Position numbers and translations under genes: made by a program | Part shown: positions 1 through 64,000 of the stretch, one piece after another | How the letters are laid out: each line of letters begins with the position of its first letter | Position numbering within the stretch: the stretch's first letter is position 1 | From: Pseudomonas sp. NC02 | GTDB lineage: Bacteria; Pseudomonadota; Gammaproteobacteria; Pseudomonadales; Pseudomonadaceae | NCBI RefSeq assembly: GCF_002874965.1 | Contig: NZ_CP025624.1 | Location: 2,728,001 to 2,792,000, forward strand | Reading direction: 5' to 3' | Length of the DNA: 64,000 nucleotides | Notes under the pieces: generated by a model | What the model was told of the DNA's origin: nothing | The model's database searches: none | Seen by the model: only the letters and a program-made list of their open reading frames with translations

Positions 1-2
1 GC

Positions 3-3000
3 CTTGAGCGTCGCGGCTTTGATCAGGTCAACCTGACCAGCCAGGGCGATCTGCGCTTCCTGGCGGGTGCGAACCCGGACGGCGTGGCCTTGAGGGTCAG
101 CACCCAGTTATTGACCCAGGGCGACATGACCTTGCGGGCGGCGCAGTTGTATCCGGCCACGGAGGTCGGTGCGCGGGTCATTGCCGGCTACCTGAGCGAA
201 TTCAACAGCCTCAACATCACGTTCGACCCGCTGCGCACCCTGACCATTGGCCGTACCGGCAACACGGATGCCGCGGTGCCTTACTCGGCATTCGGGCGCC
301 TGCAACTGGGCGCCGCGACGGTGCGGCAGGGCGGTGTGGTGCTGGCGCCCCTGGGGTTGATCGATATCGGCAGCATGGGCAGCAGCCAGGTGCAATTGCT
401 GCCGGGCAGCGTGACCTCGGTGAGCGGCAGGGGCCTGGTGCTGCCGTATGGCGGCACCCTGGACGGGCAGGTCTATAAGTACAACGGCAAGACCGTGACG
501 TTTGTCGGCCAGGGCGGGCTGGTCAACCAGGACGCGGAACTCAGCGTCGGGGTGATTCTCGGCGGCCAGTCGGTGCAGGTGCAGCCTGAGGCTACCCTGG
601 ATCTGTCGGGCGGCGGCGAATTGCTGGGGGCCGGTTTCGTTTCCGGGCGCGGAGGCTCTACGGATGCGCGCTACAGCCCACTGGTGCAGTTTGGTGCCAA
701 TGGCGGTTTTGTGTTGCCGGGCCTGGGCACCAACCCGATTTACGCCATCGTGCCCGGGGTGCAGCCTGGCTCGGCGCCGGTGGCACCGGAGAAAGGCGCA
801 GTCGATCCGTTGGTGGGCCAGCAGGTCACCATCGGCGCCGGAGTGCCGGGGCTGCCGGCGGGTACTTATACCCTGATGCCGTCCACCTACGCCTTGATGC
901 CCGGCGCTTTCCGCGTCGAGATCAACGGCCTGGCCGGGCTCGGCAGTGATGCCGCCACCCAGCGCATGCGCAATGGCTCCTGGTCCACCGCCGGGCGCTT
1001 GTCCATCGCCAACACCGGGATCGGCAGCAGCGTTGCCAGCCAGTTGATTCTGACCTCGGCCGATACCTTGCGTCGCTATTCCCAATACAACGAAACCAGC
1101 TACGCCCAGTTCGCCATGGCCGACGCCGCGAAACAGGGTGTGCCACGCCCGATGCTCGCCGTCGACGCCAAGACCCTGAAACTGGCCTTGCGGCCAGGGG
1201 GCGGCGCTGATGCGTTTTCGTTCCAGGGCATAGGCCGTTTTGAGGCCGCGGCGGGTGGCTATGGCGGCGCGGTGGCGGTGATTGATCCAGGCAAGCTTGG
1301 TATTGAAGTCGTCGCGGCGGGCAGTTCCGCAACCAGCGGTTTTTCCGGCATTACCTTCAACGATGAGAGCCTCAACGCCTTGGGAGCCTCGCGTTTGATG
1401 GTGGGGGGGATGACGGCAGTTACGTATGGCCAGTCCGGGAATTACATCGTCCTGGCTGGCGGTACGAGTCGGGCCAACAGCACCGTCACGCTTCGGGAAG
1501 GTGTGACGCTCGCAGCGCCGGAAGTCTTTTTGTTGAGTGACACCAACGCGATCGTCCTGGAGCAGGGCGCATCCATCAACACCATCGGCCGTGGCAAAGC
1601 CAGCTACGACGCTCGTGACGGTTTTATCTACAAAGTCACCAATATGCTGGCGGCGTCCAACGGCTTGCTCAATGTCATTGCATTCAATACGACGGTGCCC
1701 AGCGGCGGGATCAGCATCGGTGTGTGTGACACGGGCCTGTGCAGCGGGCAAACCGGGCTGTACTCCGAAGGCAGCATCGTGGCGTTGACCAACAATACCT
1801 TCCAGTTGGGCGACCAGGTGCGCTACGGCACCCGTCACCTCAACCTGGGGGTCAACACCATTAACCTCGGCAGCGCCCAAGCCCTGGCCGCTGCCGCTGT
1901 GGCCAATCAGTTGCCGGCCGGCCTGACACTCACCCAGGCGCTTCTTGATCGCCTGCTCAAAGGTGATTCACAGTTCGGTGCGCCGGCCCTGGAAACCCTG
2001 CAGCTCTCGGCGCGGGACAGTTTCAACTTCTACGGCAGTACCTCCCTGGACACCTATGACCCACTGACGGGTAAGTCGCGGCTGAGCAACCTGATGCTCT
2101 CCACTCCGGCGATCTACGGTGCCGGTGCCGCTGGCGACGTGGCCAACATTCATACCGCCAACCTGATCTGGCAGGGCGCGACCACCCCACCGGGCTCGGT
2201 GATCGCCGGCGGGGCGGGTACTGGCAGCGGGCGCCTGGATATCAACGCCGAGCGTATTGAGTTCGGCTACGGCGCCTTTGCCCAGACCAACACCGTGAGC
2301 AGTTTCGATCGCCTGGCCTTGGGCTTTGCCAGCGTGAACCTCAATGCCAGCGATCGCATTACCGCCAACCACAAGGGCAGCCTCTCGGTGTATCAGAGCC
2401 AGGGCGCCTATGGCCCGGTGAAGGGCTTCCAGTACAGCGGCGGCGACCTGAATATTCTCACGCCACTGATGACCGGCGAAGCCGGTTCGGTGAACCGCAT
2501 CACCGCAGGTGGGGCGATTGATATTGCAGCGTCCGCAGGGGCGCGCGGCAAGGCCGACGGCCAGGGCGCCGAACTGTCCCTGCAAGGCGACAGCATTCGC
2601 CTGGCCACGGCGGTAGTGCTGCCCAGCGGCAAAGTCAGCCTGGGCGCCCGGGGTGACGTGGTGCTGACGGATGCGGCGTTGATCGACGTGGCCGGCCGCG
2701 CCACTGTGTTCAACGATGTGACCCAATACGGCGCGGGCGGCACTGTGCTGCTGGACAGCCGCAGCGGCAACATACTGCAGGCTGCCGGCTCGACCATCGA
2801 CCTCTCGGCCAAAAACAACCAGGCCGGCAAACTGCGGGCGGTTGCGGTGGACGCAGCGGGCGGTATCGTCGACCTGCAAGGCACGATCCTCGCCGGCAGC
2901 AGTGGCTATTACGATGCGGGCGGGACCACGATGCCTTATGAGGCCGGTACCGTGGAAATCCAGGCCCAGCGCCTGGGCAGCAGCGGTTCACTGGACCAGC

Positions 3001-6000
3001 AGTTCGCCGACCTCAACCAGCGCCTGAATCAAGGCCAGGTGTTCGGCACACGCAGCTTCCAACTCAAGCAGGGCGACTTGACCATCGGCAATGGCCTCAA
3101 GGCCGGCACCGTCAACGTCTCCGTGGACAACGGCAGCCTGCGGGTCACCGGCCTGGTGGACGCCAGTGGCGAGCGCGTCGGCAGCATCAACCTGGCCGGC
3201 AAGCACGGCCTGACGCTGGACGGCGGCGCGGTACTCGACGCCCATGGCAGCAAGCTGCGGGTGGACAGCTACGGCAAGATCATCGATTCGCCCAACCGGG
3301 CCATGGTGGTGCTCGGCTCCGGCACCGGTCAACTGACCCTGGCCGATGGCGCACGCATCGACCTGCGCCACGGCACCGAGGCGGTCCAGGGCAATGACGG
3401 GCGCAACCGCGGCACCCTGGAACTGAATGCACCACGGCTGATCAACGTCGATGGCACCAGCAACGACATCAACATCGATGCCCATGGCCGCCTGACGATC
3501 CAGGGCGCGCGCTCGATCACCCTCAACGGCATGATCAGCTACGACGATGCGCCACTGGTCACCGACCCGACGGCCAGCGGGCGGCCTTACCAACAGATCG
3601 ACCAGGCCTACCTGGATGGCAAGCATGTGCTGAGCACGGCCTTTATCAACGGTGCATTGCTCAACCAGAACCTGCTGCAAAACAAACTCGCCGGGCTTAA
3701 CAATGCAACCTACGCCGATGCGTTCCACCTGCGCCCGGGCGTGGAAATCGTCAGCAAGACCGCGGACGGTGACCTGGTGGTGCAGGGCGATCTGGACCTG
3801 TCCGGCTACCGCTACGCCAGCCTCAACCCCAACAGCCAGAAAACCTCGGTGTATGGCTCCGGTGAGTCGGGCAGCCTGACCCTGCGCGCCGGTGGCGACC
3901 TGAACATTTACGGCAGCATCAACGACGGTTTTGCGCCGCCACCGCAGACCGTCGATGACAAGGGCTGGGTGTTGTTGCCGGGCATCGACTTTACCGGGGG
4001 CACGATCATCGTACCGGGTAACGGCATCACCCTGGCGGACGGCACGACCTTCCCGGCGGGCACCGTGCTCAACTACGACCTGCCGATCAAGGCCGTGGGC
4101 GTGGCCGCCGGAACGCGCTTGCCGACCCGGGCGACGCTGAACCAGGACCTGACGCTGCCTGCCGGTACGGTACTGGCCGCAGCGGTGTTCGACAGCGCGG
4201 GCAATGTGCTGTTTGCCGCAGGCACGTTATTGAGCCAGGCACACACCCTGGCGGCCGGCTCACAGCTGGACGCCGGCAGCCTGCTGACCCAGGACACCCG
4301 GCTCGGGGCGCTGACCTGGCCCAAAGGGGTGCCGTTGCCGACGAACTACGAGGCGCTTAACCCGACGCAAAACCACGTGACCCTCAATGGCGACATACCG
4401 CTGCCGCGCGGCGCGTTGATTCCTTCCGGCACCAACGTCAAGTTGCCGGGCGGGGCTGAGTCGGTGGCGTTGCGCCCGGAAGTGGCGGGGCGCCAGGGCA
4501 AGCTGTGGGCCCTCTCGCCGATGCTGGCCGAAGGTTCGCAATCCTGGTCGCTGCGGTTGGTTGCAGGTGCAGACACCGAGGCGGCCGACAGCCGCATCCT
4601 GCAAGCCCATCCGCGCAGCGGCGACCTGCGTTTGGCTGACAGCCACTACGGCATGTTTGCCAAGGAGATGCCCGCCAAGGGCAAGTTGACCTGGACCGCC
4701 TTCGCGGTGGAGGACTTTGCGGCCAATGGGGTGGTGGTCAAGGAAGGCGACCCGATCGACCAAAAGATCCTCGATGATTTCGGGCTGGGTTCGATTGATG
4801 ATTTCTGTGGAGGCAATCCGGCGTACTGCGCCGTGAAAGTTGGCTATGTCTGGACCGAATTCGGCGCCAAGGACCTGGCGGACAACGGGATTATCGTCAC
4901 CGTCGGAACGCCGATCGAGCAAAGCATCCTGGACCAGTTCGGTATCCCGTCCATCGATGAGTTCTGTGCAAGCTCGCCCGCCTACTGCCAGGCCCAAAGC
5001 GGCAAAGAGTATGCGGCGACCCCCTCCAGCAGCCGTTTCAGTGTGATTCGCACCGGTACGGGCGACCTCGAACTGCTCAGCGCCGGCGACTTGAGCATGG
5101 ACTCCCTGTACGGGGTCTACACCGCCGGTACATCGTCCACTGCAACCGGTGCCAGTGACCCCTACAACCAGCCCAAGGCGCTGAACAGCGCGAAGACGGC
5201 GCTGAACGATACCAACAGTTATTTTGAACAGTTCGTCAACGGCTCATCTGACAGCCTGTACCGTGCCTGGTACCCGGAGGCAGGGGGGAATTTGAGCGTG
5301 AACGTGGGGGGCAACCTGACGGGGAATATCCTGGGAGGCGTCTTCAACCCAAGTCGGCCCAACCCCCTGGATAACGGCATCGACTCCGCCGATGTGGCCA
5401 ACTGGCTGTGGCGCCAGGGCAGCGGCACGGTGAACACCGGCGGGCAGGCGCAGCCGACGGCCTGGTGGATCAATTTCGGTAGCTATACCGCCAACGCCTC
5501 CAAGGCTGATGCGTTCGTCGGGTTTACCGGTTTCGGCACCCTCGGCGGCGGTGACGTGGATGTACAGGTAGGCGGGGATGCCGGTGTGCTTCGGCGCATG
5601 GACGGCAACCCAATGTCGGCCTCTGCCAACCCGCGCAGCCAGGGGCTGGTGCTGGCGGTCGGCAGTACCGGGCGGGTTGCCGGTGATGGCAGCCTGCAGT
5701 TGACGGGCGGTGGTGATCTGCGGGTGCGTATCGGTGGCGCCCTGAACCCTGGCAGCGTGGTTGATGTAAACGATCAGAACGGCCAGTTGGTGAATATCCG
5801 GGGCAATGTCCAACTGCAAAGTGCGACCACGGGCCGGATCGACCTGACCTACGGCAGCAACAGCTCTGAGCAGAGCCCGGGCGAAACCCGCGCATTCGAT
5901 CCGTTCCAGGCGACCCGTGGTCGGGCAGTGGGGGGTATCACCCTGGTGCCGGGGGATGCCACATTCAACCTGACGACATTGGGTGACCTGGTGCTGCAGC

Positions 6001-8213
6001 AAGTGATTGACCCGGGCCGTGTCGTCCTGCTGAACAACTCATCGTTTACCCGTGGCGGGACGAGTGGGACCGGCGAAAGTTGGTTCTCGTTGTGGACCGG
6101 TCACACGGCAATCGACCTGTTTTCAGCGGGGGGCAACGTGACGCCATCTGTCTCCGCCGCAGCGTCCGACCTGGCAACTGTCTACCCATCGATCGTTCGA
6201 GCGACGGCGGCTGGCGGCAGTATTTATTACGGTAACGCCGTCCTGGGGTACCAAGCCGATACGAGTCCGATAAATGCCTTGGTGCTCGCCCCCGGTGCCA
6301 GCAGCCAGTTGCAATTCCTGGCCCATGACTCGATTTATGCGGGCGGTATGTTTGTCACGCCTTCCGGGGCCGACCCCAGCATCATGGCCACACCTTGGCG
6401 GCCGGCGTTTGTCGGGACCATTGATGGTCAGGTGGTTGTCGATGGCAACAATCTGTCGGAAAACGGTAGCTCGCCGGGTTCCCTTCCGCGGCCTCTGTTT
6501 GCCTTTGGCTCCGCCACGGCGTCGGCAGCCGCTTACGCGCCAACGGAACCGGCGCGGTTCTATGCCTTGACCGGCGATCTGGTGGGGGTCAGCAGCGGCC
6601 GGACCCTGACGTTCAATTCTTCCCCCTCGTTTTTGCATTCAGGGCAGACCTGGTACGAGGGTAACGGGCCAGTTTGGATGATGGCGGGGCGAGACATTGT
6701 CAGCAGTGGCAGCCGTTTTAATACGGCCCCTGGTGCGGTCAGCGAGCAGTCGACCGGCAACCTGTTCATCCACAACAACCCCACTGACATCTCCATCGTC
6801 TCCGCCGGGCGCGACATTCTGTACAGCAACTTCCAGGTTGCCGGTCCTGGCCTGCTGGAAGTGACGGCGGGCGGCAATATCCTGATGTCCGGGCGTGACC
6901 CGGCGAAGGGCGGCGAAGTCAGCATCACCAGCCTGGGCCCGGTGGTCGCGGGCGACAACCGCCCTGGCGCAGGCATCGTCATGCAAGCTGGCGTCGGCCC
7001 CAACGGCCCGGATTACCGGCGCTTTGTCGAGGCCTACCTGGACCCGGCCAACCTCGTCCAGCCAGGCGAAGCCCTGTCGATCCAGGGCGGCAAGGTCGCC
7101 AAGACCTATGAGAACGAACTGGTCACCTGGCTCGCCGAGCGCTTCGGTTTCGTCGGCACCCGCGAGCAGGCCCGCGCGGTTTACGCCGCACTGCCCGCTG
7201 AACAGCAACGGGTGTTCGCCCGTGATGTGTACTTCGCCGAACTCAAGGCCGCCGGCCGTGAGTACAACGCGGTGGGCGGTGTGCGCCAGGGCAGCTATGT
7301 ACGGGGGCGTGCGGCGATTGCCGCGCTGTTCCCGGACAAGGACGTGGCCGGCAACCCGATCACCTACAAGGGCGATATCACGTTGTTCGGCGGCTCCGGT
7401 GTACACACCAATTTCGGTGGCTCGATCCAGATGCTCACCCCGGGCGGTGGGCAGACCTTCGGCATCGAAGGCGCGGCACCGCCGTCCACCGCCGGTGTGA
7501 TCACCCAGGGCGCCGGCGATATCCAGCTGTATTCCATGGGCAGCATCCTGCTGGGCCAGAGCCGCATCATGACCACCTTCGGCGGCTCGATCATGGGCTG
7601 GTCCGGCGAGGGCGACATCAACGCCGGTCGCGGTTCCAAGACCACCGTGGTGTACACGCCGCCCAAGCGTGTCTACGACAACTGGGGCAACGTGACCCTG
7701 TCGCCGGCGGTGCCGAGCACTGGGGCGGGGATTGCCACCTTGAACCCGATTCCCGAAGTGCCGGCCGGAGACATCGACCTGATCGCCCCGCTGGGCACCA
7801 TCGATGCGGGTGAGGCGGGGATTCGGGTCTCGGGCAACATCAACATTGCCGCGTTGCGCGTCGTTAATGCCGCCAACATCCAGACCCAGGGCAAGTCGTC
7901 CGGGGTGCCGGTGTCGGCGGCGGTAAACACCGGGGCCATGACCTCGGCGAGCGCAGCCGGTGCGGCGGCGTCCCAGGCGGCGGAAGATGCCGCGCGTAGC
8001 CAGCAGGCGGCGGCCAAACAGGGCCGGGCGTCGATTGTCACAGTGGAAGTGTTGAGCTTTGGCAGCGAGCCAGTGGAGCACAAGCCGGAGGACGGGCAGA
8101 AGACCTCGGGCTACAACCCCAACAGCCCGGTGCAGGTACTCGGCGCCGGACCGTTGAGTGACCAGGCGCGGGCGCGGTTGACGGATGAGGAGCGCCAGCA
8201 GATCAGCTTGTAG
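3..8213 (+). CDS. Filamentous-haemagglutinin-like giant exoprotein, 5'-truncated by window edge
   Basis: The frame is open to the first codon of the window, so the real start lies upstream; a GTG at 84 is only an internal codon. About 2,736 residues are visible. They are rich in Gly, Asn, Ser, Asp and Val with recurring short 'GGDL..', 'GG.I.' and 'AAG' strand-turn patterns, as expected of a beta-helical two-partner-secretion (TpsA) adhesin. The C-terminal part (about 6,900-8,213) fits the DUF3739 region found at the end of such proteins. A Cys-containing tandem duplication lies at 4,689-4,998, and 4,030-4,480 holds repeated 'LPAGT' motifs. The haemagglutination/secretion domain and any TpsB transporter would be upstream, outside the window. 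The protein is presumably exported by TpsB and exposed at the cell surface. A strong terminator follows the stop. Confidence 0.85.
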   Translation, partial: LERRGFDQVNLTSQGDLRFLAGANPDGVALRVSTQLLTQGDMTLRAAQLYPATEVGARVIAGYLSEFNSLNITFDPLRTLTIGRTGNTDAAVPYSAFGRLQLGAATVRQGGVVLAPLGLIDIGSMGSSQVQLLPGSVTSVSGRGLVLPYGGTLDGQVYKYNGKTVTFVGQGGLVNQDAELSVGVILGGQSVQVQPEATLDLSGGGELLGAGFVSGRGGSTDARYSPLVQFGANGGFVLPGLGTNPIYAIVPGVQPGSAPVAPEKGAVDPLVGQQVTIGAGVPGLPAGTYTLMPSTYALMPGAFRVEINGLAGLGSDAATQRMRNGSWSTAGRLSIANTGIGSSVASQLILTSADTLRRYSQYNETSYAQFAMADAAKQGVPRPMLAVDAKTLKLALRPGGGADAFSFQGIGRFEAAAGGYGGAVAVIDPGKLGIEVVAAGSSATSGFSGITFNDESLNALGASRLMVGGMTAVTYGQSGNYIVLAGGTSRANSTVTLREGVTLAAPEVFLLSDTNAIVLEQGASINTIGRGKASYDARDGFIYKVTNMLAASNGLLNVIAFNTTVPSGGISIGVCDTGLCSGQTGLYSEGSIVALTNNTFQLGDQVRYGTRHLNLGVNTINLGSAQALAAAAVANQLPAGLTLTQALLDRLLKGDSQFGAPALETLQLSARDSFNFYGSTSLDTYDPLTGKSRLSNLMLSTPAIYGAGAAGDVANIHTANLIWQGATTPPGSVIAGGAGTGSGRLDINAERIEFGYGAFAQTNTVSSFDRLALGFASVNLNASDRITANHKGSLSVYQSQGAYGPVKGFQYSGGDLNILTPLMTGEAGSVNRITAGGAIDIAASAGARGKADGQGAELSLQGDSIRLATAVVLPSGKVSLGARGDVVLTDAALIDVAGRATVFNDVTQYGAGGTVLLDSRSGNILQAAGSTIDLSAKNNQAGKLRAVAVDAAGGIVDLQGTILAGSSGYYDAGGTTMPYEAGTVEIQAQRLGSSGSLDQQFADLNQRLNQGQVFGTRSFQLKQGDLTIGNGLKAGTVNVSVDNGSLRVTGLVDASGERVGSINLAGKHGLTLDGGAVLDAHGSKLRVDSYGKIIDSPNRAMVVLGSGTGQLTLADGARIDLRHGTEAVQGNDGRNRGTLELNAPRLINVDGTSNDINIDAHGRLTIQGARSITLNGMISYDDAPLVTDPTASGRPYQQIDQAYLDGKHVLSTAFINGALLNQNLLQNKLAGLNNATYADAFHLRPGVEIVSKTADGDLVVQGDLDLSGYRYASLNPNSQKTSVYGSGESGSLTLRAGGDLNIYGSINDGFAPPPQTVDDKGWVLLPGIDFTGGTIIVPGNGITLADGTTFPAGTVLNYDLPIKAVGVAAGTRLPTRATLNQDLTLPAGTVLAAAVFDSAGNVLFAAGTLLSQAHTLAAGSQLDAGSLLTQDTRLGALTWPKGVPLPTNYEALNPTQNHVTLNGDIPLPRGALIPSGTNVKLPGGAESVALRPEVAGRQGKLWALSPMLAEGSQSWSLRLVAGADTEAADSRILQAHPRSGDLRLADSHYGMFAKEMPAKGKLTWTAFAVEDFAANGVVVKEGDPIDQKILDDFGLGSIDDFCGGNPAYCAVKVGYVWTEFGAKDLADNGIIVTVGTPIEQSILDQFGIPSIDEFCASSPAYCQAQSGKEYAATPSSSRFSVIRTGTGDLELLSAGDLSMDSLYGVYTAGTSSTATGASDPYNQPKALNSAKTALNDTNSYFEQFVNGSSDSLYRAWYPEAGGNLSVNVGGNLTGNILGGVFNPSRPNPLDNGIDSADVANWLWRQGSGTVNTGGQAQPTAWWINFGSYTANASKADAFVGFTGFGTLGGGDVDVQVGGDAGVLRRMDGNPMSASANPRSQGLVLAVGSTGRVAGDGSLQLTGGGDLRVRIGGALNPGSVVDVNDQNGQLVNIRGNVQLQSATTGRIDLTYGSNSSEQSPGETRAFDPFQATRGRAVGGITLVPGDATFNLTTLGDLVLQQVIDPGRVVLLNNSSFTRGGTSGTGESWFSLWTGHTAIDLFSAGGNVTPSVSAAASDLATVYPSIVRATAAGGSIYYGNAVLGYQADTSPINALVLAPGASSQLQFLAHDSIYAGGMFVTPSGADPSIMATPWRPAFVGTIDGQVVVDGNNLSENGSSPGSLPRPLFAFGSATASAAAYAPTEPARFYALTGDLVGVSSGRTLTFNSSPSFLHSGQTWYEGNGPVWMMAGRDIVSSGSRFNTAPGAVSEQSTGNLFIHNNPTDISIVSAGRDILYSNFQVAGPGLLEVTAGGNILMSGRDPAKGGEVSITSLGPVVAGDNRPGAGIVMQAGVGPNGPDYRRFVEAYLDPANLVQPGEALSIQGGKVAKTYENELVTWLAERFGFVGTREQARAVYAALPAEQQRVFARDVYFAELKAAGREYNAVGGVRQGSYVRGRAAIAALFPDKDVAGNPITYKGDITLFGGSGVHTNFGGSIQMLTPGGGQTFGIEGAAPPSTAGVITQGAGDIQLYSMGSILLGQSRIMTTFGGSIMGWSGEGDINAGRGSKTTVVYTPPKRVYDNWGNVTLSPAVPSTGAGIATLNPIPEVPAGDIDLIAPLGTIDAGEAGIRVSGNINIAALRVVNAANIQTQGKSSGVPVSAAVNTGAMTSASAAGAAASQAAEDAARSQQAAAKQGRASIVTVEVLSFGSEPVEHKPEDGQKTSGYNPNSPVQVLGAGPLSDQARARLTDEERQQISL

Positions 8214-8241
8214 TTTTAGAAAAGGACCTCTCGTTGTATTT

Positions 8242-8269
8242 GGGGCGATCATTGATCGCCCCTTTTTTT
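8242..8269 (+). terminator. Rho-independent terminator of the exoprotein gene
   Basis: The 21-base inverted repeat GGGGCGATCATTGATCGCCCC-type stem at 8242-8262 is followed by seven T residues (8263-8269), 29 bases after the exoprotein stop codon. Confidence 0.9.
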
Positions 8270-8336
8270 CGTCTTGGGGGCCCGGCTTTTCCCGGTGGAT
8301 GGTAGCGTGGTCGAGCCGGTAGTCACTGAGGCCGGG

Positions 8337-8504
8337 ATGAGTGATATCTCGGCCACCAAGTGCGAGCTCTATCACCCTGATCTGTCAGGCCAGGAGCTGG
8401 AGGCGATTAAAAGTACGAAGCGCTCAGCATTGGAAACCTACAGCGTTTCACAACTTTGGTCGGTGGCATGGACTGAGGAAATTGGTCAGACGCTTCGCTC
8501 GTGA
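8337..8504 (+). CDS. Small hypothetical ORF, doubtful
   Basis: A 55-residue frame from an ATG at 8337, convergent with the B12-binding protein gene that ends at 8506. It has no recognisable domain and a poor ribosome-binding site. The composition (several charged residues, one Cys) is compatible with a real small protein, but it could equally be chance. It lies just after the exoprotein terminator, so it would need its own promoter. Confidence 0.2.
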   Translation: MSDISATKCELYHPDLSGQELEAIKSTKRSALETYSVSQLWSVAWTEEIGQTLRS

Positions 8505-8505
8505 A

Positions 8506-9426
8506 TTATTCAGCCAGTTGTTTGAATTGCCTCGCCAACTCCAACACGACTCGGCCGCTATTCGCGGTAGGCACCAAATGGGTAAAGGGAATATCGATCA
8601 TCCGGTTCTCCCGCACCGCCCGCAAACGCGACAGCACCGGGTCGGTGGTCAGCAACTGACGTTTGCGGCTGGCCGGTGACCACAGCGCATCTGCCAGCAA
8701 GATCACATCCGGGTCACTCATCAGCAGGGTTTCGCTGCTCACGGTGACGCGGTATTGGTTGATCCCGGCAAATAAATTGCGCGCACCAGCAGCCGCCACC
8801 AACGTGGTGACAAAACCACGCCGACCCTCGCTGTCCAACCCGTTGACCTCACTGTCCAGGTAAAACACCGACAGCGGTTTACCCTCACCAGCCAGCGCCT
8901 GGGCACTGGCCAGGTCGGCGTCCATGGCATCGCTCAACGCCCGCGCCCGTGGCTGTTTATGCACCAGTGCGCCAAGGGTGAACAGGTCGTTGCGGATATG
9001 CCCGAAGTAATCCAGCGAATGCCCGTCGCACGCCGACTCCAGCAAATACGACCCAACCCCGTTGCCTGCCAACCCTGTGCGGGAAGTAACGCCGGCGCCA
9101 AAGGCAGTGGCGAATCCACCGACCACCAGATCCGGTTTCTGCGCATAGAGCACTTCGCTGGACGGGTACTTGGGCGCAATCACCGGCACGCCGAAATACT
9201 CGCCGTGTCGGTGGGCCACACCGTTGTCATCCAGATACGCCACGCCCACCAATGCGGGACCGACATCCAGCGCCAATAACAGGTCGGCCGCATGCTGATT
9301 GAGGGCCACGATGCGCGAAGGCGGTGAGTGGGCGGCCGTCCAATCCTGGTTGCAGTTGCGAAAGCTGTCGGCCAATACCGATGGCGCGCAGAGCAGGGCG
9401 CCCAACAGCAACCACGACGCTTTCAT
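8506..9426 (-). CDS. Periplasmic cobalamin/iron-chelate ABC substrate-binding protein (BtuF-like)
   Basis: 306 residues starting at the ATG at 9426. A longer upstream frame exists, but the residues after this start form a clear signal peptide ending near 'SVLADS'. The body shows the class III binding-protein pattern: an N-terminal 'RIVALNQHAADLLLALD' strand-helix, a central long helix, and a C-terminal 'NSGRVVLELARQF' helix. Such proteins hand vitamin B12 or siderophores to an inner-membrane BtuCD-type permease. No permease or ATPase gene is visible nearby. The start overlaps the stop of the upstream ferredoxin gene by four bases (ATGA), and both follow btuB, so a cobalamin substrate is inferred from context. 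Confidence 0.8.
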   Translation of the reverse strand: MKASWLLLGALLCAPSVLADSFRNCNQDWTAAHSPPSRIVALNQHAADLLLALDVGPALVGVAYLDDNGVAHRHGEYFGVPVIAPKYPSSEVLYAQKPDLVVGGFATAFGAGVTSRTGLAGNGVGSYLLESACDGHSLDYFGHIRNDLFTLGALVHKQPRARALSDAMDADLASAQALAGEGKPLSVFYLDSEVNGLDSEGRRGFVTTLVAAAGARNLFAGINQYRVTVSSETLLMSDPDVILLADALWSPASRKRQLLTTDPVLSRLRAVRENRMIDIPFTHLVPTANSGRVVLELARQFKQLAE

Positions 9427-9767
9427 GGGCGCTCCTTGATCAGCAGATCCTCTACGACTTCGCCGCCCACCAGATGCACCTCCACCAGCCGTTGCACATC
9501 GTCTTTGTTGTGCACGCCGTACCAGCAAGTGTCCGGGTACACCGTCACGATCGGCCCCAGGTTGCACGGGAACTGGCAGTGGGTGCGGGTCAACAGTACG
9601 CCGCCAGGCTTTTCGATGCAGTTGTGTTGCAGCAGGTGGCGGCGCAGGGTTTTCCACAGTTGCAACGCGCCACGCTGCGTACAGCGCGGGCCAGTGCACA
9701 GGAACACGTGACGGGCGTGGTCAGGCACGTGGGACCAGTCCGGATGAGTTTCCACGGGCGTACTCAT
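9423..9767 (-). CDS. Thioredoxin-like 2Fe-2S ferredoxin of a B12 operon
   Basis: 114 residues. Two cysteine pairs are visible, CTGPRC near residue 24 and CQFPC near residue 64, the spacing of the thioredoxin-like 2Fe-2S ferredoxin fold. Small ferredoxins of this type are often found among cobalamin uptake or synthesis genes in pseudomonads; the electron acceptor is not known, and corrinoid reduction is only a guess. Four-base ATGA overlaps with btuB upstream (stop at 9767-9769) and with the binding-protein gene downstream indicate translational coupling in one operon. Confidence 0.8.
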   Translation of the reverse strand: MSTPVETHPDWSHVPDHARHVFLCTGPRCTQRGALQLWKTLRRHLLQHNCIEKPGGVLLTRTHCQFPCNLGPIVTVYPDTCWYGVHNKDDVQRLVEVHLVGGEVVEDLLIKERP

Positions 9768-11701
9768 CAGAAGCGATACGTGTAGCGTACTTCGGAGGTG
9801 AACGGCCGCCCGAGGTTGTCGACGTTGCTGGCGCGGCTGGTGACGTAATCGCGGTCGAACAGGTTCTCTACCAGCAGGCTCACGCGGTGTTGGTGGGCGT
9901 TGTCGAGATAGCGATAGGCGTCGGCATCCACCACGGTGTAGTTACCGTACTCGACCTTTTTCGAGCTGACGATATCGCCGATGTAACGCACGGCGGTGCC
10001 GGCGCCCCACAGGCGGTCCGCCGATTCATAGCCGACCCGCGAGCGGGCGAAGAAGCCCGGGATATCGTTGATGGTGACACCCGCACGGGACTCGGTGAGG
10101 TTGCGGGTCATGTCGGCCTGCACGCTCCATTGTTCATTGAGCTGCAGCTTGGCGTCGGCCTCGAAACCACGCATCTGGATCTGCCCCTGGCCGTTGACCC
10201 ACTGGATATCGTCCAGGGTGATCAGGTCGGTGATCTTGCGTTTGAACAGCGTGACGCTGGCGCTGAAGTCCCGGGCCAGCAGGCTGCCCTTGTAGTCGAC
10301 GCCCAGTTCGGCGTTGCGGCTCTTCTCCGGCTTGAGGTTGCGGTTGCCTTTTTCATCGTCTTCGTTGACGAACAGTTGCTCGGCATTCGGCAGTTTGTAG
10401 GCAGTGCCGTATTGGCCGCGCAGGGCCCAGTTGTCGTTGAGGTCGTAGAGCGAAGTGAGCATGCCGACGGTGGCGCTGTCGCCGCCGCTCATGGCTTCGT
10501 GGCGTACGCCGATGCTCGGGTGCCAGTTCGGCAGGGCTTCGATAGTCGGGCGCAGTTGGGTGTACAGCGCGTGGGCCTGGGCCTTGTTGTCGTCGATGAT
10601 CAATACATCGTCCTGGCCCTTGAACCACTGGTTATCGGACCCGAATACCAGCACGTGCTCGCCGGGCAGCACGGCCTTGCCTTCGGCCTGCACGCCCCAG
10701 TCGGTGAAGCCCCAGTAGTCGTTGTGGTTGATGGCCCGGGTGCCGCCGCCTTCGATATTGTTGATGCGGGTATAGCGCGTGTCCCAATCGTTGATATGCC
10801 CTTTGACGAAGTAGCTCAGGCGCTCGTTGAGGGTTTGCTCGAAGGTCGCCGTAGCGATTTGTTGTACGCGGTCGTTGGTGGTCTTGTGGTTGTCCACCGG
10901 GCGGGCGAAATCGAGGTTGGCGTCGGCGTACTGGTAAAACAGCTCAAGGCGCGTGCCATCGCCAAACGACTGGATCGCCTTGGTGCCGAAGGTGGTGACT
11001 TCGTAGGAGCGTTTCTTGTCGCTGACGTTTTTCATGTCGCGGTTGCGAAACGGCTGGTAGCCCTCGGAGGCGTTGCGGCTGACGTAGGCCAGCAAGCCGA
11101 GGTCGCCAAATCCGTTATTGAAAATCTTCTCGACCCGGGCGTCGCCGGTGGTGCCGCCGAAGGTGTCGGCACCCAGGTTCACCTCGCCGGACGCCTCGCG
11201 GGTTTGCGGGCTGCGGGTGACGATGTTGATCACTCCCGACACCGCCTGGGTGCCGAACAGCAGGCTCTGGCCACCCTTGAGCACTTCGATGCGCTCGATG
11301 GCGTTGGCGGGCAGGGTGTCCAGGTACAGGCCGCCGTACAGGCGGTTGTTCAGGCGCACGCCGTCCAGCAGGATCAACGTGTCATCGTTGCGCCCGCCCA
11401 GCAGGGAATAGGTGCCGTAGTCGAACGGACCGTTCTTGGGGGCCACGTACAGGCCGGGGATGAACATCTGCATCACGCGCGACACATCGGCGGCGGGGCC
11501 GGCGCGTTCGATCTGTTCGCGGGTGACGATCTCGACCTTGCTGCCGTACTGGGCCATGTCGGCCACGGTAGTGGATTCCACCGACGGTGCGGAAATGATC
11601 TGCTGCTTGAGCTCAAGGGGAGGGTCGTCGGCCAGCAGCAGGGGGCTGAACAGGCAGCCGAGCAGCAGGCTGGGCACGGAAGTATTGTAAGGTCGAATCA
11701 T
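9767..11701 (-). CDS. btuB: TonB-dependent vitamin B12 outer-membrane receptor BtuB
   Basis: 644 residues from the ATG at 11701; the longer frame reaches into the leader. The N-terminus is a signal peptide (residues 1-24, ending LLLADD). The plug follows, with 'SKVEIVTREQIERAG', 'LLGGRNDDTLILLDGVRLNN' and 'IERIEVLKGGQSLLFG' signatures, then a 22-strand-type barrel ending in the aromatic residue of 'VRYTYRF', as in outer-membrane beta-barrels. The size matches the BtuB family (about 600-650). The B12 riboswitch 110 bases upstream is the strongest evidence for a cobalamin substrate. It is the first gene of the three-gene operon. Confidence 0.9.
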   Translation of the reverse strand: MIRPYNTSVPSLLLGCLFSPLLLADDPPLELKQQIISAPSVESTTVADMAQYGSKVEIVTREQIERAGPAADVSRVMQMFIPGLYVAPKNGPFDYGTYSLLGGRNDDTLILLDGVRLNNRLYGGLYLDTLPANAIERIEVLKGGQSLLFGTQAVSGVINIVTRSPQTREASGEVNLGADTFGGTTGDARVEKIFNNGFGDLGLLAYVSRNASEGYQPFRNRDMKNVSDKKRSYEVTTFGTKAIQSFGDGTRLELFYQYADANLDFARPVDNHKTTNDRVQQIATATFEQTLNERLSYFVKGHINDWDTRYTRINNIEGGGTRAINHNDYWGFTDWGVQAEGKAVLPGEHVLVFGSDNQWFKGQDDVLIIDDNKAQAHALYTQLRPTIEALPNWHPSIGVRHEAMSGGDSATVGMLTSLYDLNDNWALRGQYGTAYKLPNAEQLFVNEDDEKGNRNLKPEKSRNAELGVDYKGSLLARDFSASVTLFKRKITDLITLDDIQWVNGQGQIQMRGFEADAKLQLNEQWSVQADMTRNLTESRAGVTINDIPGFFARSRVGYESADRLWGAGTAVRYIGDIVSSKKVEYGNYTVVDADAYRYLDNAHQHRVSLLVENLFDRDYVTSRASNVDNLGRPFTSEVRYTYRF

Positions 11702-11810
11702 AGTCTTCTCGGAAAAGTATCTTTCGCGAAAAGCACGCACGAGTAGGCACCGAGCACACGCCAATACCGGCCCATGCCCGCCCACCGCAGGATTTTGCCA
11801 AACAGAATTC

Positions 11811-12000
11811 CAGGCCGGTCTCCGGGCTCACGCGTATGGACACCTTCACCTTCCCATGGCGCGCAGGCCACAGTGGTGTGTCGAAGGGGTCACGCGTCTA
11901 CCGTTGCGGGGGCAGCACCGGACTGGCTCGAAAAGAGCGGCACCGGTTTCCCGTTTCACCCCATGCACGGCGGCATGAGGCACCTGAAACAGGCCGGCAT
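11811..12000 (-). promoter_or_regulatory. Cobalamin riboswitch upstream of btuB
   Basis: Read on the minus strand, the leader has the hallmarks of the AdoCbl riboswitch: the 'GCTGCCCCCGCAACGGTA' core (about 11,897-11,917), the B12 box 'GCCATGGGAAGGTG' (near 11,855), and the closing 'GAGCCCGGAGACCGGCCTGG' stem at 11,811-11,830. The 5' arm with the paired 'CCGGCCTG' is at about 11,990-12,000. It ends 110 bases before the btuB start. In this class, binding of adenosylcobalamin shuts off expression. Confidence 0.93.
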
Positions 12001-12050
12001 CTGAACATTCGAAAGACCGTTCGTCAACTTGGCGGGTACTTTTCCGGCGG

Positions 12051-12079
12051 TTGCCAGGGAAGCGACTGACGGATATTGC
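12051..12079 (+). promoter_or_regulatory. Possible sigma70 promoter of the mutagenesis cassette
   Basis: TTGCCA at 12051-12056 and TATTGC at 12074-12079 are separated by 17 bases. This would start transcription near 12,086, just ahead of the operator palindrome at 12,095. The -10 is weak, so this is a suggestion only. Confidence 0.4.
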
Positions 12080-12094
12080 CAGAAAATTCCCACA

Positions 12095-12112
12095 GGAGTA
12101 CAAATGTACTCC
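12095..12112 (+). promoter_or_regulatory. LexA2-type SOS operator over the lexA2 start codon
   Basis: GGAGTAC-AAAT-GTACTCC is a perfect 7+4+7 palindrome. It resembles the AGTAC-N4-GTGCT sites described for LexA2 of P. putida rather than the CTG-N10-CAG box of LexA1. It contains the ribosome-binding site (AGGAG, 12094-12098) and the first ATG (12104) of lexA2, so a bound repressor would also cover the translation start region. Confidence 0.7.
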
Positions 12113-12721
12113 ATGAAGAATCTAACGCCCCGCCGTACCGCCATCCTGACCTTTATCCGCGACCGTATCGCGCAGCAAGGCCAGTCCCCCAGCCTCGCCG
12201 AGATCGCCGAGGCGTTCGGCTTTGCCTCCCGCAGCGTGGCGCGCAAGCATGTGCTGGCGCTGACCGAGGGCGGCTTTATCGAGGTCAACCCGAACCAGGC
12301 GCGCGGCATCCGCCTGCTCAATCAACCGGCGCGGCCGGAGCTGTTGGATATTCCGGTGCTCGGCCGGGTGGCCGCCGGTTTGCCCATTGGCGCCGATGCC
12401 GAAGTGCACAACCGTCTATTGCTCGACCCGGGCATGTTCGCGAAAACCCCGGATTACCTGCTGCGGGTGCAGGGCGATTCGATGATCGAAGATGGCATCC
12501 TCGATGGCGACCTGGTAGGCGTACGCCGCAGTGCCGAGGCCTTGAACGGGCAGATCGTGGTGGCACGCCTGGACGGTGAAGTCACCATCAAACGTTTCGA
12601 ACACGTGGGCGAGCGCGTGCGCCTGCTGCCGCGCAACCCCGCCTATCAACCCATCGTGGTGCGGCCCGATCAGGACCTGGCCATCGAAGGGGTGTTCTGC
12701 GGCCTGGTGAGGCAAGGCTGA
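12104..12721 (+). CDS. lexA2: LexA2 repressor of the imuAB-dnaE2 cassette
   Basis: 205 residues. The ATG at 12104 is preferred: AGGAG lies 5 bases upstream. The second ATG at 12113 would be 14 bases from it. Residues 5-70 are the winged-helix LexA DNA-binding domain. Self-cleavage features are present: the A91-G92 scissile bond in 'VAAGLP', catalytic Ser126 in 'GDSM' and Lys163 in 'VTIKRF'. This is the second, minor LexA that many pseudomonads carry at the head of the mutagenesis cassette; RecA filaments on damaged DNA trigger its cleavage. It is first of four overlapping genes (stop TGA shares its A with the imuA ATG). Confidence 0.9.
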   Translation: MYSMKNLTPRRTAILTFIRDRIAQQGQSPSLAEIAEAFGFASRSVARKHVLALTEGGFIEVNPNQARGIRLLNQPARPELLDIPVLGRVAAGLPIGADAEVHNRLLLDPGMFAKTPDYLLRVQGDSMIEDGILDGDLVGVRRSAEALNGQIVVARLDGEVTIKRFEHVGERVRLLPRNPAYQPIVVRPDQDLAIEGVFCGLVRQG

Positions 12722-13332
12722 TGGGCGCCGTCGTTGCACTGGACTCGCTGTTCAATGGCGGCCGGGTCTGGAAAGGCCGGCCCGCCGCGCCGCCGGCCAG
12801 CGTCCATCCCACCGGGCTTGCGGCCCTGGATGCGGTGCTGCCCAGCGGTGGCTGGCCGGAAGCGGCGTTGAGCGAAATCCTGATGGCGAAGGAGGGCGTG
12901 GGCGAGTTGCAGCTGGTGTGGCCGACCCTGGCACGGTTGGCGGCGGCCGGTGAGCGCATCGTGCTGGTGGCGCCGCCCTACACGCCGTACCCCCACGCCT
13001 GGCAAAACGCCGGGGTGGATGTGCGCCAGCTGTCAGTGATCCAGGCCGATGAACGCGATGCCTTGTGGGCAGTGGAGCAATGCCTGCGTTCCGGCAGCTG
13101 TGGCGCGGTGCTGTGCTGGCCGCGCAAGGCCGATGACCGCGCCTTGCGCCGCTTGCAGGTGGCGGCGGAAACCGGCCAGACCCTGGCCTTTGCCTGGCGC
13201 TCCTTGAACGAGGCCATCAACCCGTCACCGGCCGCCTTGCGCCTGGCGGTGGAGGCCAGCCCGGCGCAGGTGCGGGTGCTCAAGTGCCGGGGTGGCCTGG
13301 CCCATCCCGCGCCCATTGCGCTTGGGCACTGA
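12721..13332 (+). CDS. imuA: ImuA, RecA-like translesion synthesis accessory protein
   Basis: 203 residues beginning at the ATG that overlaps the lexA2 stop (TGATG). It has the SulA/RecA-like core of ImuA: 'HPTGLAALDAVLPSGGWPEAALSEIL' near residue 29, 'RIVLVAPPYTPYPHAW' near 79, and the C-terminal Ala/Arg-rich stretch. It has no intact Walker A motif, as is usual for ImuA. ImuA works with ImuB and DnaE2 in damage-induced mutagenesis; it binds RecA and helps place the polymerase complex. The next start codon is 7 bases after its stop. Confidence 0.9.
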   Translation: MGAVVALDSLFNGGRVWKGRPAAPPASVHPTGLAALDAVLPSGGWPEAALSEILMAKEGVGELQLVWPTLARLAAAGERIVLVAPPYTPYPHAWQNAGVDVRQLSVIQADERDALWAVEQCLRSGSCGAVLCWPRKADDRALRRLQVAAETGQTLAFAWRSLNEAINPSPAALRLAVEASPAQVRVLKCRGGLAHPAPIALGH

Positions 13333-13339
13333 GGTTGGC

Positions 13340-14755
13340 ATGCGCTGGGTGTGTATTGTGTTCCCGCAATTGGCGCTGGACGGGGTGCTGCGTTCGCGCC
13401 CCGAACCGGACCAGCCGTTGGCCCTGCTGGCCGGCACGCCGCAGCGGCGGGTGCTGCAAACCGTCAATGACGCCGCGCGCAAACTCGGCCTGCGCCCCGG
13501 CCAGTCGCTGACGGCGGCCCATGCCTTGACCAAGGCTTTTGCCTGCGCCGAATACGACCCGGCGCAGATCGAATACTGGCAGCAGTTTCTCGCCGCCTGG
13601 GCCTACCGTTTCAGCTCCCAGGTCAGCGTGTTCTACCCACGGGCGTTGCTGTTCGAGATCGAGTCGAGCCTGGGCCTGTTCGGGCCCTGGCCGTTGCTCG
13701 AAGCGCGCTTGCGCAAGGAGCTGACCGAACTGGGGTTTCGTCATCGCATCGTCGCCGCGCCGAACCCGGCGGCAGCGCGGATATTGGCGAATGCCTACGA
13801 CGGCCTGGCCGTGGCCGATGAGCAATACCTGCAACACGCCCTGGCACCGATCCCCATCGACCGCGCCGGCCTCGACCCGCAAGCCGCCACCGCATTGTCG
13901 CGCATGGGCTTGCGCACCCTGGCCCAAGTGCAGGCGTTGCCTCGGCATACTCTGGCCCGGCGCTTCGACGCTGCGCTGCTCAAGCACCTCGATGCACTGT
14001 GCGGCCAACGGCCCCTGGCGCTGGCGTTCTACCAGCCGCCGGACCGGTTTGATGTGCGCATCGAGCTGAATTTTGATGTGTTGTCCCACCAGGCCTTGCT
14101 GTTTCCCTTGCGCCGTTTGACTGGCGATCTGTCGGCGTTCCTGTGTGGCCGCGACAGTGGCGTGCAGCGCTTTGACCTGCACCTGGAGCACGCGGCCGAG
14201 CCCGACAGTGTGATCAAGGTCGGCCTGCTCAGCGCCGAGCTTGACGCGGCGATGCTGTTCGAACTGGCCCGTGGGCGCCTGGAGCAAGTGCAAGTCACCT
14301 CGCCGGTGCGCGGCTTTCGCCTGGTGGCCGAGGACCTGCCGGTGTTTGTGCCCCAGCGCCAGGACCTGTTCGACGAGCGCCCGCAACAAACCCTGCCGTG
14401 GGAACAACTGCGCGAACGCCTGCGGGCGCGGCTGGGGGATGAAGCGGTGCAAGGCCTGCGGTTTCACGCCGACCACCGCCCCGAATGCGCCTGGCAAGCC
14501 GGTGCAGACACTCGCCCATGCACCCCCTCAAATAACGTGCAGCGCCCGGGCTGGTTGCTGCATGAACCGACGCCTCTGGCCGAGCAAGGTCTACACATCC
14601 TGATGGGCCCGGAACGCATCGAGTCCGGCTGGTGGGATGGCGCCGATGTGCGCCGCGATTACTACCTGGTGCGCACCCGCGCCGGCCAGCAGGGCTGGGC
14701 TTACCGCACCGTGGGCGAAAGCGGCACGCTGTGGCTGCAAGGCTGGTTTGCATGA
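13340..14755 (+). CDS. imuB: ImuB, catalytically inactive Y-family polymerase-like protein
   Basis: 471 residues from the ATG at 13340 ([10 protein letters not shown]); the longer frame from 13292 would overlap imuA by 41 bases. The fold is that of a Y-family DNA polymerase (palm, fingers, little finger), but the first strand reads '[10 protein letters not shown]' instead of the metal-binding acidic motif, so polymerase activity is probably absent. Known ImuB proteins act as the hub that binds the beta clamp, ImuA and DnaE2. A possible clamp-binding 'QDLFDE' lies near residue 340. Its stop overlaps the dnaE2 start by four bases. Confidence 0.9.
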
Positions 14756-17700
14756 AGTACGCGGAGCTGCACTGCCTGTCCAACTTCAGTTTCCAGCGGG
14801 GCGCCTCCAGTGCCCGCGAGCTGTTTGAACGGGCCAGGCAGCAGGGCTACGAAGCCCTGGCGATCACCGATGAATGCACCTTGTCGGGCATCGTCCGTGC
14901 CTGGCAGGCAGCCAAGGAAGTCGGGTTGCCGCTGATTATCGGCAGCGAGATGCGCCTGGAAAACGGCCCCAAGCTGGTGCTGCTGGTGGAGAACCTGGAA
15001 GGCTATCAACACCTGTGCCGGCTGATCACCATCGCCCGTCGCCGTGCGGAAAAAGGTCACTACCGGTTGCTGCAGGAAGACTTCACCGCGGTACACGGCT
15101 TGCTCGCGTTATGGATGGTCGAAGACACCGATACCCAGGCCCATATCCAATGGCTGCGCAGCACCTTCACCGATCGCCTGTGGCTGGCGGTGGAACTGCA
15201 TTGCGGCCAGAACGATGCCCGTCACCTTGAGCAACGCCTGAACCTGGCCGCCAGCCTGCACCTGCCGGCGGTGGCCTGCGGCGATGTGCATATGCATGTG
15301 CGCGGTCGCCGTGCGTTGCAAGACACCATGACCGCAATCCGTCACCACGTCCCGGTGGCCGAAGCCGGCGCGCGCCTGCATCCCAATGGTGAACGGCACT
15401 TGCGCAGCCTCGATGCATTGGCCGCGCTGTACCCGGCGCACTTGCTGGAAGAGTCCCTGAACATTGCCCGGCGTTGCACCTTTGACCTCGGCCAATTGCG
15501 CTATCAATACCCCAGGGAGTTGGTACCTGAAGGCCAGGATGCAAAATCCTGGTTACGCACCTTGACCGAGCAAGGCATCGCCCAGCGTTGGCCGAAAGGG
15601 GTCGACGCCAAGACCCTCCAGCAGATCAATAACGAACTGGAACTGATCAGCGACCTCGGCTACGAAAGCTACTTCCTCACCGTACACGACATTGTGCGCT
15701 TCGCCCGCAGCCGTTCGATCCTGTGCCAGGGCCGCGGCTCGGCGGCCAACTCGGCGGTGTGTTTTGCCCTGGGCATCACCGAGATCGACCCGAGCCTGAT
15801 GAACATGCTGTTCGAGCGCTTCCTGTCCCGCGAACGCAACGAGCCGCCGGACATCGACGTGGACTTCGAGCACGAACGCCGCGAAGAAGTGCTGCAATAC
15901 GTCTTCCAGCGCTACGGGCGCACCCGCGCCGCGTTGACGGCGGTGGTCAGCAGCTACCACGGCGCCGGCGCGGTGCGCGACGTGGCCAAGGCCCTCGGGT
16001 TGCCGCCGGATCAGGTCAACGCCCTGGCCGACTGTTGTGGGCGCTGGAGCGACGAAGCACCGCCCCTGGAACGCCTGCGCGAAGGTGGTTTCGACCCCGA
16101 CAGCCCGGTGCTGCGCCGGGTGCTCACACTCACTCAGCAACTGATCGGCTTCCCCCGGCACCTGTCCCAGCACCCCGGCGGCTTCGTGATTTCCGAACAC
16201 CCGCTGGACACCCTGGTGCCGGTGGAAAATGCGGCCATGGCCGAGCGCACCATCATCCAGTGGGACAAGGACGACCTCGACGCCGTGGGCCTGCTCAAGG
16301 TGGACATCCTCGCGCTGGGCATGCTCAGTGCGATTCGCCGTTGCTTCGACCTGCTGCGCCGCCATCGCAACCGGGACCTGAGCCTGGCTTCGGTGCCCAA
16401 GGAAGATGCGGCAACCTACGCGATGATCAGCAAGGCCGACACTATCGGCGTGTTCCAGATTGAGTCGCGGGCGCAGATGTCGATGTTGCCCCGCCTGCGA
16501 CCGGAAAAATTCTACGACCTGGTCATTGAGGTCGCCATCGTGCGGCCGGGGCCCATCCAGGGTGGCATGGTGCATCCGTACCTGCGGCGGCGGAACAAGG
16601 AGGAAGAAACCACCTACCCATCGCCGGAACTCAAGTCCGTACTGGAACGAACCCTGGGCATCCCGCTGTTCCAGGAACAGGTCATGCAGATCGCCATGGT
16701 CGCCGCCGATTACACCCCCGGCGAAGCCGACCAACTGCGCCGTTCCATGGCCGCCTGGAAACGCCACGGCGGCCTCGAACCCCATCAGCAACGCCTGCGC
16801 ACCGGCATGCTGAAAAACGGCTACAGCGAAGCCTTCGCCGCGCAGATCTTCGAGCAGATCAAGGGCTTTGGCAGCTATGGTTTTCCCGAGTCCCACGCCG
16901 CCAGTTTCGCCTTGCTGACCTATGCCAGTTGCTGGCTCAAATGCCATGAACCGGCAGCGTTCGCCTGCGCCCTGATCAACAGCTGGCCCATGGGTTTCTA
17001 CAGCCCCGACCAGATCCTGCAGGACGCCCGTCGCCATCATTTGCAGATCCGCCCGGTGGATGTGCAGGCCAGTGACTGGGATTGCAGCCTTGAGCCGATC
17101 GAAGGCCAGCAACCGGCGATTCGCATGGGCTTGCGCATGATCTCCGGGTTTCGCGAAGAGGACGGCCGGCGTATCGAAACGGCGCGCCAGGCCCGGGCGT
17201 TTTTTGATATTGCCGACTTGGGCGAGCGTGCCCAATTGGACACTCGCGCCCAGGAATTGCTGGCGGATGCCGGTGCCTTGCGCGGCCTGGCCGGGCATCG
17301 GCACCGGGCGCGTTGGGAGGTGGCCGGGGTGCAGAAACAACTGGGCCTGTTTGCCGGTATCGCCAGCCCGGAAGAGGCGGTGGTGGAGCTGCCGCAACCG
17401 ACAGTCGGCGAAGATTTGTATGCCGACTACGCCAGCGTCGGCACCACCCTGGGCCCACACCCGTTGGCGCTGTTGCGCGATGAACTGCGCGCGCGGCGTT
17501 GCCGCAGTTCCAGGGAGTTGCTGCAGGTTGAGCATGGCCGCAACGTCAGTGTCGCCGGCCTGGTCACCGGTCGACAACGCCCTGGCACGGCCAGCGGCGT
17601 TACCTTTGTCACCCTGGAAGATGAGTTCGGCAATATCAATGTGGTGGTCTGGCGCGATTTGGCCGAGCGCCAACGCCAGGCGCTGGTGGGCTCGCGGTTG

Positions 17701-17820
17701 CTCAAGGTCGATGGCCGCTGGGAAGCGGTGGGGGAGGTTCGGCACCTGATCGCCGGGCGCTTGACCGACCTGACCCCGTTGCTGTCGGGCATCAGTGTGC
17801 GCAGCCGGGACTTTCGCTGA
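14752..17820 (+). CDS. dnaE2: DnaE2 (ImuC) error-prone DNA polymerase III alpha-like subunit
   Basis: 1,022 residues starting at the ATG of the ATGA overlap with imuB; an upstream in-frame start lies inside imuB. Residues 1-280 form the PHP domain ('[12 protein letters not shown]', '[10 protein letters not shown]'). The polymerase active site carries the aspartates D367, D369 and D371 in '[13 protein letters not shown]'. A helix-hairpin-helix and an OB-fold domain ('[27 protein letters not shown]') close the protein. The length fits DnaE2 rather than the replicative DnaE (about 1,170). In this cassette it performs translesion synthesis during the SOS response, together with ImuA and ImuB. Confidence 0.93.
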
Positions 17821-17933
17821 GCCGGCCCTTGCTCCTTCCTGCCGGCATAAGCAATATGCGATGAAACCAACCGCCACTGCCGGGCTCAAAGTTTTCATTG
17901 CCGCCCACCTTTTATCTTTTGCAGAGCCGACCG

Positions 17934-19643
17934 ATGCAGTTTTTATCCAATACCCACGGCTGTGAGGGTTGGGCTGGGGAAATGGCCCAGAGGATTCGTG
18001 CTTTCGATTGGTCCACCACCGACCTCGGCCCGATGAGTGCCTGGCCCTCCAGCCTGACCAGCGCCGTGCAGATGATGCTGGCATCGCCCATGCCCATGGT
18101 GATGCTGTGGGGGCACGCCGGTTACATGATCTACAACGACAGCTATTCGGTGTTTGCCGGCGGTCGCCACCCTTATCTGCTGGGTGCGCCGGTGGAACTG
18201 GGCTGGCCGGAAGTCGCCGACTTCAACCGCAATGTGGTCGACACCTGCCTGGCCGGCGGCACCTTGTCCTACCGCAATCTGCCCCTGGAACTGTTGCGCG
18301 ACGGCCGCCCGGAAGAAGTCTGGATGGACCTGTATTACAGCCCCGTGGCCGGTGACGACCAACGACCGGCCGGGGTCCTGGCGATTGTAGTGGAGACCAC
18401 CGAACATATGATCTCCGAGCGCCTGCGCCAGGAACTCACCCACAACCTGGAGCAGCGCGTGGCCGCGGAGGTGCAAGCCCGTTCCGCCGCCGAAGAACAG
18501 TTGCGTCAATCACAGAAGCTGGAAGCCATCGGCGGCCTGACCGGCGGCGTGGCCCACGACTTCAACAACCTGCTGCAAGTGGTCGCCGGCAACCTGCACC
18601 TGCTGGCCCGGCATGAGCCGGACAACCCCCAGGTGCAGCGCCGTGTCAGCGCCGCCATCGCGGCAGTGGAACGTGGGGCCAAGCTGACCTCGCAACTGCT
18701 GGCCTTCGCCCGTCGCCAGCCATTGTCACCGGCGGTGTACAACCCGCTGCGCATCTATGAAGGCCTGGGCGAGCTGCTGCAGCGGGCGCTGGGAGAAACC
18801 ATCCACATTGATGTGCAACTGCCCCAGGATCCATGGTGCATTAACGTCGACCGCAACCAACTGGAAAACGCACTGCTCAACCTGGCGATCAACGCCCGGG
18901 ATGCCATGAAAGGCGAGGGCGTGATTCGGATCACCGGCGAAAACATTATTCTCAACCCTCCGGATTGCGCCGGTAAAAGCATCAACCCCGGTGAATATGT
19001 GCGCCTGGCCGTCGCCGACAGCGGCGCCGGCATGTCACCAACGATCCTGGCACGGGCCTTCGAACCGTTTTTCACCACCAAGCCGAATGGCCACGGTACC
19101 GGCCTGGGCCTGAGCATGGTGTTCGGGTTCGTGCGCCAAAGTGGCGGGCATGTTGAGGTCGAGAGCGTGGAGGGCAGCGGTACCGTGGTGCAGATGTATT
19201 TCCCGCGCAATTTGGGAGAGCCGGAAAACCACGATGCGCCCGTCGAGCTCACACAACCCACCGGCGGCCATGAGACGATCCTGGTGGTTGAGGACAACGA
19301 AGGCGTACGCGCGGCCGCGGTGGAATTGCTCGAACAATCCGGCTACACCGTGCTCACCGCCGAAGACGGCGACCGGGCCATGCTGATGCTCCAGGCCGGC
19401 CTGCAACCGGACCTGATCTTCACCGACGTGGTGATGCCGGGCCGGGTCAAAAGCACCGACCTGGCCGAGTGGGCGCGCAGGCAAGTGCCGGCGATAGCGG
19501 TGCTGTTTACCTCCGGGCATACCCGCGACATTCTTTCCAGCAACCACCTGCTGGGCAACGACATTCACCTGCTGAGCAAACCCTATGGCCCGGATGACTT
19601 GGCGCAACGGGTGCGCTCGGTACTGACCTCCCGAATGATGTGA
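17934..19643 (+). CDS. Hybrid sensor histidine kinase with C-terminal receiver domain
   Basis: 569 residues from the ATG at 17934; an upstream TTG at 17898 is less likely. There is no membrane segment. Residues 30-165 form a PAS-like sensor ('GYMIYNDSYSVFAGGRHP', 'GVLAIVVETTE'). Then come a short coiled coil, the H box with H208 in 'GGVAHDFNNLL', an ATPase domain (N box 'LLNLAINARDAM', G boxes 'DSGAGM' and 'HGTGLGLS'), and a receiver domain with phospho-acceptor D498 in 'FTDVVMPG' and Lys in 'LLSKPY'. It should be a cytoplasmic phosphorelay sensor. No partner regulator lies next to it, so the signal and target are unknown. Confidence 0.88.
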   Translation: MQFLSNTHGCEGWAGEMAQRIRAFDWSTTDLGPMSAWPSSLTSAVQMMLASPMPMVMLWGHAGYMIYNDSYSVFAGGRHPYLLGAPVELGWPEVADFNRNVVDTCLAGGTLSYRNLPLELLRDGRPEEVWMDLYYSPVAGDDQRPAGVLAIVVETTEHMISERLRQELTHNLEQRVAAEVQARSAAEEQLRQSQKLEAIGGLTGGVAHDFNNLLQVVAGNLHLLARHEPDNPQVQRRVSAAIAAVERGAKLTSQLLAFARRQPLSPAVYNPLRIYEGLGELLQRALGETIHIDVQLPQDPWCINVDRNQLENALLNLAINARDAMKGEGVIRITGENIILNPPDCAGKSINPGEYVRLAVADSGAGMSPTILARAFEPFFTTKPNGHGTGLGLSMVFGFVRQSGGHVEVESVEGSGTVVQMYFPRNLGEPENHDAPVELTQPTGGHETILVVEDNEGVRAAAVELLEQSGYTVLTAEDGDRAMLMLQAGLQPDLIFTDVVMPGRVKSTDLAEWARRQVPAIAVLFTSGHTRDILSSNHLLGNDIHLLSKPYGPDDLAQRVRSVLTSRMM

Positions 19644-19674
19644 CGAATGAAGATCCAGCCAGCAACACCAAACC

Positions 19675-19770
19675 ACTGTGGGGGCCGGGCTTGCCCGCGA
19701 TGGCGGAGTGTCAGGCACCCCATCCGGTAACTGGCACACCGTCATCGCGGGCAAGCCCGGCTCCCACAGT
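19675..19770. repeat. REP doublet (REPIN)
   Basis: Two inverted REP arms, ACTGTGGGGGCCGGGCTTGC at the left and its near reverse complement ending GGCTCCCACAGT at the right, are separated by a short spacer. This is the usual REPIN organisation in the P. fluorescens group. It lies between the kinase gene and the UvrA-like gene. Confidence 0.85.
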
Positions 19771-19808
19771 TGATCTTCACTGCCTTGAACACACCGATAA
19801 GGTTACCC

Positions 19809-22337
19809 ATGACTTCCCAGCGCAACCTGCCACCAGACACCTCACTCACCACCCAACGCCCTGGCTTCGTGCGGGTACGAGGTGCCCGGGAACACAACCT
19901 GCGCAACGTCGACGTGGACATCCCCCGCGACGCCCTGGTGGTGTTCACCGGCGTGTCAGGCTCCGGCAAGTCCTCGCTGGCATTCTCCACCGTCTACGCC
20001 GAAGCCCAGCGCCGCTACTTCGAATCCGTGGCGCCCTACGCCCGCCGCCTGATCGACCAGGTCGGCGTACCGGACGTCGACTCCATCGAAGGCCTGCCGC
20101 CCGCCGTGGCCCTGCAACAACAGCGCGGTACACCCAGCACACGTTCATCAGTGGGCAGCGTCACCACCTTGTCCAGCCTGATCCGCATGCTCTACTCCCG
20201 CGCCGGCAGTTACCCGGCGGGGCAACCGATGCTGTACGCCGAAGACTTTTCCCCCAACCTGCCCCAGGGCGCCTGCCCGCAATGCCACGGCCTGGGCCGC
20301 GTGTACGAAGTGACCGAAGCCCTGATGGTGCCCGATCCTTCCCTAACCATCCGCCAGCGCGCCGTGGCGTCCTGGCCGTTGGCGTGGCAAGGCCAGAACC
20401 AGCGCGACATCCTCGTCACCCTGGGTTACGACGTCGACATCCCGTGGCGCGACCTGCCGAAAAAGCAGCGCGACTGGATCCTCTTCACCGAAGAAACCCC
20501 CACCGTACCGGTGTACGCCGGCTTCACACCGGCCCAGACCCGCGACGCCCTCAAACGCAAACTCGAGCCCAGCTACCAGGGCACCTTCACCGGCGCCCGC
20601 CGCTACATCCTGCACACCTTCACCCACTCCCAAAGCGCCCTGATGAAAAAGCGCGTGTCGCAGTTCATGCAAGGCAGCCCGTGCCCGCTGTGTGAAGGCA
20701 AACGCCTGAACAAGGCCGCGCTGTCGGTGAAGTTTGCCGGCGTGGACATTGGCGAACTGTCGCAAATGTCCCTGCTGCAACTCGCCGAACTGCTGCGCCC
20801 GGTGGCTGAAGGGCAGGGCGATAAAAAGCTCTCCGTGGAAAAACGCCTGGCCGCCCAACGCATCGCCCAGGACCTGCTCGAACGCGTCAGCACCCTGACC
20901 GACCTCGGCCTCGGCTACCTGGCCCTGGAACGCAGCACGCCAACCCTGTCCTCCGGCGAACTGCAACGCCTGCGCCTGGCCACCCAACTGGGCTCGCAAC
21001 TGTTCGGCGTGATCTACGTGCTCGACGAACCTTCCGCCGGCCTGCACCCTGCCGATGGCGAAGCCCTGTTCGCCGCCCTCGACCGCCTGAAGGCCGCCGG
21101 CAACTCACTGTTCGTGGTGGAACACGACCTGGAAACCATGCGCCGGGCCGACTGGCTGATCGACGTCGGCCCGGCTGCCGGCGAGCACGGCGGCCAGGTC
21201 CTGTACAGCGGCCCACCCGCCGGCCTGGCGCAGGTCGAAGCCTCGCAAACCCGCGAATACCTGTTCGCCGAAAAACGCCCGGTCAGCCAACCACCGCGCC
21301 AACCCACCGGCTGGCTGAGCCTGGAAAGCGTCACGCGCAACAACCTCAACGACCTCAGCGTGGACTTTCCCCTGGGCTGCTTCACCGCCGTCACCGGCAT
21401 TTCCGGCTCGGGCAAATCCAGCCTCGTCAGCCAGGCGCTGTTGGAACTGGTAGGCGCAGGCCTGGGCCGCGTGGTGGAAACCGAAGACGAACCCAGCCTC
21501 GAAGACGACGCCCCGCAAACCAGCGGCGGCCGCATCAGTGGCGGCCTGGAACACATCCGCCGCCTGGTCCAGGTGGACCAAAAACCCATCGGCCGCACAC
21601 CGCGTTCCAACCTCGCGACCTACACCGGCCTGTTCGACAATGTACGCAAACTGTTCGCCGCCACACCGGCGGCGAAAAAGCGCCATTTCGACGCCGGGCA
21701 ATTCTCCTTCAACGTCGCCAAAGGCCGCTGCCCGAACTGCGAAGGCGAGGGGTTTGTCAGCGTTGAATTGCTGTTCATGCCCAGCGTGTACGCGCCATGC
21801 CCGACGTGCCACGGAGCGCGGTACAACCCGGAAACGTTAGCAATCAAGTGGGAAGGGCTGACCATCGCCCAGGTACTGGGGCTGACGGTTGAACAGGCGG
21901 TAGGGGTATTTGCCGAAGAGCCGGGTGTGCTGCGCTCGCTGCAAGTGCTGCGGGATATTGGCTTGGGGTATTTGCGCCTTGGCCAGCCGGCCACGGAGCT
22001 GTCGGGCGGGGAGGCGCAGCGCATCAAGCTGGCGACCGAGCTGCAACGCAATGCCCGGGGCGCGACGTTGTATGTGCTGGATGAACCGACGACCGGGCTG
22101 CATCCGCGGGATGTGGATCGGTTGTTGAGCCAGTTGAATCATCTGGTGGAGGCGGGGCACACGGTGATTGTGGTGGAGCATGAAATGCGCGTGGTGGCCC
22201 AGAGTGATTGGGTGATTGATATTGGGCCGGGGGCTGGGGACAGAGGCGGGAAGGTGGTGGTGAGCGGGACGCCGCAGAAGGTGGCGAAGAGTAAGGGGAG
22301 CCGGACTGCGCCGTTTTTGGGGCGGGAATTGGGATAG
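19809..22337 (+). CDS. UvrA-like ABC excinuclease paralogue (UvrA2 class)
   Basis: 842 residues from the ATG at 19809 (a TTG at 19770 lies in the REPIN). It has two ATPase cassettes with Walker A motifs GVSGSGKS (G48-S55) and GISGSGKS (from G530), ABC signatures 'LSSGELQRL' and 'LSGGEAQRI', and zinc-binding CxxC pairs 'CPQC', 'CPLC', 'CPNC' and 'CPTC'. It is about 100 residues shorter than canonical UvrA (about 940), and the UvrB-binding insertion appears reduced, which fits the UvrA2/DrrC-like class linked to DNA-damage tolerance or export of DNA-binding drugs. The genuine uvrA would be elsewhere. Its neighbours do not reveal its substrate. Confidence 0.85.
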   Translation: MTSQRNLPPDTSLTTQRPGFVRVRGAREHNLRNVDVDIPRDALVVFTGVSGSGKSSLAFSTVYAEAQRRYFESVAPYARRLIDQVGVPDVDSIEGLPPAVALQQQRGTPSTRSSVGSVTTLSSLIRMLYSRAGSYPAGQPMLYAEDFSPNLPQGACPQCHGLGRVYEVTEALMVPDPSLTIRQRAVASWPLAWQGQNQRDILVTLGYDVDIPWRDLPKKQRDWILFTEETPTVPVYAGFTPAQTRDALKRKLEPSYQGTFTGARRYILHTFTHSQSALMKKRVSQFMQGSPCPLCEGKRLNKAALSVKFAGVDIGELSQMSLLQLAELLRPVAEGQGDKKLSVEKRLAAQRIAQDLLERVSTLTDLGLGYLALERSTPTLSSGELQRLRLATQLGSQLFGVIYVLDEPSAGLHPADGEALFAALDRLKAAGNSLFVVEHDLETMRRADWLIDVGPAAGEHGGQVLYSGPPAGLAQVEASQTREYLFAEKRPVSQPPRQPTGWLSLESVTRNNLNDLSVDFPLGCFTAVTGISGSGKSSLVSQALLELVGAGLGRVVETEDEPSLEDDAPQTSGGRISGGLEHIRRLVQVDQKPIGRTPRSNLATYTGLFDNVRKLFAATPAAKKRHFDAGQFSFNVAKGRCPNCEGEGFVSVELLFMPSVYAPCPTCHGARYNPETLAIKWEGLTIAQVLGLTVEQAVGVFAEEPGVLRSLQVLRDIGLGYLRLGQPATELSGGEAQRIKLATELQRNARGATLYVLDEPTTGLHPRDVDRLLSQLNHLVEAGHTVIVVEHEMRVVAQSDWVIDIGPGAGDRGGKVVVSGTPQKVAKSKGSRTAPFLGRELG

Positions 22338-22374
22338 CTAATGGCCGGAAGGGGTCTATTCATGGCTTTGCTCT

Positions 22375-23322
22375 CTAGCGTTCGGCACCTGGCGGGTGAC
22401 CAAAGTAGGCCTTGTAGGCATGGTTGAAGTTAGCGGGATTGGCATAGCCCAGGCGGTAGGCGATCTGCGCCACCTGCCACTTGCGCTGACGAAGCAGATT
22501 GCGCGCAAGCTCCATGCGTTGCTGGCGCACATAATCCAGCATCGACTGGCCGTAGATTTGACTGAACGCCCGGCGCAGCGTGGTTTCCCCCACACCCAGG
22601 CTACGGGCCAGCGCTTGAGTGCCGGGAGGGTCGATCAGGTTGGCATCCAGTTGAAACCGCGCTTCATGGGCCAGGTCTGAATGACCGCGTACCGCAGGTA
22701 TTGGCCTGGCAGGTTGAGGGGCAAGATGGGCTGCCAGCTCCACCAGCGCTGCCAGGCTCAGGCTTTCCTGATTAAGGCGCTCCAAGGCGCCTTGGTAGGG
22801 AGAGTGATATATCCGCTCCAGCAAACGCCCCAGTGCCGGGCACCCGTGCAGTCCCGAAAATTGAACGCCGTCATTGAGCAGGCTGAGTAACGGCTGGAGC
22901 GCCGAGTCTTCTTCGGCCAGCTCGCGCAAATAATCGCCTGCGATGCGTAGCCCGGCCATGCGCGCATGACTGCCGGCGGGCAGTTGATCGACGGTTTCCA
23001 TGCTCTCACTCAGGCCCAGCACATGGACTGCGCCCGTGGTGTATTCATTGAGCACACCGTCGACCCGATGCTGCCACTGGCCGCCGAGCACCTGCACGAT
23101 GCACACACTGTCGGGCAATACCTTGTGGATCTTCAGCGGCTCGGGGAACTGCAAGTCACAGTCGAAATACTGCAGGTCTGGCCGAACGGTCCGTGCGCGG
23201 TAGTGGCCGATGGCAGAACCAATAACCTGACGAGCGCTGTCGTCGAATACGCCGGCCTGGTCCAGGGGACCCGGGTGATCGAAGCAGAAGTGTGTGTCGA
23301 GATAAGGATTCTGGCGTTTCAT
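22375..23322 (-). CDS. AraC-family transcriptional regulator
   Basis: 315 residues. The last ~95 residues hold two helix-turn-helix motifs of the AraC/XylS type: 'GTQALARSLGVGETTLRRAFSQ' followed by 'WQVAQIAYRLGYANPANFNHAYKAYFG'. The N-terminal 200 residues are a cupin-like sensing part with 'CIVQVLGGQWQHRVDG', reminiscent of PchR-type regulators. It is convergent with the UvrA-like gene (37 bases apart) and divergent from the secreted-protein/protease operon at 23,484, which is therefore a possible target. Confidence 0.85.
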   Translation of the reverse strand: MKRQNPYLDTHFCFDHPGPLDQAGVFDDSARQVIGSAIGHYRARTVRPDLQYFDCDLQFPEPLKIHKVLPDSVCIVQVLGGQWQHRVDGVLNEYTTGAVHVLGLSESMETVDQLPAGSHARMAGLRIAGDYLRELAEEDSALQPLLSLLNDGVQFSGLHGCPALGRLLERIYHSPYQGALERLNQESLSLAALVELAAHLAPQPARPIPAVRGHSDLAHEARFQLDANLIDPPGTQALARSLGVGETTLRRAFSQIYGQSMLDYVRQQRMELARNLLRQRKWQVAQIAYRLGYANPANFNHAYKAYFGHPPGAER

Positions 23323-23483
23323 CGAGAAGGGTTTGAGTCATGTCCTTATGTGTTCGCGCCATTGTACCCCGTCACTCGTCGTTGTGAACCGCAGTCTCAT
23401 TGTTGTGCGCAACGGCCTGCACGGTTGGCAGATCGCCGAGGGTGACTTTCAATGGTCGGCCGTGAAATTCAAGGAACCTGAGT

Positions 23484-23912
23484 ATGCTGATTTATCGCAA
23501 ATGGGCTGCCGTGCTAAGCATGGTACTGGCCGTCATGACGGGCAATACCTTCGCTCAAGATCGCCCGGAAGTCGCAGATAAGGTCGCTGCGTATTCGGGT
23601 GAGGCCGGGGTGAAAGTCTGGACACTGCGTATCGGGGCCCGTGACGAAAATCAGGCACTGGTGCAAGTGGAAGGGGCTGACCACGACTGGAACCTGAAAA
23701 TCCAAAAGATGTCTGTCGAGAAGACCAGCAAGGACACGCGCTATTACACCACGGTAGACGGTCAGAAGTTCGTCGTACTGATTCTGCAAAACGGCTGGGG
23801 AGAGCTGTACTTGCCAGGCGAAGCAAAAGCGCTGGCCGTCGCCTATAACGAGGCGCTGGCGAGTCAGGGCAATGCGCAAGCATTTCTCACTGACTATCTC
23901 CAGGCGAACTGA
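23484..23912 (+). CDS. Small secreted protein of unknown function
   Basis: 142 residues. A signal peptide covers residues 1-25 ('VLAVMTGNTFAQD'). The mature part is about 117 residues, hydrophilic, mixed alpha/beta, with no cysteine. AAGGA lies about 8 bases before the ATG. The next gene begins 3 bases after the stop, so it forms an operon with the M48 protease and the membrane protein that follow. No family was recognised; a periplasmic partner or substrate of the protease is a guess from position only. Confidence 0.75.
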   Translation: MLIYRKWAAVLSMVLAVMTGNTFAQDRPEVADKVAAYSGEAGVKVWTLRIGARDENQALVQVEGADHDWNLKIQKMSVEKTSKDTRYYTTVDGQKFVVLILQNGWGELYLPGEAKALAVAYNEALASQGNAQAFLTDYLQAN

Positions 23913-23915
23913 GCC

Positions 23916-25388
23916 ATGAGCCTGTTGAGACGATGGTCGTGGGGCCTGGCGATGTTGCTGCTGCCGCTGGTACTGATGGGCTGGAGCAGCCTTCAGAGCT
24001 GGCGTGCCGACAGTACCCTGGAAGAAGCGCAGGTGATGCGCCAATGGCTCGCCAGCCCGAGCGATGAATTGAGGCAGCAACTGCCGCAACAATGGCGCAA
24101 AACGCCGGTACTCCCGGACGACAGCCTGCGCGGCTACCTGCAGCGTGAGGTCGCTCGGGCCGATGCCGACCAGGGCTCGGTGCACATGCGCCAGGTCTTG
24201 GCGTTTCTCGGTTACTGGCTGGCGGTCGCGGCCGTGCTGGCGGGCTGCGCGACCTGGGTAAAACTGCGCCTGGATGCCTGGCGCGCGTTGCGTTCGCGGG
24301 ACTTTCTTTATGACCGACTGGTCCTGAGCTGGCGTGCGCTGGGGCAGTGGCTGGTGGTCTACACCGGGTTGATAGTGGGGGCGCTGGCGATGGCCCTGCT
24401 GTATGAAGTCAGCTGGGGCTGGAGCAACCGCCAGAACAGCGGCATGGTGATACTGCTGGTGGTGGTGCCCTTGCTGGTGATGCTGTACCTGGGCGTGCTG
24501 TTGATTGGGCGCCTGCGTCGGCAATGGCAGGATATGGAAACGCCGCAATCCGGGTTTCTGGGGCGTTCAATCAGCCGGGCCAGCGCCCCGGCCTTATGGG
24601 AGTGGATAGAAAAACTGGCAGCCGTCACCCGCGCGCCCGTGCCAGACCACATCGTGATTGGGGTCGACCAATCGTTTTTCGTCACCAGTGTCCAGGTGGC
24701 CCTGCAACCCTCGGGGCAACTGTTGACGGGCCGTACGATGTACCTGCCGCTGACTTTCCTGTCGACCTTGAGCCAGGAAGAAGCCGCCTCGATTATCGGC
24801 CATGAGCTTGGCCACTTCAGCAGCCGCGACACCGAGCGCGGCAGTGAAGCCGGGGCACGGTTCAGCTTGATGTACATGCATTTCCTGAACATCAGCGCGG
24901 TGGATGACATGCCGTCCTGGATCGAACGCCCGGCGATCTGGATGACGTGGCGCTTTCTGCACCACTTCCAGATAGCCGTGCACCATTGGAGTCGTGCGCA
25001 GGAATTGGTGGCGGATAAGGTCGGGGCGCAAATTGCCGGCGAGCGGCTGTTTTGCCAGGCGCTGCTGCGCGTCATCGCCCTTGATGCCGAAGTCAACAAA
25101 CTGCTTGGGCAGCGTACCCACAGCAACTTGATCCAGGCGTTAGCGGACCACCTTCGCCAGGCTCCGGTGATCTTGAACGAGGCGGTGATGGATCATGCGA
25201 TCGCTCATCCGTTCGATACCCATCCCCCCACTGCCGTGCGCCTGCAGCAACTGGGTGTGGTTCTCGACGACCAGTTGCTGGCCCAGGCAACACGGACGCC
25301 CACCGCGCACGACCGGCAGTGGTTCAGTCAACTCACTCATGATCCGCAGTCGGCTGAAGATGCCAACAAGAATGGAGTACCGGTATGA
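23916..25388 (+). CDS. M48-family membrane zinc metallopeptidase
   Basis: 490 residues. A transmembrane segment lies near residues 8-27, and others at about 90-112, 145-165 and 177-197. The cytoplasmic-type peptidase domain carries the zinc motif H296-E297-L-G-H300 ('IIGHELGHF') and a third ligand candidate E363 ('QELVADKVGAQ'), matching the HtpX/Ste24-like M48 peptidases that degrade or trim membrane and periplasmic proteins. It is longer than HtpX (about 290) because of the N-terminal extension. It overlaps the downstream gene by four bases (ATGA) and follows the small secreted protein by 3 bases. Confidence 0.88.
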   Translation: MSLLRRWSWGLAMLLLPLVLMGWSSLQSWRADSTLEEAQVMRQWLASPSDELRQQLPQQWRKTPVLPDDSLRGYLQREVARADADQGSVHMRQVLAFLGYWLAVAAVLAGCATWVKLRLDAWRALRSRDFLYDRLVLSWRALGQWLVVYTGLIVGALAMALLYEVSWGWSNRQNSGMVILLVVVPLLVMLYLGVLLIGRLRRQWQDMETPQSGFLGRSISRASAPALWEWIEKLAAVTRAPVPDHIVIGVDQSFFVTSVQVALQPSGQLLTGRTMYLPLTFLSTLSQEEAASIIGHELGHFSSRDTERGSEAGARFSLMYMHFLNISAVDDMPSWIERPAIWMTWRFLHHFQIAVHHWSRAQELVADKVGAQIAGERLFCQALLRVIALDAEVNKLLGQRTHSNLIQALADHLRQAPVILNEAVMDHAIAHPFDTHPPTAVRLQQLGVVLDDQLLAQATRTPTAHDRQWFSQLTHDPQSAEDANKNGVPV

Positions 25389-26041
25389 ACCACCCTGATG
25401 ATCCACTGGCCAGCCTGGCCCAATCCCTCACTGAGGATTTTAATCAGCACACTGGCGATCAGTTGCAGGCGGCCATCCAGGAACGCGAGGAGTGGTTGGC
25501 CGAGGTTCCCGCAGTCACCGAACTGGCCTACCCACGCAAGGTGCGCCGCACCCTGTTGCTCTTTTCAGTGTTCGCTTTCGTGATGGCTGGCGGGAGTGCA
25601 TGGGATGGCAAAAACGCGTTCATGGGAGGCATTTTTGCAATCGTGGCGCTGGTTTTGCTCAGCGGGGTGTGGCTGCACCGTCGGGCCGGCGAGGAGATCC
25701 TGATGCGCCTGACCCATAGCCACTTGTGGTTTCGCAACCTTGATGCAGAAATCGATCTGCTGGATATCGGTGATATCCACATCAAAGAGGGCCGCATCAA
25801 GCTATGGATCACGCTGACATTGCGCGAGGGTGCGCCATTGCCCGCCTGCAAAAACGCTGCGGGCCCCCTGATGCCCCACGTCAAGATCAAGCGCTCCCGG
25901 GAGCCTCAGATATGCTTGACGCTGTTCGGCCTGCAACTGAACGGTAAAGTCCTCACCGGCGAACAAGTGCTGGAAATGCTGGACACCTACTGCAACGCGG
26001 CGCGTGTAGAGGGTGAGTTGCGGGCGTTGAAGGCTTCCTGA
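25385..26041 (+). CDS. Membrane protein of unknown function in the M48 operon
   Basis: 218 residues. Two adjacent hydrophobic segments (about 57-74 and 80-98) form a hairpin, with a hydrophilic N-terminal tail and a C-terminal soluble domain of about 115 residues. The start is fixed by the ATGA overlap with the protease gene. No known domain was recognised. The tight coupling suggests an accessory subunit of the M48 protease. Confidence 0.75.
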   Translation: MNHPDDPLASLAQSLTEDFNQHTGDQLQAAIQEREEWLAEVPAVTELAYPRKVRRTLLLFSVFAFVMAGGSAWDGKNAFMGGIFAIVALVLLSGVWLHRRAGEEILMRLTHSHLWFRNLDAEIDLLDIGDIHIKEGRIKLWITLTLREGAPLPACKNAAGPLMPHVKIKRSREPQICLTLFGLQLNGKVLTGEQVLEMLDTYCNAARVEGELRALKAS

Positions 26042-26064
26042 AGGGGTAGGGGGCTACACCCGTT

Positions 26065-26093
26065 TGTGGCGAGGGCGCTCGCTCCTCGCCACA
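26065..26093. repeat. REP palindrome between convergent genes
   Basis: TGTGGCGAGG and CCTCGCCACA form a 10-bp stem with a 9-base loop, the common P. fluorescens REP form. It sits between convergent genes and may also act as a terminator. Confidence 0.8.
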
Positions 26094-26115
26094 CACATTG
26101 ATGTATTCGACAGTT

Positions 26116-27168
26116 TCAGCGACTTGCCTCGGTACGCCACAGCACAGGCCAATGAACCTGCTCCAGCCCCATGCAGGTGTTCATTTCAGCCGCATGCGTC
26201 AGCGTGAAACCGTTACCGTCGTAGCGCCAGCGCAGCGCAGTGCCACAACCGCCCATGCCCATCGCCATTGCCTGGCTGCTCAGCTCACCCGTGGCCGGAT
26301 CAAAATCGACCAGGCCGTTGGGCTCTCTTTCCGGCAGATTTGGCACTTCGGCGACCCGTGCTGGGCGCGCCTGCTCAGGGTGGTCCAGGGGCGCCTGGTA
26401 GATATTGTAGAAACAGTTGTATGCCCCACAGCCGGTTTCGATGATCACCAGCGCTTGATCTGCACTCAAGGCATAGGCGTTAGCCTTTGGCGCAACGCCT
26501 TCATTCAGATCCGCTTGCCACTCCTTGCGCGTGGCCGCCACCACGGCATCCGCGACTTCTTTTGCCCTGTCCGGGGTTAGCGCAACGGGTGCCTGCCAAC
26601 TCGGTGCCGGCGGTGCGGCCGGTGCTTGCGGCACGCTGCTGGCGGGCGCCTGCCCCTTGGAAATCAGTGCGTCCTGTGTACCAACGCGCCCCTGGACCGA
26701 GTCGATCAGCAAAAGCGCCGCGCTCATCCCGTTTAGCGAGGCGACGGAGGTACCGCCCTCAATGGGTAAAATCAACTCCCGCCCGTTGCGCAACTCTGCA
26801 ATCAAGGCGTCGGCATTCGTTCCGGTCAGAGCAAACACCTCAGATACCTCACCTTTTTTGAGTTCGCCAGGCTCGAATCGATTTTTCAGCGGCTTGCCAT
26901 CGAGTGTTGGCTGACCCTGGGGGGCGGTGTAGCTGAACACGCCTACCCGCAAGTCTCCATGTGGGCCGGCTTCACGGGTTACCCGCAGGCTGAACGTCGA
27001 GATACCGATATCGTCACGCTCCGGGACGGCACCGATAGCCGTGCAGGCACGCGTGTTATCACAGCCGACAATCCAGTCCTTGATCGAACGCTCCAAAGGG
27101 ACATTATCGGCGGCGTTCGCACTGGTAACTGCAGCAGCCATCAGGAATATGAGGGGGAGTCGGGTCAT
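26116..27168 (-). CDS. DUF1176-family secreted protein
   Basis: 350 residues from the ATG at 27168 (MTRLPLIFLM); the longer frame adds 18 unlikely residues. The signal peptide is followed by 'KDWIVGCDNTRACTAIG', the N-terminal signature of DUF1176 proteins. Conserved cysteine pairs are visible at 'GCDNTRACT', 'GCGAYNCF' and 'GGCGTALRW', suggesting periplasmic disulfides. A Pro/Ala-rich linker lies near residues 185-205. The family occurs widely in proteobacteria, with no established function. No operon partner is evident. Confidence 0.8.
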   Translation of the reverse strand: MTRLPLIFLMAAAVTSANAADNVPLERSIKDWIVGCDNTRACTAIGAVPERDDIGISTFSLRVTREAGPHGDLRVGVFSYTAPQGQPTLDGKPLKNRFEPGELKKGEVSEVFALTGTNADALIAELRNGRELILPIEGGTSVASLNGMSAALLLIDSVQGRVGTQDALISKGQAPASSVPQAPAAPPAPSWQAPVALTPDRAKEVADAVVAATRKEWQADLNEGVAPKANAYALSADQALVIIETGCGAYNCFYNIYQAPLDHPEQARPARVAEVPNLPEREPNGLVDFDPATGELSSQAMAMGMGGCGTALRWRYDGNGFTLTHAAEMNTCMGLEQVHWPVLWRTEASR

Positions 27169-27331
27169 CAAACAGGTGCCTGTAGACTGGAAAAACGCTA
27201 TTAGGGCAGGGTTCTTTGCCAATACCTATTGCATGGCCGTCAGGCACAACAGAAACCCCGGCTGGAACAATCGGTACGGTGTTCCAGCCAGCGCCTGAAC
27301 GTGGGATGTCGCCAGTCCAGTGCGCTGCACA

Positions 27332-28093
27332 TCAGGGTGACTTTGCGCCGTTGCGCCCCTCAATGCTGCGCACCAACGCCCCAAAAAGCTCACCCCGCGG
27401 CATCTTGCTCAAGGGAATATTCGCCTTCTCGAACCACTCCCGATCCGCCTCAGGGTGCGGGCCACTCAGCACCACGACCCCGTTTTCATAGGTGTAACGC
27501 GCTGCCGCCACATCACCATTCCGGTAGGTCGCAATGGTTGAAGAAGGCGAGGTCGCGTCAGGCTTGGGGAAGTAAGGCCCATCCTGATAAAAGACGCTAT
27601 CGGCTTTCCCATCCCACACAACCTGCACCGCCGCGTCCGCAATGCCCGCGACCTCAAACCCAGGCCTGCCCGCCTCTGAATCAAGGTCGTAGGGTATCAG
27701 GCCAAAGTTGCTGTCGTCGGCCAGATAAGCACCCATACAAAGCCCCAGGTAGCGCCCACCCTGGGCGACAAAGTCACGAATGGCCTGCACCCGCGCATCC
27801 CCCAAACTATCAAGCGCCGCAGGGATGTCCTGACCGCCACCAGGTTGAACGTAGAGGTCATAACGAGCGAGGCTTTGCGGCGTGATGTCGATCGATTCAT
27901 CGGCACCTACAAAGTCAATCTGCGCATTCGGGCGGACGCGCAGCAGGGCTGTTTTGACATTCTCTGAACATCCCTCGCAGCCCGCCGGGCCTCGGTAGAT
28001 AGCGACATGGGCGATGGGGGGCGCGGCGTGCACTGAGGAAGGAAGCAGTGTGAAAAACGCAAAGAGCGTCGCGGCGATGGCGTGCAGATTCAT
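27332..28093 (-). CDS. Secreted BPL_N-domain glutamine-amidotransferase-like protein
   Basis: 253 residues with a signal peptide (1-23, 'LLPSSVHAAP'). The fold is of the class I amidotransferase/DJ-1 type. 'VAIYRGPAGCEGCSENV' is an early strand, 'DLYVQPGGGQDI' a glycine loop, and 'GRYLGLCMGAYLA' a nucleophile elbow with Cys119. This matches the domain named for the N-terminus of biotin-protein ligase. A histidine/glutamate partner may be in 'VVLSGPHPEAD'. The substrate is unknown, and the periplasmic location is unusual for amidotransferases. It is divergent from the broken gene at 28,427. Confidence 0.8.
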   Translation of the reverse strand: MNLHAIAATLFAFFTLLPSSVHAAPPIAHVAIYRGPAGCEGCSENVKTALLRVRPNAQIDFVGADESIDITPQSLARYDLYVQPGGGQDIPAALDSLGDARVQAIRDFVAQGGRYLGLCMGAYLADDSNFGLIPYDLDSEAGRPGFEVAGIADAAVQVVWDGKADSVFYQDGPYFPKPDATSPSSTIATYRNGDVAAARYTYENGVVVLSGPHPEADREWFEKANIPLSKMPRGELFGALVRSIEGRNGAKSP

Positions 28094-28426
28094 GGTTGTA
28101 GAGTCGTCTTAGAGCTGATTGGGTCCGATCGGACTTTGTGATTCGAAGCCTAAAGCCAATAGGCAGTTGAAGGAGTTAACATTTGTAAATCGGCTAGGAA
28201 AAATTGGGGTTGATGATCGCAACGACGGTTTTCCCATTCACATTTATGGGTTTTCCTTTAGTGCATAAATATCGAAGAGAGCGTTTCTTCCATTTTCAAT
28301 CCCCGGAATTTTTCAGGCCGTTTGAGTCAGCTCTCGGCCATGCGCGAATGCTATCGGCCAATAGCACACACTCAAGTATCGACTATGCTTGGAGCGATTC
28401 AGCCCTGTACCTGAAGGATCTAAACA
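28094..28426. other. Divergent intergenic region
   Basis: 333 bases between the BPL_N gene (minus) and the gene at 28,427 (plus). It is AT-rich near 28,130-28,270. At 28,331-28,368 it holds two short 'TCGGCCA' palindromes that resemble the dispersed repeat described elsewhere. A plus-strand frame at 28,204 runs through it but has no ribosome-binding site and is judged spurious. Confidence 0.5.
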
Positions 28427-29159
28427 ATGGGGTACCTTGTCGTTGCTCACGCGATGAATGTGAAGCCGGAGTTAGAACCACTTTCTACGTTGCCGGTGAG
28501 CATTGGTTGGTCATTGCACCAGGATGAAAACGCCACGTCGTTCTACTTAGACACGTTCAAGGCTGGCGAAGAACGGAAATGGCCCTTTACGTCTATGCCA
28601 CCCATTAAGGATGTACCACTTGAGCTCCCTCAAGAATTGGCAGCGCTATCGCGGATATACAAAGTGCTTAAGGATGCTCAGCTAGCCGACTACTTCCAAG
28701 AGAGCTTTCCTGAATGTGAATTTAGCGCTGAGTAAAAGCCTTCAATTACACGTTTGCAGCTTTTGCACAGATGACGAAGGGCTGGATTTTGTGTGTGTAT
28801 CGTCGAATGGTGAACTGCAAAGGCTGCGTTGCGTTTGCGGTGATCTGGATATCACCTACGAGCTTGGCACGGTCATGATCCAGCCGCTTCTGATAGATGG
28901 GGTTGAAGGCACCGACGCAAGTGGTCTGCATGACCCAGAGAACGGCATTCACGTCTTGAGTCGGAATATAACGCCCTCATCGTTACTGCATGCGGTGGCT
29001 TCAGCAGAAACCACTCGCTTTCTACAAACAGAAAGCCCCCCTCTGGGTCTAGGTAGCTTCGATGGTCTGGACGTCGCACCGGTAAAGATTGCTGGCTCTA
29101 AGATCGCCTCGCTGAAGCCTGAGGTGGTTGCTCAGAAAGCGTGGTGGAGGCGGTGGTAG
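28427..29159 (+). pseudogene. Hypothetical gene split by a probable one-base frameshift
   Basis: Two frames, 28427-28735 (102 residues) and 28716-29159 (147 residues), overlap by 20 bases. Both look coding. The first starts well (GAAGGA before ATG) and ends 'DYFQESFPECEFSAE'. The second begins inside that end and continues 'ALSKSLQLHVCSFCTDDEGLDFV'. Removing one T near 28,712 joins them as '..ESFPEVNLALSKSLQ..', giving one protein of about 244 residues. No family could be named. The alternative is two genuinely overlapping genes. Confidence 0.55.
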
Positions 29160-29270
29160 TTGTATCGACGACTTCGACCCAAGCCAGGAGGTTTTCCGGG
29201 GAAAAGTAGCCAATTATCAGCATCGAAAAATTGGGGCCGATAACGGGGGGCAATTTTCAAAAAGCTACCC

Positions 29271-29303
29271 GTCACGATGGGCTGCAATCGGCCAAAAGCT
29301 GAC
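29271..29303 (+). repeat. Dispersed GGCC-core intergenic repeat, copy A
   Basis: Reads GTCACGATGGGCTGCAATCG followed by GCCAAAAGCTGACC. It is the best intact example in this window of a ~33-base imperfect palindrome centred on TCGGCCAA. Confidence 0.7.
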
Positions 29304-29353
29304 CTTCGAACAATATTCAAGGGCACCATAAATCAGAAAAAAGAGTAGCGGAC

Positions 29354-29830
29354 ATGAAAAAGGAATTTACCCTTCGGACTGCACTGCCAGGAGATGGCCT
29401 AGCTATTTTCCATGTCACTCGGCAGTCAATAACCGAGCTGTCGAACGGACTCTATACCCCAGAGCAACTCAATGGCTGGATGGGCGAAAGAACCCCAGAG
29501 TTTTATGAGCAACTGATAAAGCAAGGGCAAATGGTCGTGGCGCTGCATCTGGGAAGGATCGTTGGATTTGTGGATTCAGAGCCAGGAGAAGTGACACGGC
29601 TTTTTCTTCTTCTCGAGGCCTCCAGTAAGGGGCTCGGTGCTCATTTGCTCAAGACAGGTATTGATAATGCGCGTGGGCCTGGCATCCGCGTCATAAAGGT
29701 AGAGTCGACTTTGAATGCTGAAGGCTTCTATAAAAAACATGGCTTTGTGACACAAAAGCACGGTTTTTTCAGCCATGGTGTGGGTGGGCAACCCATAGAA
29801 ATCATTCACATGGAACTTGAGTTGGAGTGA
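29354..29830 (+). CDS. GNAT-family N-acetyltransferase
   Basis: 158 residues. The GNAT pattern is clear: N-terminal 'LRTALPGDGLAIFHV', strand 4 'VVALHLGRIVGFVDSEPGEVTRLFLLLEASSKGLGAHLLKTGID' with the acetyl-CoA loop in its degenerate form 'SSKGLGAHLL', and C-terminal 'NAEGFYKKHGF'. It transfers an acetyl group from acetyl-CoA to an unidentified amine. It lies between a dispersed repeat and the left end of the IS1182 element. Codon use is more AT-rich than in the core genes, suggesting acquired DNA. Confidence 0.85.
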   Translation: MKKEFTLRTALPGDGLAIFHVTRQSITELSNGLYTPEQLNGWMGERTPEFYEQLIKQGQMVVALHLGRIVGFVDSEPGEVTRLFLLLEASSKGLGAHLLKTGIDNARGPGIRVIKVESTLNAEGFYKKHGFVTQKHGFFSHGVGGQPIEIIHMELELE

Positions 29831-29908
29831 TTTATTCTGCATACCTCCACGGGCGCTTGGAGGAATTTGATTCACTGACGAAAGTCAGCTTTGGGTCGAA
29901 ATCTGCCG

Positions 29909-29931
29909 GTCATGAAGGGCAGCAGTCGGCC
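29909..29931 (+). repeat. Dispersed repeat, left half, interrupted by IS1182
   Basis: The left half GTCATGAAGGGCAGCAGTCG-GCC ends exactly at the IS terminal repeat. Its missing right half (ATTAGCGGTCG) is found at 36,105, beyond the second mobile unit. Confidence 0.7.
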
Positions 29932-31586
29932 CAGAGTGTGTAAAAACGCTCAAGGCCTCATCGTCTTGGATCATTGACGTTCGTGGCTGAACGATCGCAT
30001 GGCAAATGCTGCGTATTGCATCAGTCGCGACCTGGAACACTTCAACGCTGTTTTTACAGCCTCTGGGATGGGCCAAAATCAGCTTTTTATGCCGATAGCG
30101 CCTTCATCAAACCGTGAGCACCGATGATTTTCATGACTCGTTTCATGTTGTAGGCGAGCACATTTAAACTCATCTCCGCGCCCACCCCGGCCAGCTTTCG
30201 CGTCAGGAAGTGCGTCGCACCCATCCATTGTTTGAGCGTCCCGAAGGGATGCTCAACCGTCCGCTTTCGGACTCGCATCATCTCCGGTGCTTTGCTCAGC
30301 CGAAGCTGCATCTCCTCCAATACGGCTTCATGCTCCCAGCGTCGAACACCGCCGGTGTGTGCTCGGTGTGCACTGCGGCTTCATTGCGCAGCCCCGGCAT
30401 TTCGAACTCCAGTAACGGTGCAACGTCAGGCCTTTTTCAACGTTGGTATAGCGCCAGATCAGCGCCTCTCCAGCCGGGCAAATGTATTCGTTTTTTGCCG
30501 CGTCATAGATGAAGGCATCGTTATTGAAACGCCCGTCTGCCTTGGCTCCAGAGGTCATCGGCTTGGGCACATAGGCGGTGATACCTGCATCGTGACAAGC
30601 CAGGATTTGTTCGCTTTTGAAGTAACCTCGGTCAGCCACTACCGACAACGTATCTGACGCCATCGCCTCGCGGGCCTGCTTGGCCATTGAGCTGAGTTGA
30701 TCCCGGTCGGAACCGACGTTGGTCACCTCATGTGCAACGATCAAATGGTGCTGAGTATCGACCGCTGTCTGCACGTTGTAGCCGACGATTCCTGTGCCGC
30801 GCGTCATCATGGAACGGGCGTCTGGATCGGTCAGTGAGACCTGTTTATCCGGCGATTCATTGAGCTGGATTTCGATCGCTTGAAGCTCCTTCATTTGAGT
30901 TTTGAGCTTGGCGATTTCCTCTTCCAGCCGCCCGGCACTGGGCTCGGAAGCTATGGGTTCTTGCCGCTCGGCAGCATCGAGTGCCGCTAGGTAACGGTTG
31001 ATACTCGATTCAATTTCTTCCATGCGCCGCTTCAGTTTGGCGTTGGTGAAATTGCGGTCGCGGTTGTTGGCTGCTTTGAATTTACTGCCATCAATGGCGA
31101 CCAGATGTTCTCCGAACAGCCCCAATTGCTGACATAGCACAACGAACTGGCGACAGACGCCTCTGATGGCCTTGCTGTTGTCTTTTCGGAAGTTGGCGAT
31201 GGTCTTGAAGTCCGGCATCAAACGCCCGGTCAACCACATCAGTTCGACGTTGCGCTGGGCTTCTCGCTCCAAACGTCGGCTCGACTGGATGCGGTTGAGA
31301 TAGCCGTAGATGTAGATCTTCAGCAGGATCGCGGGGTGGTAAGCCGGCCGGCCAGTATCAGCTGGAATGGCACCTTCAAAACCCAGATTGACCAGGTCGA
31401 GTTCGTCGACGAAGACGTCGACTACCCGCACCGGATTGGTATCGCTGACGTAGTCGTCGAGGCTCTCGGGAAGTAAGGTGCCTTGGCCTCGATGTCACCT
31501 TGGATAAAGCGCTTCATGGGCGATCCCTGCGATGAAATCCTCAGAAATCATAGCAAGAGTTCGCGAAGGCGTTTTTACACACTCTG
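29932..31586 (-). mobile_element. IS1182-family insertion sequence with frameshifted transposase
   Basis: 1,655 bases bounded by exact 18-bp inverted repeats CAGAGTGTGTAAAAACGC (29932-29949) and its complement (31569-31586). Both ends are flanked by GGCC (29928-29931 and 31587-31590), which may be a 4-bp target duplication. It contains one transposase gene on the minus strand. Length, single ORF and insertion into a palindrome fit the IS1182 family. Confidence 0.85.
30087..31517 (-). pseudogene. IS1182-family transposase with two compensating frameshifts
   Basis: The gene should start at the ATG at 31517 (MKRFIQG). One base is missing near 31,495, which moves the reading frame into the long body 31,431-30,328 (DDE domain: 'LVAIDGSKFKAANNRDRNFT', 'GYNVQTAVDTQHHLIVAHEVTN', 'VVADRGYFKSEQI', CxxC region 'CRGCAMKPQC'). 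One extra base near 30,337 returns it to the original frame for the last ~77 residues ('RKRTVEHPFGTLKQWMGATHFLTRK'). The total length is exactly 477 codons. The element is therefore probably unable to move itself unless sequencing errors explain both shifts. Confidence 0.85.
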
Positions 31587-31685
31587 GGCCGAGACTGTGT
31601 AAAAAGGCTTCCATCGTACTTAGATCTGCAGCGTTAAATCTTCCAACCTTAATCAGTCACAGGAGCGTTCGTGGCTGGGTTTATC

Positions 31686-31925
31686 CTAATTATCTTGTGA
31701 GGAAAGTAATGGAGGCTCTTCAACGTGCTCCCATTCCAAATACCACTCGTATGTTTCGTTGTCAGCCTTGAATTCATGTTTAACAGTCCTGCCAAGTCTC
31801 ACTAGCTTTCGAGCCATGTGAGAGGAATGTGTCTTAGTCATTCTCGGCGCTTTCATAAATGTCATCGTGTGTATGATTGCTGGAGATTTTGACGCAGGAA
31901 CTGCCTGATGAAATGCTTCATTCAA
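31686..31925 (-). CDS. Small hypothetical ORF inside the passenger unit
   Basis: Up to 79 residues from a TTG; an internal ATG would give about 59. The C-terminal half ('TVKHEFKADNETYEWYLEWEHVE') looks protein-like, but there is no clear ribosome-binding site and no recognised family. The rest of 31,609-32,091 shows nothing further. It may be a remnant. Confidence 0.3.
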   Translation of the reverse strand: MNEAFHQAVPASKSPAIIHTMTFMKAPRMTKTHSSHMARKLVRLGRTVKHEFKADNETYEWYLEWEHVEEPPLLSSQDN

Positions 31926-32091
31926 GGCGAATATCGCGTCAAAGCGGACAAGATCCTGAAATGTTGGTTGTTCGATAATGCGTGTTGGAAAGTCAGCTTA
32001 CTGATCGTGCCATAGGCCAGTGGAGCGTAGTCGTCTACTCTCCCTGGCCACCATCGACGGGTGTTCTGGCAGTTGAATGGCGCAGGCGTCT

Positions 32092-34491
32092 TCAGAACTG
32101 GTACTTGAGCCCCACCATCACGTTGCGCGGATCACCGCTGTAGTAGCTGTTGTAGAGGCCGTAGCCTGTGTAGTACTCGCGATCAAAGATGTTATTGAAA
32201 TTAAGCGAGGCACTCAGGTGCTTATCGATGTCATAACGTGCCAACAAACCGACCACGGCAAAACTACCCTCCTTGGCCTCCGATTCCAGTGACTCGTTGA
32301 CGAAGTATGTCTTGCCCTGCCAGATAACGTTGCCGCCAACCGTCAGGTCCTTGAGCGCACCGTTGAGCTTGTAGGTGCTTGCCAGCTTGAACTGGCGCTC
32401 AGGGCGCTGGGAGTCGATACGGTTGTGCTGCTCATCACGCGGCTGGGAATAGGTGAACCCGGTCAGTACCTGCCAGCCCGGCAATACTTCGCCGGAGGCC
32501 TGCAACTCAAAGCCCTTGGTGGTATTGGTCACACCCTCGTAAGCATCACGACCGTCGTCGGTGCTGCCTACGTACTGCGCAAAGTTGTCCTGCTTGGTCT
32601 TGAACACCGCGATGCTGGTGTTCAATGCACCGCCGTAGAACTCGGACTTGAGGCCAGCCTCGTAGTTCTTGCCGGCCATGGGTTCCAAGACTTTGCCGCT
32701 GATATCGATGTTGCTTTGCGGTTCAAAAATGTCGGTATAGCTGACATAGACCGAATGCTGCTCAGTCAGGTCATAGACCACGCCAGCGTAGGGGATGACC
32801 TTGCCGGTTTTCTTGGCATCATCATGGTCAGGGTTGGCCGGGTCAGAGTTATAACCCAGCTCGCCTTCGCGCTTGTAGTTGACGACGCGGCTACCTAGGA
32901 TAACGGACAGATCGTCCGTAGGTTTGAGGCGCACCGCGCCAAAAGCGCCGACTTCCTTGATGTGATAATCCTGGGAGCTCCAGGTTACGTAGGACGTAGG
33001 GCGAGGCGCATTATTGCCCCAGTTGTCAAAGTCCACGCTCAGGCGCGCAGAGGTTGCATCGGCATTTTGCGAGAAGTAATCCGAGCGGCGGTCGCTGACA
33101 TTAAGCCCCAGGATCAAGTCGTGGGTGCGACCGAGCAAGGAGAACGGCCCGGTGGAATAAGCATCCACCGAATCGGTGTTGATGACATAGGTCTTGTGGC
33201 TACGGAACAACTGGGCTTGACGGGTCGTTTGGTCTGGGTAAGGGCCCCAACCGATCAGGTTGCCTTGCAGTTGCTCGGTGTCGCCTTTCCAGTGGCTGGC
33301 TTCGACACGCAGCATCCAGTCATTGTCGAAATGATGCTCGACACCGCCAAAGTACTTGGTGCTTTCACTGTCGGCATAGGCCCATCTGGCCGCCGGGTTT
33401 TTCGAGCGGGAAAAATCGGTACGCGTGCCATCGGCGTAAAACAACGGCAACTGGCCAAAGCTGGAACCGTTGGAGTTGATCTTTTGATAGTCGATACCGC
33501 CATACACCATGGTGTTGTCGCTGATGTCGGCTTCACCGATGGCGTAGAACACGTTTTTCTTCGACGAGTAGTAATCGATGAAGGAGTTGGAGTCGTCGTA
33601 CGCCGCGACGACCCGACCCCGCACTGCGCCGTTTTGCGTGAGGGGCCCGGACAGGTCCATCTCAGTGCGATAGCGATCCCAGCTACCGCCACTGCCAGAC
33701 ACGTACCCCTGGAATTCCGTGGTAGGACGCTTGCGCACTAAGTTGACCACGCCCGCCGGGCTGCCGACGCCGCTCATCAATCCAGTGGCGCCGCGTACGA
33801 CCTCCACTCGGTCATAGCTGGCCATGTCCCGCACACCCAGGCCGTTGGTGTTAGTGGTGAAATCTGAAGTAGGCACGCCGTCGTACTGGAAGCTATTCAG
33901 CGCGAAACCACGGGAATAGAAGTTGAAGCGCTCGCTGTCGTCATGCATCACCGACACACCGGGGGTCTGCCCCAATACATCAGAGATTGTGCCCAAGCTC
34001 TGATCAGTCATTTGTTGGCGAGTGATCACCGTCACTGATTGTGGTGTTTGGCGCAGGGTAAGCGGCAACTTGGTTGCCGTACTCGTCGCGCCCGTAGTGT
34101 AGGACCCGGAGTTCTCCGTCGTCACACCCAGCGCGTGCCCCTGAATCGTGGTTGCGCCTAAGTTGAGCGCGTCATCGCTGGCGGATGGGGCGATCAAATA
34201 ACTGCCGTCGTCGACCTTCTGCACCTGCAGGCCGCTTTGGCCGATCAGGCTTTGCAGGGCCTGCTCCACGGTCATCTGGCTGTGCAGCGCCGGGGCTTGC
34301 CGGCCCTCGGCGATATCCGTGGCGAACAGCACATGGCTGCCGGTTTGTTGCGCCAGCGCATTGAGGGACTTATCCAGCGCTTGCGCGGGAATATCCAAGC
34401 GGTAGGTGGCGGATTGCGCATTGGCGGCCCCCGCCAGTAACAGGCTGGAAGCCAGTAATGCCAGACGTTGCACTCGCGTGTTCTTACCCAT
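32092..34491 (-). CDS. TonB-dependent siderophore receptor with signalling domain (FpvA/FecA-like)
   Basis: 799 residues. A signal peptide (1-25) is followed by a secretin/TonB N-terminal signalling domain (about 29-105: 'YRLDIPAQALDKSLNALAQQTG', 'GLQVQKVDDGSYLI'), the mark of receptors that signal to a FecR/FecI pair. The plug ('LRQTPQSVTVITRQQM', 'VEVVRGATGLMSGVGSPAGVVNLVRKRPT') and the barrel ending in 'MVGLKYQF' follow. It imports a ferric siderophore, probably a hydroxamate or xenosiderophore; the ligand cannot be read from sequence. It is transcribed from the fecI promoter or its own, 91 bases after fecR. Confidence 0.92.
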   Translation of the reverse strand: MGKNTRVQRLALLASSLLLAGAANAQSATYRLDIPAQALDKSLNALAQQTGSHVLFATDIAEGRQAPALHSQMTVEQALQSLIGQSGLQVQKVDDGSYLIAPSASDDALNLGATTIQGHALGVTTENSGSYTTGATSTATKLPLTLRQTPQSVTVITRQQMTDQSLGTISDVLGQTPGVSVMHDDSERFNFYSRGFALNSFQYDGVPTSDFTTNTNGLGVRDMASYDRVEVVRGATGLMSGVGSPAGVVNLVRKRPTTEFQGYVSGSGGSWDRYRTEMDLSGPLTQNGAVRGRVVAAYDDSNSFIDYYSSKKNVFYAIGEADISDNTMVYGGIDYQKINSNGSSFGQLPLFYADGTRTDFSRSKNPAARWAYADSESTKYFGGVEHHFDNDWMLRVEASHWKGDTEQLQGNLIGWGPYPDQTTRQAQLFRSHKTYVINTDSVDAYSTGPFSLLGRTHDLILGLNVSDRRSDYFSQNADATSARLSVDFDNWGNNAPRPTSYVTWSSQDYHIKEVGAFGAVRLKPTDDLSVILGSRVVNYKREGELGYNSDPANPDHDDAKKTGKVIPYAGVVYDLTEQHSVYVSYTDIFEPQSNIDISGKVLEPMAGKNYEAGLKSEFYGGALNTSIAVFKTKQDNFAQYVGSTDDGRDAYEGVTNTTKGFELQASGEVLPGWQVLTGFTYSQPRDEQHNRIDSQRPERQFKLASTYKLNGALKDLTVGGNVIWQGKTYFVNESLESEAKEGSFAVVGLLARYDIDKHLSASLNFNNIFDREYYTGYGLYNSYYSGDPRNVMVGLKYQF

Positions 34492-34582
34492 TGTGATCCC
34501 CAGTGATGAAAGTGCTCTCTATGGGCAATGGCGTATGACGCTGTAGGAATCTTGATGTCGTGTTGAAAATAATTCTTGTCTG

Positions 34583-35422
34583 TTAGCGAGTCTTGTTAAG
34601 AATCACGCGGCCATCGGCGGTACGTATCAGGCTCACCGGTAGAATCCGCGGCAGCATTTCGATCAGTGTCTCGACGCTTTTGCTGTCGAACTCCCCCGAC
34701 AGGCGCAGTTCACCGGTGGCTGTATTGGCCACTTTAATACGCTGCTCGCGGTACTGCTGAAGGTCGCGCACGACCTCACTCAGTGGCGTACCGTCGAAGC
34801 GCAACTTACCCTGCTGCCAGGCCGTCAGCGCCTCGCGGCTTGCCGGTGCCACCGTGCCGACCCCTTCAGCGGTGGCACGCACCTGCTCGCCCGCCTTCAG
34901 CAGGCGTGGCGCGGTGTGGTCATTGTTGACCTCGACACTGCCCTCGATCACACCCACATCCACCCCACGCTCATCGCTGCGTAGATTGAATATTGTGCCT
35001 ATGTCCCGCACTCGTACGCCCTGGCTACGCACAATAAACGGCGAATCGCCATGTACCACGGTGAACATCGCTTCGCCGTTCAGCAATTCCAATTGACGGC
35101 TGCGCAGGCGTTTTTCGATACGCAGATGAGCGCCGGAATTGAGCATCGCCAAGCTACCATCCTGCAAACGAACTTCCTGACGTTGGCCGATGGCGACCTG
35201 CACATCCTCCGTCTGCCAGGCCGGATCCAACTGCCACAAGCCACCTGCCAGCGCCAGGACCAACAATCCGGCACCCAGGGATTTCTGTTTGCTGCGGCGG
35301 CTTTTGGTGAAGGCTTTACCTTCGGCCAGCAAGGTTTCCTTGGACGGCACGCGCTCACGCAAAGCGTCCGCGAACGGCTGCAGCAGATCGTTTTTGGGGT
35401 CACGGGAAGGCGAGGAATTCAT
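34583..35422 (-). CDS. fecR: FecR-family anti-sigma factor
   Basis: 279 residues from the ATG at 35422, which overlaps the sigma-factor stop (ATGA). One membrane segment lies near residues 47-66 ('LGAGLLVLALAGGLWQL'). The N-terminal cytoplasmic part is short and lacks the usual conserved 'W..' DUF4880-like start, but the periplasmic FecR domain is clear ('GQRQEVRLQDGSLAMLNSGA', 'GEAMFTVVHGDSPFIVRSQGVRVRDIGTIFNLR'), with the C-terminal secretin-like domain that contacts the receptor. It passes the substrate-bound receptor signal to the sigma factor. Confidence 0.9.
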   Translation of the reverse strand: MNSSPSRDPKNDLLQPFADALRERVPSKETLLAEGKAFTKSRRSKQKSLGAGLLVLALAGGLWQLDPAWQTEDVQVAIGQRQEVRLQDGSLAMLNSGAHLRIEKRLRSRQLELLNGEAMFTVVHGDSPFIVRSQGVRVRDIGTIFNLRSDERGVDVGVIEGSVEVNNDHTAPRLLKAGEQVRATAEGVGTVAPASREALTAWQQGKLRFDGTPLSEVVRDLQQYREQRIKVANTATGELRLSGEFDSKSVETLIEMLPRILPVSLIRTADGRVILNKTR

Positions 35423-35943
35423 GGGTTTTTCCGAAGGGCTCGGCGCGCCGGCTCCCAATGCTGACCGATGGTCTTCATGGCCCGCCCGAAATGCTGGGTC
35501 ACCATGTTCACCGAAATTCCCAGCTCCTCTGCGATCTCCCGTTGCGACATGTCATGGATGCGATGCAGCAGGAATACCTGCCGCTGACGCACGGGCAACG
35601 CCTGGATGATGTCTAGCAACGCCGCCAGCTGCTGCTCGAAATCCAGCGCCTGGGCGCCGTCCCAATCGTCGACGCTCAGGTGCTCGGGCACATGGCCATT
35701 TAAATGAGCCTGCCGCGTACGCTCGGCGCGAATACGGTCGATGGCGCGGTTGAACGCCGTTTTACGCAGGAACGCCAAAGGCGTGGCGATGGGGTCGCGG
35801 GGTGGTTTCTCCAGCATCTGCACGCACACTTCATGCATCAAGTCGCGTGCGAAGTCTCGGCCGTGGAAGCGACGCTTGATGTAGTCAACTAGGTCGTCGT
35901 AATGGAGAGCCAGGGCGGCCATCAGGGGGTGATGTGTGGGCAT
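35419..35943 (-). CDS. fecI: FecI-type ECF sigma factor
   Basis: 174 residues. Region 2 ('VDYIKRRFHGRDFARDLMHEVCVQMLE', 'LAFLRKTAFNRAIDRIRAER') and region 4 ('LPVRQRQVFLLHRIHDMSQREIAEELGISVNMVTQHFGRAMKTIGQHW') are typical of iron-starvation ECF sigma factors. It should activate the receptor gene when the siderophore is bound. First gene of the three-gene unit. A Fur-like palindrome lies 18 bases upstream of the start, so it is probably repressed when iron is plentiful. Confidence 0.92.
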   Translation of the reverse strand: MPTHHPLMAALALHYDDLVDYIKRRFHGRDFARDLMHEVCVQMLEKPPRDPIATPLAFLRKTAFNRAIDRIRAERTRQAHLNGHVPEHLSVDDWDGAQALDFEQQLAALLDIIQALPVRQRQVFLLHRIHDMSQREIAEELGISVNMVTQHFGRAMKTIGQHWEPARRALRKNP

Positions 35944-35960
35944 TCCGAGAACTGGCGTTT

Positions 35961-35977
35961 ATGAGAATAGATCTCAT
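35961..35977 (-). promoter_or_regulatory. Putative Fur box upstream of fecI
   Basis: ATGAGA-ATAGA-TCTCAT is an inverted repeat in an AT-rich context ('TTTATGAGAATAGATCTCAT'), close to the Pseudomonas Fur consensus (GATAATGATAATCATTATC-type). It ends 18 bases before the fecI ATG. Confidence 0.65.
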
Positions 35978-36082
35978 CATAAAGGGTTGAGGGGGAGATA
36001 GCGAGGGGGAGTTCAAGGCTACTGCTGACGTGCCGATAAATTTCAGATTTAACGTAGAAGCGCACACTTCAATTTTGGCGAA

Positions 36083-36100
36083 GCGTTTTTACACACTCTG
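36083..36100. repeat. Solo IS1182 terminal inverted repeat
   Basis: GCGTTTTTACACACTCTG is identical to the right end of the IS at 31,569-31,586. The match extends inward through GCGAAG except for one extra G there. It is followed by GGCC and then the right half of a dispersed repeat. Confidence 0.85.
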
Positions 36101-36182
36101 GGCCATTAGCGGTCGATCACGCCCAGCAGCTATTGGCCGATTTCTGCCTTTCGTGACAAGCAGCAATCGGCCAATAGCGGTG
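36101..36182. repeat. Cluster of dispersed GGCC-core repeats
   Basis: Right half-copy GGCCATTAGCGGTCG at 36,101-36,115 (completes the half at 29,909), then an inverted copy at 36,122-36,156 and a direct copy at 36,151-36,181 (TCGTGACAAGCAGCAATCGG then CCAATAGCGG). The last two overlap at the shared GTGAC. Confidence 0.65.
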
Positions 36183-36219
36183 CCTCCGTCCAGAACCAGT
36201 TTCCACCCTTAGCAGTCAC

Positions 36220-37758
36220 TCAAGCCGACCACTTTTTCTTATTCGCCTTATCTCTACCTTGTAAATTTGCTCGAGTCCGAAGCTCTTTAACCTCCCGAAT
36301 CACCGTGCCAAGAATGCCGATCCCTTCATGAATCTGCTGCGTTGTCAGGCCGGCATAGCCCAAAATGAGTCCTGCCGATCGCTCGTATTCTACCGACGCT
36401 GGTTCGGCAAACAGCGGCGAAAGCGGATATACGCCAACCCCGCGTTCGAGCGCTATCGCCTGCAACGTCGGCTCATCCTGAGCGCGAAGCGCGGGTAGCG
36501 TTAATACGCCGTGTAAGCCCGCCGCCATGCCGGCCAGTTGCCCATATTCCGCCAGATGCTGTTCAAAAGCCTCCAGTAATGCCCTTCGCCGCAGTTCATT
36601 TTCCCGCCGCAGGCGGCGAACGTGACGCTCATAGGTTCCACTTTCGATCAATGAGGCGAGCACGTTTTGCTCCCAGCGCGGTGAGTGTCGATCGGTCAGC
36701 CGTTTGGCTTCACGGAAAACGTGAACCAACTCGCGTGGAAGAACCAGATAACCCAACCTGAGTTGCGGTGAGAGTGCCTTGGAGAACGTTCCGACATAAA
36801 TGACGCGAGCATCTGCGTCCATGGATTGCAGTGCGTCGATGGGCCGCTGGCCATAGCGAAACTCGCCGCCGTAATCGTCCTCAATGATCCACGCGCGATG
36901 TCGCCTCGCCCAACTCAGCAGTTCGAGGCGACGTGCGACAGGAAGCACCGCCCCCATGGGAAACTGGTGAGACGGAGTGACAAAGGCCAGGCGCACGCGA
37001 TCACCTTCCGGCAGAGCACTGGTATCCAGTCCAGAGGCATCGACGGGTATGGGCAACGCCGTCGCGCCCGTGGCCTCAAAGCAATATCTGGCCATGCGGT
37101 AGCCAGGCTCTTCGAAGACGAATGCATCTTGCGGGTTCAGCAAAAGCCGGGCGCACAGGTCAAGTCCTTGCTGCGAGCCATGCACTACGAGTATTTGATC
37201 CGCATCGCACGCCAGACCGCGTGCGCGTCGCAGATAACCTTGCAGCGCATTGCGCAAGCGCTCTTCCCCTTCGGGGTGGCCGTAAGCGAGGCTCGGTTGA
37301 CGCTTGACTAGTTCGGAACGGTAGGCGCGCTGCCAACCCAGCGCCGGAAAATCCCTGGTAGCGACTGAGCCGTACCTGAAATCGATGCGGGCTTGGGGTG
37401 ACGCCATGTTGTACGGCTTCATGATGGCCACTCGTTGCCCGTAAAGGGAAAGCACTGGCGGCAGTTCCTTTTGCTGCGCCGAGTCCCCTTGGGCATGCCC
37501 GGATTGAGTGCTGATTATGCTCGCTACCGTGGCGGCCTTGCCCACTGATGTCAGGACAAAGCCTTCGGCCGCCAGTTGCTCGTAAGCCGCCGTTACAGTG
37601 GTTCGCGACACGCCGAGTTCGGCCGCGATTGCCCGCGTCGACATGAGCCTCGTGCCGGCGGCAAGCGTGCCGTCTTCTATCTGCGCGCGCAGCCTGGCAT
37701 AGATCCGACGTTGCGCGCCGCGGGAAAATGCATCCGGATTGGCTGAAAACTGGCCCAT
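36220..37758 (-). CDS. MocR-type regulator (GntR helix-turn-helix fused to aminotransferase)
   Basis: 512 residues from the ATG at 37758 (MGQFSANPDAFSRG), preceded by GAGG; the frame extends 67 implausible residues further. Residues 12-80 form a winged helix of the GntR type ('IYARLRAQIEDGTLAAGTRLMSTRAIAAELGVSRTTVTAAYEQLAAEGF'). The rest is a fold-type I aminotransferase with PLP lysine K327 in 'YVGTFSKALSPQLRLG' and 'IIEDDYGGEFRY'. It starts 82 bases from the divergent paiB-like gene, its likely target. The effector is unknown. Confidence 0.9.
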   Translation of the reverse strand: MGQFSANPDAFSRGAQRRIYARLRAQIEDGTLAAGTRLMSTRAIAAELGVSRTTVTAAYEQLAAEGFVLTSVGKAATVASIISTQSGHAQGDSAQQKELPPVLSLYGQRVAIMKPYNMASPQARIDFRYGSVATRDFPALGWQRAYRSELVKRQPSLAYGHPEGEERLRNALQGYLRRARGLACDADQILVVHGSQQGLDLCARLLLNPQDAFVFEEPGYRMARYCFEATGATALPIPVDASGLDTSALPEGDRVRLAFVTPSHQFPMGAVLPVARRLELLSWARRHRAWIIEDDYGGEFRYGQRPIDALQSMDADARVIYVGTFSKALSPQLRLGYLVLPRELVHVFREAKRLTDRHSPRWEQNVLASLIESGTYERHVRRLRRENELRRRALLEAFEQHLAEYGQLAGMAAGLHGVLTLPALRAQDEPTLQAIALERGVGVYPLSPLFAEPASVEYERSAGLILGYAGLTTQQIHEGIGILGTVIREVKELRTRANLQGRDKANKKKWSA

Positions 37759-37840
37759 GGAAAAACCTCGAAACTGGCACTTTCGATGATGCAGATCGTG
37801 GTCGACATTATGGACTCCCAACAATCCGTAGTGAAATCCC

Positions 37841-38503
37841 ATGTACATTCCCGAACACTTCGCAGAGCACCGCCCGGAACAGTTGCACCGAATTATCCGC
37901 GACAATCCGCTGGGCATCCTCGTTACTGAGGGTGAATCCGGCATGGATGCGGACCACATTCCCTTTGAACTCGATACCGGCCACGGAACATACGGGTTGC
38001 TGACCGCTCATGTGGCCCGCGCCAATCCTGTGTGGCAACGTTGCGCCGGCGGCACGCCTGTCATGGTGATCTTCAGGGGGGCAGAAGGCTACATTTCGCC
38101 CAACTGGTATGCGTCCAAACACGAAACGCATCGCCAGGTTCCCACATGGAACTACGAGGTGGTGCATGTGCATGGCGTCATGCGCGTGATGTCGGAAGAA
38201 AAGCTCCTGCGCCGCACCCTGGCCCAGCTGACTCGCCACCAGGAGTCCAAGGAGATCAAGCCCTGGAAGATGGGCGATGCGCCGCGTGAATATCTGGACG
38301 AGATGGTGTCGAGAGTTGTCGGTATCGAGATCGAAATGCAGTGCGTTGAATGCAAGCGCAAGCTCAATCAAAACAAGTCGCACGCTGATCGCTTGTCTGC
38401 GATCGCGCACTTGCGCGAGCGCGGGCACGTTGAGCTTTCTTCGATAATGCTGGCCAACCTTGAGCAGCCGGATCAGGGGGCAGCACCGTGGACCTTGAGT
38501 TGA
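37841..38503 (+). CDS. PaiB-like FMN-binding negative regulator
   Basis: 220 residues. The family signature is clear throughout: start 'MYIPEHFAE', 'GTYGLLTAHVARANPVWQ', 'VMVIFRGAEGYISPNWYASK', 'VPTWNYEVVHVHG', and the C-terminal 'KLNQNKSHADR'. It has a split-barrel flavin-binding fold; in Bacillus PaiB acts as a transcriptional repressor, while its role in Pseudomonas is less certain. Its 3' end overlaps the exporter gene by 16 bases, so the two are one operon, probably controlled by the divergent MocR regulator. Confidence 0.9.
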   Translation: MYIPEHFAEHRPEQLHRIIRDNPLGILVTEGESGMDADHIPFELDTGHGTYGLLTAHVARANPVWQRCAGGTPVMVIFRGAEGYISPNWYASKHETHRQVPTWNYEVVHVHGVMRVMSEEKLLRRTLAQLTRHQESKEIKPWKMGDAPREYLDEMVSRVVGIEIEMQCVECKRKLNQNKSHADRLSAIAHLRERGHVELSSIMLANLEQPDQGAAPWTLS

Positions 38504-39252
38504 CCACCACCACGATTCTGGTGACCTTCGCCGGAGTTTTTTTGATCTGCTTTATGAAAGGTGCCTTCGGTGGAGGCTTCTCCATTGTCGGCATTCCGCT
38601 GCTGTCGCTGGTGATGGATCCGCTCACAGCCGGCGGACTGCTAGCGCCGTTGTTTATCGCGATGGACCTGTTCGGCCTGCGTTACTGGAAGCCATCCACT
38701 TGGTCTAAACCCGACTTGGTGCTGTTGTTACCAGGTCTGATTGTCGGCATCGGTGTCGGCTATCTACTCTTTCGCGTCATGGATCACCGCGCAGTCGCGT
38801 TAGTGATGGCGGCGGTTACCCTGATTTTTGTCGGCCTCTGGTTCAAAACCGGTGGGGAAATCAGGGTCAGCCAGCGCTCATCGCTCAAGGCGGTGTCCGC
38901 AGGCGTCACCTCTGGGATCACGACTATGGTCGCGCATTCTGGTGGGCCACCATTAGCGATGTACCTGTTGCCGCTCGGTCTAAGCAAGAAAACCTATGCC
39001 GGCACCACCAGCATGTTCTTTACCGTAGGCAATCTGCTCAAGGCAGTGCCTTGGCTGCTGTTAGCCAGGCCCACCGGTAACGTGCTAAGCCTGATGGTCA
39101 TCTGCCTGTTAGCAGTTCCAAGTGGTGTCTGGCTGGGCTGGCGACTGCACACCAAGCTGGATCAACGCCAGATGTACCTTGCCTGCTACTGCCTGCTCGT
39201 AGTCACGGCGGTAAAACTTCTGTGGGACGGCATAAGTGGCTATATCGTCTGA
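38488..39252 (+). CDS. TauE/SafE-family anion exporter
   Basis: 254 residues from a GTG at 38488 inside the end of the PaiB-like gene. About eight hydrophobic segments. The family motif 'FMKGAFGGGFSIVGIPLLSLVMDP' is near residue 20, and its internal repeat 'GVTSGITTMVAHSGGPPLAMYLLPLG' is near residue 135. Such proteins move sulfite, sulfonates or other organic anions across the inner membrane. The actual substrate here is unknown; the PaiB/MocR neighbours suggest an amino-compound link, which is weak. Confidence 0.88.
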   Translation: MDLELTTTTILVTFAGVFLICFMKGAFGGGFSIVGIPLLSLVMDPLTAGGLLAPLFIAMDLFGLRYWKPSTWSKPDLVLLLPGLIVGIGVGYLLFRVMDHRAVALVMAAVTLIFVGLWFKTGGEIRVSQRSSLKAVSAGVTSGITTMVAHSGGPPLAMYLLPLGLSKKTYAGTTSMFFTVGNLLKAVPWLLLARPTGNVLSLMVICLLAVPSGVWLGWRLHTKLDQRQMYLACYCLLVVTAVKLLWDGISGYIV

Positions 39253-39393
39253 AAATGCCTCACCACTATGAGGCCCAACGTTACGGCCATTATCCGACTG
39301 GCTGCCAACGGAATGTTAGCAGTCAGAGGCCGTTCAAATGGCCTGTGACACTAGGATGCTCTGCTCGGCTAGGCGTGCTTCATCGAGCTAAAA

Positions 39394-39612
39394 TTAGCGC
39401 TTGAGGACTTCGTCAGGGTAGTAACCGAGCATCTGAACTGGACGCAGATACTCAGACGGCGCTCCGAGCAATTTAATCGAGCTGCTTAGAGTGACGAAGT
39501 TGAGATTGAGCGGCGGCGTAATATCACCGGCATTGCGTGCCGTCGCTTGAGCCTCATCGAGTGCCTCGGAGATGCTGTTGATTGCAGCTCCGGAACACTC
39601 CGAGGAAGGCAT
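39394..39612 (-). CDS. Short hypothetical ORF, possibly a gene fragment
   Basis: 72 residues from the ATG at 39612. 'GAPSEYLRPVQMLGYYPDEVLKR' at the end has a protein-like composition, but no family was recognised and there is no strong ribosome-binding site. The flanking stretches, 39,253-39,393 and 39,613-39,687, show no other feature. It may be the tail of a decayed gene. Confidence 0.3.
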   Translation of the reverse strand: MPSSECSGAAINSISEALDEAQATARNAGDITPPLNLNFVTLSSSIKLLGAPSEYLRPVQMLGYYPDEVLKR

Positions 39613-39687
39613 CACACAGCATTTGTGTGAACTGGCTTGCCTGCATTTTGGCTGAGCCGAATTCGGACTAAGCGGCAGTAAAACCGA

Positions 39688-40887
39688 TCAGGGCTTGGAC
39701 AAGCTCCTGAACCCAGCTTGGCCACCCACCTTAACAACCAACCAGGCCAGCAGCACCAATCCCAAGGTTGCCCAGGGGATCGATCCCACGCCTGTCGTCT
39801 CAAGCAGTACACCGCCCACTACGGCACTGCCCGCAAACGCGAGGTTCAGCACGGTCACCAGCATCGACTGAGCCACATCGGCACCGTCGGCAGCAGCATT
39901 CGCCAAAGCTGTCTGTAGCAGGGCCGGTGCACCGCTGTAACTCAGGCCCCAGGCAGCCATCGCCACATAAACCGCTATGGCAGGCAAGCCACCCAACGCC
40001 AATGCAAGCGATACCAGCGCAAACCCGGCCAGGCTCAACAGCACCAACCGCCGCAGCCAGCGGTCAATCAATAGCCCAGTGAGCCAGATACCCACGAGAG
40101 CCGCAATGCCGAACGCAAGCAATGCCTGCTCGACCTGTCCATCCAACCCGACCGATGCCAGGAATGCCGCAATATAGGTGTAGAGCATGTAATGAGCCAT
40201 GATCCACAGCATAACTACCGTCAGCACCGGTCGCACGCCTGGCCTGCAAAAAACGTGACCCAGGGACAAGCGCTGGCCAGCCCGTTGCCCGGCAAAGTCA
40301 GGGACATTCAGCCGAATCCAAACCATCAGCGCCAGGCTCAACGCCGCTAGCAGCCCGAACACATTGCGCCAACCGATCTGTTCACCCAGCCAGACACTCA
40401 GTGGTACGCCCAGCGCCAAGGCGACGGGGATACCCAGCATAGCCACTGCCATCGCGCGGCCTTGCAAGGGCGCGGCGACCATGCGTCGCGCATAACCGGC
40501 CAACAGGCTCCACGCCACACCAGTGGCGACCCCGACGATCAGGCGCGCGACCAGGGTGAGGGCAAAATACGGCGACAAGGCAGTTACCGCGTTGCACAAA
40601 CAGAACACCCCCACTGTCAGTAATAACACAAGGCGCCGTGGCCAACCTTGCAAGGCCAAGGTCAAGGGAACGGCCGCCAGCCCGGAACCGAGGGCACACG
40701 CGGTGACCCATTGCCCCGCCCATGCCTGGGAAACCTCAAACGTGTCGGAGATGTGTGGCAACAGGCCGGCGGGTACGCTCTCGTTGGCAGTGGCGATAAA
40801 ACTCGCGGTGGTCAGGGCCAGTAAGCCAGTGATAGGTAGTTCTGAGGACGGCGGGGGGGTGGGTTGAATCGATTCTTCGCGGTTCAT
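39688..40887 (-). CDS. MFS drug/metabolite efflux transporter (DHA1 family)
   Basis: 399 residues with 12 predicted membrane helices. The MFS motif A equivalent is degenerate between helices 2 and 3 ('LQGWPRRLVLLLTVG'). Motif 'RLIVGVATGVAWSLLAGYARRM' marks helix 4, and 'GIPVALALGVPLSVWLGEQIGWRNVF' the antiporter region of helices 5-6. It resembles AraJ/YdhP-like proton-driven exporters. It is divergent from a LysR-type regulator 98 bases away, which probably controls it. Confidence 0.88.
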   Translation of the reverse strand: MNREESIQPTPPPSSELPITGLLALTTASFIATANESVPAGLLPHISDTFEVSQAWAGQWVTACALGSGLAAVPLTLALQGWPRRLVLLLTVGVFCLCNAVTALSPYFALTLVARLIVGVATGVAWSLLAGYARRMVAAPLQGRAMAVAMLGIPVALALGVPLSVWLGEQIGWRNVFGLLAALSLALMVWIRLNVPDFAGQRAGQRLSLGHVFCRPGVRPVLTVVMLWIMAHYMLYTYIAAFLASVGLDGQVEQALLAFGIAALVGIWLTGLLIDRWLRRLVLLSLAGFALVSLALALGGLPAIAVYVAMAAWGLSYSGAPALLQTALANAAADGADVAQSMLVTVLNLAFAGSAVVGGVLLETTGVGSIPWATLGLVLLAWLVVKVGGQAGFRSLSKP

Positions 40888-40955
40888 GAGCTTGCTCGAA
40901 AAACAGGTGAGGCCTGATTGTGATGAAGTGTCTGTGATTTGATAATTGGTCTAGA

Positions 40956-40974
40956 ATTTGATGCTTAATCAAAT
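40956..40974. promoter_or_regulatory. Candidate LysR operator between MFS and LysR genes
   Basis: ATTTGAT-GCTTA-ATCAAAT is a perfect 7+5+7 palindrome containing a T-N11-A core, 12 bases upstream of the LysR-type gene start. The position is normal for an autoregulatory LysR recognition site that also serves the divergent transporter. Confidence 0.6.
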
Positions 40975-40985
40975 CTGGATTGAAG

Positions 40986-41927
40986 ATGGCCACTGATCGA
41001 TTGGGGGACATGCGCTTGTTCGTTGAGGCTGCCGACCTCGGCAGTCTTTCAGCCGCTGGACGCAAGTTGGGGTTGTCGCCGGCGGCGGCCAGCGCACGGT
41101 TACTCAAGTTGGAGGCGGCGCTGCATACCCGCTTGTTTGATCGCACAACCCGCCAACTGCGCCTGACTGATGAAGGCCGGTTCTATCTGCAGCAATGCTG
41201 GGTCGCCTTGCGCGCCATTGATGAGGCGGAGGCGGGGTTGCAGGCGAGTCAGCAGGAAGTACGCGGTAAAGTCCGTCTGTCTGCCTCTACTGACTTTGGC
41301 CGTCACCTGCTTAATGATTGGCTCGAGACCTTTTGCGCGCAGCATCCGCAGTTGAAGGTGGCGCTGACCTTGTCGGACGCTATGTCTAACCTGGTACAGG
41401 ACGATGTCGACCTGGCCATTCGTTTCGGCCCACTGCGTGATAGCTCGTTGATCGCCCGGCAACTGGCACCCAACTGGCGGGTGCTTTGTGCCTCGCCGGA
41501 CTACCTGGCGAGCCACGGCGAGCCGCAGACGCCGGCCGAGCTCACCGGGCATAAATTTATTCTGCTGGTGACTCCGGCGGGTCCTTTAAACACCTTTCAT
41601 TTCAGGGTGGACGGCCAGACATGGAACCACAGTGTGCCATTGGAAAACGCCTGGGAAACCAACGATGGCGCCGTGGCACGTACTTGGGCATTGGCCGGTC
41701 ATGGCATTGCACGCAAGACCATTTGGGACGCAGCAGCGGATATCCGTGCCGGGCGGTTGAAGGTGCTGCTGCCTGACTATTGCGTAGCAGAAGCTGGGGT
41801 GTTTGCGGTGCTGCATGGCAATCGGTACCGAATTGCCAGAGTGCGGGTCCTGTTGGACTTTCTGGTGGAGCGTTTCAAATGTGCCACCGAGGAACTTCTG
41901 CGCGACGTCGATGTGCCGAGGTTTTAA
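40986..41927 (+). CDS. LysR-family transcriptional regulator
   Basis: 313 residues from the ATG at 40986 (an in-frame TTG lies 6 bases earlier). The N-terminal helix-turn-helix is typical: 'DMRLFVEAADLGSLSAAGRKLGLSPAAASARLLKLEAALHTRLFDRTTRQLRLTDEG'. The effector domain includes 'GKVRLSASTDFGRHLL' and 'DDVDLAIRFGPLRDSSLIARQL', characteristic of the CrgA/DmlR-like branch. Its divergent position suggests that it controls the MFS exporter gene. Confidence 0.92.
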   Translation: MATDRLGDMRLFVEAADLGSLSAAGRKLGLSPAAASARLLKLEAALHTRLFDRTTRQLRLTDEGRFYLQQCWVALRAIDEAEAGLQASQQEVRGKVRLSASTDFGRHLLNDWLETFCAQHPQLKVALTLSDAMSNLVQDDVDLAIRFGPLRDSSLIARQLAPNWRVLCASPDYLASHGEPQTPAELTGHKFILLVTPAGPLNTFHFRVDGQTWNHSVPLENAWETNDGAVARTWALAGHGIARKTIWDAAADIRAGRLKVLLPDYCVAEAGVFAVLHGNRYRIARVRVLLDFLVERFKCATEELLRDVDVPRF

Positions 41928-42029
41928 ATGAATATGAACAGCTCTGGCTGACTTACCATTTTCGCCATAGGCGCAGCAGCTTTTAACATCTACCGTTCGC
42001 ACAAGCGGAAGGTAGATTACGAATCTGTT

Positions 42030-42836
42030 TCAACCATCTGCCAAGCGGTACAGCGCCTGAGCATGAGACGCCGCCAGCCCAATGCGCTGCAAATTACGGC
42101 GACTCTGTGAACTTGGAAGCGCAGTTGCAGCAATCACCAGGCTGCCGTGCTTCTTTGCTTGCTCTATCCGGTGAGATATCAGCGCTCCATGATAGCCCAA
42201 GCCTCGTGCATTTTTTCGAGTGGCAGCCGTGCCCAGGTAGGCAACGCCATTGGTGGCCAGGTACATCAACGCGCCTGCAACGACTTGCCCATCAGCTTTA
42301 AGGACGTAGATTTTCAGGCGTTCATTCGACATCAGTCCTGCAAAACAAGCCTGGCTCAACTGACGATGCTCTGGCTTGGTATGAAAGCCACTCGCATGAA
42401 CTGCCGCGAACTCCGGGAGAGAGTCTGAAGTGGCCTCTTCGATGTTGAATAATTGGGGGGTCAACACCGCATCCTCGATGGGGCACGCAAGCTGCAGATG
42501 CGTCCACCCCCTCAAACGCTCGAATCGCTCCTCACCCACAAAAGCGAATTGCTCCAACGTCGAGGCTTTCCCGATAAGGGGCGTTACTGTTGAATACTCC
42601 GCTGACTCCTTGAGCAAGCTCAGCAGTGAAAGGGGGTTGCCGGTGCTGTCACCGTAGATACGATTGAACATCAGGCTAGGTGTTGCCTTCACCTGAAAGC
42701 ACGGAAAGGCCCCATTGAAAAACACACGAGCACCAAAAGGATTTCCACTAACCCGCGACAAGCTCTCAACGCGGGAACACAAGTACTCGCTTTCTGCGGC
42801 TTCGATGGCATGCGCCCATTCAACATCCATGTGCAT
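42030..42836 (-). CDS. GNAT-family acetyltransferase-like protein
   Basis: 268 residues from the ATG at 42836 (MHMDVEW), with AAAGAG just upstream; ATG 42830 is also possible. The C-terminal half carries the GNAT core: 'LKIYVLKADGQVVAGALMYLATNGVAYLGTAATRKNARGLGYHGALISHRIEQAKKHG', with 'RGLGYHG' in the acetyl-CoA loop position. The N-terminal half looks like a second, degenerate GNAT-like domain. The substrate is unknown. GC content is lower than in core genes. Confidence 0.75.
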   Translation of the reverse strand: MHMDVEWAHAIEAAESEYLCSRVESLSRVSGNPFGARVFFNGAFPCFQVKATPSLMFNRIYGDSTGNPLSLLSLLKESAEYSTVTPLIGKASTLEQFAFVGEERFERLRGWTHLQLACPIEDAVLTPQLFNIEEATSDSLPEFAAVHASGFHTKPEHRQLSQACFAGLMSNERLKIYVLKADGQVVAGALMYLATNGVAYLGTAATRKNARGLGYHGALISHRIEQAKKHGSLVIAATALPSSQSRRNLQRIGLAASHAQALYRLADG

Positions 42837-42921
42837 CGTCTCTTTGCAAGATTTCCAGGGAAGGTAGCGGTAAATCAACCCCTACGCACCTGGGAGGGCA
42901 GTGAAATAGATTGTCGGGCCA

Positions 42922-43074
42922 ATGGGAGAAGTTTGGGCATCTGCCACAGAAGAGACATCGCTTGGCTTGTCGATAATCGACCCGGCTGCGTACATGCTCA
43001 AAGCCAATCCGATGTGCGATGACTTGATGGAAGAGGCAAGCCGCTATGCGTTATCCGGCCCACGCTCAAAATGA
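42922..43074 (+). CDS. Possible 50-residue small protein or gene remnant
   Basis: Frame from ATG 42922 to TGA 43072-43074. The stretch 'DPAAYMLKANPMCDDLMEEA' reads like a real helical protein. There is no ribosome-binding site, so it may be the 3' end of a lost gene. The rest of 42,837-43,215 holds no other clear feature. Confidence 0.35.
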   Translation: MGEVWASATEETSLGLSIIDPAAYMLKANPMCDDLMEEASRYALSGPRSK

Positions 43075-43215
43075 ACACGCCACGTCCAAATAAAGGAGCA
43101 GAAAGGGCCCGATTCATTTGATTGAAACCCGATCTGCCCGTAGCGACGCTCACGCCTGGACTATCCATCCGCGTCAGAAGCAGCGCTTGAATCGAGCACC
43201 GGCCAATGCTCCCAC

Positions 43216-44712
43216 TCACTGATGAAACCGGCGCCCCAACGCATCCAACCGCACCGCAATCGGCGGTAACCGCTCACTGCTCCTGGCCAGCGTCTCCACA
43301 TCCTGCGCCGTATTCTGAGCGATGCTCTGCACCGACTGCAGCCGCCCGACAATCTCCACATTCGCCGTGGATTGCTCACGGGTGGTCGACACAATCCGCC
43401 CATTCAACTGGTCGATCTGCGAAATATCATTGCCCACCGCCCGCAGCATCTCCACCGCCAACTGACTGTCCTCCACGCAGCGCTCTACGCCTTGGCGACT
43501 GTCGTGCATGGCCTCTACCGCTTGCCGGCTGCCGTGTTGCAACCCTTCAATAATCGTCTTGATCTCCTGGGTCGACACCGCCGTGCGTTGCGCCAGGCTG
43601 CGTACCTCATCGGCGACCACGGCAAACCCGCGCCCTTGCTCACCCGCGCGGGCGGCTTCGATGGCGGCGTTGAGGGCCAGCAGGTTGGTCTGGTTGGCGA
43701 TGCTGTTGATCACCTCCAGCACCGAGCCGATCTGTTCGGCTTGCACGGCCAGCCCTTCGACCGTCTCGTTAGTGTCGTGGAGGCGGGTGGCGAGTTGAGT
43801 GATTTCCAGCTGGGCGCGGCCGACGCTTTCCTGGCCACGGATGATCTGCTGGCTGGCTTGCCCCGCGTGCTCGACGGCATGCTCCACGTGCACGGCGATA
43901 TGGCCCATGGCATCTTCCATGCGCTGCATGGAACCGGTCATCTGGGCGATTTCCGCCAGTTGGTGGCGCGCGCCTTTTTCCAGGGTGCCGCTGGCGTGAG
44001 CCAGCTCCTGACCGAGTTGGCCGAGGCCGTGGGAGTCACGGGCGACGCCGTCGATCAGGCCGGTGATCTGGGTCAGAAAGTGATCGAAACGGGTGGCAAG
44101 GGAGACATGCACTTTTTCCGGACTGCCCTTGACGGCCTCACCGCTGAACTGCGTGGTGACGGCGAGCATTTTTTCGAGCATTTCCTGGCTTTCTACCGCT
44201 TCGGTCTGGCTGTGCACCGCGAGGTAGAGCAGGGCGACCGTCTCCATCACCACGTAGAACGCGTGGATGAAAATCATGCTCCAGCCGCCGTGATGCTCCA
44301 TCACAAACACCGGGAAACCCTGATGCTGCAACGCATGAAACACCACGTGATGCACCGCGATGGTGACGGCGGCCACCAGGATAGGCAGCCAGTCGCGGTA
44401 GAACGTCAGCACCGCCAGCAGAGCGAAGATACCGAAATGCGATTCGATGACACCCTGGGCCTGGTTGATGTGCAACGCCGCCATCACCATCAGCCCAACG
44501 CCAAGGGCGCAACGCATCAGGCGGGTGCCGCCGATGACGCGATAGGCCAGGGTCAGCACCACGCTGGTGCCGCCGCCTATGAAAAGCGCTTGAAGCAGCG
44601 TGTCGTGCCAGAACGCCAGGCCGAGGGAGAAGAGGGTCATCAGCCAGATCAGGGCGAGCATGATGCGGTCGGCTTTGCGGTAGTGCTCGATGAAACGGGC
44701 TTGGGCAGGCAT
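43216..44712 (-). CDS. Methyl-accepting chemotaxis protein with multi-pass membrane sensor
   Basis: 498 residues. Residues 15-190 contain about six hydrophobic segments with no large periplasmic loop, an integral membrane sensor ('[32 protein letters not shown]'). The cytoplasmic signalling domain includes the highly conserved hairpin tip '[44 protein letters not shown]'. It should couple a membrane-borne or energy-related signal to CheA/CheW. Its 5' two-fifths and upstream region are duplicated at 55,108-56,072. Confidence 0.92.
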
Positions 44713-44895
44713 TCACTCGTACTCCATGTGGACGGGCCGGGGTGAGGCAAGCATGCGACGTGCCATACGGGCATGCGGGGAGCGAATCGGGTGTGGGGGA
44801 GCGGGGGTTGATTGATGGTAGGAGGTTATCGGCGTTTTTGGGTGGGGCTTTAGGGGGGATAAGCCAGAAGCTGCTTGTTACGAGGGGCTGCAATC
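43916..44895. repeat. Long direct repeat, copy 1 (5' part of chemoreceptor gene and upstream)
   Basis: Nearly identical to 55,108-56,072 in the same orientation. Homology begins at TCCATGCGCTGCATGG and runs to GGGGCTGCAAT at the dispersed repeat near 44,895. The two copies start 11.19 kb apart. Confidence 0.9.
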
Positions 44896-45258
44896 GGCCA
44901 AAAGCGGCCACTTGCGAAGTGGCTCAAGCAGGCTCTCTTTGAGCCTTGAGGGTACTCAGGAGCTAGGCTCGAATCATCAAGCCTCTAGAGTGATGCAGTG
45001 CTATTACAGACAGGTATCGATTTGGGTAACGCGTCGTAACGTTGACCTGATCTCAAAATTGCGTCTACTTCACATATCAAGCGCTCACCGCAAGCAAACG
45101 AGGATTCTTCCAGGTGCTAAAAATGCCAGCGCACCGTTAAAAACTTATACATTATTTTTATGCTGTACAATAATTTCAACGCACCTTTCAACCCTGGTAA
45201 GTACCGATTTGAGAATATTTCTTCCTATTGGTGATATACGACCTTGAGATTTTGCTTG
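44713..45258. other. Chemoreceptor upstream region and start of AT-rich island
   Basis: 546 bases. The first ~180 are the chemoreceptor 5' flank (duplicated at 55.9-56.1 kb). At 44,881-44,913 lies a copy of the dispersed repeat (GGGGCTGCAATCGGCCAAAA). From about 44,950 the sequence becomes AT-rich, and no gene is evident up to the photolyase-like fragment. Confidence 0.6.
44881..44913 (+). repeat. Dispersed GGCC-core repeat at the island's left edge
   Basis: CGAGGGGCTGCAATCGGCCA then AAAGCGGCCACTT. It lies exactly where homology between the two chemoreceptor copies ends. Confidence 0.65.
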
Positions 45259-45468
45259 ATGAGCTCACATCGCCGGCTATGCTTTGTCTTGGGTGACCAA
45301 TTGTCGTTCGATCTCGCCTCTTTGCAGGGACTAAATAAAGCGAATGATACGGTACTGCTCGTGGAAGTAATGGAAGAGGCTAGAGATACGCAAACCCTAA
45401 GCATCAGAACGCCGAATTTCCCGATAATATTTAGGCATCAAGAATTAATCTCATTGCTGAGTGGCTAG
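45259..45468 (+). pseudogene. 5' fragment of a photolyase-related (DPRP/cryptochrome-like) gene
   Basis: Starts ATG 45259: 'RRLCFVLGDQLSFDLASLQGLNKANDTVLLVEVMEEAR' is a close match to the N-terminus of the deoxyribodipyrimidine-photolyase-related family (full length about 500 residues). After 'MEEAR' the frame loses the family pattern; an alternative frame gives 'YANPKHQ..' and then a stop, suggesting a frameshift followed by loss of the remaining ~430 residues. It is a remnant with no expected function. Confidence 0.7.
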
Positions 45469-45673
45469 ATAAGACTACGCAGATCCGGTTCGGTTTTCCA
45501 AAGCTGGAAGCCAATAAAGTGACGAAAACAGGCCGAAAATCTGTCGAGCCTTTTTGATTCGTTCAATTAGATCGTTACTACATAGTGAACGATCAAGCTA
45601 GAGGATGTACCACTTTAGCTGGCAGGCGAAAATCAGTTATATTGTTGACTAGTATCATATAGAAGAGCAAAAA

Positions 45674-46552
45674 ATGGACGGAAAGAGAATTCAGGATTAC
45701 TGGTCTAGCGAGGTTGATGCGCTCGTCAGGACGTATCAACAATTTGAAACGCTTATCCCAGCGCCACAGGGAGCAGGTGCAGCGCATCGAGGCGAGGATG
45801 GAAGGTTTGTTGAAGACCTTCTACGCGAATACCTCACTCGCCATCTGCCAAATGGGTTGGAAGTACTCACGGGGTTCATCCTGCGACCTGCTGTAAAAAC
45901 GGGGGAAAGTGGAAAAGAGCGGAAGGCTGAAATGGATTCACACTCAAAGCAACTTGATATTATTATTTTTGATTCAGGTAACTACCCGGTATTTCAACGT
46001 TTTGGAAATAGTGTAATTGTTCCGCCCGAAGGCGTGGTGGGAGTAATTTCCGTGAAGAAGCACTTAAACGACGGTGATGTAAAGAAAGAGTGCGCGGCTT
46101 TGTTCGAAGCCGCGACGCTTTGTGAAACTTTAGCTTCCAATGATAGAAATGATAAAGTGCGCGGTCCCTATCTTGCGATAGTCTCAGTAAGATCTAATAT
46201 CGAAAAGATAAAAACAGACGTTTTAGATTGGGTATTCACTAGTACGCAGGAAGCTTACGCGGGTCAGTCTGGCGTCACCTTTGATAAGTTAGTCGGATTT
46301 ATCGGAGCACTTGATGAATGGAGCATTTTCAAACGGCGCCCAGCTAAGACACTGATTGAGGCAGAGTATGTTGGATTTAAGCATCAGCATGGAGAGTCCC
46401 ATCTCGGGCTACAATTTCTTTTAACTGGAATACTCAGCGTCTTTTATGACGAAACGCGCCGAAATATGAGAAGGCCAGGCTATACCGCTTTTCCATCCGG
46501 ACGCGCGCACGACAAGAAATTGGGAGCAGTCCCTTGCAAGCTTTTACGTTAA
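45674..46552 (+). CDS. DUF6602-family protein, nuclease-like
   Basis: 292 residues. The central part 'SKQLDIIIFD' (D95, D100), 'VIVPPEGVVGVISVKKHL' (E119, K128, K129) resembles the strand-loop-strand core of PD-(D/E)XK nuclease-like folds found in DUF6602 proteins. The usual acidic residue two before the lysine is a Ser here (S126), so activity is uncertain. Such proteins often sit in bacterial defence islands, with unproven function. The ATG at 45674 has GAAGAG before it. No operon partner lies on the same strand. It is AT-rich compared with the core. Confidence 0.65.
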   Translation: MDGKRIQDYWSSEVDALVRTYQQFETLIPAPQGAGAAHRGEDGRFVEDLLREYLTRHLPNGLEVLTGFILRPAVKTGESGKERKAEMDSHSKQLDIIIFDSGNYPVFQRFGNSVIVPPEGVVGVISVKKHLNDGDVKKECAALFEAATLCETLASNDRNDKVRGPYLAIVSVRSNIEKIKTDVLDWVFTSTQEAYAGQSGVTFDKLVGFIGALDEWSIFKRRPAKTLIEAEYVGFKHQHGESHLGLQFLLTGILSVFYDETRRNMRRPGYTAFPSGRAHDKKLGAVPCKLLR

Positions 46553-47035
46553 GGATTGCCATTAATCATTCAGTAAGTTTTCTCAATCCAATGTTCAGTA
46601 GCTAATCTTAAAACTCACAGGAATAAAATACGCTAACATTACATAAGCAGGTTCTATCTCGATAACTGGACCCTAGTGGGTTTCGATGATAAAACCAATA
46701 TCACGGGCAATTAAAAAACTTTAGACATTCTTCTAGAAATAGCGAAGATCTATCACCAACCGCCGCGCAAGAGAGGTCTTCAGTTCCTTATCGTTTTAGA
46801 TCCTCCACACGCGCAGCAAAGGAACGATCTGCGTCAATTAAGCGTAGGGCTCAAAACTAATTTGGAATGGCTGTGCGGAGCGCTTGATGCAACACTTCCA
46901 GTTTAAGCGTGGGAAAGATTCATGCCTGCACGGACTGCTTTCGGCCAAAAGCGGACAGTTATGCTGGGTTAGCTACCCTTCCTTGTAGCTTGATGGCGTC
47001 TACGAAACTAGGGGCGATTTAAAGCACGCCGTTTT
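46553..47035. other. Intergenic region with a possible headless coding remnant
   Basis: Within it, frame 46,715-46,906 (+) is open for 63 codons after a stop, ends with TAA, and has protein-like composition ('RGLQFLIVLDPPHAQQRN') but no start codon. It is probably a decayed gene tail of unknown family. A dispersed repeat copy lies at 46,927-46,960 (GCACGGACTGCTTTCGGCCA). Confidence 0.4.
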
Positions 47036-47413
47036 TCAGCAACCATCTGCATGTTTTGCGCCGTAGGTTGCTTGGTCCACAGTGTATTTTTCTCCAGCAC
47101 TCGAGGAAAGTTGCTTAATGAGGCCTTTGCACGAGAAGCCCATCATATTGAGATACTGCTTCGCAGACCTCACCGCCTGCTGGTTCCAGTCAATGTTCAT
47201 GCTATCCACTGCTATCGTAGCGTCAGAAACGTCGAAACCCTCTCCAGCATCAGATGAAAGCTGATGAATAAGCCCATTGCGTGAGAAGCCCGTCATGCTG
47301 AGATACTGCTTCGCTGATTTGACTGCATTATTTTGAGGCCCAGTCAAATCTCCAGCCCATGAGGGGGCAGCAGCAAAAAAAGTGACAGCCAATATTACTT
47401 TCAAAAAATTCAT
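47036..47413 (-). CDS. Ltp-like secreted protein (superinfection-exclusion repeat family)
   Basis: 125 residues. Signal peptide residues 1-20 ('VTFFAAAPSWAGD') without a lipobox cysteine. Two ~45-residue repeats follow, 'NNAVKSAKQYLSMTGFSRNGLIHQLSSDAGEGFDVSDATIAVD' and 'QQAVRSAKQYLNMMGFSCKGLIKQLSSSAGEKYTVDQATYGAK'. They match the tandem helix-turn-helix repeats of the Ltp family, known from a Streptococcus prophage lipoprotein that blocks phage DNA injection. The mature protein probably stays in the periplasm. A role in superinfection exclusion here is inference from family. AT-rich surroundings suggest prophage or island origin. Confidence 0.75.
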   Translation of the reverse strand: MNFLKVILAVTFFAAAPSWAGDLTGPQNNAVKSAKQYLSMTGFSRNGLIHQLSSDAGEGFDVSDATIAVDSMNIDWNQQAVRSAKQYLNMMGFSCKGLIKQLSSSAGEKYTVDQATYGAKHADGC

Positions 47414-47612
47414 CGGAATATCTCCAGAACCCGTGCAACGCCTCTAACGGCCTTAAAATTCTTGTCTTACGGCTCAACTTTACATGACACGTCCCTTTGA
47501 GGAGACTGAGCGAATTTCCTCGGCTTTCACCTAGTCAATCAGTGCCTGCAGCTGCGGCGATAGGCCAAGAATCACGTTTATTGCGAGAGTCATTTTTTCC
47601 TTGATTACTGAG

Positions 47613-48167
47613 CTACCGGACGACGTTTAACTCAACAGATTCGTAGCTAACTAGACAAGCCGCCTTCTTGTCGACGCCACTTACTTTTAAGTCATAGGTT
47701 AGACGTACTGAGCCGTTTGGAGCTTCAATTGTAGCGCCGGGCAGTTTTTCAGCCAATTGGCCTGCGCAAAGAGGTTCAGCATACGCACGGGAAACCGGCT
47801 CACTCGTAGCCGGCGTGCCCATCTCGATCTGTGTCCGAGTGTAGAAGGTGTTGTAAAGCTGGCCGCTTCTCACTTCTTTGCACTGTACATAAAACTTCGG
47901 GTCCGCTGGGTCAGAGTCGGTATCGGGCATTGCATACTCAACTGAGGAGCACTTCTCCTGCCTGCGGTGCATTTCAACCAGCGGAGCGAGCAGCGGTTGC
48001 CACTTAGCAAACTTGTCCAGTTTCTTACAACCTTCCCCGCAGCCGCCGATCTTTTCGGGAATGGCACCAGGTGTGATCGGAGCAAGGTGAAGTACAACTG
48101 CTGGCTTGGATTCCTGACCACAGCCGGCCAAGAGCACGGGGACGCTTAAAACGATGAGATATTTCAA
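47613..48167 (-). CDS. Putative lipoprotein of unknown function
   Basis: 184 residues using a TTG start at 48167, chosen because AAGGA lies 8 bases upstream; a TTG at 48191 would add eight residues. Residues 1-16 form a lipoprotein signal ending LLAGC, so the mature protein is lipid-anchored at that cysteine. Six more cysteines ('GGCGEGCKK', 'KCSS', 'VQCKE', 'LCAG', 'ACLVS') suggest disulfides. The family was not recognised. It follows the 70-residue gene by 20 bases, so the two are probably co-transcribed. Confidence 0.65.
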   Translation of the reverse strand: MKYLIVLSVPVLLAGCGQESKPAVVLHLAPITPGAIPEKIGGCGEGCKKLDKFAKWQPLLAPLVEMHRRQEKCSSVEYAMPDTDSDPADPKFYVQCKEVRSGQLYNTFYTRTQIEMGTPATSEPVSRAYAEPLCAGQLAEKLPGATIEAPNGSVRLTYDLKVSGVDKKAACLVSYESVELNVVR

Positions 48168-48187
48168 TGCGGAGTTTCCTTTTTCCG

Positions 48188-48400
48188 TCAATTAGTATTT
48201 TCGAGGCTTCGCTTTGCTGAGTTGACGCAATCGCCGTATCCGCTAGCGTCCTCGCTGTCATCGTAAACTTCATCGCAGATCTGCTTCGCTTGCTGCGTCG
48301 AGGATGCTGTATGTGCCGGTGGATTGCAGTCTGAAGTATTCGCCGCAATTATCGCGGCAATAATCAAACCTAAAGCTATCAGCGTATGATGGGGCTCCAT
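48188..48400 (-). CDS. Small exported or membrane-anchored protein
   Basis: 70 residues. A hydrophobic N-terminus (residues 6-20, 'LIALGLIIAAIIAANTS') acts as a signal or anchor. The rest is acidic with three cysteines ('DCNPP', 'ICDEVYDDSEDASGYGDCVN'). GAGG precedes the ATG. It is the middle gene of the three small minus-strand genes from 48,703 to 47,613. No family was recognised. Confidence 0.6.
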   Translation of the reverse strand: MEPHHTLIALGLIIAAIIAANTSDCNPPAHTASSTQQAKQICDEVYDDSEDASGYGDCVNSAKRSLENTN

Positions 48401-48424
48401 GCTTCGGTTTCCTCGAACAGTTTG

Positions 48425-48703
48425 TCAGTCGTTGTCCTTGCCTACCGTCACTCCATCCACTGTCAGGGTCAGGAAAACAGGCCAAGTCGAGCCGTTCTTG
48501 ATATCCCACACATAAAAGTGCTTGCCAGGAGTGCCCATGATCTGTGAGTTGTCCTCGACCCGGCGTCTCGCCTTCTCATCCAGCGCGATTACCTGGACGG
48601 CGTAACACGGATGGCCGGTATCTAAGTCATACGGACCAGCCTGTCGCCGAAATCGAGAGCCGGGGGGCAGAGTGATTTTGTGCTCGTTTTCGTCACTGCT
48701 CAT
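48425..48703 (-). CDS. Small hypothetical protein
   Basis: 92 residues, soluble, mixed alpha/beta, with 'GHPCYAVQVIALDEKARRRVEDNSQIMG' and a C-terminal 'WPVFLTLTVDGVTVGKDND'. No signal peptide and no recognised domain. It lies 24 bases upstream of the 70-residue gene, probably in one transcript with it and the lipoprotein gene. Confidence 0.55.
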   Translation of the reverse strand: MSSDENEHKITLPPGSRFRRQAGPYDLDTGHPCYAVQVIALDEKARRRVEDNSQIMGTPGKHFYVWDIKNGSTWPVFLTLTVDGVTVGKDND

Positions 48704-48810
48704 GATCTTTTGCTCGAACTCGTTGCTGCAATGATAAAGCGTTCATCAGTCCTCGGCCATGGACGCCTCAAGCTAGGCCCAAGCAAGCTTCTTGACGGAC
48801 AATATTAAAA

Positions 48811-48842
48811 CACCTGAAGGGCAGCAATCGGCTAAAAATGGA
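48811..48842 (+). repeat. Dispersed repeat, degenerate copy
   Basis: CACCTGAAGGGCAGCAATCG then GCTAAAAATGGA, in the gap between two small genes. Confidence 0.5.
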
Positions 48843-48925
48843 GAGTGATAGAAAAATAAATCAGTCCACTTTTCGGTACATCAACTACAAAGGCCTTTGC
48901 AGTCATGGGTGGTTTCAGCACATTC

Positions 48926-49591
48926 TTAGATGTATCCATGGATGTTTCTCATATGCATCTTCATATTCTGCTCCTTTATACTTTTGTTGCATTTAGGGCA
49001 GATAGTCATGTTATTTTTTACGAGGTTCTTCCTTTTTCTATTGACCCACTTGTCCGTGCCAAATATATATGAGGGGGCTTCTGCTGGCCATATGCGACCG
49101 GAAGCAGGCTCATATACACATAGCTTGCCCAAGAGGAAGCCTGCATTGTTTTTTACTTTTAAATTTATATTGTCCAACTTGCCTGTTTCAATTGTTAGCC
49201 TGGTATACGCTTTCAGATTGTCAACATGGGAAGCCTTAACAACACCTATTATTTCATTTTGGGTAGGATGATAGTGGTTTTCACTTGCTGATAGCAAAGT
49301 GCTTTTTATGTTGGAGTCAGGTTCGAAGCATGCGTGCTTAAACCATGGTGGGCCTAATGGTGGGTCGATCCAAACTGAACCGCCATTATGTCGAATGAAA
49401 TAAACTTCACTTCTGCAAATCGGGCAGTGTGTACAAAAGCAAGTGCTTTCCAAACTAATAGTATAACCCGAGTAATCGGTAACCATTGAATTACCTGCAC
49501 TGATGCAAGCCCCCTGAATATGTATGGGCGTGCACCTACCATTGACATAACGAAACTCAATGGTATTACCGCATCGGCTGCATATGCTCAT
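48926..49591 (-). CDS. Zinc-ribbon protein with C-terminal C2H2-like finger
   Basis: 221 residues. The N-terminus has 'CSRCG', and a second ribbon 'CFCTHCPICRSEVYFIRHNGGSVWIDPPLGPPWFKHACF' carries the '..(F/I)D..LGPPW.KH.C' pattern seen in many unannotated bacterial zinc proteins. The C-terminus has 'CPKCNKSIKEQNMKMHMRNIH', a C2H2 arrangement that is rare in bacteria. The middle ~100 residues are unassigned. It may bind nucleic acid, but the function is unknown. Low GC marks it as acquired DNA. Confidence 0.65.
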   Translation of the reverse strand: MSICSRCGNTIEFRYVNGRCTPIHIQGACISAGNSMVTDYSGYTISLESTCFCTHCPICRSEVYFIRHNGGSVWIDPPLGPPWFKHACFEPDSNIKSTLLSASENHYHPTQNEIIGVVKASHVDNLKAYTRLTIETGKLDNINLKVKNNAGFLLGKLCVYEPASGRIWPAEAPSYIFGTDKWVNRKRKNLVKNNMTICPKCNKSIKEQNMKMHMRNIHGYI

Positions 49592-50072
49592 TTTCTGACC
49601 ATGCAGCTACTTGCAAGCAGCCGAGAAATGCGTTGCGGTTTTTTTTCGGTTGAATGTGCCTGACGACCTTCCTTTTTCATACGTACTCCGTGTTTGCTGT
49701 GTTGCGTCAGCCCCCCATAGAAAACATACTGGAGGAAGATATACGCGGTTCTCACGTTACGTCTTCATTTTCTGCGAATCCATGCGTCTACTTTGGACCG
49801 ATTCTGCTGAAAACGTTGGTGCAGGTAAAGCCCTGTTCAACCGCCCTGAAAAAACCTGAACCGCTTTGGTTTTAAGTCCTACGAGTTACTGCAACGGGGC
49901 GAAAGCAATCTGATGTGAGGGGCGGTTCTGGCCGAATGCGGCCTCTAAATTGACGGGTAGGCCGGTCAGCCATAGGCCTGCTGCCGACCGTAAGCAGCCC
50001 CTAAAAAATCATCTCGAAACTAATAAATATAGTTCCGTTATACCTGCCTCATTTGAGACGCGAACGTGGCTC
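49592..50072. other. Gene-free stretch with one degenerate repeat
   Basis: 481 bases between two minus-strand genes. Short frames here lack ribosome-binding sites and protein-like composition. At 49,911-49,945 there is a degenerate dispersed repeat (GGCGGTTCTGGCCGAATGCG). Nothing else was seen. Confidence 0.5.
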
Positions 50073-51395
50073 TCATTCGTTAGAAAAAGTTTTCATGTCA
50101 GAAAGCAGGAAATCTTTTACATCCCAGAAAAGGCTAGAAAACCGAGAAAATCTAGAGCTGTCCAGCTCCGGAACAATGTCCCTCGCAAACACAAGCTTTC
50201 CATCTGAAATCTCTCTGGTTTCCAGAATGTCACTCTTCCTTGTTTCGACTACCAAACCAGAACCATTTTTTACTCTAACCTCTAAATCAGGATATCTTAA
50301 TACAAGACCATATCCCTGATCATTTTTGTAGCCTAGCACATCATCGTCAAAGAGAAATTCTATAGAGTAATTCTGCATCTCCACATATTTGCGCCGATCA
50401 TTAGAGGCGGGTATCAACATCGCTCCAGCTCGACCACTTTCAGAAAGTTTTCCTTGCTTAGCATACCTGCCCTCGCCTCTATCCTTGAAATATTTCGGAA
50501 GCTTTTTGTAAGCTTCCATGCCTTCTCGATCATTATCAAATAATGCCAAAGCTGGATAAGCGCTATCCTTTCTGACTGTGGATATAAAGGTGCAAAGCGT
50601 TTGTGCACCTCCAGAGCCGCCTTTATTTCCTCCGGTTACATCGCACTCCTTAATTAAGAATGGGATTTCTTCGTTTGGAAAAAGCTTGCTATATGCAGTA
50701 TTCAGAATCATGCGATCTGTTTTTCCCTCCACATATAATACCGGTTTAGTAACCGTGCTCAGCCCTAGCCTTAAAGCAATGAGTTCTTTGTGTGTGGAAC
50801 TTAAAAGCTCATCCTCCGAAGACCATTCTTTTTTTAAAGCTTCTTCAGTTAAAAAGTGCTGAGTCCTGATCATTGGATCATACTCTGACTGTATATCATA
50901 TCTGCTATTTATTCTATTTTGCAGCTCGTTCCATCTGTGCTTCCTAATTAACATAAATATATGACTTGGTATATGGAAAAGATCCCAGGATAGCATATTC
51001 ATAATGCTAGCCATATCTGCGGGGCGTCGGTATTCAAAAACCAAGTCGAGTATTTCAGTAATTAAAAGCCTGCCCGGATCTTCGACCCATAAGTATGTAC
51101 CGTAGCCGTGCTCGTGCAACTCCGAGGCATCAAAGCTAGTAAACACTATACTCAACAAAGTTTCCGGAATGTTGACGTCGGCAATGTCTTTCAACATCCT
51201 TAGCACAAACAAAGCTTCAAGAGTGCTCTCAGGCCTCTCCAATATAGCTGGCAATAATTTATCTAGGCGCTGGAGTAGCTCAGTCGCACCACTATCTCCC
51301 AAGTAGTATTGTTCCTGTCGCTTTTCTACAGCCGAGAAAGGATAGCCAAATCCGTCAATATAATCATTCTTGCCAATTTCTTCGACATTAGTCAT
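50073..51395 (-). CDS. Stand-alone Toprim-domain protein
   Basis: 440 residues from the ATG at 51395 (a TTG lies two codons earlier). The first ~215 residues are mostly helical and unassigned. Then comes a Toprim fold: 'VLYVEGKTDRMILNTAYSKLF' with glutamate E223, and 'YPALALFDNDREGMEAYKKL' with the D287-x-D289 pair. This resembles the nuclease half of OLD-family enzymes, but there is no Walker A ATPase domain and no ATPase gene nearby. Metal-dependent DNA cleavage is the plausible activity. It is AT-rich and alone on its strand, so it is a candidate defence nuclease. Confidence 0.7.
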   Translation of the reverse strand: MTNVEEIGKNDYIDGFGYPFSAVEKRQEQYYLGDSGATELLQRLDKLLPAILERPESTLEALFVLRMLKDIADVNIPETLLSIVFTSFDASELHEHGYGTYLWVEDPGRLLITEILDLVFEYRRPADMASIMNMLSWDLFHIPSHIFMLIRKHRWNELQNRINSRYDIQSEYDPMIRTQHFLTEEALKKEWSSEDELLSSTHKELIALRLGLSTVTKPVLYVEGKTDRMILNTAYSKLFPNEEIPFLIKECDVTGGNKGGSGGAQTLCTFISTVRKDSAYPALALFDNDREGMEAYKKLPKYFKDRGEGRYAKQGKLSESGRAGAMLIPASNDRRKYVEMQNYSIEFLFDDDVLGYKNDQGYGLVLRYPDLEVRVKNGSGLVVETRKSDILETREISDGKLVFARDIVPELDSSRFSRFSSLFWDVKDFLLSDMKTFSNE

Positions 51396-52009
51396 AAACA
51401 AAGCTCAAAAATTATAGGTAAGCCGCGCAAGGCCGACGCTTGCTGGCTAATACTCTTCCACCAGGACAATGCTCGCGGACGAAAATCCCTCAGCGTCGTC
51501 AAACAATGTTTGGTGCATCTCTTCGTCGGTCAATTTTTTGCTCTTGCTGCTTCTCAATGTCTCGATCACTAAACCAGCATAACCCACCAATCGGTAAAGA
51601 CAGACCAGCCCTCATCGTGTTGAACCGCTTGCTGTGCTCCTTACTTAAAAAATCACCATTTCTCGGATTTGGGGGATCCAAGCAAGGCCCGAAGAGTTCG
51701 GCAAGTGTCCGCTTTTGGCCGATAGCAGCCGGTCGTTCCGTAGGCTGCATGCCATCTGTGAGCTGGCAGTATCGGCCCGAGGAGGGGAGATCAAAGTTGA
51801 TCCAAGCGCGGTCATTTGCATGTAAAACAGCAGGATCAGTCATGTGATGGCCCTTATCGGCTCGTACTGTGCATCTTCAATCGTCAATTGTCCTGGTTCT
51901 AACCGGGACGTGCTTAACCACCATTAGCCCGGTTGAACTGCCAACGCGTGGAACGACCCGCTATGCCGGCAAGTCTACCTGTATCTACTCATGGGTAAGG
52001 TACAGCGCA
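51396..52009. other. Gene-poor stretch with an inverted dispersed repeat
   Basis: 614 bases. A minus-strand frame at 51,499-51,843 runs through the repeat copy at 51,704-51,736 (TCCGCTTTTGGCCGATAGCA) and is judged spurious. No other gene is supported. Confidence 0.5.
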
Positions 52010-52309
52010 ATGGATAAGACAATCACCGTCGATCAACTAGCGACCACCGACCTTGGATCAATCAACGAAATATGGCTTGGCGGGACGCATACCCAGCTAT
52101 GCCTATGGCGTGGCGAACAGGTCTTCACCCACGAGATGATGAGCGAGGGCACCCACGATCAGAATGTCCAACGCTTGTGCTTGCAGTTGGTCAACCCTGA
52201 CGATCAAACCGCCTTAGCCAGCGTTGAGGTAATTGTGCGCGAACGGCTGAAAAAAATGGGGAAGGAGGGCGAGTTTTACCCCGCAGAGGAGGCTGAGACT
52301 CATCAATAA
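52010..52309 (+). CDS. Small hypothetical protein
   Basis: 99 residues from the ATG at 52010 (MDKTITVDQLATTDLG), with AAGG about nine bases upstream; the longer frame is unlikely. The sequence is soluble and slightly acidic, with 'INEIWLGGTHTQLCLWRGEQVFTHEMMSEGTHDQNVQRL'. No recognised domain and no partner. The region 52,310-52,534 after it is empty. Confidence 0.5.
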   Translation: MDKTITVDQLATTDLGSINEIWLGGTHTQLCLWRGEQVFTHEMMSEGTHDQNVQRLCLQLVNPDDQTALASVEVIVRERLKKMGKEGEFYPAEEAETHQ

Positions 52310-52534
52310 GAAGAGGGGTATCGGTCATTCAGCGGAAGTTGATCCAAAGCCTGTTTTCGCTTGGAAGCGTATCTTCCGATGATGATCCAGTAACGCTTAG
52401 GATGACTCACTCAATTCAGCAACCCCATGGAGTAACCAACAGGTTATGGATATCGAATTTCGCGGTAATGGCATGCGTGATAACCCATCTGTAGGTACAT
52501 GAATCGCCCCTGATTTCATAGGCGCGTTATGGAT

Positions 52535-53311
52535 TCAACCGGTTTGTGTAGCCATCCAGGTCAAAAAATCATGGAGCTGAGTCGTAAATTTCTTTGGCTT
52601 GGCATCCGGGTTTCTTGCCTGGGACAAGAAAAAAGAGATCTGCATTCTCATACTCGGGTAATGCTGAACAAACTGCTCGACAAGCTCTTCCAGTGTTTGC
52701 GGCCACATCAGGTCCTGTTCAGAGCGAAGCACTTGAGTTGACCGGATGAGTTTGCGCGAAGCTTCTCGCTGCAAGCGTAGCGATTGCGTCGGTGTGGTCG
52801 CCTGGTCGATAAGGTCGGCATACCGGGTCAGCACGGATTCAAAGTCACCATTCACGGCAATGGCGATAGCGCGCGACGGCTTGAACCGGTCGAAGCGTTG
52901 GGTCAGATCATCGCCCCATAAGCAACGACAGTGATGCTTGAGCCAATACCCCCAGCTCAATCGATTGTCAGGTGCCAATACTTCAGCACGACTACCGATA
53001 TCGAAATCGATCTTGGTGACTTCGGCATGCCGACTTTCCAGCGTGCGCCTTTTCGACTCCAGCATTTCCAGATCCTGCGACGTAGGTGGGCTGTGCAGAA
53101 TAAGGGTTAGGTCAAGGTCAGAAAACCCCGGCACGGCGTCGCCTCTCGCGACACTGCCATAAAGATAAATCCCGTCCAGCAGAGGTTCCGGCCGCGCGAG
53201 CGTCATGCAAACGTCCGTCAGCAAAGCCTGAAACTGTGGCTGCGTCTCGACGTTGGACACGGTGAGGATATAACCGTCCGCATCAATGCCACGAGGTTGG
53301 AGTCGTTCCAT
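52535..53311 (-). CDS. Nucleotidyltransferase-domain protein (aminoglycoside adenylyltransferase-like)
   Basis: 258 residues. The NTase signature is explicit: 'LDGIYLYGSVARGDAVPGFSDLDLTLIL', i.e. GS followed by the D-x-D pair, near residues 46-73. A helical C-terminal half ('LRLQREASRKLIRSTQVL') fits the AadA/LinB-like architecture in which the second domain binds the acceptor. It could adenylylate a small molecule, or act as an antitoxin-type NTase, but no HEPN partner is adjacent. Resistance activity is unproven. GC content is near the core average. Confidence 0.8.
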   Translation of the reverse strand: MERLQPRGIDADGYILTVSNVETQPQFQALLTDVCMTLARPEPLLDGIYLYGSVARGDAVPGFSDLDLTLILHSPPTSQDLEMLESKRRTLESRHAEVTKIDFDIGSRAEVLAPDNRLSWGYWLKHHCRCLWGDDLTQRFDRFKPSRAIAIAVNGDFESVLTRYADLIDQATTPTQSLRLQREASRKLIRSTQVLRSEQDLMWPQTLEELVEQFVQHYPSMRMQISFFLSQARNPDAKPKKFTTQLHDFLTWMATQTG

Positions 53312-53358
53312 GAAGCCGTCCTTGAGTTGCGTTCAGTAAAAATCGGGGTCAAACCCCA

Positions 53359-53535
53359 TCAAGACGTGCGCCGGCCTTCCAGGCTGGAAAACACATGCAT
53401 ACCCGCCAGCATCGCCACTACGAAGATGAGAATTTGCCAGTGCCCGGTAAACAGAAGGGCGACCGCAGGCCCAGGGCAGATACCCGAGAACAAACACGCT
53501 GACGGACAGCCCGATCAGTTCCTGCACAGGAGAGT
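53359..53535 (-). pseudogene. C-terminal remnant of a YeeE/YedE (DUF6691-like) transporter gene
   Basis: On the minus strand the frame 'ELIGLSVSVFVLG' passes, after a one-base shift near 53,485, into 'GICPGPAVALLFTGHWQILIFVVAMLAGMHVFSSLEGRRTS' and the stop at 53,359. This is the conserved C-terminal end of the YeeE/YedE-like sulfur-transport membrane proteins. Everything upstream is missing, so this is a gene scar. Confidence 0.6.
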
Positions 53536-53663
53536 CGGTGAGGGTTGTTGCTCAGCGAACCATCATAACCATCCGGGCGGGGCTGGGTCTGCGCAAGTCA
53601 GATTTTGCTGCCGCTCCCCATGGAGTGGGTGAAGCCCTGCTTCCAGTACTAAAGGAGGTGTCA

Positions 53664-53720
53664 ATGCCCGCTAAAGGACCATTTCGGTCTGACGCCATAG
53701 GTTTAGGCTCAGCTTTGTGA
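53664..53720 (+). CDS. 18-residue ORF with a near-perfect ribosome-binding site
   Basis: TAAAGGAGGTG ends 3 bases before ATG 53664, and the frame MPAKGPFRSDAIGLGSAL stops at 53,718. It lies 96 bases upstream of yiaY and could be a leader peptide or a fragment of an older gene. Confidence 0.35.
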   Translation: MPAKGPFRSDAIGLGSAL

Positions 53721-53816
53721 TCGTCAACGATGACAACAAGAGGCGCCGCATCACCTGCGAGATGAGTAGAAAACCTCACTGACTCCCGTGTCTCCATAAT
53801 AAAAAGAGGATTTATC

Positions 53817-54965
53817 ATGAGTAGCACCTTCTTCATTCCTTCCGTGAACATGATGGGCATTGGCAGCCTCGACGAGGCGATGCTCGCAATCCGCAAGTAC
53901 GGATTCCGCAAAGCCTTGATCGTCACCGATGCCGGCCTGGCCAAAGCCGGCGTGGCGGCCAAGGTCGCCGGCCTGCTGGCCCAGCAAGACATCGACTCCA
54001 CCCTGTTTGACGGCGCCAAACCGAATCCGACCGTCAGCAACGTGGAAAAGGGCCTTGAATTGCTGGCCCGCAGCGACTGTGATTTCATTATTTCCCTGGG
54101 CGGCGGTTCCCCCCATGACTGCGCCAAGGGCATTGCCCTGTGCGCCGCCAACGGTGGGCACATCAGCGACTACGAAGGCGTCGACCAATCCGCCAAACCA
54201 CAAATGCCACTGATCGCCATCAACACCACCGCCGGCACGGCGAGTGAAATGACCCGTTTCTGCATCATCACCGACGAAGTCCGCCACGTGAAAATGGCCA
54301 TCGTCGACCGCAACGTCACCCCCCTGTTATCCGTCAACGACCCCTCGCTGATGGCCGCCATGCCCAAAGGCCTGACCGCCGCCACCGGCATGGACGCACT
54401 GACCCACGCCGTCGAAGCCTACGTGTCGACGGCGGCCACGCCGATCACCGATGCCTGTGCACTCAAAGCCATCGAATTGATCTCGGCCAACCTGCGCACC
54501 GCCGTTGCCCAGGGTGACAACATGACCGCCCGGGAAAACATGGCCTACGCGCAATTCCTTGCCGGCATGGCCTTCAACAATGCTTCGCTGGGTTACGTGC
54601 ACGCCATGGCGCACCAACTGGGCGGTTTCTACGACCTGCCTCACGGCGTGTGCAACGCGATCCTGCTGCCCCATGTGTCGAGCTTCAACGCCAGCGTATG
54701 TCCGGCCCGGTTTAAGGATATCGCTCATGCGATGGGGGTTGAGACTCAGCAACTGGATGCGGAGAAGGGTGCTGCGGCGGCTATCACGGCCATCCGTAAA
54801 CTGTCTGCGGATGTGGGGATTCCGAGTGGGCTCGTTGAGCTGGGTGTGAAGGCTGACGATATTCCGACCCTGGCAGCCAATGCCATGAAAGATGCCTGCG
54901 GTTTTACCAATCCGCGTCCTGCCAATCAGGATGAGATTGAGCAGATTTTTCATACGGCGATGTGA
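53817..54965 (+). CDS. yiaY: Iron-containing alcohol dehydrogenase (YiaY-like)
   Basis: 382 residues, the usual size for group III alcohol dehydrogenases. NAD-binding '[17 protein letters not shown]' near residue 95 and '[18 protein letters not shown]' near 140. The metal-ligand histidine region '[15 protein letters not shown]' and '[29 protein letters not shown]' are the family signatures. It oxidises alcohols (or L-threonine in E. coli YiaY) with NAD, using Fe2+. GAGG lies nine bases before the ATG, and a terminator follows. Its GC-rich, core-like composition contrasts with the AT-rich genes to its left. Confidence 0.93.
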
Positions 54966-54989
54966 TTGATGTGAAGTGATGCTGGAGAG

Positions 54990-55028
54990 AACGCCCCGCC
55001 TTTGGTTGAAGTGCGGGGTGTTTTGGTT
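54990..55028 (+). terminator. Rho-independent terminator after yiaY
   Basis: ACGCCCCGC and GCGGGGTGT form a stem with a ~12-base loop, followed by a T-rich run (TTTTGGTTTT), 25 bases after the stop codon. Confidence 0.8.
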
Positions 55029-55081
55029 TTGTTCGCCGATAGGGTTGGAGTGGCTCACTGGCTTGGCTGGAAGTGGTCTGT

Positions 55082-55108
55082 CATGAGCGGCTACTGTCGG
55101 CCATTAGT
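55082..55108 (+). repeat. Dispersed repeat at the truncation point of chemoreceptor copy 2
   Basis: CATGAGCGGCTACTGTCGGC then CATTAGT. Homology with the chemoreceptor gene begins at the very next base. Confidence 0.6.
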
Positions 55109-55887
55109 CCATGCGCTGCATGGAACCGGTCATCTGGGCGATTTCCGCCAGTTGGTGGCGCGCGCCTTTTTTGAAGGTGCCGCTGGCGTGAGCCAGCTCC
55201 TGACCCAGTTGGCCGAGGCCGTGGGAGTCGCGGGCGACGCCGTCGATCAGGCCGTAAAGTGATCGAAACGGGTGGCAAGGGAGACATGCACTTTTCCGGA
55301 CTGCCCTTGACGGCCTCACCGCTGAACTGCGTGGTGACGGCGAGCATTTTTTCGAGCATTTCCTGGCTTTCTACCGCTTCGGTCTGGCTGTGCACCGCGA
55401 GGTAGAGCAGGGCGACCGTCTCCATCACCACGTAGAACGCGTGGACGAAAATCATGCTCCAGCCGCCGTGATGCTCCATCACAAACACCGGGAAACCCTG
55501 GTGCTGCAAGGCATGAAACACCACGTGGTGTACCGCGATGGTGACGGCGGCCACCAGGATAGGCAGCCAGTCGCGGTAGAACGTCAGCACCGCCAGCAGC
55601 GCGAAGATACCGAAGTGCGATTCGATGACACCCTGGGCCTGGTTGATGTGCAACGCCATGACCATCAGGCCGATGCCAAGGGCGCAACGTATCAGGCGGG
55701 TGCCGCCGATGACGCGATAGGCCAGGGTCAGCACCACGCTGGTGCCGCCGCCTATGAAGAGCGCTTGAAGCAGCGTGTCCTGCCAGAACGCCAGGCCGAG
55801 GGAGAACAGGGCCATCAGCCAGATCAGGGCGAGCATGATGCGGTCGGCTTTGCGGTAGTGCTCGATGAAACGGGCTTGGGCAGGCAT
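55108..55887 (-). pseudogene. Truncated, frameshifted duplicate of the chemoreceptor gene
   Basis: The start at 55887 and the first ~197 residues (the whole membrane sensor) match the gene at 44,712 with few changes. A one-base loss in a T-run near 55,294 shifts the frame after 'KGSPEK', and a 14-base deletion follows. The copy is cut off at 55,108 before the coiled-coil signalling hairpin. If translated it would give a sensor without an output domain. Confidence 0.88.
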
Positions 55888-56072
55888 TCACTCGTACTCC
55901 ATGTGGACTGGCCGGGGTGAGGCAAGCATGCGACGTGCCATACGGGCATGCGGGGAGCGAATCGGGTGTAGGGGAGCGGGGGTTGATTGATTGTAGGAGG
56001 TTATCGGCGGTGTTGGGTGGGGCTTTAAGGGGGGGGGTAAGCCAGAAGCTGCTTGCTACGAGGGGCTGCAAT
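55108..56072. repeat. Long direct repeat, copy 2
   Basis: Copy of 43,916-44,895 in the same orientation. Differences include a 14-base deletion near 55,254, one T missing near 55,294, several substitutions, and a longer G-run near 56,030. Confidence 0.9.
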
Positions 56073-56573
56073 TAGCTACAAGCTGACGGTGATCATGCCG
56101 TGCCAACACGGGAACATTCTGTCAGCGACGTGAGATGCGTGAAGACAGGATGTGTAGTAGCCTTAAGCCATCCAGCAAAATAGGCCCAACAGCATGGAAG
56201 CCGTTAATGTCATATCCCGAATAGCGGGCTTTTATAAAAAAGGCACGTCCAAGCCTCATTATCGTTTGGAGGCCGGAACGGTCCATGAAATCAAACTTGG
56301 CTTTGATAGAAACAATCCGAAAAATCCGGTTCCGGTGACTTCGGTTTCTCCGATTCCAAGCGTGCAAGTTGCGAGCAGGAAAACCAAGTGCTAGCGGTGC
56401 CAATTGAAAATCCGTTGTTTCAAGTTGCACCCGCTAGCGTAGTAAGTCACGGCGGTACACGCCTAAATCAGACGCGTAATTATTGAATGCCCGAGAAAAA
56501 TTGAACGAAAATTGGAGGCAGGCCATTATAAAAAATGGCGGTCCTAGGCTAATTTTTCAGAGCGGAAGATAGC
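55888..56573. other. Duplicated chemoreceptor 5' flank and spacer
   Basis: 686 bases. 55,888-56,072 is the duplicated upstream region of the chemoreceptor gene. 56,057-56,089 is a degenerate dispersed repeat (GGGGCTGCAATTAGCTACAA). The plus-strand frame 56,194-56,394 (66 residues, basic, 'IAGFYKKGTSKPHYRLEAG') is possible but unsupported by a ribosome-binding site. Confidence 0.5.
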
Positions 56574-57794
56574 ATGAGAGAAATATTTCTAGATGCGTTT
56601 CTAGAAGGCGAAAAAACAGAAGCCACGTATATCTGCCTGGAGTGCTTCAAGGACGATTGGTTGAAGGGAAGGGCTGATTCTCTGATGGAGCCACGCTCGT
56701 GTGCTGTATGCGGTAGCGTCGTAAGCAAGGCCCAAACCCCGTCCAAAATTGCGAGCATCATTCGAGGTCCGCTCCAAAAACACTTTAACGTCGATTACGG
56801 GCTGTATCCGGGTTACGAGATGAGCCTGAATGAGGTAATTGGAATAACCATCGGGTGTCCGTCAGTCGAGATTTGCAATGCTATAGCCCAAAGACTAGTT
56901 AATCCCGATGCCGATGATGAGGATTTCTACTCTGTTGGGCAGGAGTACTGTAGAGCTCCCAGTCCATTTGAGTCTGACGACCATTGTCGATGGTGGGTCG
57001 AAGGTGACTGGGACGCAATGTCTACTCAGCTAATCCATGGTCAACGTTTTTTCAATGATAGGGTTAAGAGCTTTTTTGAGTCGCTTATTTTTGAAGCTCT
57101 CTGGTCTAATAGGGAGGAAGAAAAAGGTAAACCTTCGGCGATAAAAAAGCTTCCTGCCGGCAGCGAGTTTTACCGTGCTCGCATAGCTAAGAATTTGTCC
57201 GATGTACACCGTTTTCAAGCCAATCCTGAAGTTGAACTAGGGGCTCCACCTAAAGATCGTGCAGCGAACAATAGGATGAGCCCTGCTGGCGTACCGCTTA
57301 TCTATTTATCAGGCGACTCCGAGACCTGTATAGCGGAAGTGCGACCTTCAATTGGCGATGAAATCGTCCTCGCGAAATTTATATCAACAGAAGACCTTTT
57401 GTTTTTTGACTTCACAGCCTTGGATTTACTAGAGCACGATCCAATAAGTCTGTTCAGTCCCAGCCATGAGGGCCGAACACAAAGAAGGCTGCTTCTAACT
57501 TATTTGCATGAGTTGATCGCACGCCCCGTTAGAAATGGGGATACAGATTATGTAATGACCCAAGCGCTTGCAGAGTACATTCGATTTTCTCGTCACAAGT
57601 TTGATGGTGTTGCATTTCGCTCTGTTCAGCGTAGCGATGGTGGAATTAACTATGTACTCTTCGATAAGGGTACTCCGGAACGCATGCATAACCCAGGTTG
57701 GATGCCAACGTTCAGTCTGGAAACTTCAGTGCAGTCAGTTTCAATATTTAAGGTGAAAGGATTAGTTTACCACTGTGATGTCATTAAAGAGTGA
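56574..57794 (+). CDS. HEPN/RES-domain protein, NAD-degrading toxin type
   Basis: 406 residues. An N-terminal Cys4 zinc motif ('CLEC', 'CAVCG', residues 16-47) leads into a helical HEPN/RES N-terminal domain. The C-terminal half is a RES domain: Arg residues R201/R203 in 'FYRARIAK', 'GVPLIYLSGDSETCIAEVRP' with E255, and 'GVAFRSVQ' with S350, the three residues that name the family. RES proteins studied elsewhere break down NAD+ and are usually paired with an Xre-like antitoxin. None is visible next to this gene, so the N-terminal domain may restrain it. A defence role is inferred. Confidence 0.8.
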   Translation: MREIFLDAFLEGEKTEATYICLECFKDDWLKGRADSLMEPRSCAVCGSVVSKAQTPSKIASIIRGPLQKHFNVDYGLYPGYEMSLNEVIGITIGCPSVEICNAIAQRLVNPDADDEDFYSVGQEYCRAPSPFESDDHCRWWVEGDWDAMSTQLIHGQRFFNDRVKSFFESLIFEALWSNREEEKGKPSAIKKLPAGSEFYRARIAKNLSDVHRFQANPEVELGAPPKDRAANNRMSPAGVPLIYLSGDSETCIAEVRPSIGDEIVLAKFISTEDLLFFDFTALDLLEHDPISLFSPSHEGRTQRRLLLTYLHELIARPVRNGDTDYVMTQALAEYIRFSRHKFDGVAFRSVQRSDGGINYVLFDKGTPERMHNPGWMPTFSLETSVQSVSIFKVKGLVYHCDVIKE

Positions 57795-58199
57795 TCGGGT
57801 GTATGAAGGTTGGGGGCAGATCACATTTAAAGTAGTGGCGGACTGCCCCCGACTTCCTGACCCCGATTCCTACAAAATATTTTTTGGGTCGTGTTCGCGA
57901 TCTATCGCTGAAGTCACACTATTTTTAATTAGGCGTGTGATTGACTGATCGAGTAGACCGGTCCTGGCTCCCCGGTAAAGCGGGCGCCGGCCTAGGTAAG
58001 AAGTCCGAAGAGGTTAAAGCCGTATCGAATTGCCAGAGGCCTCACTGGTGCTTTTCCTCGCGAGATGGCATTGTGCCTCGCTAGAGGTGGCGTTCATTAC
58101 GCTATGAATGAAAGAAAATGCTTTTGTAACCTGACATTGGAAGCAAGATTGTTAAATAAACTTTCAATAACAAGAGCGCTACGACTACACGGAGCTGTA
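57795..58199. other. Spacer with hairpin repeat before the OLD gene
   Basis: 405 bases. 57,812-57,850 carries a repeat whose ends GGGGGCAG and CTGCCCCC can pair. The rest, including in-frame codons from 58,065 upstream of the chosen OLD start, shows no ribosome-binding site and no recognised coding pattern. Confidence 0.5.
57812..57850 (+). repeat. GGGG(G/T)CAGATCACATTT direct repeat, copy 1
   Basis: GGGGGCAGATCACATTTAAA then GTAGTGGCGGAC. It matches the copy at 59,994 at 26 of 31 positions and ends in CTGCCCCC, complementary to its beginning. Confidence 0.7.
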
Positions 58200-59987
58200 A
58201 TGCAGTTAATTGACCAAATCGAGATTGCATATTTTAGATCGATGTATAAGGATAGTCTGAATAACTGCGCCGATACCAATATTATTTTTGGTAGAAATGA
58301 TTCGGGTAAAAGCAATATACTCAGGGCGTTAAATCTTTTTTTCAATAACCATACTAGCCCTGATCAAGGTTTTAATTTTTCTCAGGATTTTAATCATTCT
58401 CGTAGAGCTGAAGCGGGCGGAGAAGGGGATATAAGAAAGTTTGTATATGTAAAAGTTTGGTTTAATACGCCGGCGACGTGGCGGCCGTCGCTAGGGAAAC
58501 GCTTCTGGGTAAAAAAGCAATGGAGCATTTCGATTGGCTCTGACGCGCAAATAACCAGTTCTATTCCAGAAGCTAAACGTCACTATTTGTCGCGCTTTTT
58601 AAATAAAATTAGACTCTATTATATACCGGCGATTAAGGATCGAAAGATTTTTGAAAGTCTTCAGGCTAATATTTATAAAGTTATTTCGCAAAATGTAGAG
58701 TTTTCTGGCTCTTTGTTGAACTTCACTAATGCTTTGCGCGAGCGAACGCAAGGGTTAAGCCAGCAGCTACTTGAAGACCTAAATATTACAAGCGTAGTAA
58801 CGACGCCGAAGGACCTGACGGACTTATTTCGCTCTCTCGACTTTGAAACTACCTCTGAGGCGGGCGACTCGTATAGTCTTACCTTACAGCGCGGTGACGG
58901 GGTGCAGGTTCGCCATATAGCCCCTATTCTGTCCTTCCTGGCTGAGCATAGCTCTGAGGACTTTCATATATGGGCATTCGAAGAACCAGAGAATTCTTTG
59001 GAACTGGCAAACGCAATTGAGGAGGCTGAGAGGTTTCGGTCCTTCGGGCAACAATCTAACAAACAAATATTTTTAACTAGTCATAGCCCCGCTTTTTTTT
59101 CACTAGAGCAAGATGATATTTCACGATACTTTGTAACACGCTCCCAAACGATTGAGGGGCGTCTTAATTCGTCAATACTTAAAATTGGAGCTCCCACCGA
59201 TCCATTGCCTAGTGAGTTGATGGGTGAGACACCTCACCTTCCTGTGATCAGTGTCTATCTCCGAGACGCACATCTGAAAATACTTCGGCAAGAAGAGGAT
59301 CGGGCTGAGTTGTCAGAGATGCTGGATGCGCATAATCAATCGATTATATTCGTCGAAGGTGTATCAGATGTGATGATTTTCACTAAAGCGTGGGAGGTAC
59401 TCGTTGGTGGTGAAATGCCTTTTCGGTTTGAGTCTGCGGGTGGCACAACTAAGATGGAGAGCCTTGCTCGTGACGGGAGGGTTCTATCTGGATTAGCACC
59501 AGGAAGGAAAATATTTGCGCTTGTGGATAATGATACTGAAGGTCGAGCACTCTATAGCAATGCACGCCTTAGAGGCCGTGGAGAATGGGTTCAGCATAAC
59601 TCCAATAAGGTCTATTGGTGTAGATTGCCTTTTACTCCGGAATTTGAGCGGTTTATGGCCCAAATTGGCTTGCCGCACACTATCTGGCCTGGAAGTCTTG
59701 AGAATTTTTTTAGCCCGGCGATACGATGCCGCGCTGTCGAAGCTGGAGCCTTGCAGCTCACCAATTCTCCCCATGCTGAGGTCATTTCAGCGCAGCATTT
59801 TTCTTGTATTCAGCCATATCTTTTACCGAGGGAGGATCTTAATCATTTCAACATCCTTACAACGCACGAAGATTCGAAGATTCCTTTCGCCGAGTGGATT
59901 GTTAACATCTCAGAGCAAGAGCCTGAAATTTTTGAGCCTCTACGCGTAGTGTTTGAAGGTGTAGCGCGACTCTTGGGAAGAGATTAA
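58200..59987 (+). CDS. OLD-family ATPase-Toprim nuclease
   Basis: 595 residues from the ATG at 58200, chosen because GGAG lies 7 bases upstream and the protein then begins 'MQLIDQIEIAYFRSMYK', the usual first strand of OLD proteins. Walker A is G31-RNDSGK-S38. The Walker B/signature region is 'FHIWAFEEPENSLELANAIEEA', and 'QIFLTSHSPAFFS' is the H-loop. The Toprim domain has E386 ('IIFVEGVSDVM') and D443-x-D445 ('ALVDNDTEG'). Class 1 OLD enzymes are ATP-regulated nucleases used against phages, as in P2 Old and Gabija GajA. No UvrD-like helicase (GajB) follows. It is bracketed by short direct repeats. Confidence 0.85.
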   Translation: MQLIDQIEIAYFRSMYKDSLNNCADTNIIFGRNDSGKSNILRALNLFFNNHTSPDQGFNFSQDFNHSRRAEAGGEGDIRKFVYVKVWFNTPATWRPSLGKRFWVKKQWSISIGSDAQITSSIPEAKRHYLSRFLNKIRLYYIPAIKDRKIFESLQANIYKVISQNVEFSGSLLNFTNALRERTQGLSQQLLEDLNITSVVTTPKDLTDLFRSLDFETTSEAGDSYSLTLQRGDGVQVRHIAPILSFLAEHSSEDFHIWAFEEPENSLELANAIEEAERFRSFGQQSNKQIFLTSHSPAFFSLEQDDISRYFVTRSQTIEGRLNSSILKIGAPTDPLPSELMGETPHLPVISVYLRDAHLKILRQEEDRAELSEMLDAHNQSIIFVEGVSDVMIFTKAWEVLVGGEMPFRFESAGGTTKMESLARDGRVLSGLAPGRKIFALVDNDTEGRALYSNARLRGRGEWVQHNSNKVYWCRLPFTPEFERFMAQIGLPHTIWPGSLENFFSPAIRCRAVEAGALQLTNSPHAEVISAQHFSCIQPYLLPREDLNHFNILTTHEDSKIPFAEWIVNISEQEPEIFEPLRVVFEGVARLLGRD

Positions 59988-59993
59988 AAAATA

Positions 59994-60026
59994 GGGGTCA
60001 GATCACATTTAAAATAATGGTGGTCC
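59994..60026 (+). repeat. GGGG(G/T)CAGATCACATTT direct repeat, copy 2
   Basis: GGGGTCAGATCACATTTAAA then ATAATGGTGGTCC, beginning 7 bases after the OLD stop codon. With the copy at 57,812 it brackets the OLD gene. Confidence 0.7.
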
Positions 60027-60091
60027 GACCTCAGTTTTATGTCAGTTTTACTCAGTCCTGACATCTCATATTCAACATAGGGAAACGACGA

Positions 60092-61027
60092 GTGCAGAAA
60101 ATTCTGATAAGCCAGCAAGAACTTGATGAGGGGGCAGGACAATTCGACGAGTACATGCAATTTGTAAAGCATCGACTTTCAGTTGACCTGGATCCTCGGA
60201 CAGTTTTATTTTCGGCCGTGTCACTGATCAGCAAGGATGGACTTAAAGTTGAACTGGGATCATTTCGGGATGCCGCCGCGCAAAACGTAGATAATTGGCT
60301 CATTGAATATTATGGGGCGCGAGCTCATATCGAGTTTGCTCTTCCTCGCATAGCATATCGTATTGATGGAGCGACTTACCTTCTCATGATGCCTGTTCCA
60401 AGAATGGATCTGATTCCGTTGACGGTTGCTGTTGAAGACCTGACGGACAGTGCAGCTGCATCCATTTCGGCCAAGCGATTGTTGGCGTTAACAAACGATT
60501 TCAATGAATTCTATGACGCCCTTTACGAGATATCCGAGTTGCTTCCGACCACGGTCATTCATCTCAGGGATGCGGCACAGCGGATTCTTCAAGGGCCGAT
60601 GTTTTTCGGACTGGCTCGATGGGACACTCTAATGTTCGTGGAGAAGGCCATGAAGGAGCTTTTGCCTAAAGGGATAAGCGTGAAAGGTGCTGATGGCCAC
60701 GATGTGAGGGGGGCTGTACACGAGGCTTGGCTCGCGGCAGGGCTGCCTGCATTGCCGATGGAGTTGCTGGATGACGTGATGTGTTCGCATACTGTGAGGT
60801 ATAGCGAAACCACAATGCCTATGGATACGACACTGAAAGCACATCATTCTTCAGTTCGGTTGGGGGCCCTAATAGCGAGGAATCTCAAAACTCTGGATGG
60901 CAGCAAAAATGAGCTAAGCATAAAGCTTGAAAGCGTTCGTCCAGATCCTCTTCTATCAGTCGCTCGGATTGAGAAGGCCATCACGATCATCAACGGTGGA
61001 TGGAGTCGGGTAGAGTTATCTAGGTGA
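60092..61027 (+). CDS. Unknown protein with a HEPN-like central region, next to OLD
   Basis: 311 residues from a GTG at 60092 with GGGAAA upstream; 104 bases after the OLD stop, same strand. Residues 1-150 are mixed alpha/beta and unassigned. Residues 176-240 read 'WDTLMFVEKAMKELLPKG', H203-D204, 'GLPALPMELLDDVMC', R236-Y237. This recalls the '..EKALK.LL..G..HDL..L..RY' pattern of HEPN domains of the minimal-nucleotidyltransferase-associated kind. The likeness is by eye only. If correct, it would be a possible RNase or effector partner of the OLD protein. Confidence 0.5.
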   Translation: MQKILISQQELDEGAGQFDEYMQFVKHRLSVDLDPRTVLFSAVSLISKDGLKVELGSFRDAAAQNVDNWLIEYYGARAHIEFALPRIAYRIDGATYLLMMPVPRMDLIPLTVAVEDLTDSAAASISAKRLLALTNDFNEFYDALYEISELLPTTVIHLRDAAQRILQGPMFFGLARWDTLMFVEKAMKELLPKGISVKGADGHDVRGAVHEAWLAAGLPALPMELLDDVMCSHTVRYSETTMPMDTTLKAHHSSVRLGALIARNLKTLDGSKNELSIKLESVRPDPLLSVARIEKAITIINGGWSRVELSR

Positions 61028-61222
61028 GGGCCGGCTCAAGTGTATTTTAAATTAATGAGTGGCAGAATTTGGCCGGAAGTCGCCATTGAGTGCAGCATGG
61101 GCGGGGATTCATTCAACTGATGGGGCACTCGGCACTCATCGTCGCTGAGGCGCTGTAGATGGCTACAATGCCTCGGCGACTAGTCGATTGAGCTAATTGA
61201 GCAGCCTGAACACTGTCCAACT
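61028..61222. other. Intergenic spacer
   Basis: 195 bases between convergent genes. A weak palindrome-like TTTGGCCGGAAGTCGCC at about 61,068-61,084 may be a decayed dispersed repeat. Nothing else was seen. Confidence 0.35.
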
Positions 61223-61552
61223 TCAGCTACAAGGCACCTCCCGATCCATCAGCTTCCCTACCAACAGCACCCCTATCTCACTAAGCTGGTGAATCGCCAA
61301 CGCCACATCACGGTCTTTCCCGCTCAGCTCATCCGATAGATCAAGCAGCAACGCGCTGACCGAGGCGAAGGTTTCATAGCTATTGGTAATCAGACTTTCA
61401 CTGCTGGCATCAGCAGCCACACTGAACAGCGCACCCGACGGCGGGGCGGTCTTGGCGGAGGAGGGATTGAGATAGTGATCCAAGGCACGTTGCGCGGCTT
61501 GGTTGAGTTTCAAATCGGGAGTTCCCGGAGGATTCGGCGTTACCTTGAACAT
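61223..61552 (-). CDS. DUF6124-family small protein
   Basis: 109 residues from the ATG at 61552 (MFKVTPNPPGTPD); the longer frame is unlikely. The N-terminus 'MFKVTPNPPGTPDLKLNQAAQRALDHYLNPS' is the typical start of a Pseudomonas-specific small protein family annotated as DUF6124. The C-terminal half is helical ('YETFASVSALLLDLSDELSGKDRDVALAIHQLSEIGVLLVGKLMD'). Function unknown. Such genes are scattered through pseudomonad genomes, usually as single cistrons. Confidence 0.75.
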   Translation of the reverse strand: MFKVTPNPPGTPDLKLNQAAQRALDHYLNPSSAKTAPPSGALFSVAADASSESLITNSYETFASVSALLLDLSDELSGKDRDVALAIHQLSEIGVLLVGKLMDREVPCS

Positions 61553-61907
61553 CGTTAAGTTCCTTGCTTGGGCTTCCACCCCGTTGCTACTAAACGAGGG
61601 GGTGGCAGCTGTACGCAGGTTAGTAGACCGGGGGAACCTAACAAAAACCGGCGCGCCCGAGGGCGCCCTACGCACAGCCACCATCAAGCACAGACAAGGA
61701 CGTCCGACAGATGAAGCTCATGCACACGTTAGGTTGAACCTCGGGCTACTAAACCCGATCACTGAGTTTTCAGCGACCGAGCAACCTTAGAGACGCCAAC
61801 CCAGGTGCACAAGCCGGCGGATTCTGACGCAACTGTAGGCAATGGAGCAAGGTGCCGTGCTCACTGCCTCAGGCGTGCGATAAGCCATTTCAGGTGAGTC
61901 AAATAAA
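61553..61907. other. Intergenic region upstream of the DUF6124 gene
   Basis: 355 bases. It contains the promoter region of the DUF6124 gene; no repeat, RNA or further gene was recognised. A plus-strand frame antisense to the leader (61,503-61,790) is considered spurious. Confidence 0.4.
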
Positions 61908-62411
61908 TCAGTCTGGTTGTTCCTCGGTAAAAAAGGCTGAGGCCGATGCTTGAAAAATCACAATGCCCGCCTCAGCCAATCTGTCTGGTGTAATTCTCGA
62001 CCTATTAAGCTTGTTCAGTGCCAATGTTTCCTGCGGGCTTAAAAGCACTAGGCGGTAATGTTGCTGAATGTAGGAAATAATCTCTTCGTCTGTGCAACCA
62101 CTAGTAACAAGTCGGATCACTTCTTGTGCAAAAGCTCTTTGCGGCATCACATGCTCAATCAAGACTCTTTCACCACGCATCCTGGCATTATGCGCATCAA
62201 TGCTGCATTCGGCATCTGAGCGTGTCTTCAAGCTATTGATATGGCGAAGGTTGGGATATTTCACGCGCTGACAAAGTATGTCGAGTATGCGCTCTACAGA
62301 ATGGATTGCACCGCCGTTGTCAGTAAACCCAGCCTCGATTGCCTTATTCCGGGCGTCTATAAATAAACGCAGTGGAGGCAGAAGGGTGGGCGGGCTATAT
62401 TTTCCTTGCAT
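61908..62411 (-). CDS. Hypothetical protein
   Basis: 167 residues from the ATG at 62411 (MQGKYSPPTLLPPLRLFIDARNKA). Soluble and largely helical, with 'CTDEEIISYIQQHYRLVLLSPQETLALNKLNRSRITPDRLAEAGIVIFQ', possibly a helix-turn-helix-like C-terminal region. No family was recognised. It is AT-rich relative to the core and lies at the right edge of the accessory region. No partner gene is adjacent on its strand except the DUF6124 gene 356 bases downstream. Confidence 0.55.
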   Translation of the reverse strand: MQGKYSPPTLLPPLRLFIDARNKAIEAGFTDNGGAIHSVERILDILCQRVKYPNLRHINSLKTRSDAECSIDAHNARMRGERVLIEHVMPQRAFAQEVIRLVTSGCTDEEIISYIQQHYRLVLLSPQETLALNKLNRSRITPDRLAEAGIVIFQASASAFFTEEQPD

Positions 62412-62543
62412 AGTTTATGGCTATCTCACTTGATTGAGTCAATCACGCTTACTGTCATGTCGCTATTGTTATTGGTTTTCCACTCAAGCGCTATCAAGCC
62501 ATCAGCTCGGGTCTGATAGGAGCAATGATTCTTAGGGGAAAGC

Positions 62544-62585
62544 AAAAAAGGGGATCTATTTGATTAAAAATAGATCCCCTTTTTC
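62544..62585. terminator. Bidirectional terminator
   Basis: An A-run, the stem AGGGGATCTATTT / AAATAGATCCCCT, and a T-run. It ends 18 bases from the MFS stop (minus strand) and could stop transcription from both sides. Confidence 0.88.
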
Positions 62586-62602
62586 TATTTACACAGGTTT
62601 TG

Positions 62603-63829
62603 TTAGGCAGGCTGGGCCGCCAGGCTATTACTCACCTTGCGCCCCAACACCAGCACCGTCACAAACCCGGCGCCCACCAACGCGGTCGACAAACTCAACA
62701 GCACCGAAGTGCCCATCTTGTCGACAATCTGCCCGCCAAAGAACGAGCCGACGGCAATGATCACCTGGAACAACGCGACGAACAGCGGCATGCCACGTTC
62801 CACATCCTTGGGCGCAACCACAAACATCCAGATACTCGCGCACGCCGGGAAGGCACCGAAAGCAAAGCCCCACAGTGCGATCAGCATCACGGCGCCGCTC
62901 ATGCCGGTGGCGAAGTAGGGGAACAGGGCGGTGCTGGTGCCGATCATCAGGGCCACCAGCAACAAGGTATGGCGCACGCTGCGGTTGGCGGCGAAGCCGG
63001 CGAAGACGTTGCCCATTACGCCGGCCACGCCGTAGAGCAGCAGCAGGGAGCCGATGGTCGGGCCGTCGAAGCCGGAGCTGTTTTTGAAGAACGGCGCGAC
63101 GTAGGTGTACGCGGCAAAGTGCGCCAGGCCGATCAGCAATACGGCGATCAAGCCGACCCGGGCTTGTGGGTTGATGAACAGGGCCGGCAGGTCGGCGATG
63201 CGAATGGCTTTTTCCGGTTCGAGGCGGGGCAGCAGGAACATCTGCGCAAGCAATACCGGGATGCCCACCAGTGCGGTGACGAGGAAGGTCATGCGCCAGC
63301 CCATCAGGCCGCTCAGCCAGGTGCCCACGGGTACGCCGAGGACGGTGGCCAGGGTCACGCCCATCATGATGATCGAGGTGGCTTTCGCTACGCCCACGCC
63401 CTTGGGCGCCAGGCGGCCGCTGAGGGCGATGGCGGTGGCCCAGAAGCCGCCGATGCTGATGCCCAGCAGTACGCGGCCGAACAGCAGCAGGCTGAAGTCG
63501 CTGGCGTAGGCCACCACCATGTTGGCGATGATCATGATCAGGGTCAGGCCGATCAGCAGGTAGCGACGGTCCATGGCGCCAATGCCCACCGACAGCAACG
63601 GGGCGGCGAGGGCGGCCATGATGCCGGGCAGGGTGACCATCAGGCCGGCATGGCCGGCGCTGATGCCGAGATCGGCGGCGACGTCGTTGAGTACGCCTAC
63701 CGGCAGGAACTCGCTGGTGACCAGGGCGAAGGCGCCCACGGCAACGGAAAGAATCGCCAGCCACTGCTGCAGGACGGTTTGTTGATTATGTTCGGGGAGG
63801 CCGCTAGGGGCCCGGCTTGCGCTTGGCAT
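62603..63829 (-). CDS. MFS efflux transporter (DHA1, AraJ/NepI-like)
   Basis: 408 residues with 12 hydrophobic segments. 'FALVTSEFLPVGVLNDVAADLGISAGHAGLMVTLPG' is the standard first loop of this subfamily. 'GRVLLGISIGGFWATAIALSGRL' (helix 4) and 'VTLATVLGVPVGTWLSGLMGWRMTF' (antiporter motif, helix 5) follow. These proteins export purine nucleosides, sugars or drugs in exchange for protons. The substrate is undetermined. Its GC-rich, core-like composition marks the return to the chromosome backbone; 63,830-64,000 upstream is its promoter region. Confidence 0.9.
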   Translation of the reverse strand: MPSASRAPSGLPEHNQQTVLQQWLAILSVAVGAFALVTSEFLPVGVLNDVAADLGISAGHAGLMVTLPGIMAALAAPLLSVGIGAMDRRYLLIGLTLIMIIANMVVAYASDFSLLLFGRVLLGISIGGFWATAIALSGRLAPKGVGVAKATSIIMMGVTLATVLGVPVGTWLSGLMGWRMTFLVTALVGIPVLLAQMFLLPRLEPEKAIRIADLPALFINPQARVGLIAVLLIGLAHFAAYTYVAPFFKNSSGFDGPTIGSLLLLYGVAGVMGNVFAGFAANRSVRHTLLLVALMIGTSTALFPYFATGMSGAVMLIALWGFAFGAFPACASIWMFVVAPKDVERGMPLFVALFQVIIAVGSFFGGQIVDKMGTSVLLSLSTALVGAGFVTVLVLGRKVSNSLAAQPA

Positions 63830-64000
63830 GGTGTTGGGTTCCGGGAGGAGATTTCGCCTGCGGACAGACGGGAGGGGGAAAAGTGGAGGTGATTATAGGA
63901 ATCGGTTTTGGTAAGCCAATAGGCGACTGGTTCGATAGTAATCATCAGTCTCGTTGATAAGACTGCCTGCGTAGAGCGTTCTCTTCCGTGTAGACCCTCG

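Follow-up and report, generated by a model that had tools for sequence, protein, structure and literature searches.

The locus described here raises the question of whether a siderophore-uptake operon that lies between IS1182-type ends, next to an IS1182 element, reached its position as a passenger of these ends. It was analyzed within a window of 64,000 nucleotides from the chromosome of Pseudomonas sp. NC02, for which a first-pass annotation had proposed that a fecI-fecR-receptor operon is the cargo of a non-autonomous passenger transposon. In the reading that we prefer, to which we assign a probability of about one half, the segment 32092-36012 is a self-regulated operon for uptake of a foreign pyoverdine, gained by horizontal transfer, and the ends and the operon were joined elsewhere and arrived together as a unit resembling a mobile insertion cassette (MIC).

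Layout of the locus

The locus consists of the left flank CAGCAGTC, GGCC (29928-29931), the insertion sequence (IS; 29932-31586), GGCC (31587-31590) and the unit (31591-36100), whose right border is formed by an end at 36083-36100 (18/18), GGCC (36101-36104) and the flank ATTAGCGG. The left end of the unit (31591-31608) matches the IS1182 18-mer in 15 of 18 positions. The succession given by the first-pass annotation (half-repeat, GGCC, IS1182, GGCC, second left end, cargo, right end, GGCC) is borne out base by base. The features are as follows.

29896-29931, no strand: left outer flank, which includes the larger part of a REP-like hairpin (by eye) and terminates in GGCC (29928-29931); homology to the left flank of genome G132 stops at 29899
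29932-31586, no strand: IS1182-family insertion sequence with identical 18-bp ends (CAG/CAG type), single chromosomal copy
30090-31491, minus strand: IS1182 transposase gene with broken frame; its two pieces correspond to residues 10-390 and 391-476 of the transposase at locus L043 (tblastn)
31587-31590, no strand: GGCC separating IS and unit
31591-31945, no strand: left unit end, a 355-bp end piece (GAG-type end) from an IS1182 element other than the neighbouring one, with its upstream small ORF and the first transposase codons (by eye)
31686-31865, minus strand: small ORF (59 aa) in the left IS end, which in L043 is divergently oriented to the transposase; its coordinates were derived by hand from the translation, counterpart L043:5166-5378
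32092-34491, minus strand: TonB-dependent receptor of ferripyoverdine type with its own signalling (STN) domain, 799 aa; Pfam STN, Plug and barrel
34583-35458, minus strand: FecR-type anti-sigma factor (PF04773, PF16344)
35419-35943, minus strand: FecI-type ECF sigma factor (PF08281, PF04542), 89% identical to that of Pseudomonas pisciculturae
35944-36012, minus strand: fecI upstream region, the last stretch homologous to P. pisciculturae, with a Fur-box-like palindrome (by eye)
36022-36100, no strand: right unit end, a 79-bp half (positions 81-159) of a 159-bp MITE with a CAG-type end, 99% identity
36101-36180, no strand: right outer flank with GGCC, the rest of the hairpin arm and a second REP-like hairpin (by eye)

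Within the window, the 18-mer end with up to three mismatches is confined to the four borders, as compared to an expected number of 0.02 sites, and four were reached in none of 100 shuffles; the four ends are thus far above chance. As had been claimed for the unit, its ORFs and Pfam domains include no transposase, of which only the first codons remain at the left end (by eye). A MIC consists of IS-type ends around a cargo without transposase, and both features, inverted ends on either side and no transposase inside, are present here. Only one full IS copy lies beside the cargo and the right end comprises 79 bp, so the two full IS copies of a composite transposon are lacking.

The neighbouring IS1182 copy and the two ends of the unit

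The neighbouring IS belongs to the IS1182 family by its transposase profile, its terminal inverted repeats (18/18) and the 4-bp duplication GGCC on both sides. The profile NF033551 (cut-off 270 bits) matched it in two pieces located in different frames, with 398.9 and 65.3 bits; an intact transposase, as required of an autonomous element, is absent because the frame is broken, and judging from this frame the copy is very likely dead. Its best matches on plasmids are mostly annotated as IS1182, and some as ISPmo1 family. In the 6.89-Mb, single-contig chromosome of the host, IS1182-family DNA is confined to this block, save one weak match to the NF033551 profile at 4.14 Mb (31.7 bits, below the cut-off), and no other copy of the IS, of an IS end or of the MITE was found in it.

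As judged from the alignments, both ends of the unit are genuine and come from two different elements, neither of which is the neighbouring IS. The left 355 bp are 90% identical to L043:5086-5440 and 88% identical to L044:749-1103, and L043:3537-5440 and L044:749-2652 are 1904-bp IS1182 elements of other genomes with an open transposase frame. By this comparison, the left unit end comes from the transposase-proximal side of another IS1182 element, which was cut inside its transposase gene, and it agrees with the end of the neighbouring IS in only 15 of 18 positions because it derives from a different IS1182 element. IS1182 elements of the L043 type carry a divergent small ORF of 70 aa upstream of the transposase (L043:5166-5378), which belongs to no Pfam family; a similar ORF is present at L046:5333-5575, where no IS ends were found. 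The same end piece stands alone in genome G280 (L045:5785-6099), with four mismatches in the end, no GGCC outside it and no transposase match.

The right end had been described as identical to the IS1182 terminus, which holds for all 18 terminal positions but not beyond approximately 30 bp (94% over 31 bp), where 79 bp match the half of a MITE that occurs in the genus instead; its derivation from the neighbouring IS was rejected on this ground. The 79-bp half is the sole match to the MITE in the host chromosome. A MITE match was obtained in all genomes searched for it (20 of 20 and 29 of 29), in G000 by the 79-bp half only, the other 48 having been preselected for the 79-bp piece. One further match, in G349, begins at the same midpoint (positions 80-152, 89%), and the remaining partial copies have other breakpoints. 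The IS elements at L043 and L044 and most MITEs pair a CAG end with a GAG-like end, as does the unit; among the exceptions are L038 and L042, both of whose ends read CAG-like. IS1182-type elements can cluster in any case, since a stretch of about 4 kb in G178 contains four MITE-like copies.

The GGCC target duplication was considered as proof that the unit had transposed and was rejected. In 30 loci, 21 full-length MITE copies were placed and six partial copies were excluded; the 4-bp flanks of the full-length copies were equal in 18 and unequal in three, 35 of the 42 flanks read GGCC, and complementary repeat arms were seen on either side in 13 of the 21 (by eye). The unit likewise has GGCC on both sides, which is expected in about two cases in three even for unrelated insertions. 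Most insertions of this group lie in GGCC within the same repeats, so that equal GGCC flanks and half-repeats that complement each other carry little weight; these signs do not discriminate one insertion from two.

Pairs of MITEs were also found around other genes. At L035:3437-7335, two full inverted MITEs flank a type II-A retron (RT_II-A 394 bits, NDT_II-A 285.6 bits) and a DUF5677 gene, and a defence-type reverse transcriptase (best PADLOC RT 158 bits, RT_UG17 115.2 bits) lies between two MITEs, again inverted, at L036:3561-7990; a 208-bp element made of two ends of the IS type of the window lies flush at one of the latter MITE borders, in the manner of the IS and the unit. At L078:4606-10988, two MITEs with their CAG ends inward flank a 1530-aa DUF4062/WD40 protein, which is NLR-like by eye and has no PADLOC match. 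Paired 79-bp matches in G052, G032 and G005 were considered as long terminal repeats of retron-bearing elements of 2-4 kb, which was rejected as each is a complete 159-bp MITE; five of these six MITEs have equal 4-bp flanks of their own, and the pairs may be independent insertions.

Search for further copies, empty sites and the operon elsewhere

The first-pass annotation had suggested looking for the bracketed unit with the same ends at other loci and for empty sites. The unit was not found a second time in the 398 genomes searched, that of the host among them, nor in plasmids or phages. The searches of the 398 genomes covered one genome per species, with one or two candidate places scored per genome; a second search of the genus (n = 397), apparently of the same sample, adds little. 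The near search of plasmids with the unit yielded only the 79-bp MITE half, in one record, and this half matched two plasmid records when searched alone; in the distant search of plasmids with the whole block, the best 30 of 256 records all match the IS part only. Phages yielded one 71-bp match and no bracketed unit.

No empty site was found either when the right and the left flanks were each searched in the 398 genomes (own included). G175 (95%) and G158 (97%) share the right flank without carrying the operon there, and their junction sequence differs. The fec unit at this same locus without IS1182 ends, which would speak against mobility of the bracket, was thus not encountered in the relatives with the most similar right flanks. 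The left flank is 89% identical in G132, where it comprises an acetyltransferase gene, and the adjoining sequence there is unrelated (L089). This gene, located left of the IS in the window (29354-29830), is patchily distributed, being detected in 6 of 398 genomes at E <= 1e-15, own included. In G175 (L054:6600-10700), the neighbourhood of this locus has undergone rearrangement close to REP-like hairpins, and the blocks corresponding to the left and right flanks are inverted with respect to each other.

The whole operon is carried by P. pisciculturae (NZ_JACVZE010000013, L067), with which the segment 32092-36012 aligns at 78.8%; identities are 84% for the STN domain, 86% for plug and barrel, 78% for FecR and 89% for FecI. 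In the 14.4 kb around this operon, neither 18-bp-type ends (with up to four mismatches) nor flanks shared with the window were found, and the homology to the window extends from the receptor stop codon to a point 9 bp short of the MITE half. Since the P. pisciculturae operon lacks such ends, the receptor design, i.e., this STN domain with this barrel, is probably older than the bracket in the window. A scan of genome contigs found no relative with the single receptor as query and six loci, four of them in Pseudomonas, with an alignment; the full operon is sparsely distributed among the genomes sampled. Taken together, the interpretation as a mobile unit is partly supported: the IS1182-type ends are real, the unit lacks a transposase, the operon is complete, its distribution is sparse and the plug and barrel of its receptor fit the pyoverdine system of another species, but movement as one unit is not backed by a second copy or an empty site.

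Arrival of the operon

We propose that the unit was most likely assembled elsewhere, where the operon came to lie between a truncated IS1182 element and a truncated MITE, that ends and operon would have arrived together as a MIC-like passenger unit, and that the neighbouring IS1182 would have entered the GGCC at the left border later. The complementary GAG and CAG ends could let a transposase of the L043 type act on the unit in trans, since the unit shows the same pairing as the L043 and L044 elements and most MITEs. At present the unit is probably stranded, because the only chromosomal IS1182 transposase above the family cut-off is broken. Joint arrival is favoured over three local insertions most strongly by the fact that essentially no other IS1182-family DNA is present in the chromosome. 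The main weaknesses of this proposal are the lack of a second copy and of an empty site and the P. pisciculturae operon without ends; moreover, two truncations have to be assumed since the unit ends come from different elements, and the clustering of IS1182-type elements, as in G178, likewise counts against it.

Alternatively, the bracket may have been assembled in situ and never have been a transposing unit, a course of events that we find less probable yet credible. The operon would have been acquired by ordinary recombination into a repeat-rich spot, an IS1182 relative and a MITE would have inserted separately on either side of it, and the transposase and inner MITE half would have been lost through internal deletions. 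The P. pisciculturae operon without ends is in line with this, as are the equal or complementary flanks that are common anyway among MITEs (35 of 42 flanks with GGCC, 13 of 21 copies with complementary arms by eye). The locus is indeed a repeat-rich, rearranged spot whose flanks are shuffled among relatives, with the left gene beside unrelated sequence in G132 and mutually inverted blocks in G175. However, both deletions would have had to spare only the outer ends, and IS and MITE would each have had to hit this spot while leaving no other copy in the chromosome.

It is unlikely that the entire segment 29932-36100 moved as one larger element, with the broken IS1182 at its left and the half-MITE end at its right, using the left end of the IS1182 and the lone right end. 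Each of the two outer borders has an exact 18-mer, inverted relative to the other and adjoined by GGCC, and a similar flush arrangement exists at L036:7620-7990 (the 208-bp element, 4 bp and a MITE). In contrast, two features would be left unexplained, the second left end at 31591 and the GGCC that separates it from the IS, and no second copy of such an element was found in the 398 genomes.

The unit might also belong to a family of cargo units moved by a single IS1182-type transposase, on the ground that intact IS elements, 159-bp MITEs and cargo units would share CAG/GAG ends and the GGCC target; retrons, defence reverse transcriptases and NLR-like genes would be the other cargo. We consider this broader view doubtful; if it were true, traits for defence and for iron theft would be exchanged among pseudomonads by one common route.

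The cargo operon and its receptor

Under the preferred reading, in which ends and operon arrived together, the cargo would serve uptake of a foreign pyoverdine. The Pfam domains bear out the earlier description of a complete, regulated operon of sigma factor, anti-sigma factor and receptor: an ECF sigma factor, a FecR-type anti-sigma factor and an STN receptor, the components of FecI/FecR/receptor cell-surface signalling, are encoded in one operon. The Fur-box-like palindrome upstream of fecI (by eye) would tie expression of the operon to iron.

The receptor possesses the STN, plug and barrel domains of the FpvA type and is closest to known ferripyoverdine receptors, which account for its three closest solved structures. 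Its plug and barrel (residues 123-799) are 92%, 91% and 88% identical to those of the receptors of G171, G304 and G338, respectively, whereas its STN domain shares only 33-38% identity with them; for the next group of six receptors, barrel identity is 65-67%. The receptor joins an FpvA-type plug and barrel to an STN domain that accompanies this FecI/FecR pair both here and in P. pisciculturae.

The receptors of G171 and G338 are located between long peptide synthetase genes; a 1057-aa and a further 1128-aa gene of G171 were confirmed as synthetases by Pfam and the others were read by eye. The G171 locus additionally encodes PvdN and a cyclic peptide exporter (TIGR01194, the family that includes PvdE), and the G338 locus encodes PvdO. 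Because of the exporter, PvdN and PvdO, these loci are considered pyoverdine clusters with the receptors in the position of FpvA, which usually lies downstream of the pyoverdine synthetases according to PMC11366639. The G304 receptor has a similar synthetase on one side and an unrelated gene on the other (by eye). No synthetase was recognized by eye among the ORFs of 27000-40000, which indicates that the receptor in the window does not lie within a pyoverdine cluster. The best match in the host to the 1057-aa synthetase of G171, the sole cluster synthetase compared, showed 34% identity over most of its length and up to 40% over shorter pieces; at the former level, the host is considered to lack an ortholog of this enzyme.

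The receptor is best read as a horizontally acquired, predicted receptor for a foreign pyoverdine. The earlier assignment to iron acquisition and xenosiderophore use thereby becomes more specific, in that plug and barrel belong with the pyoverdine system of another species. Following this, we propose that the foreign ferripyoverdine would bind to the receptor barrel, upon which the STN domain would contact and signal to FecR, and FecI, once released, would transcribe the receptor gene. Uptake of a non-pyoverdine siderophore, with the likeness to FpvA a family resemblance only, is the least probable of the alternatives: the best NCBIfam names, FauA (599.8 bits, cut-off 900) and FhuE (516.6 bits, cut-off 666), do fall below their cut-offs and only the general TonB-siderophor subfamily is passed (323.5 bits, cut-off 223.5), but a plug and barrel 92% identical to those of a receptor inside a pyoverdine cluster, as compared to 65-67% barrel identity for the next six, and three ferripyoverdine receptors as the best solved relatives argue against it.

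PMC11366639 describes pyoverdine as a public good and mentions xeno-pyoverdine uptake; receptors for the pyoverdines of others help to decide who can exploit whom. A foreign plug and barrel combined with a different STN domain and its own sigma/anti-sigma pair could function without the pyoverdine regulation of the new host. Receptor repertoires could be renewed more quickly than synthetase clusters if operons of this kind also moved between IS ends. The locus yields concrete, testable predictions on both points.

Comparison with known systems

Like MICs, the unit has inverted ends of an IS family around a cargo devoid of transposase, for which mobilization in trans is expected. It differs from them in that its ends come from two elements, an IS end piece and a half-MITE, and in its iron-uptake cargo, and neither a second copy nor an empty site was seen in 398 genomes. 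Cassettes with qnrD and qnrS2 are published examples of MICs. In PMC3281130, MICs are listed among the non-autonomous elements moved by ISs, and transposable modules (TMo) are described as one IS with adjacent DNA. The locus resembles the latter in that one IS lies beside the cargo; here, however, the IS has a broken transposase and is delimited by two ends of its own together with GGCC.

With FpvA and FpvB, the receptor shares STN, plug and barrel, with up to 92% identity in plug and barrel; contrarily to these ferripyoverdine receptors, it is located outside a pyoverdine cluster, has a different signalling domain and lies beside its own FecI and FecR. The operon is similar to fecIRA of E. 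coli in comprising sigma factor, anti-sigma factor and transducing receptor, but the unit contains no transport genes fecBCDE and its receptor is of the ferripyoverdine type. According to PMC9249621, about 20% of E. coli strains possess fec, in whose region IS elements accumulate. In the literature searched, mainly titles and the openings of abstracts, no transposon-borne pyoverdine receptor was reported. Already known, then, are the MIC class and, from E. coli fec (PMC9249621), iron-uptake genes with IS elements accumulating around them; what is specifically new is that an FpvA-type receptor with a switched signalling domain is accompanied by a sigma pair of its own and lies between IS1182-type ends.
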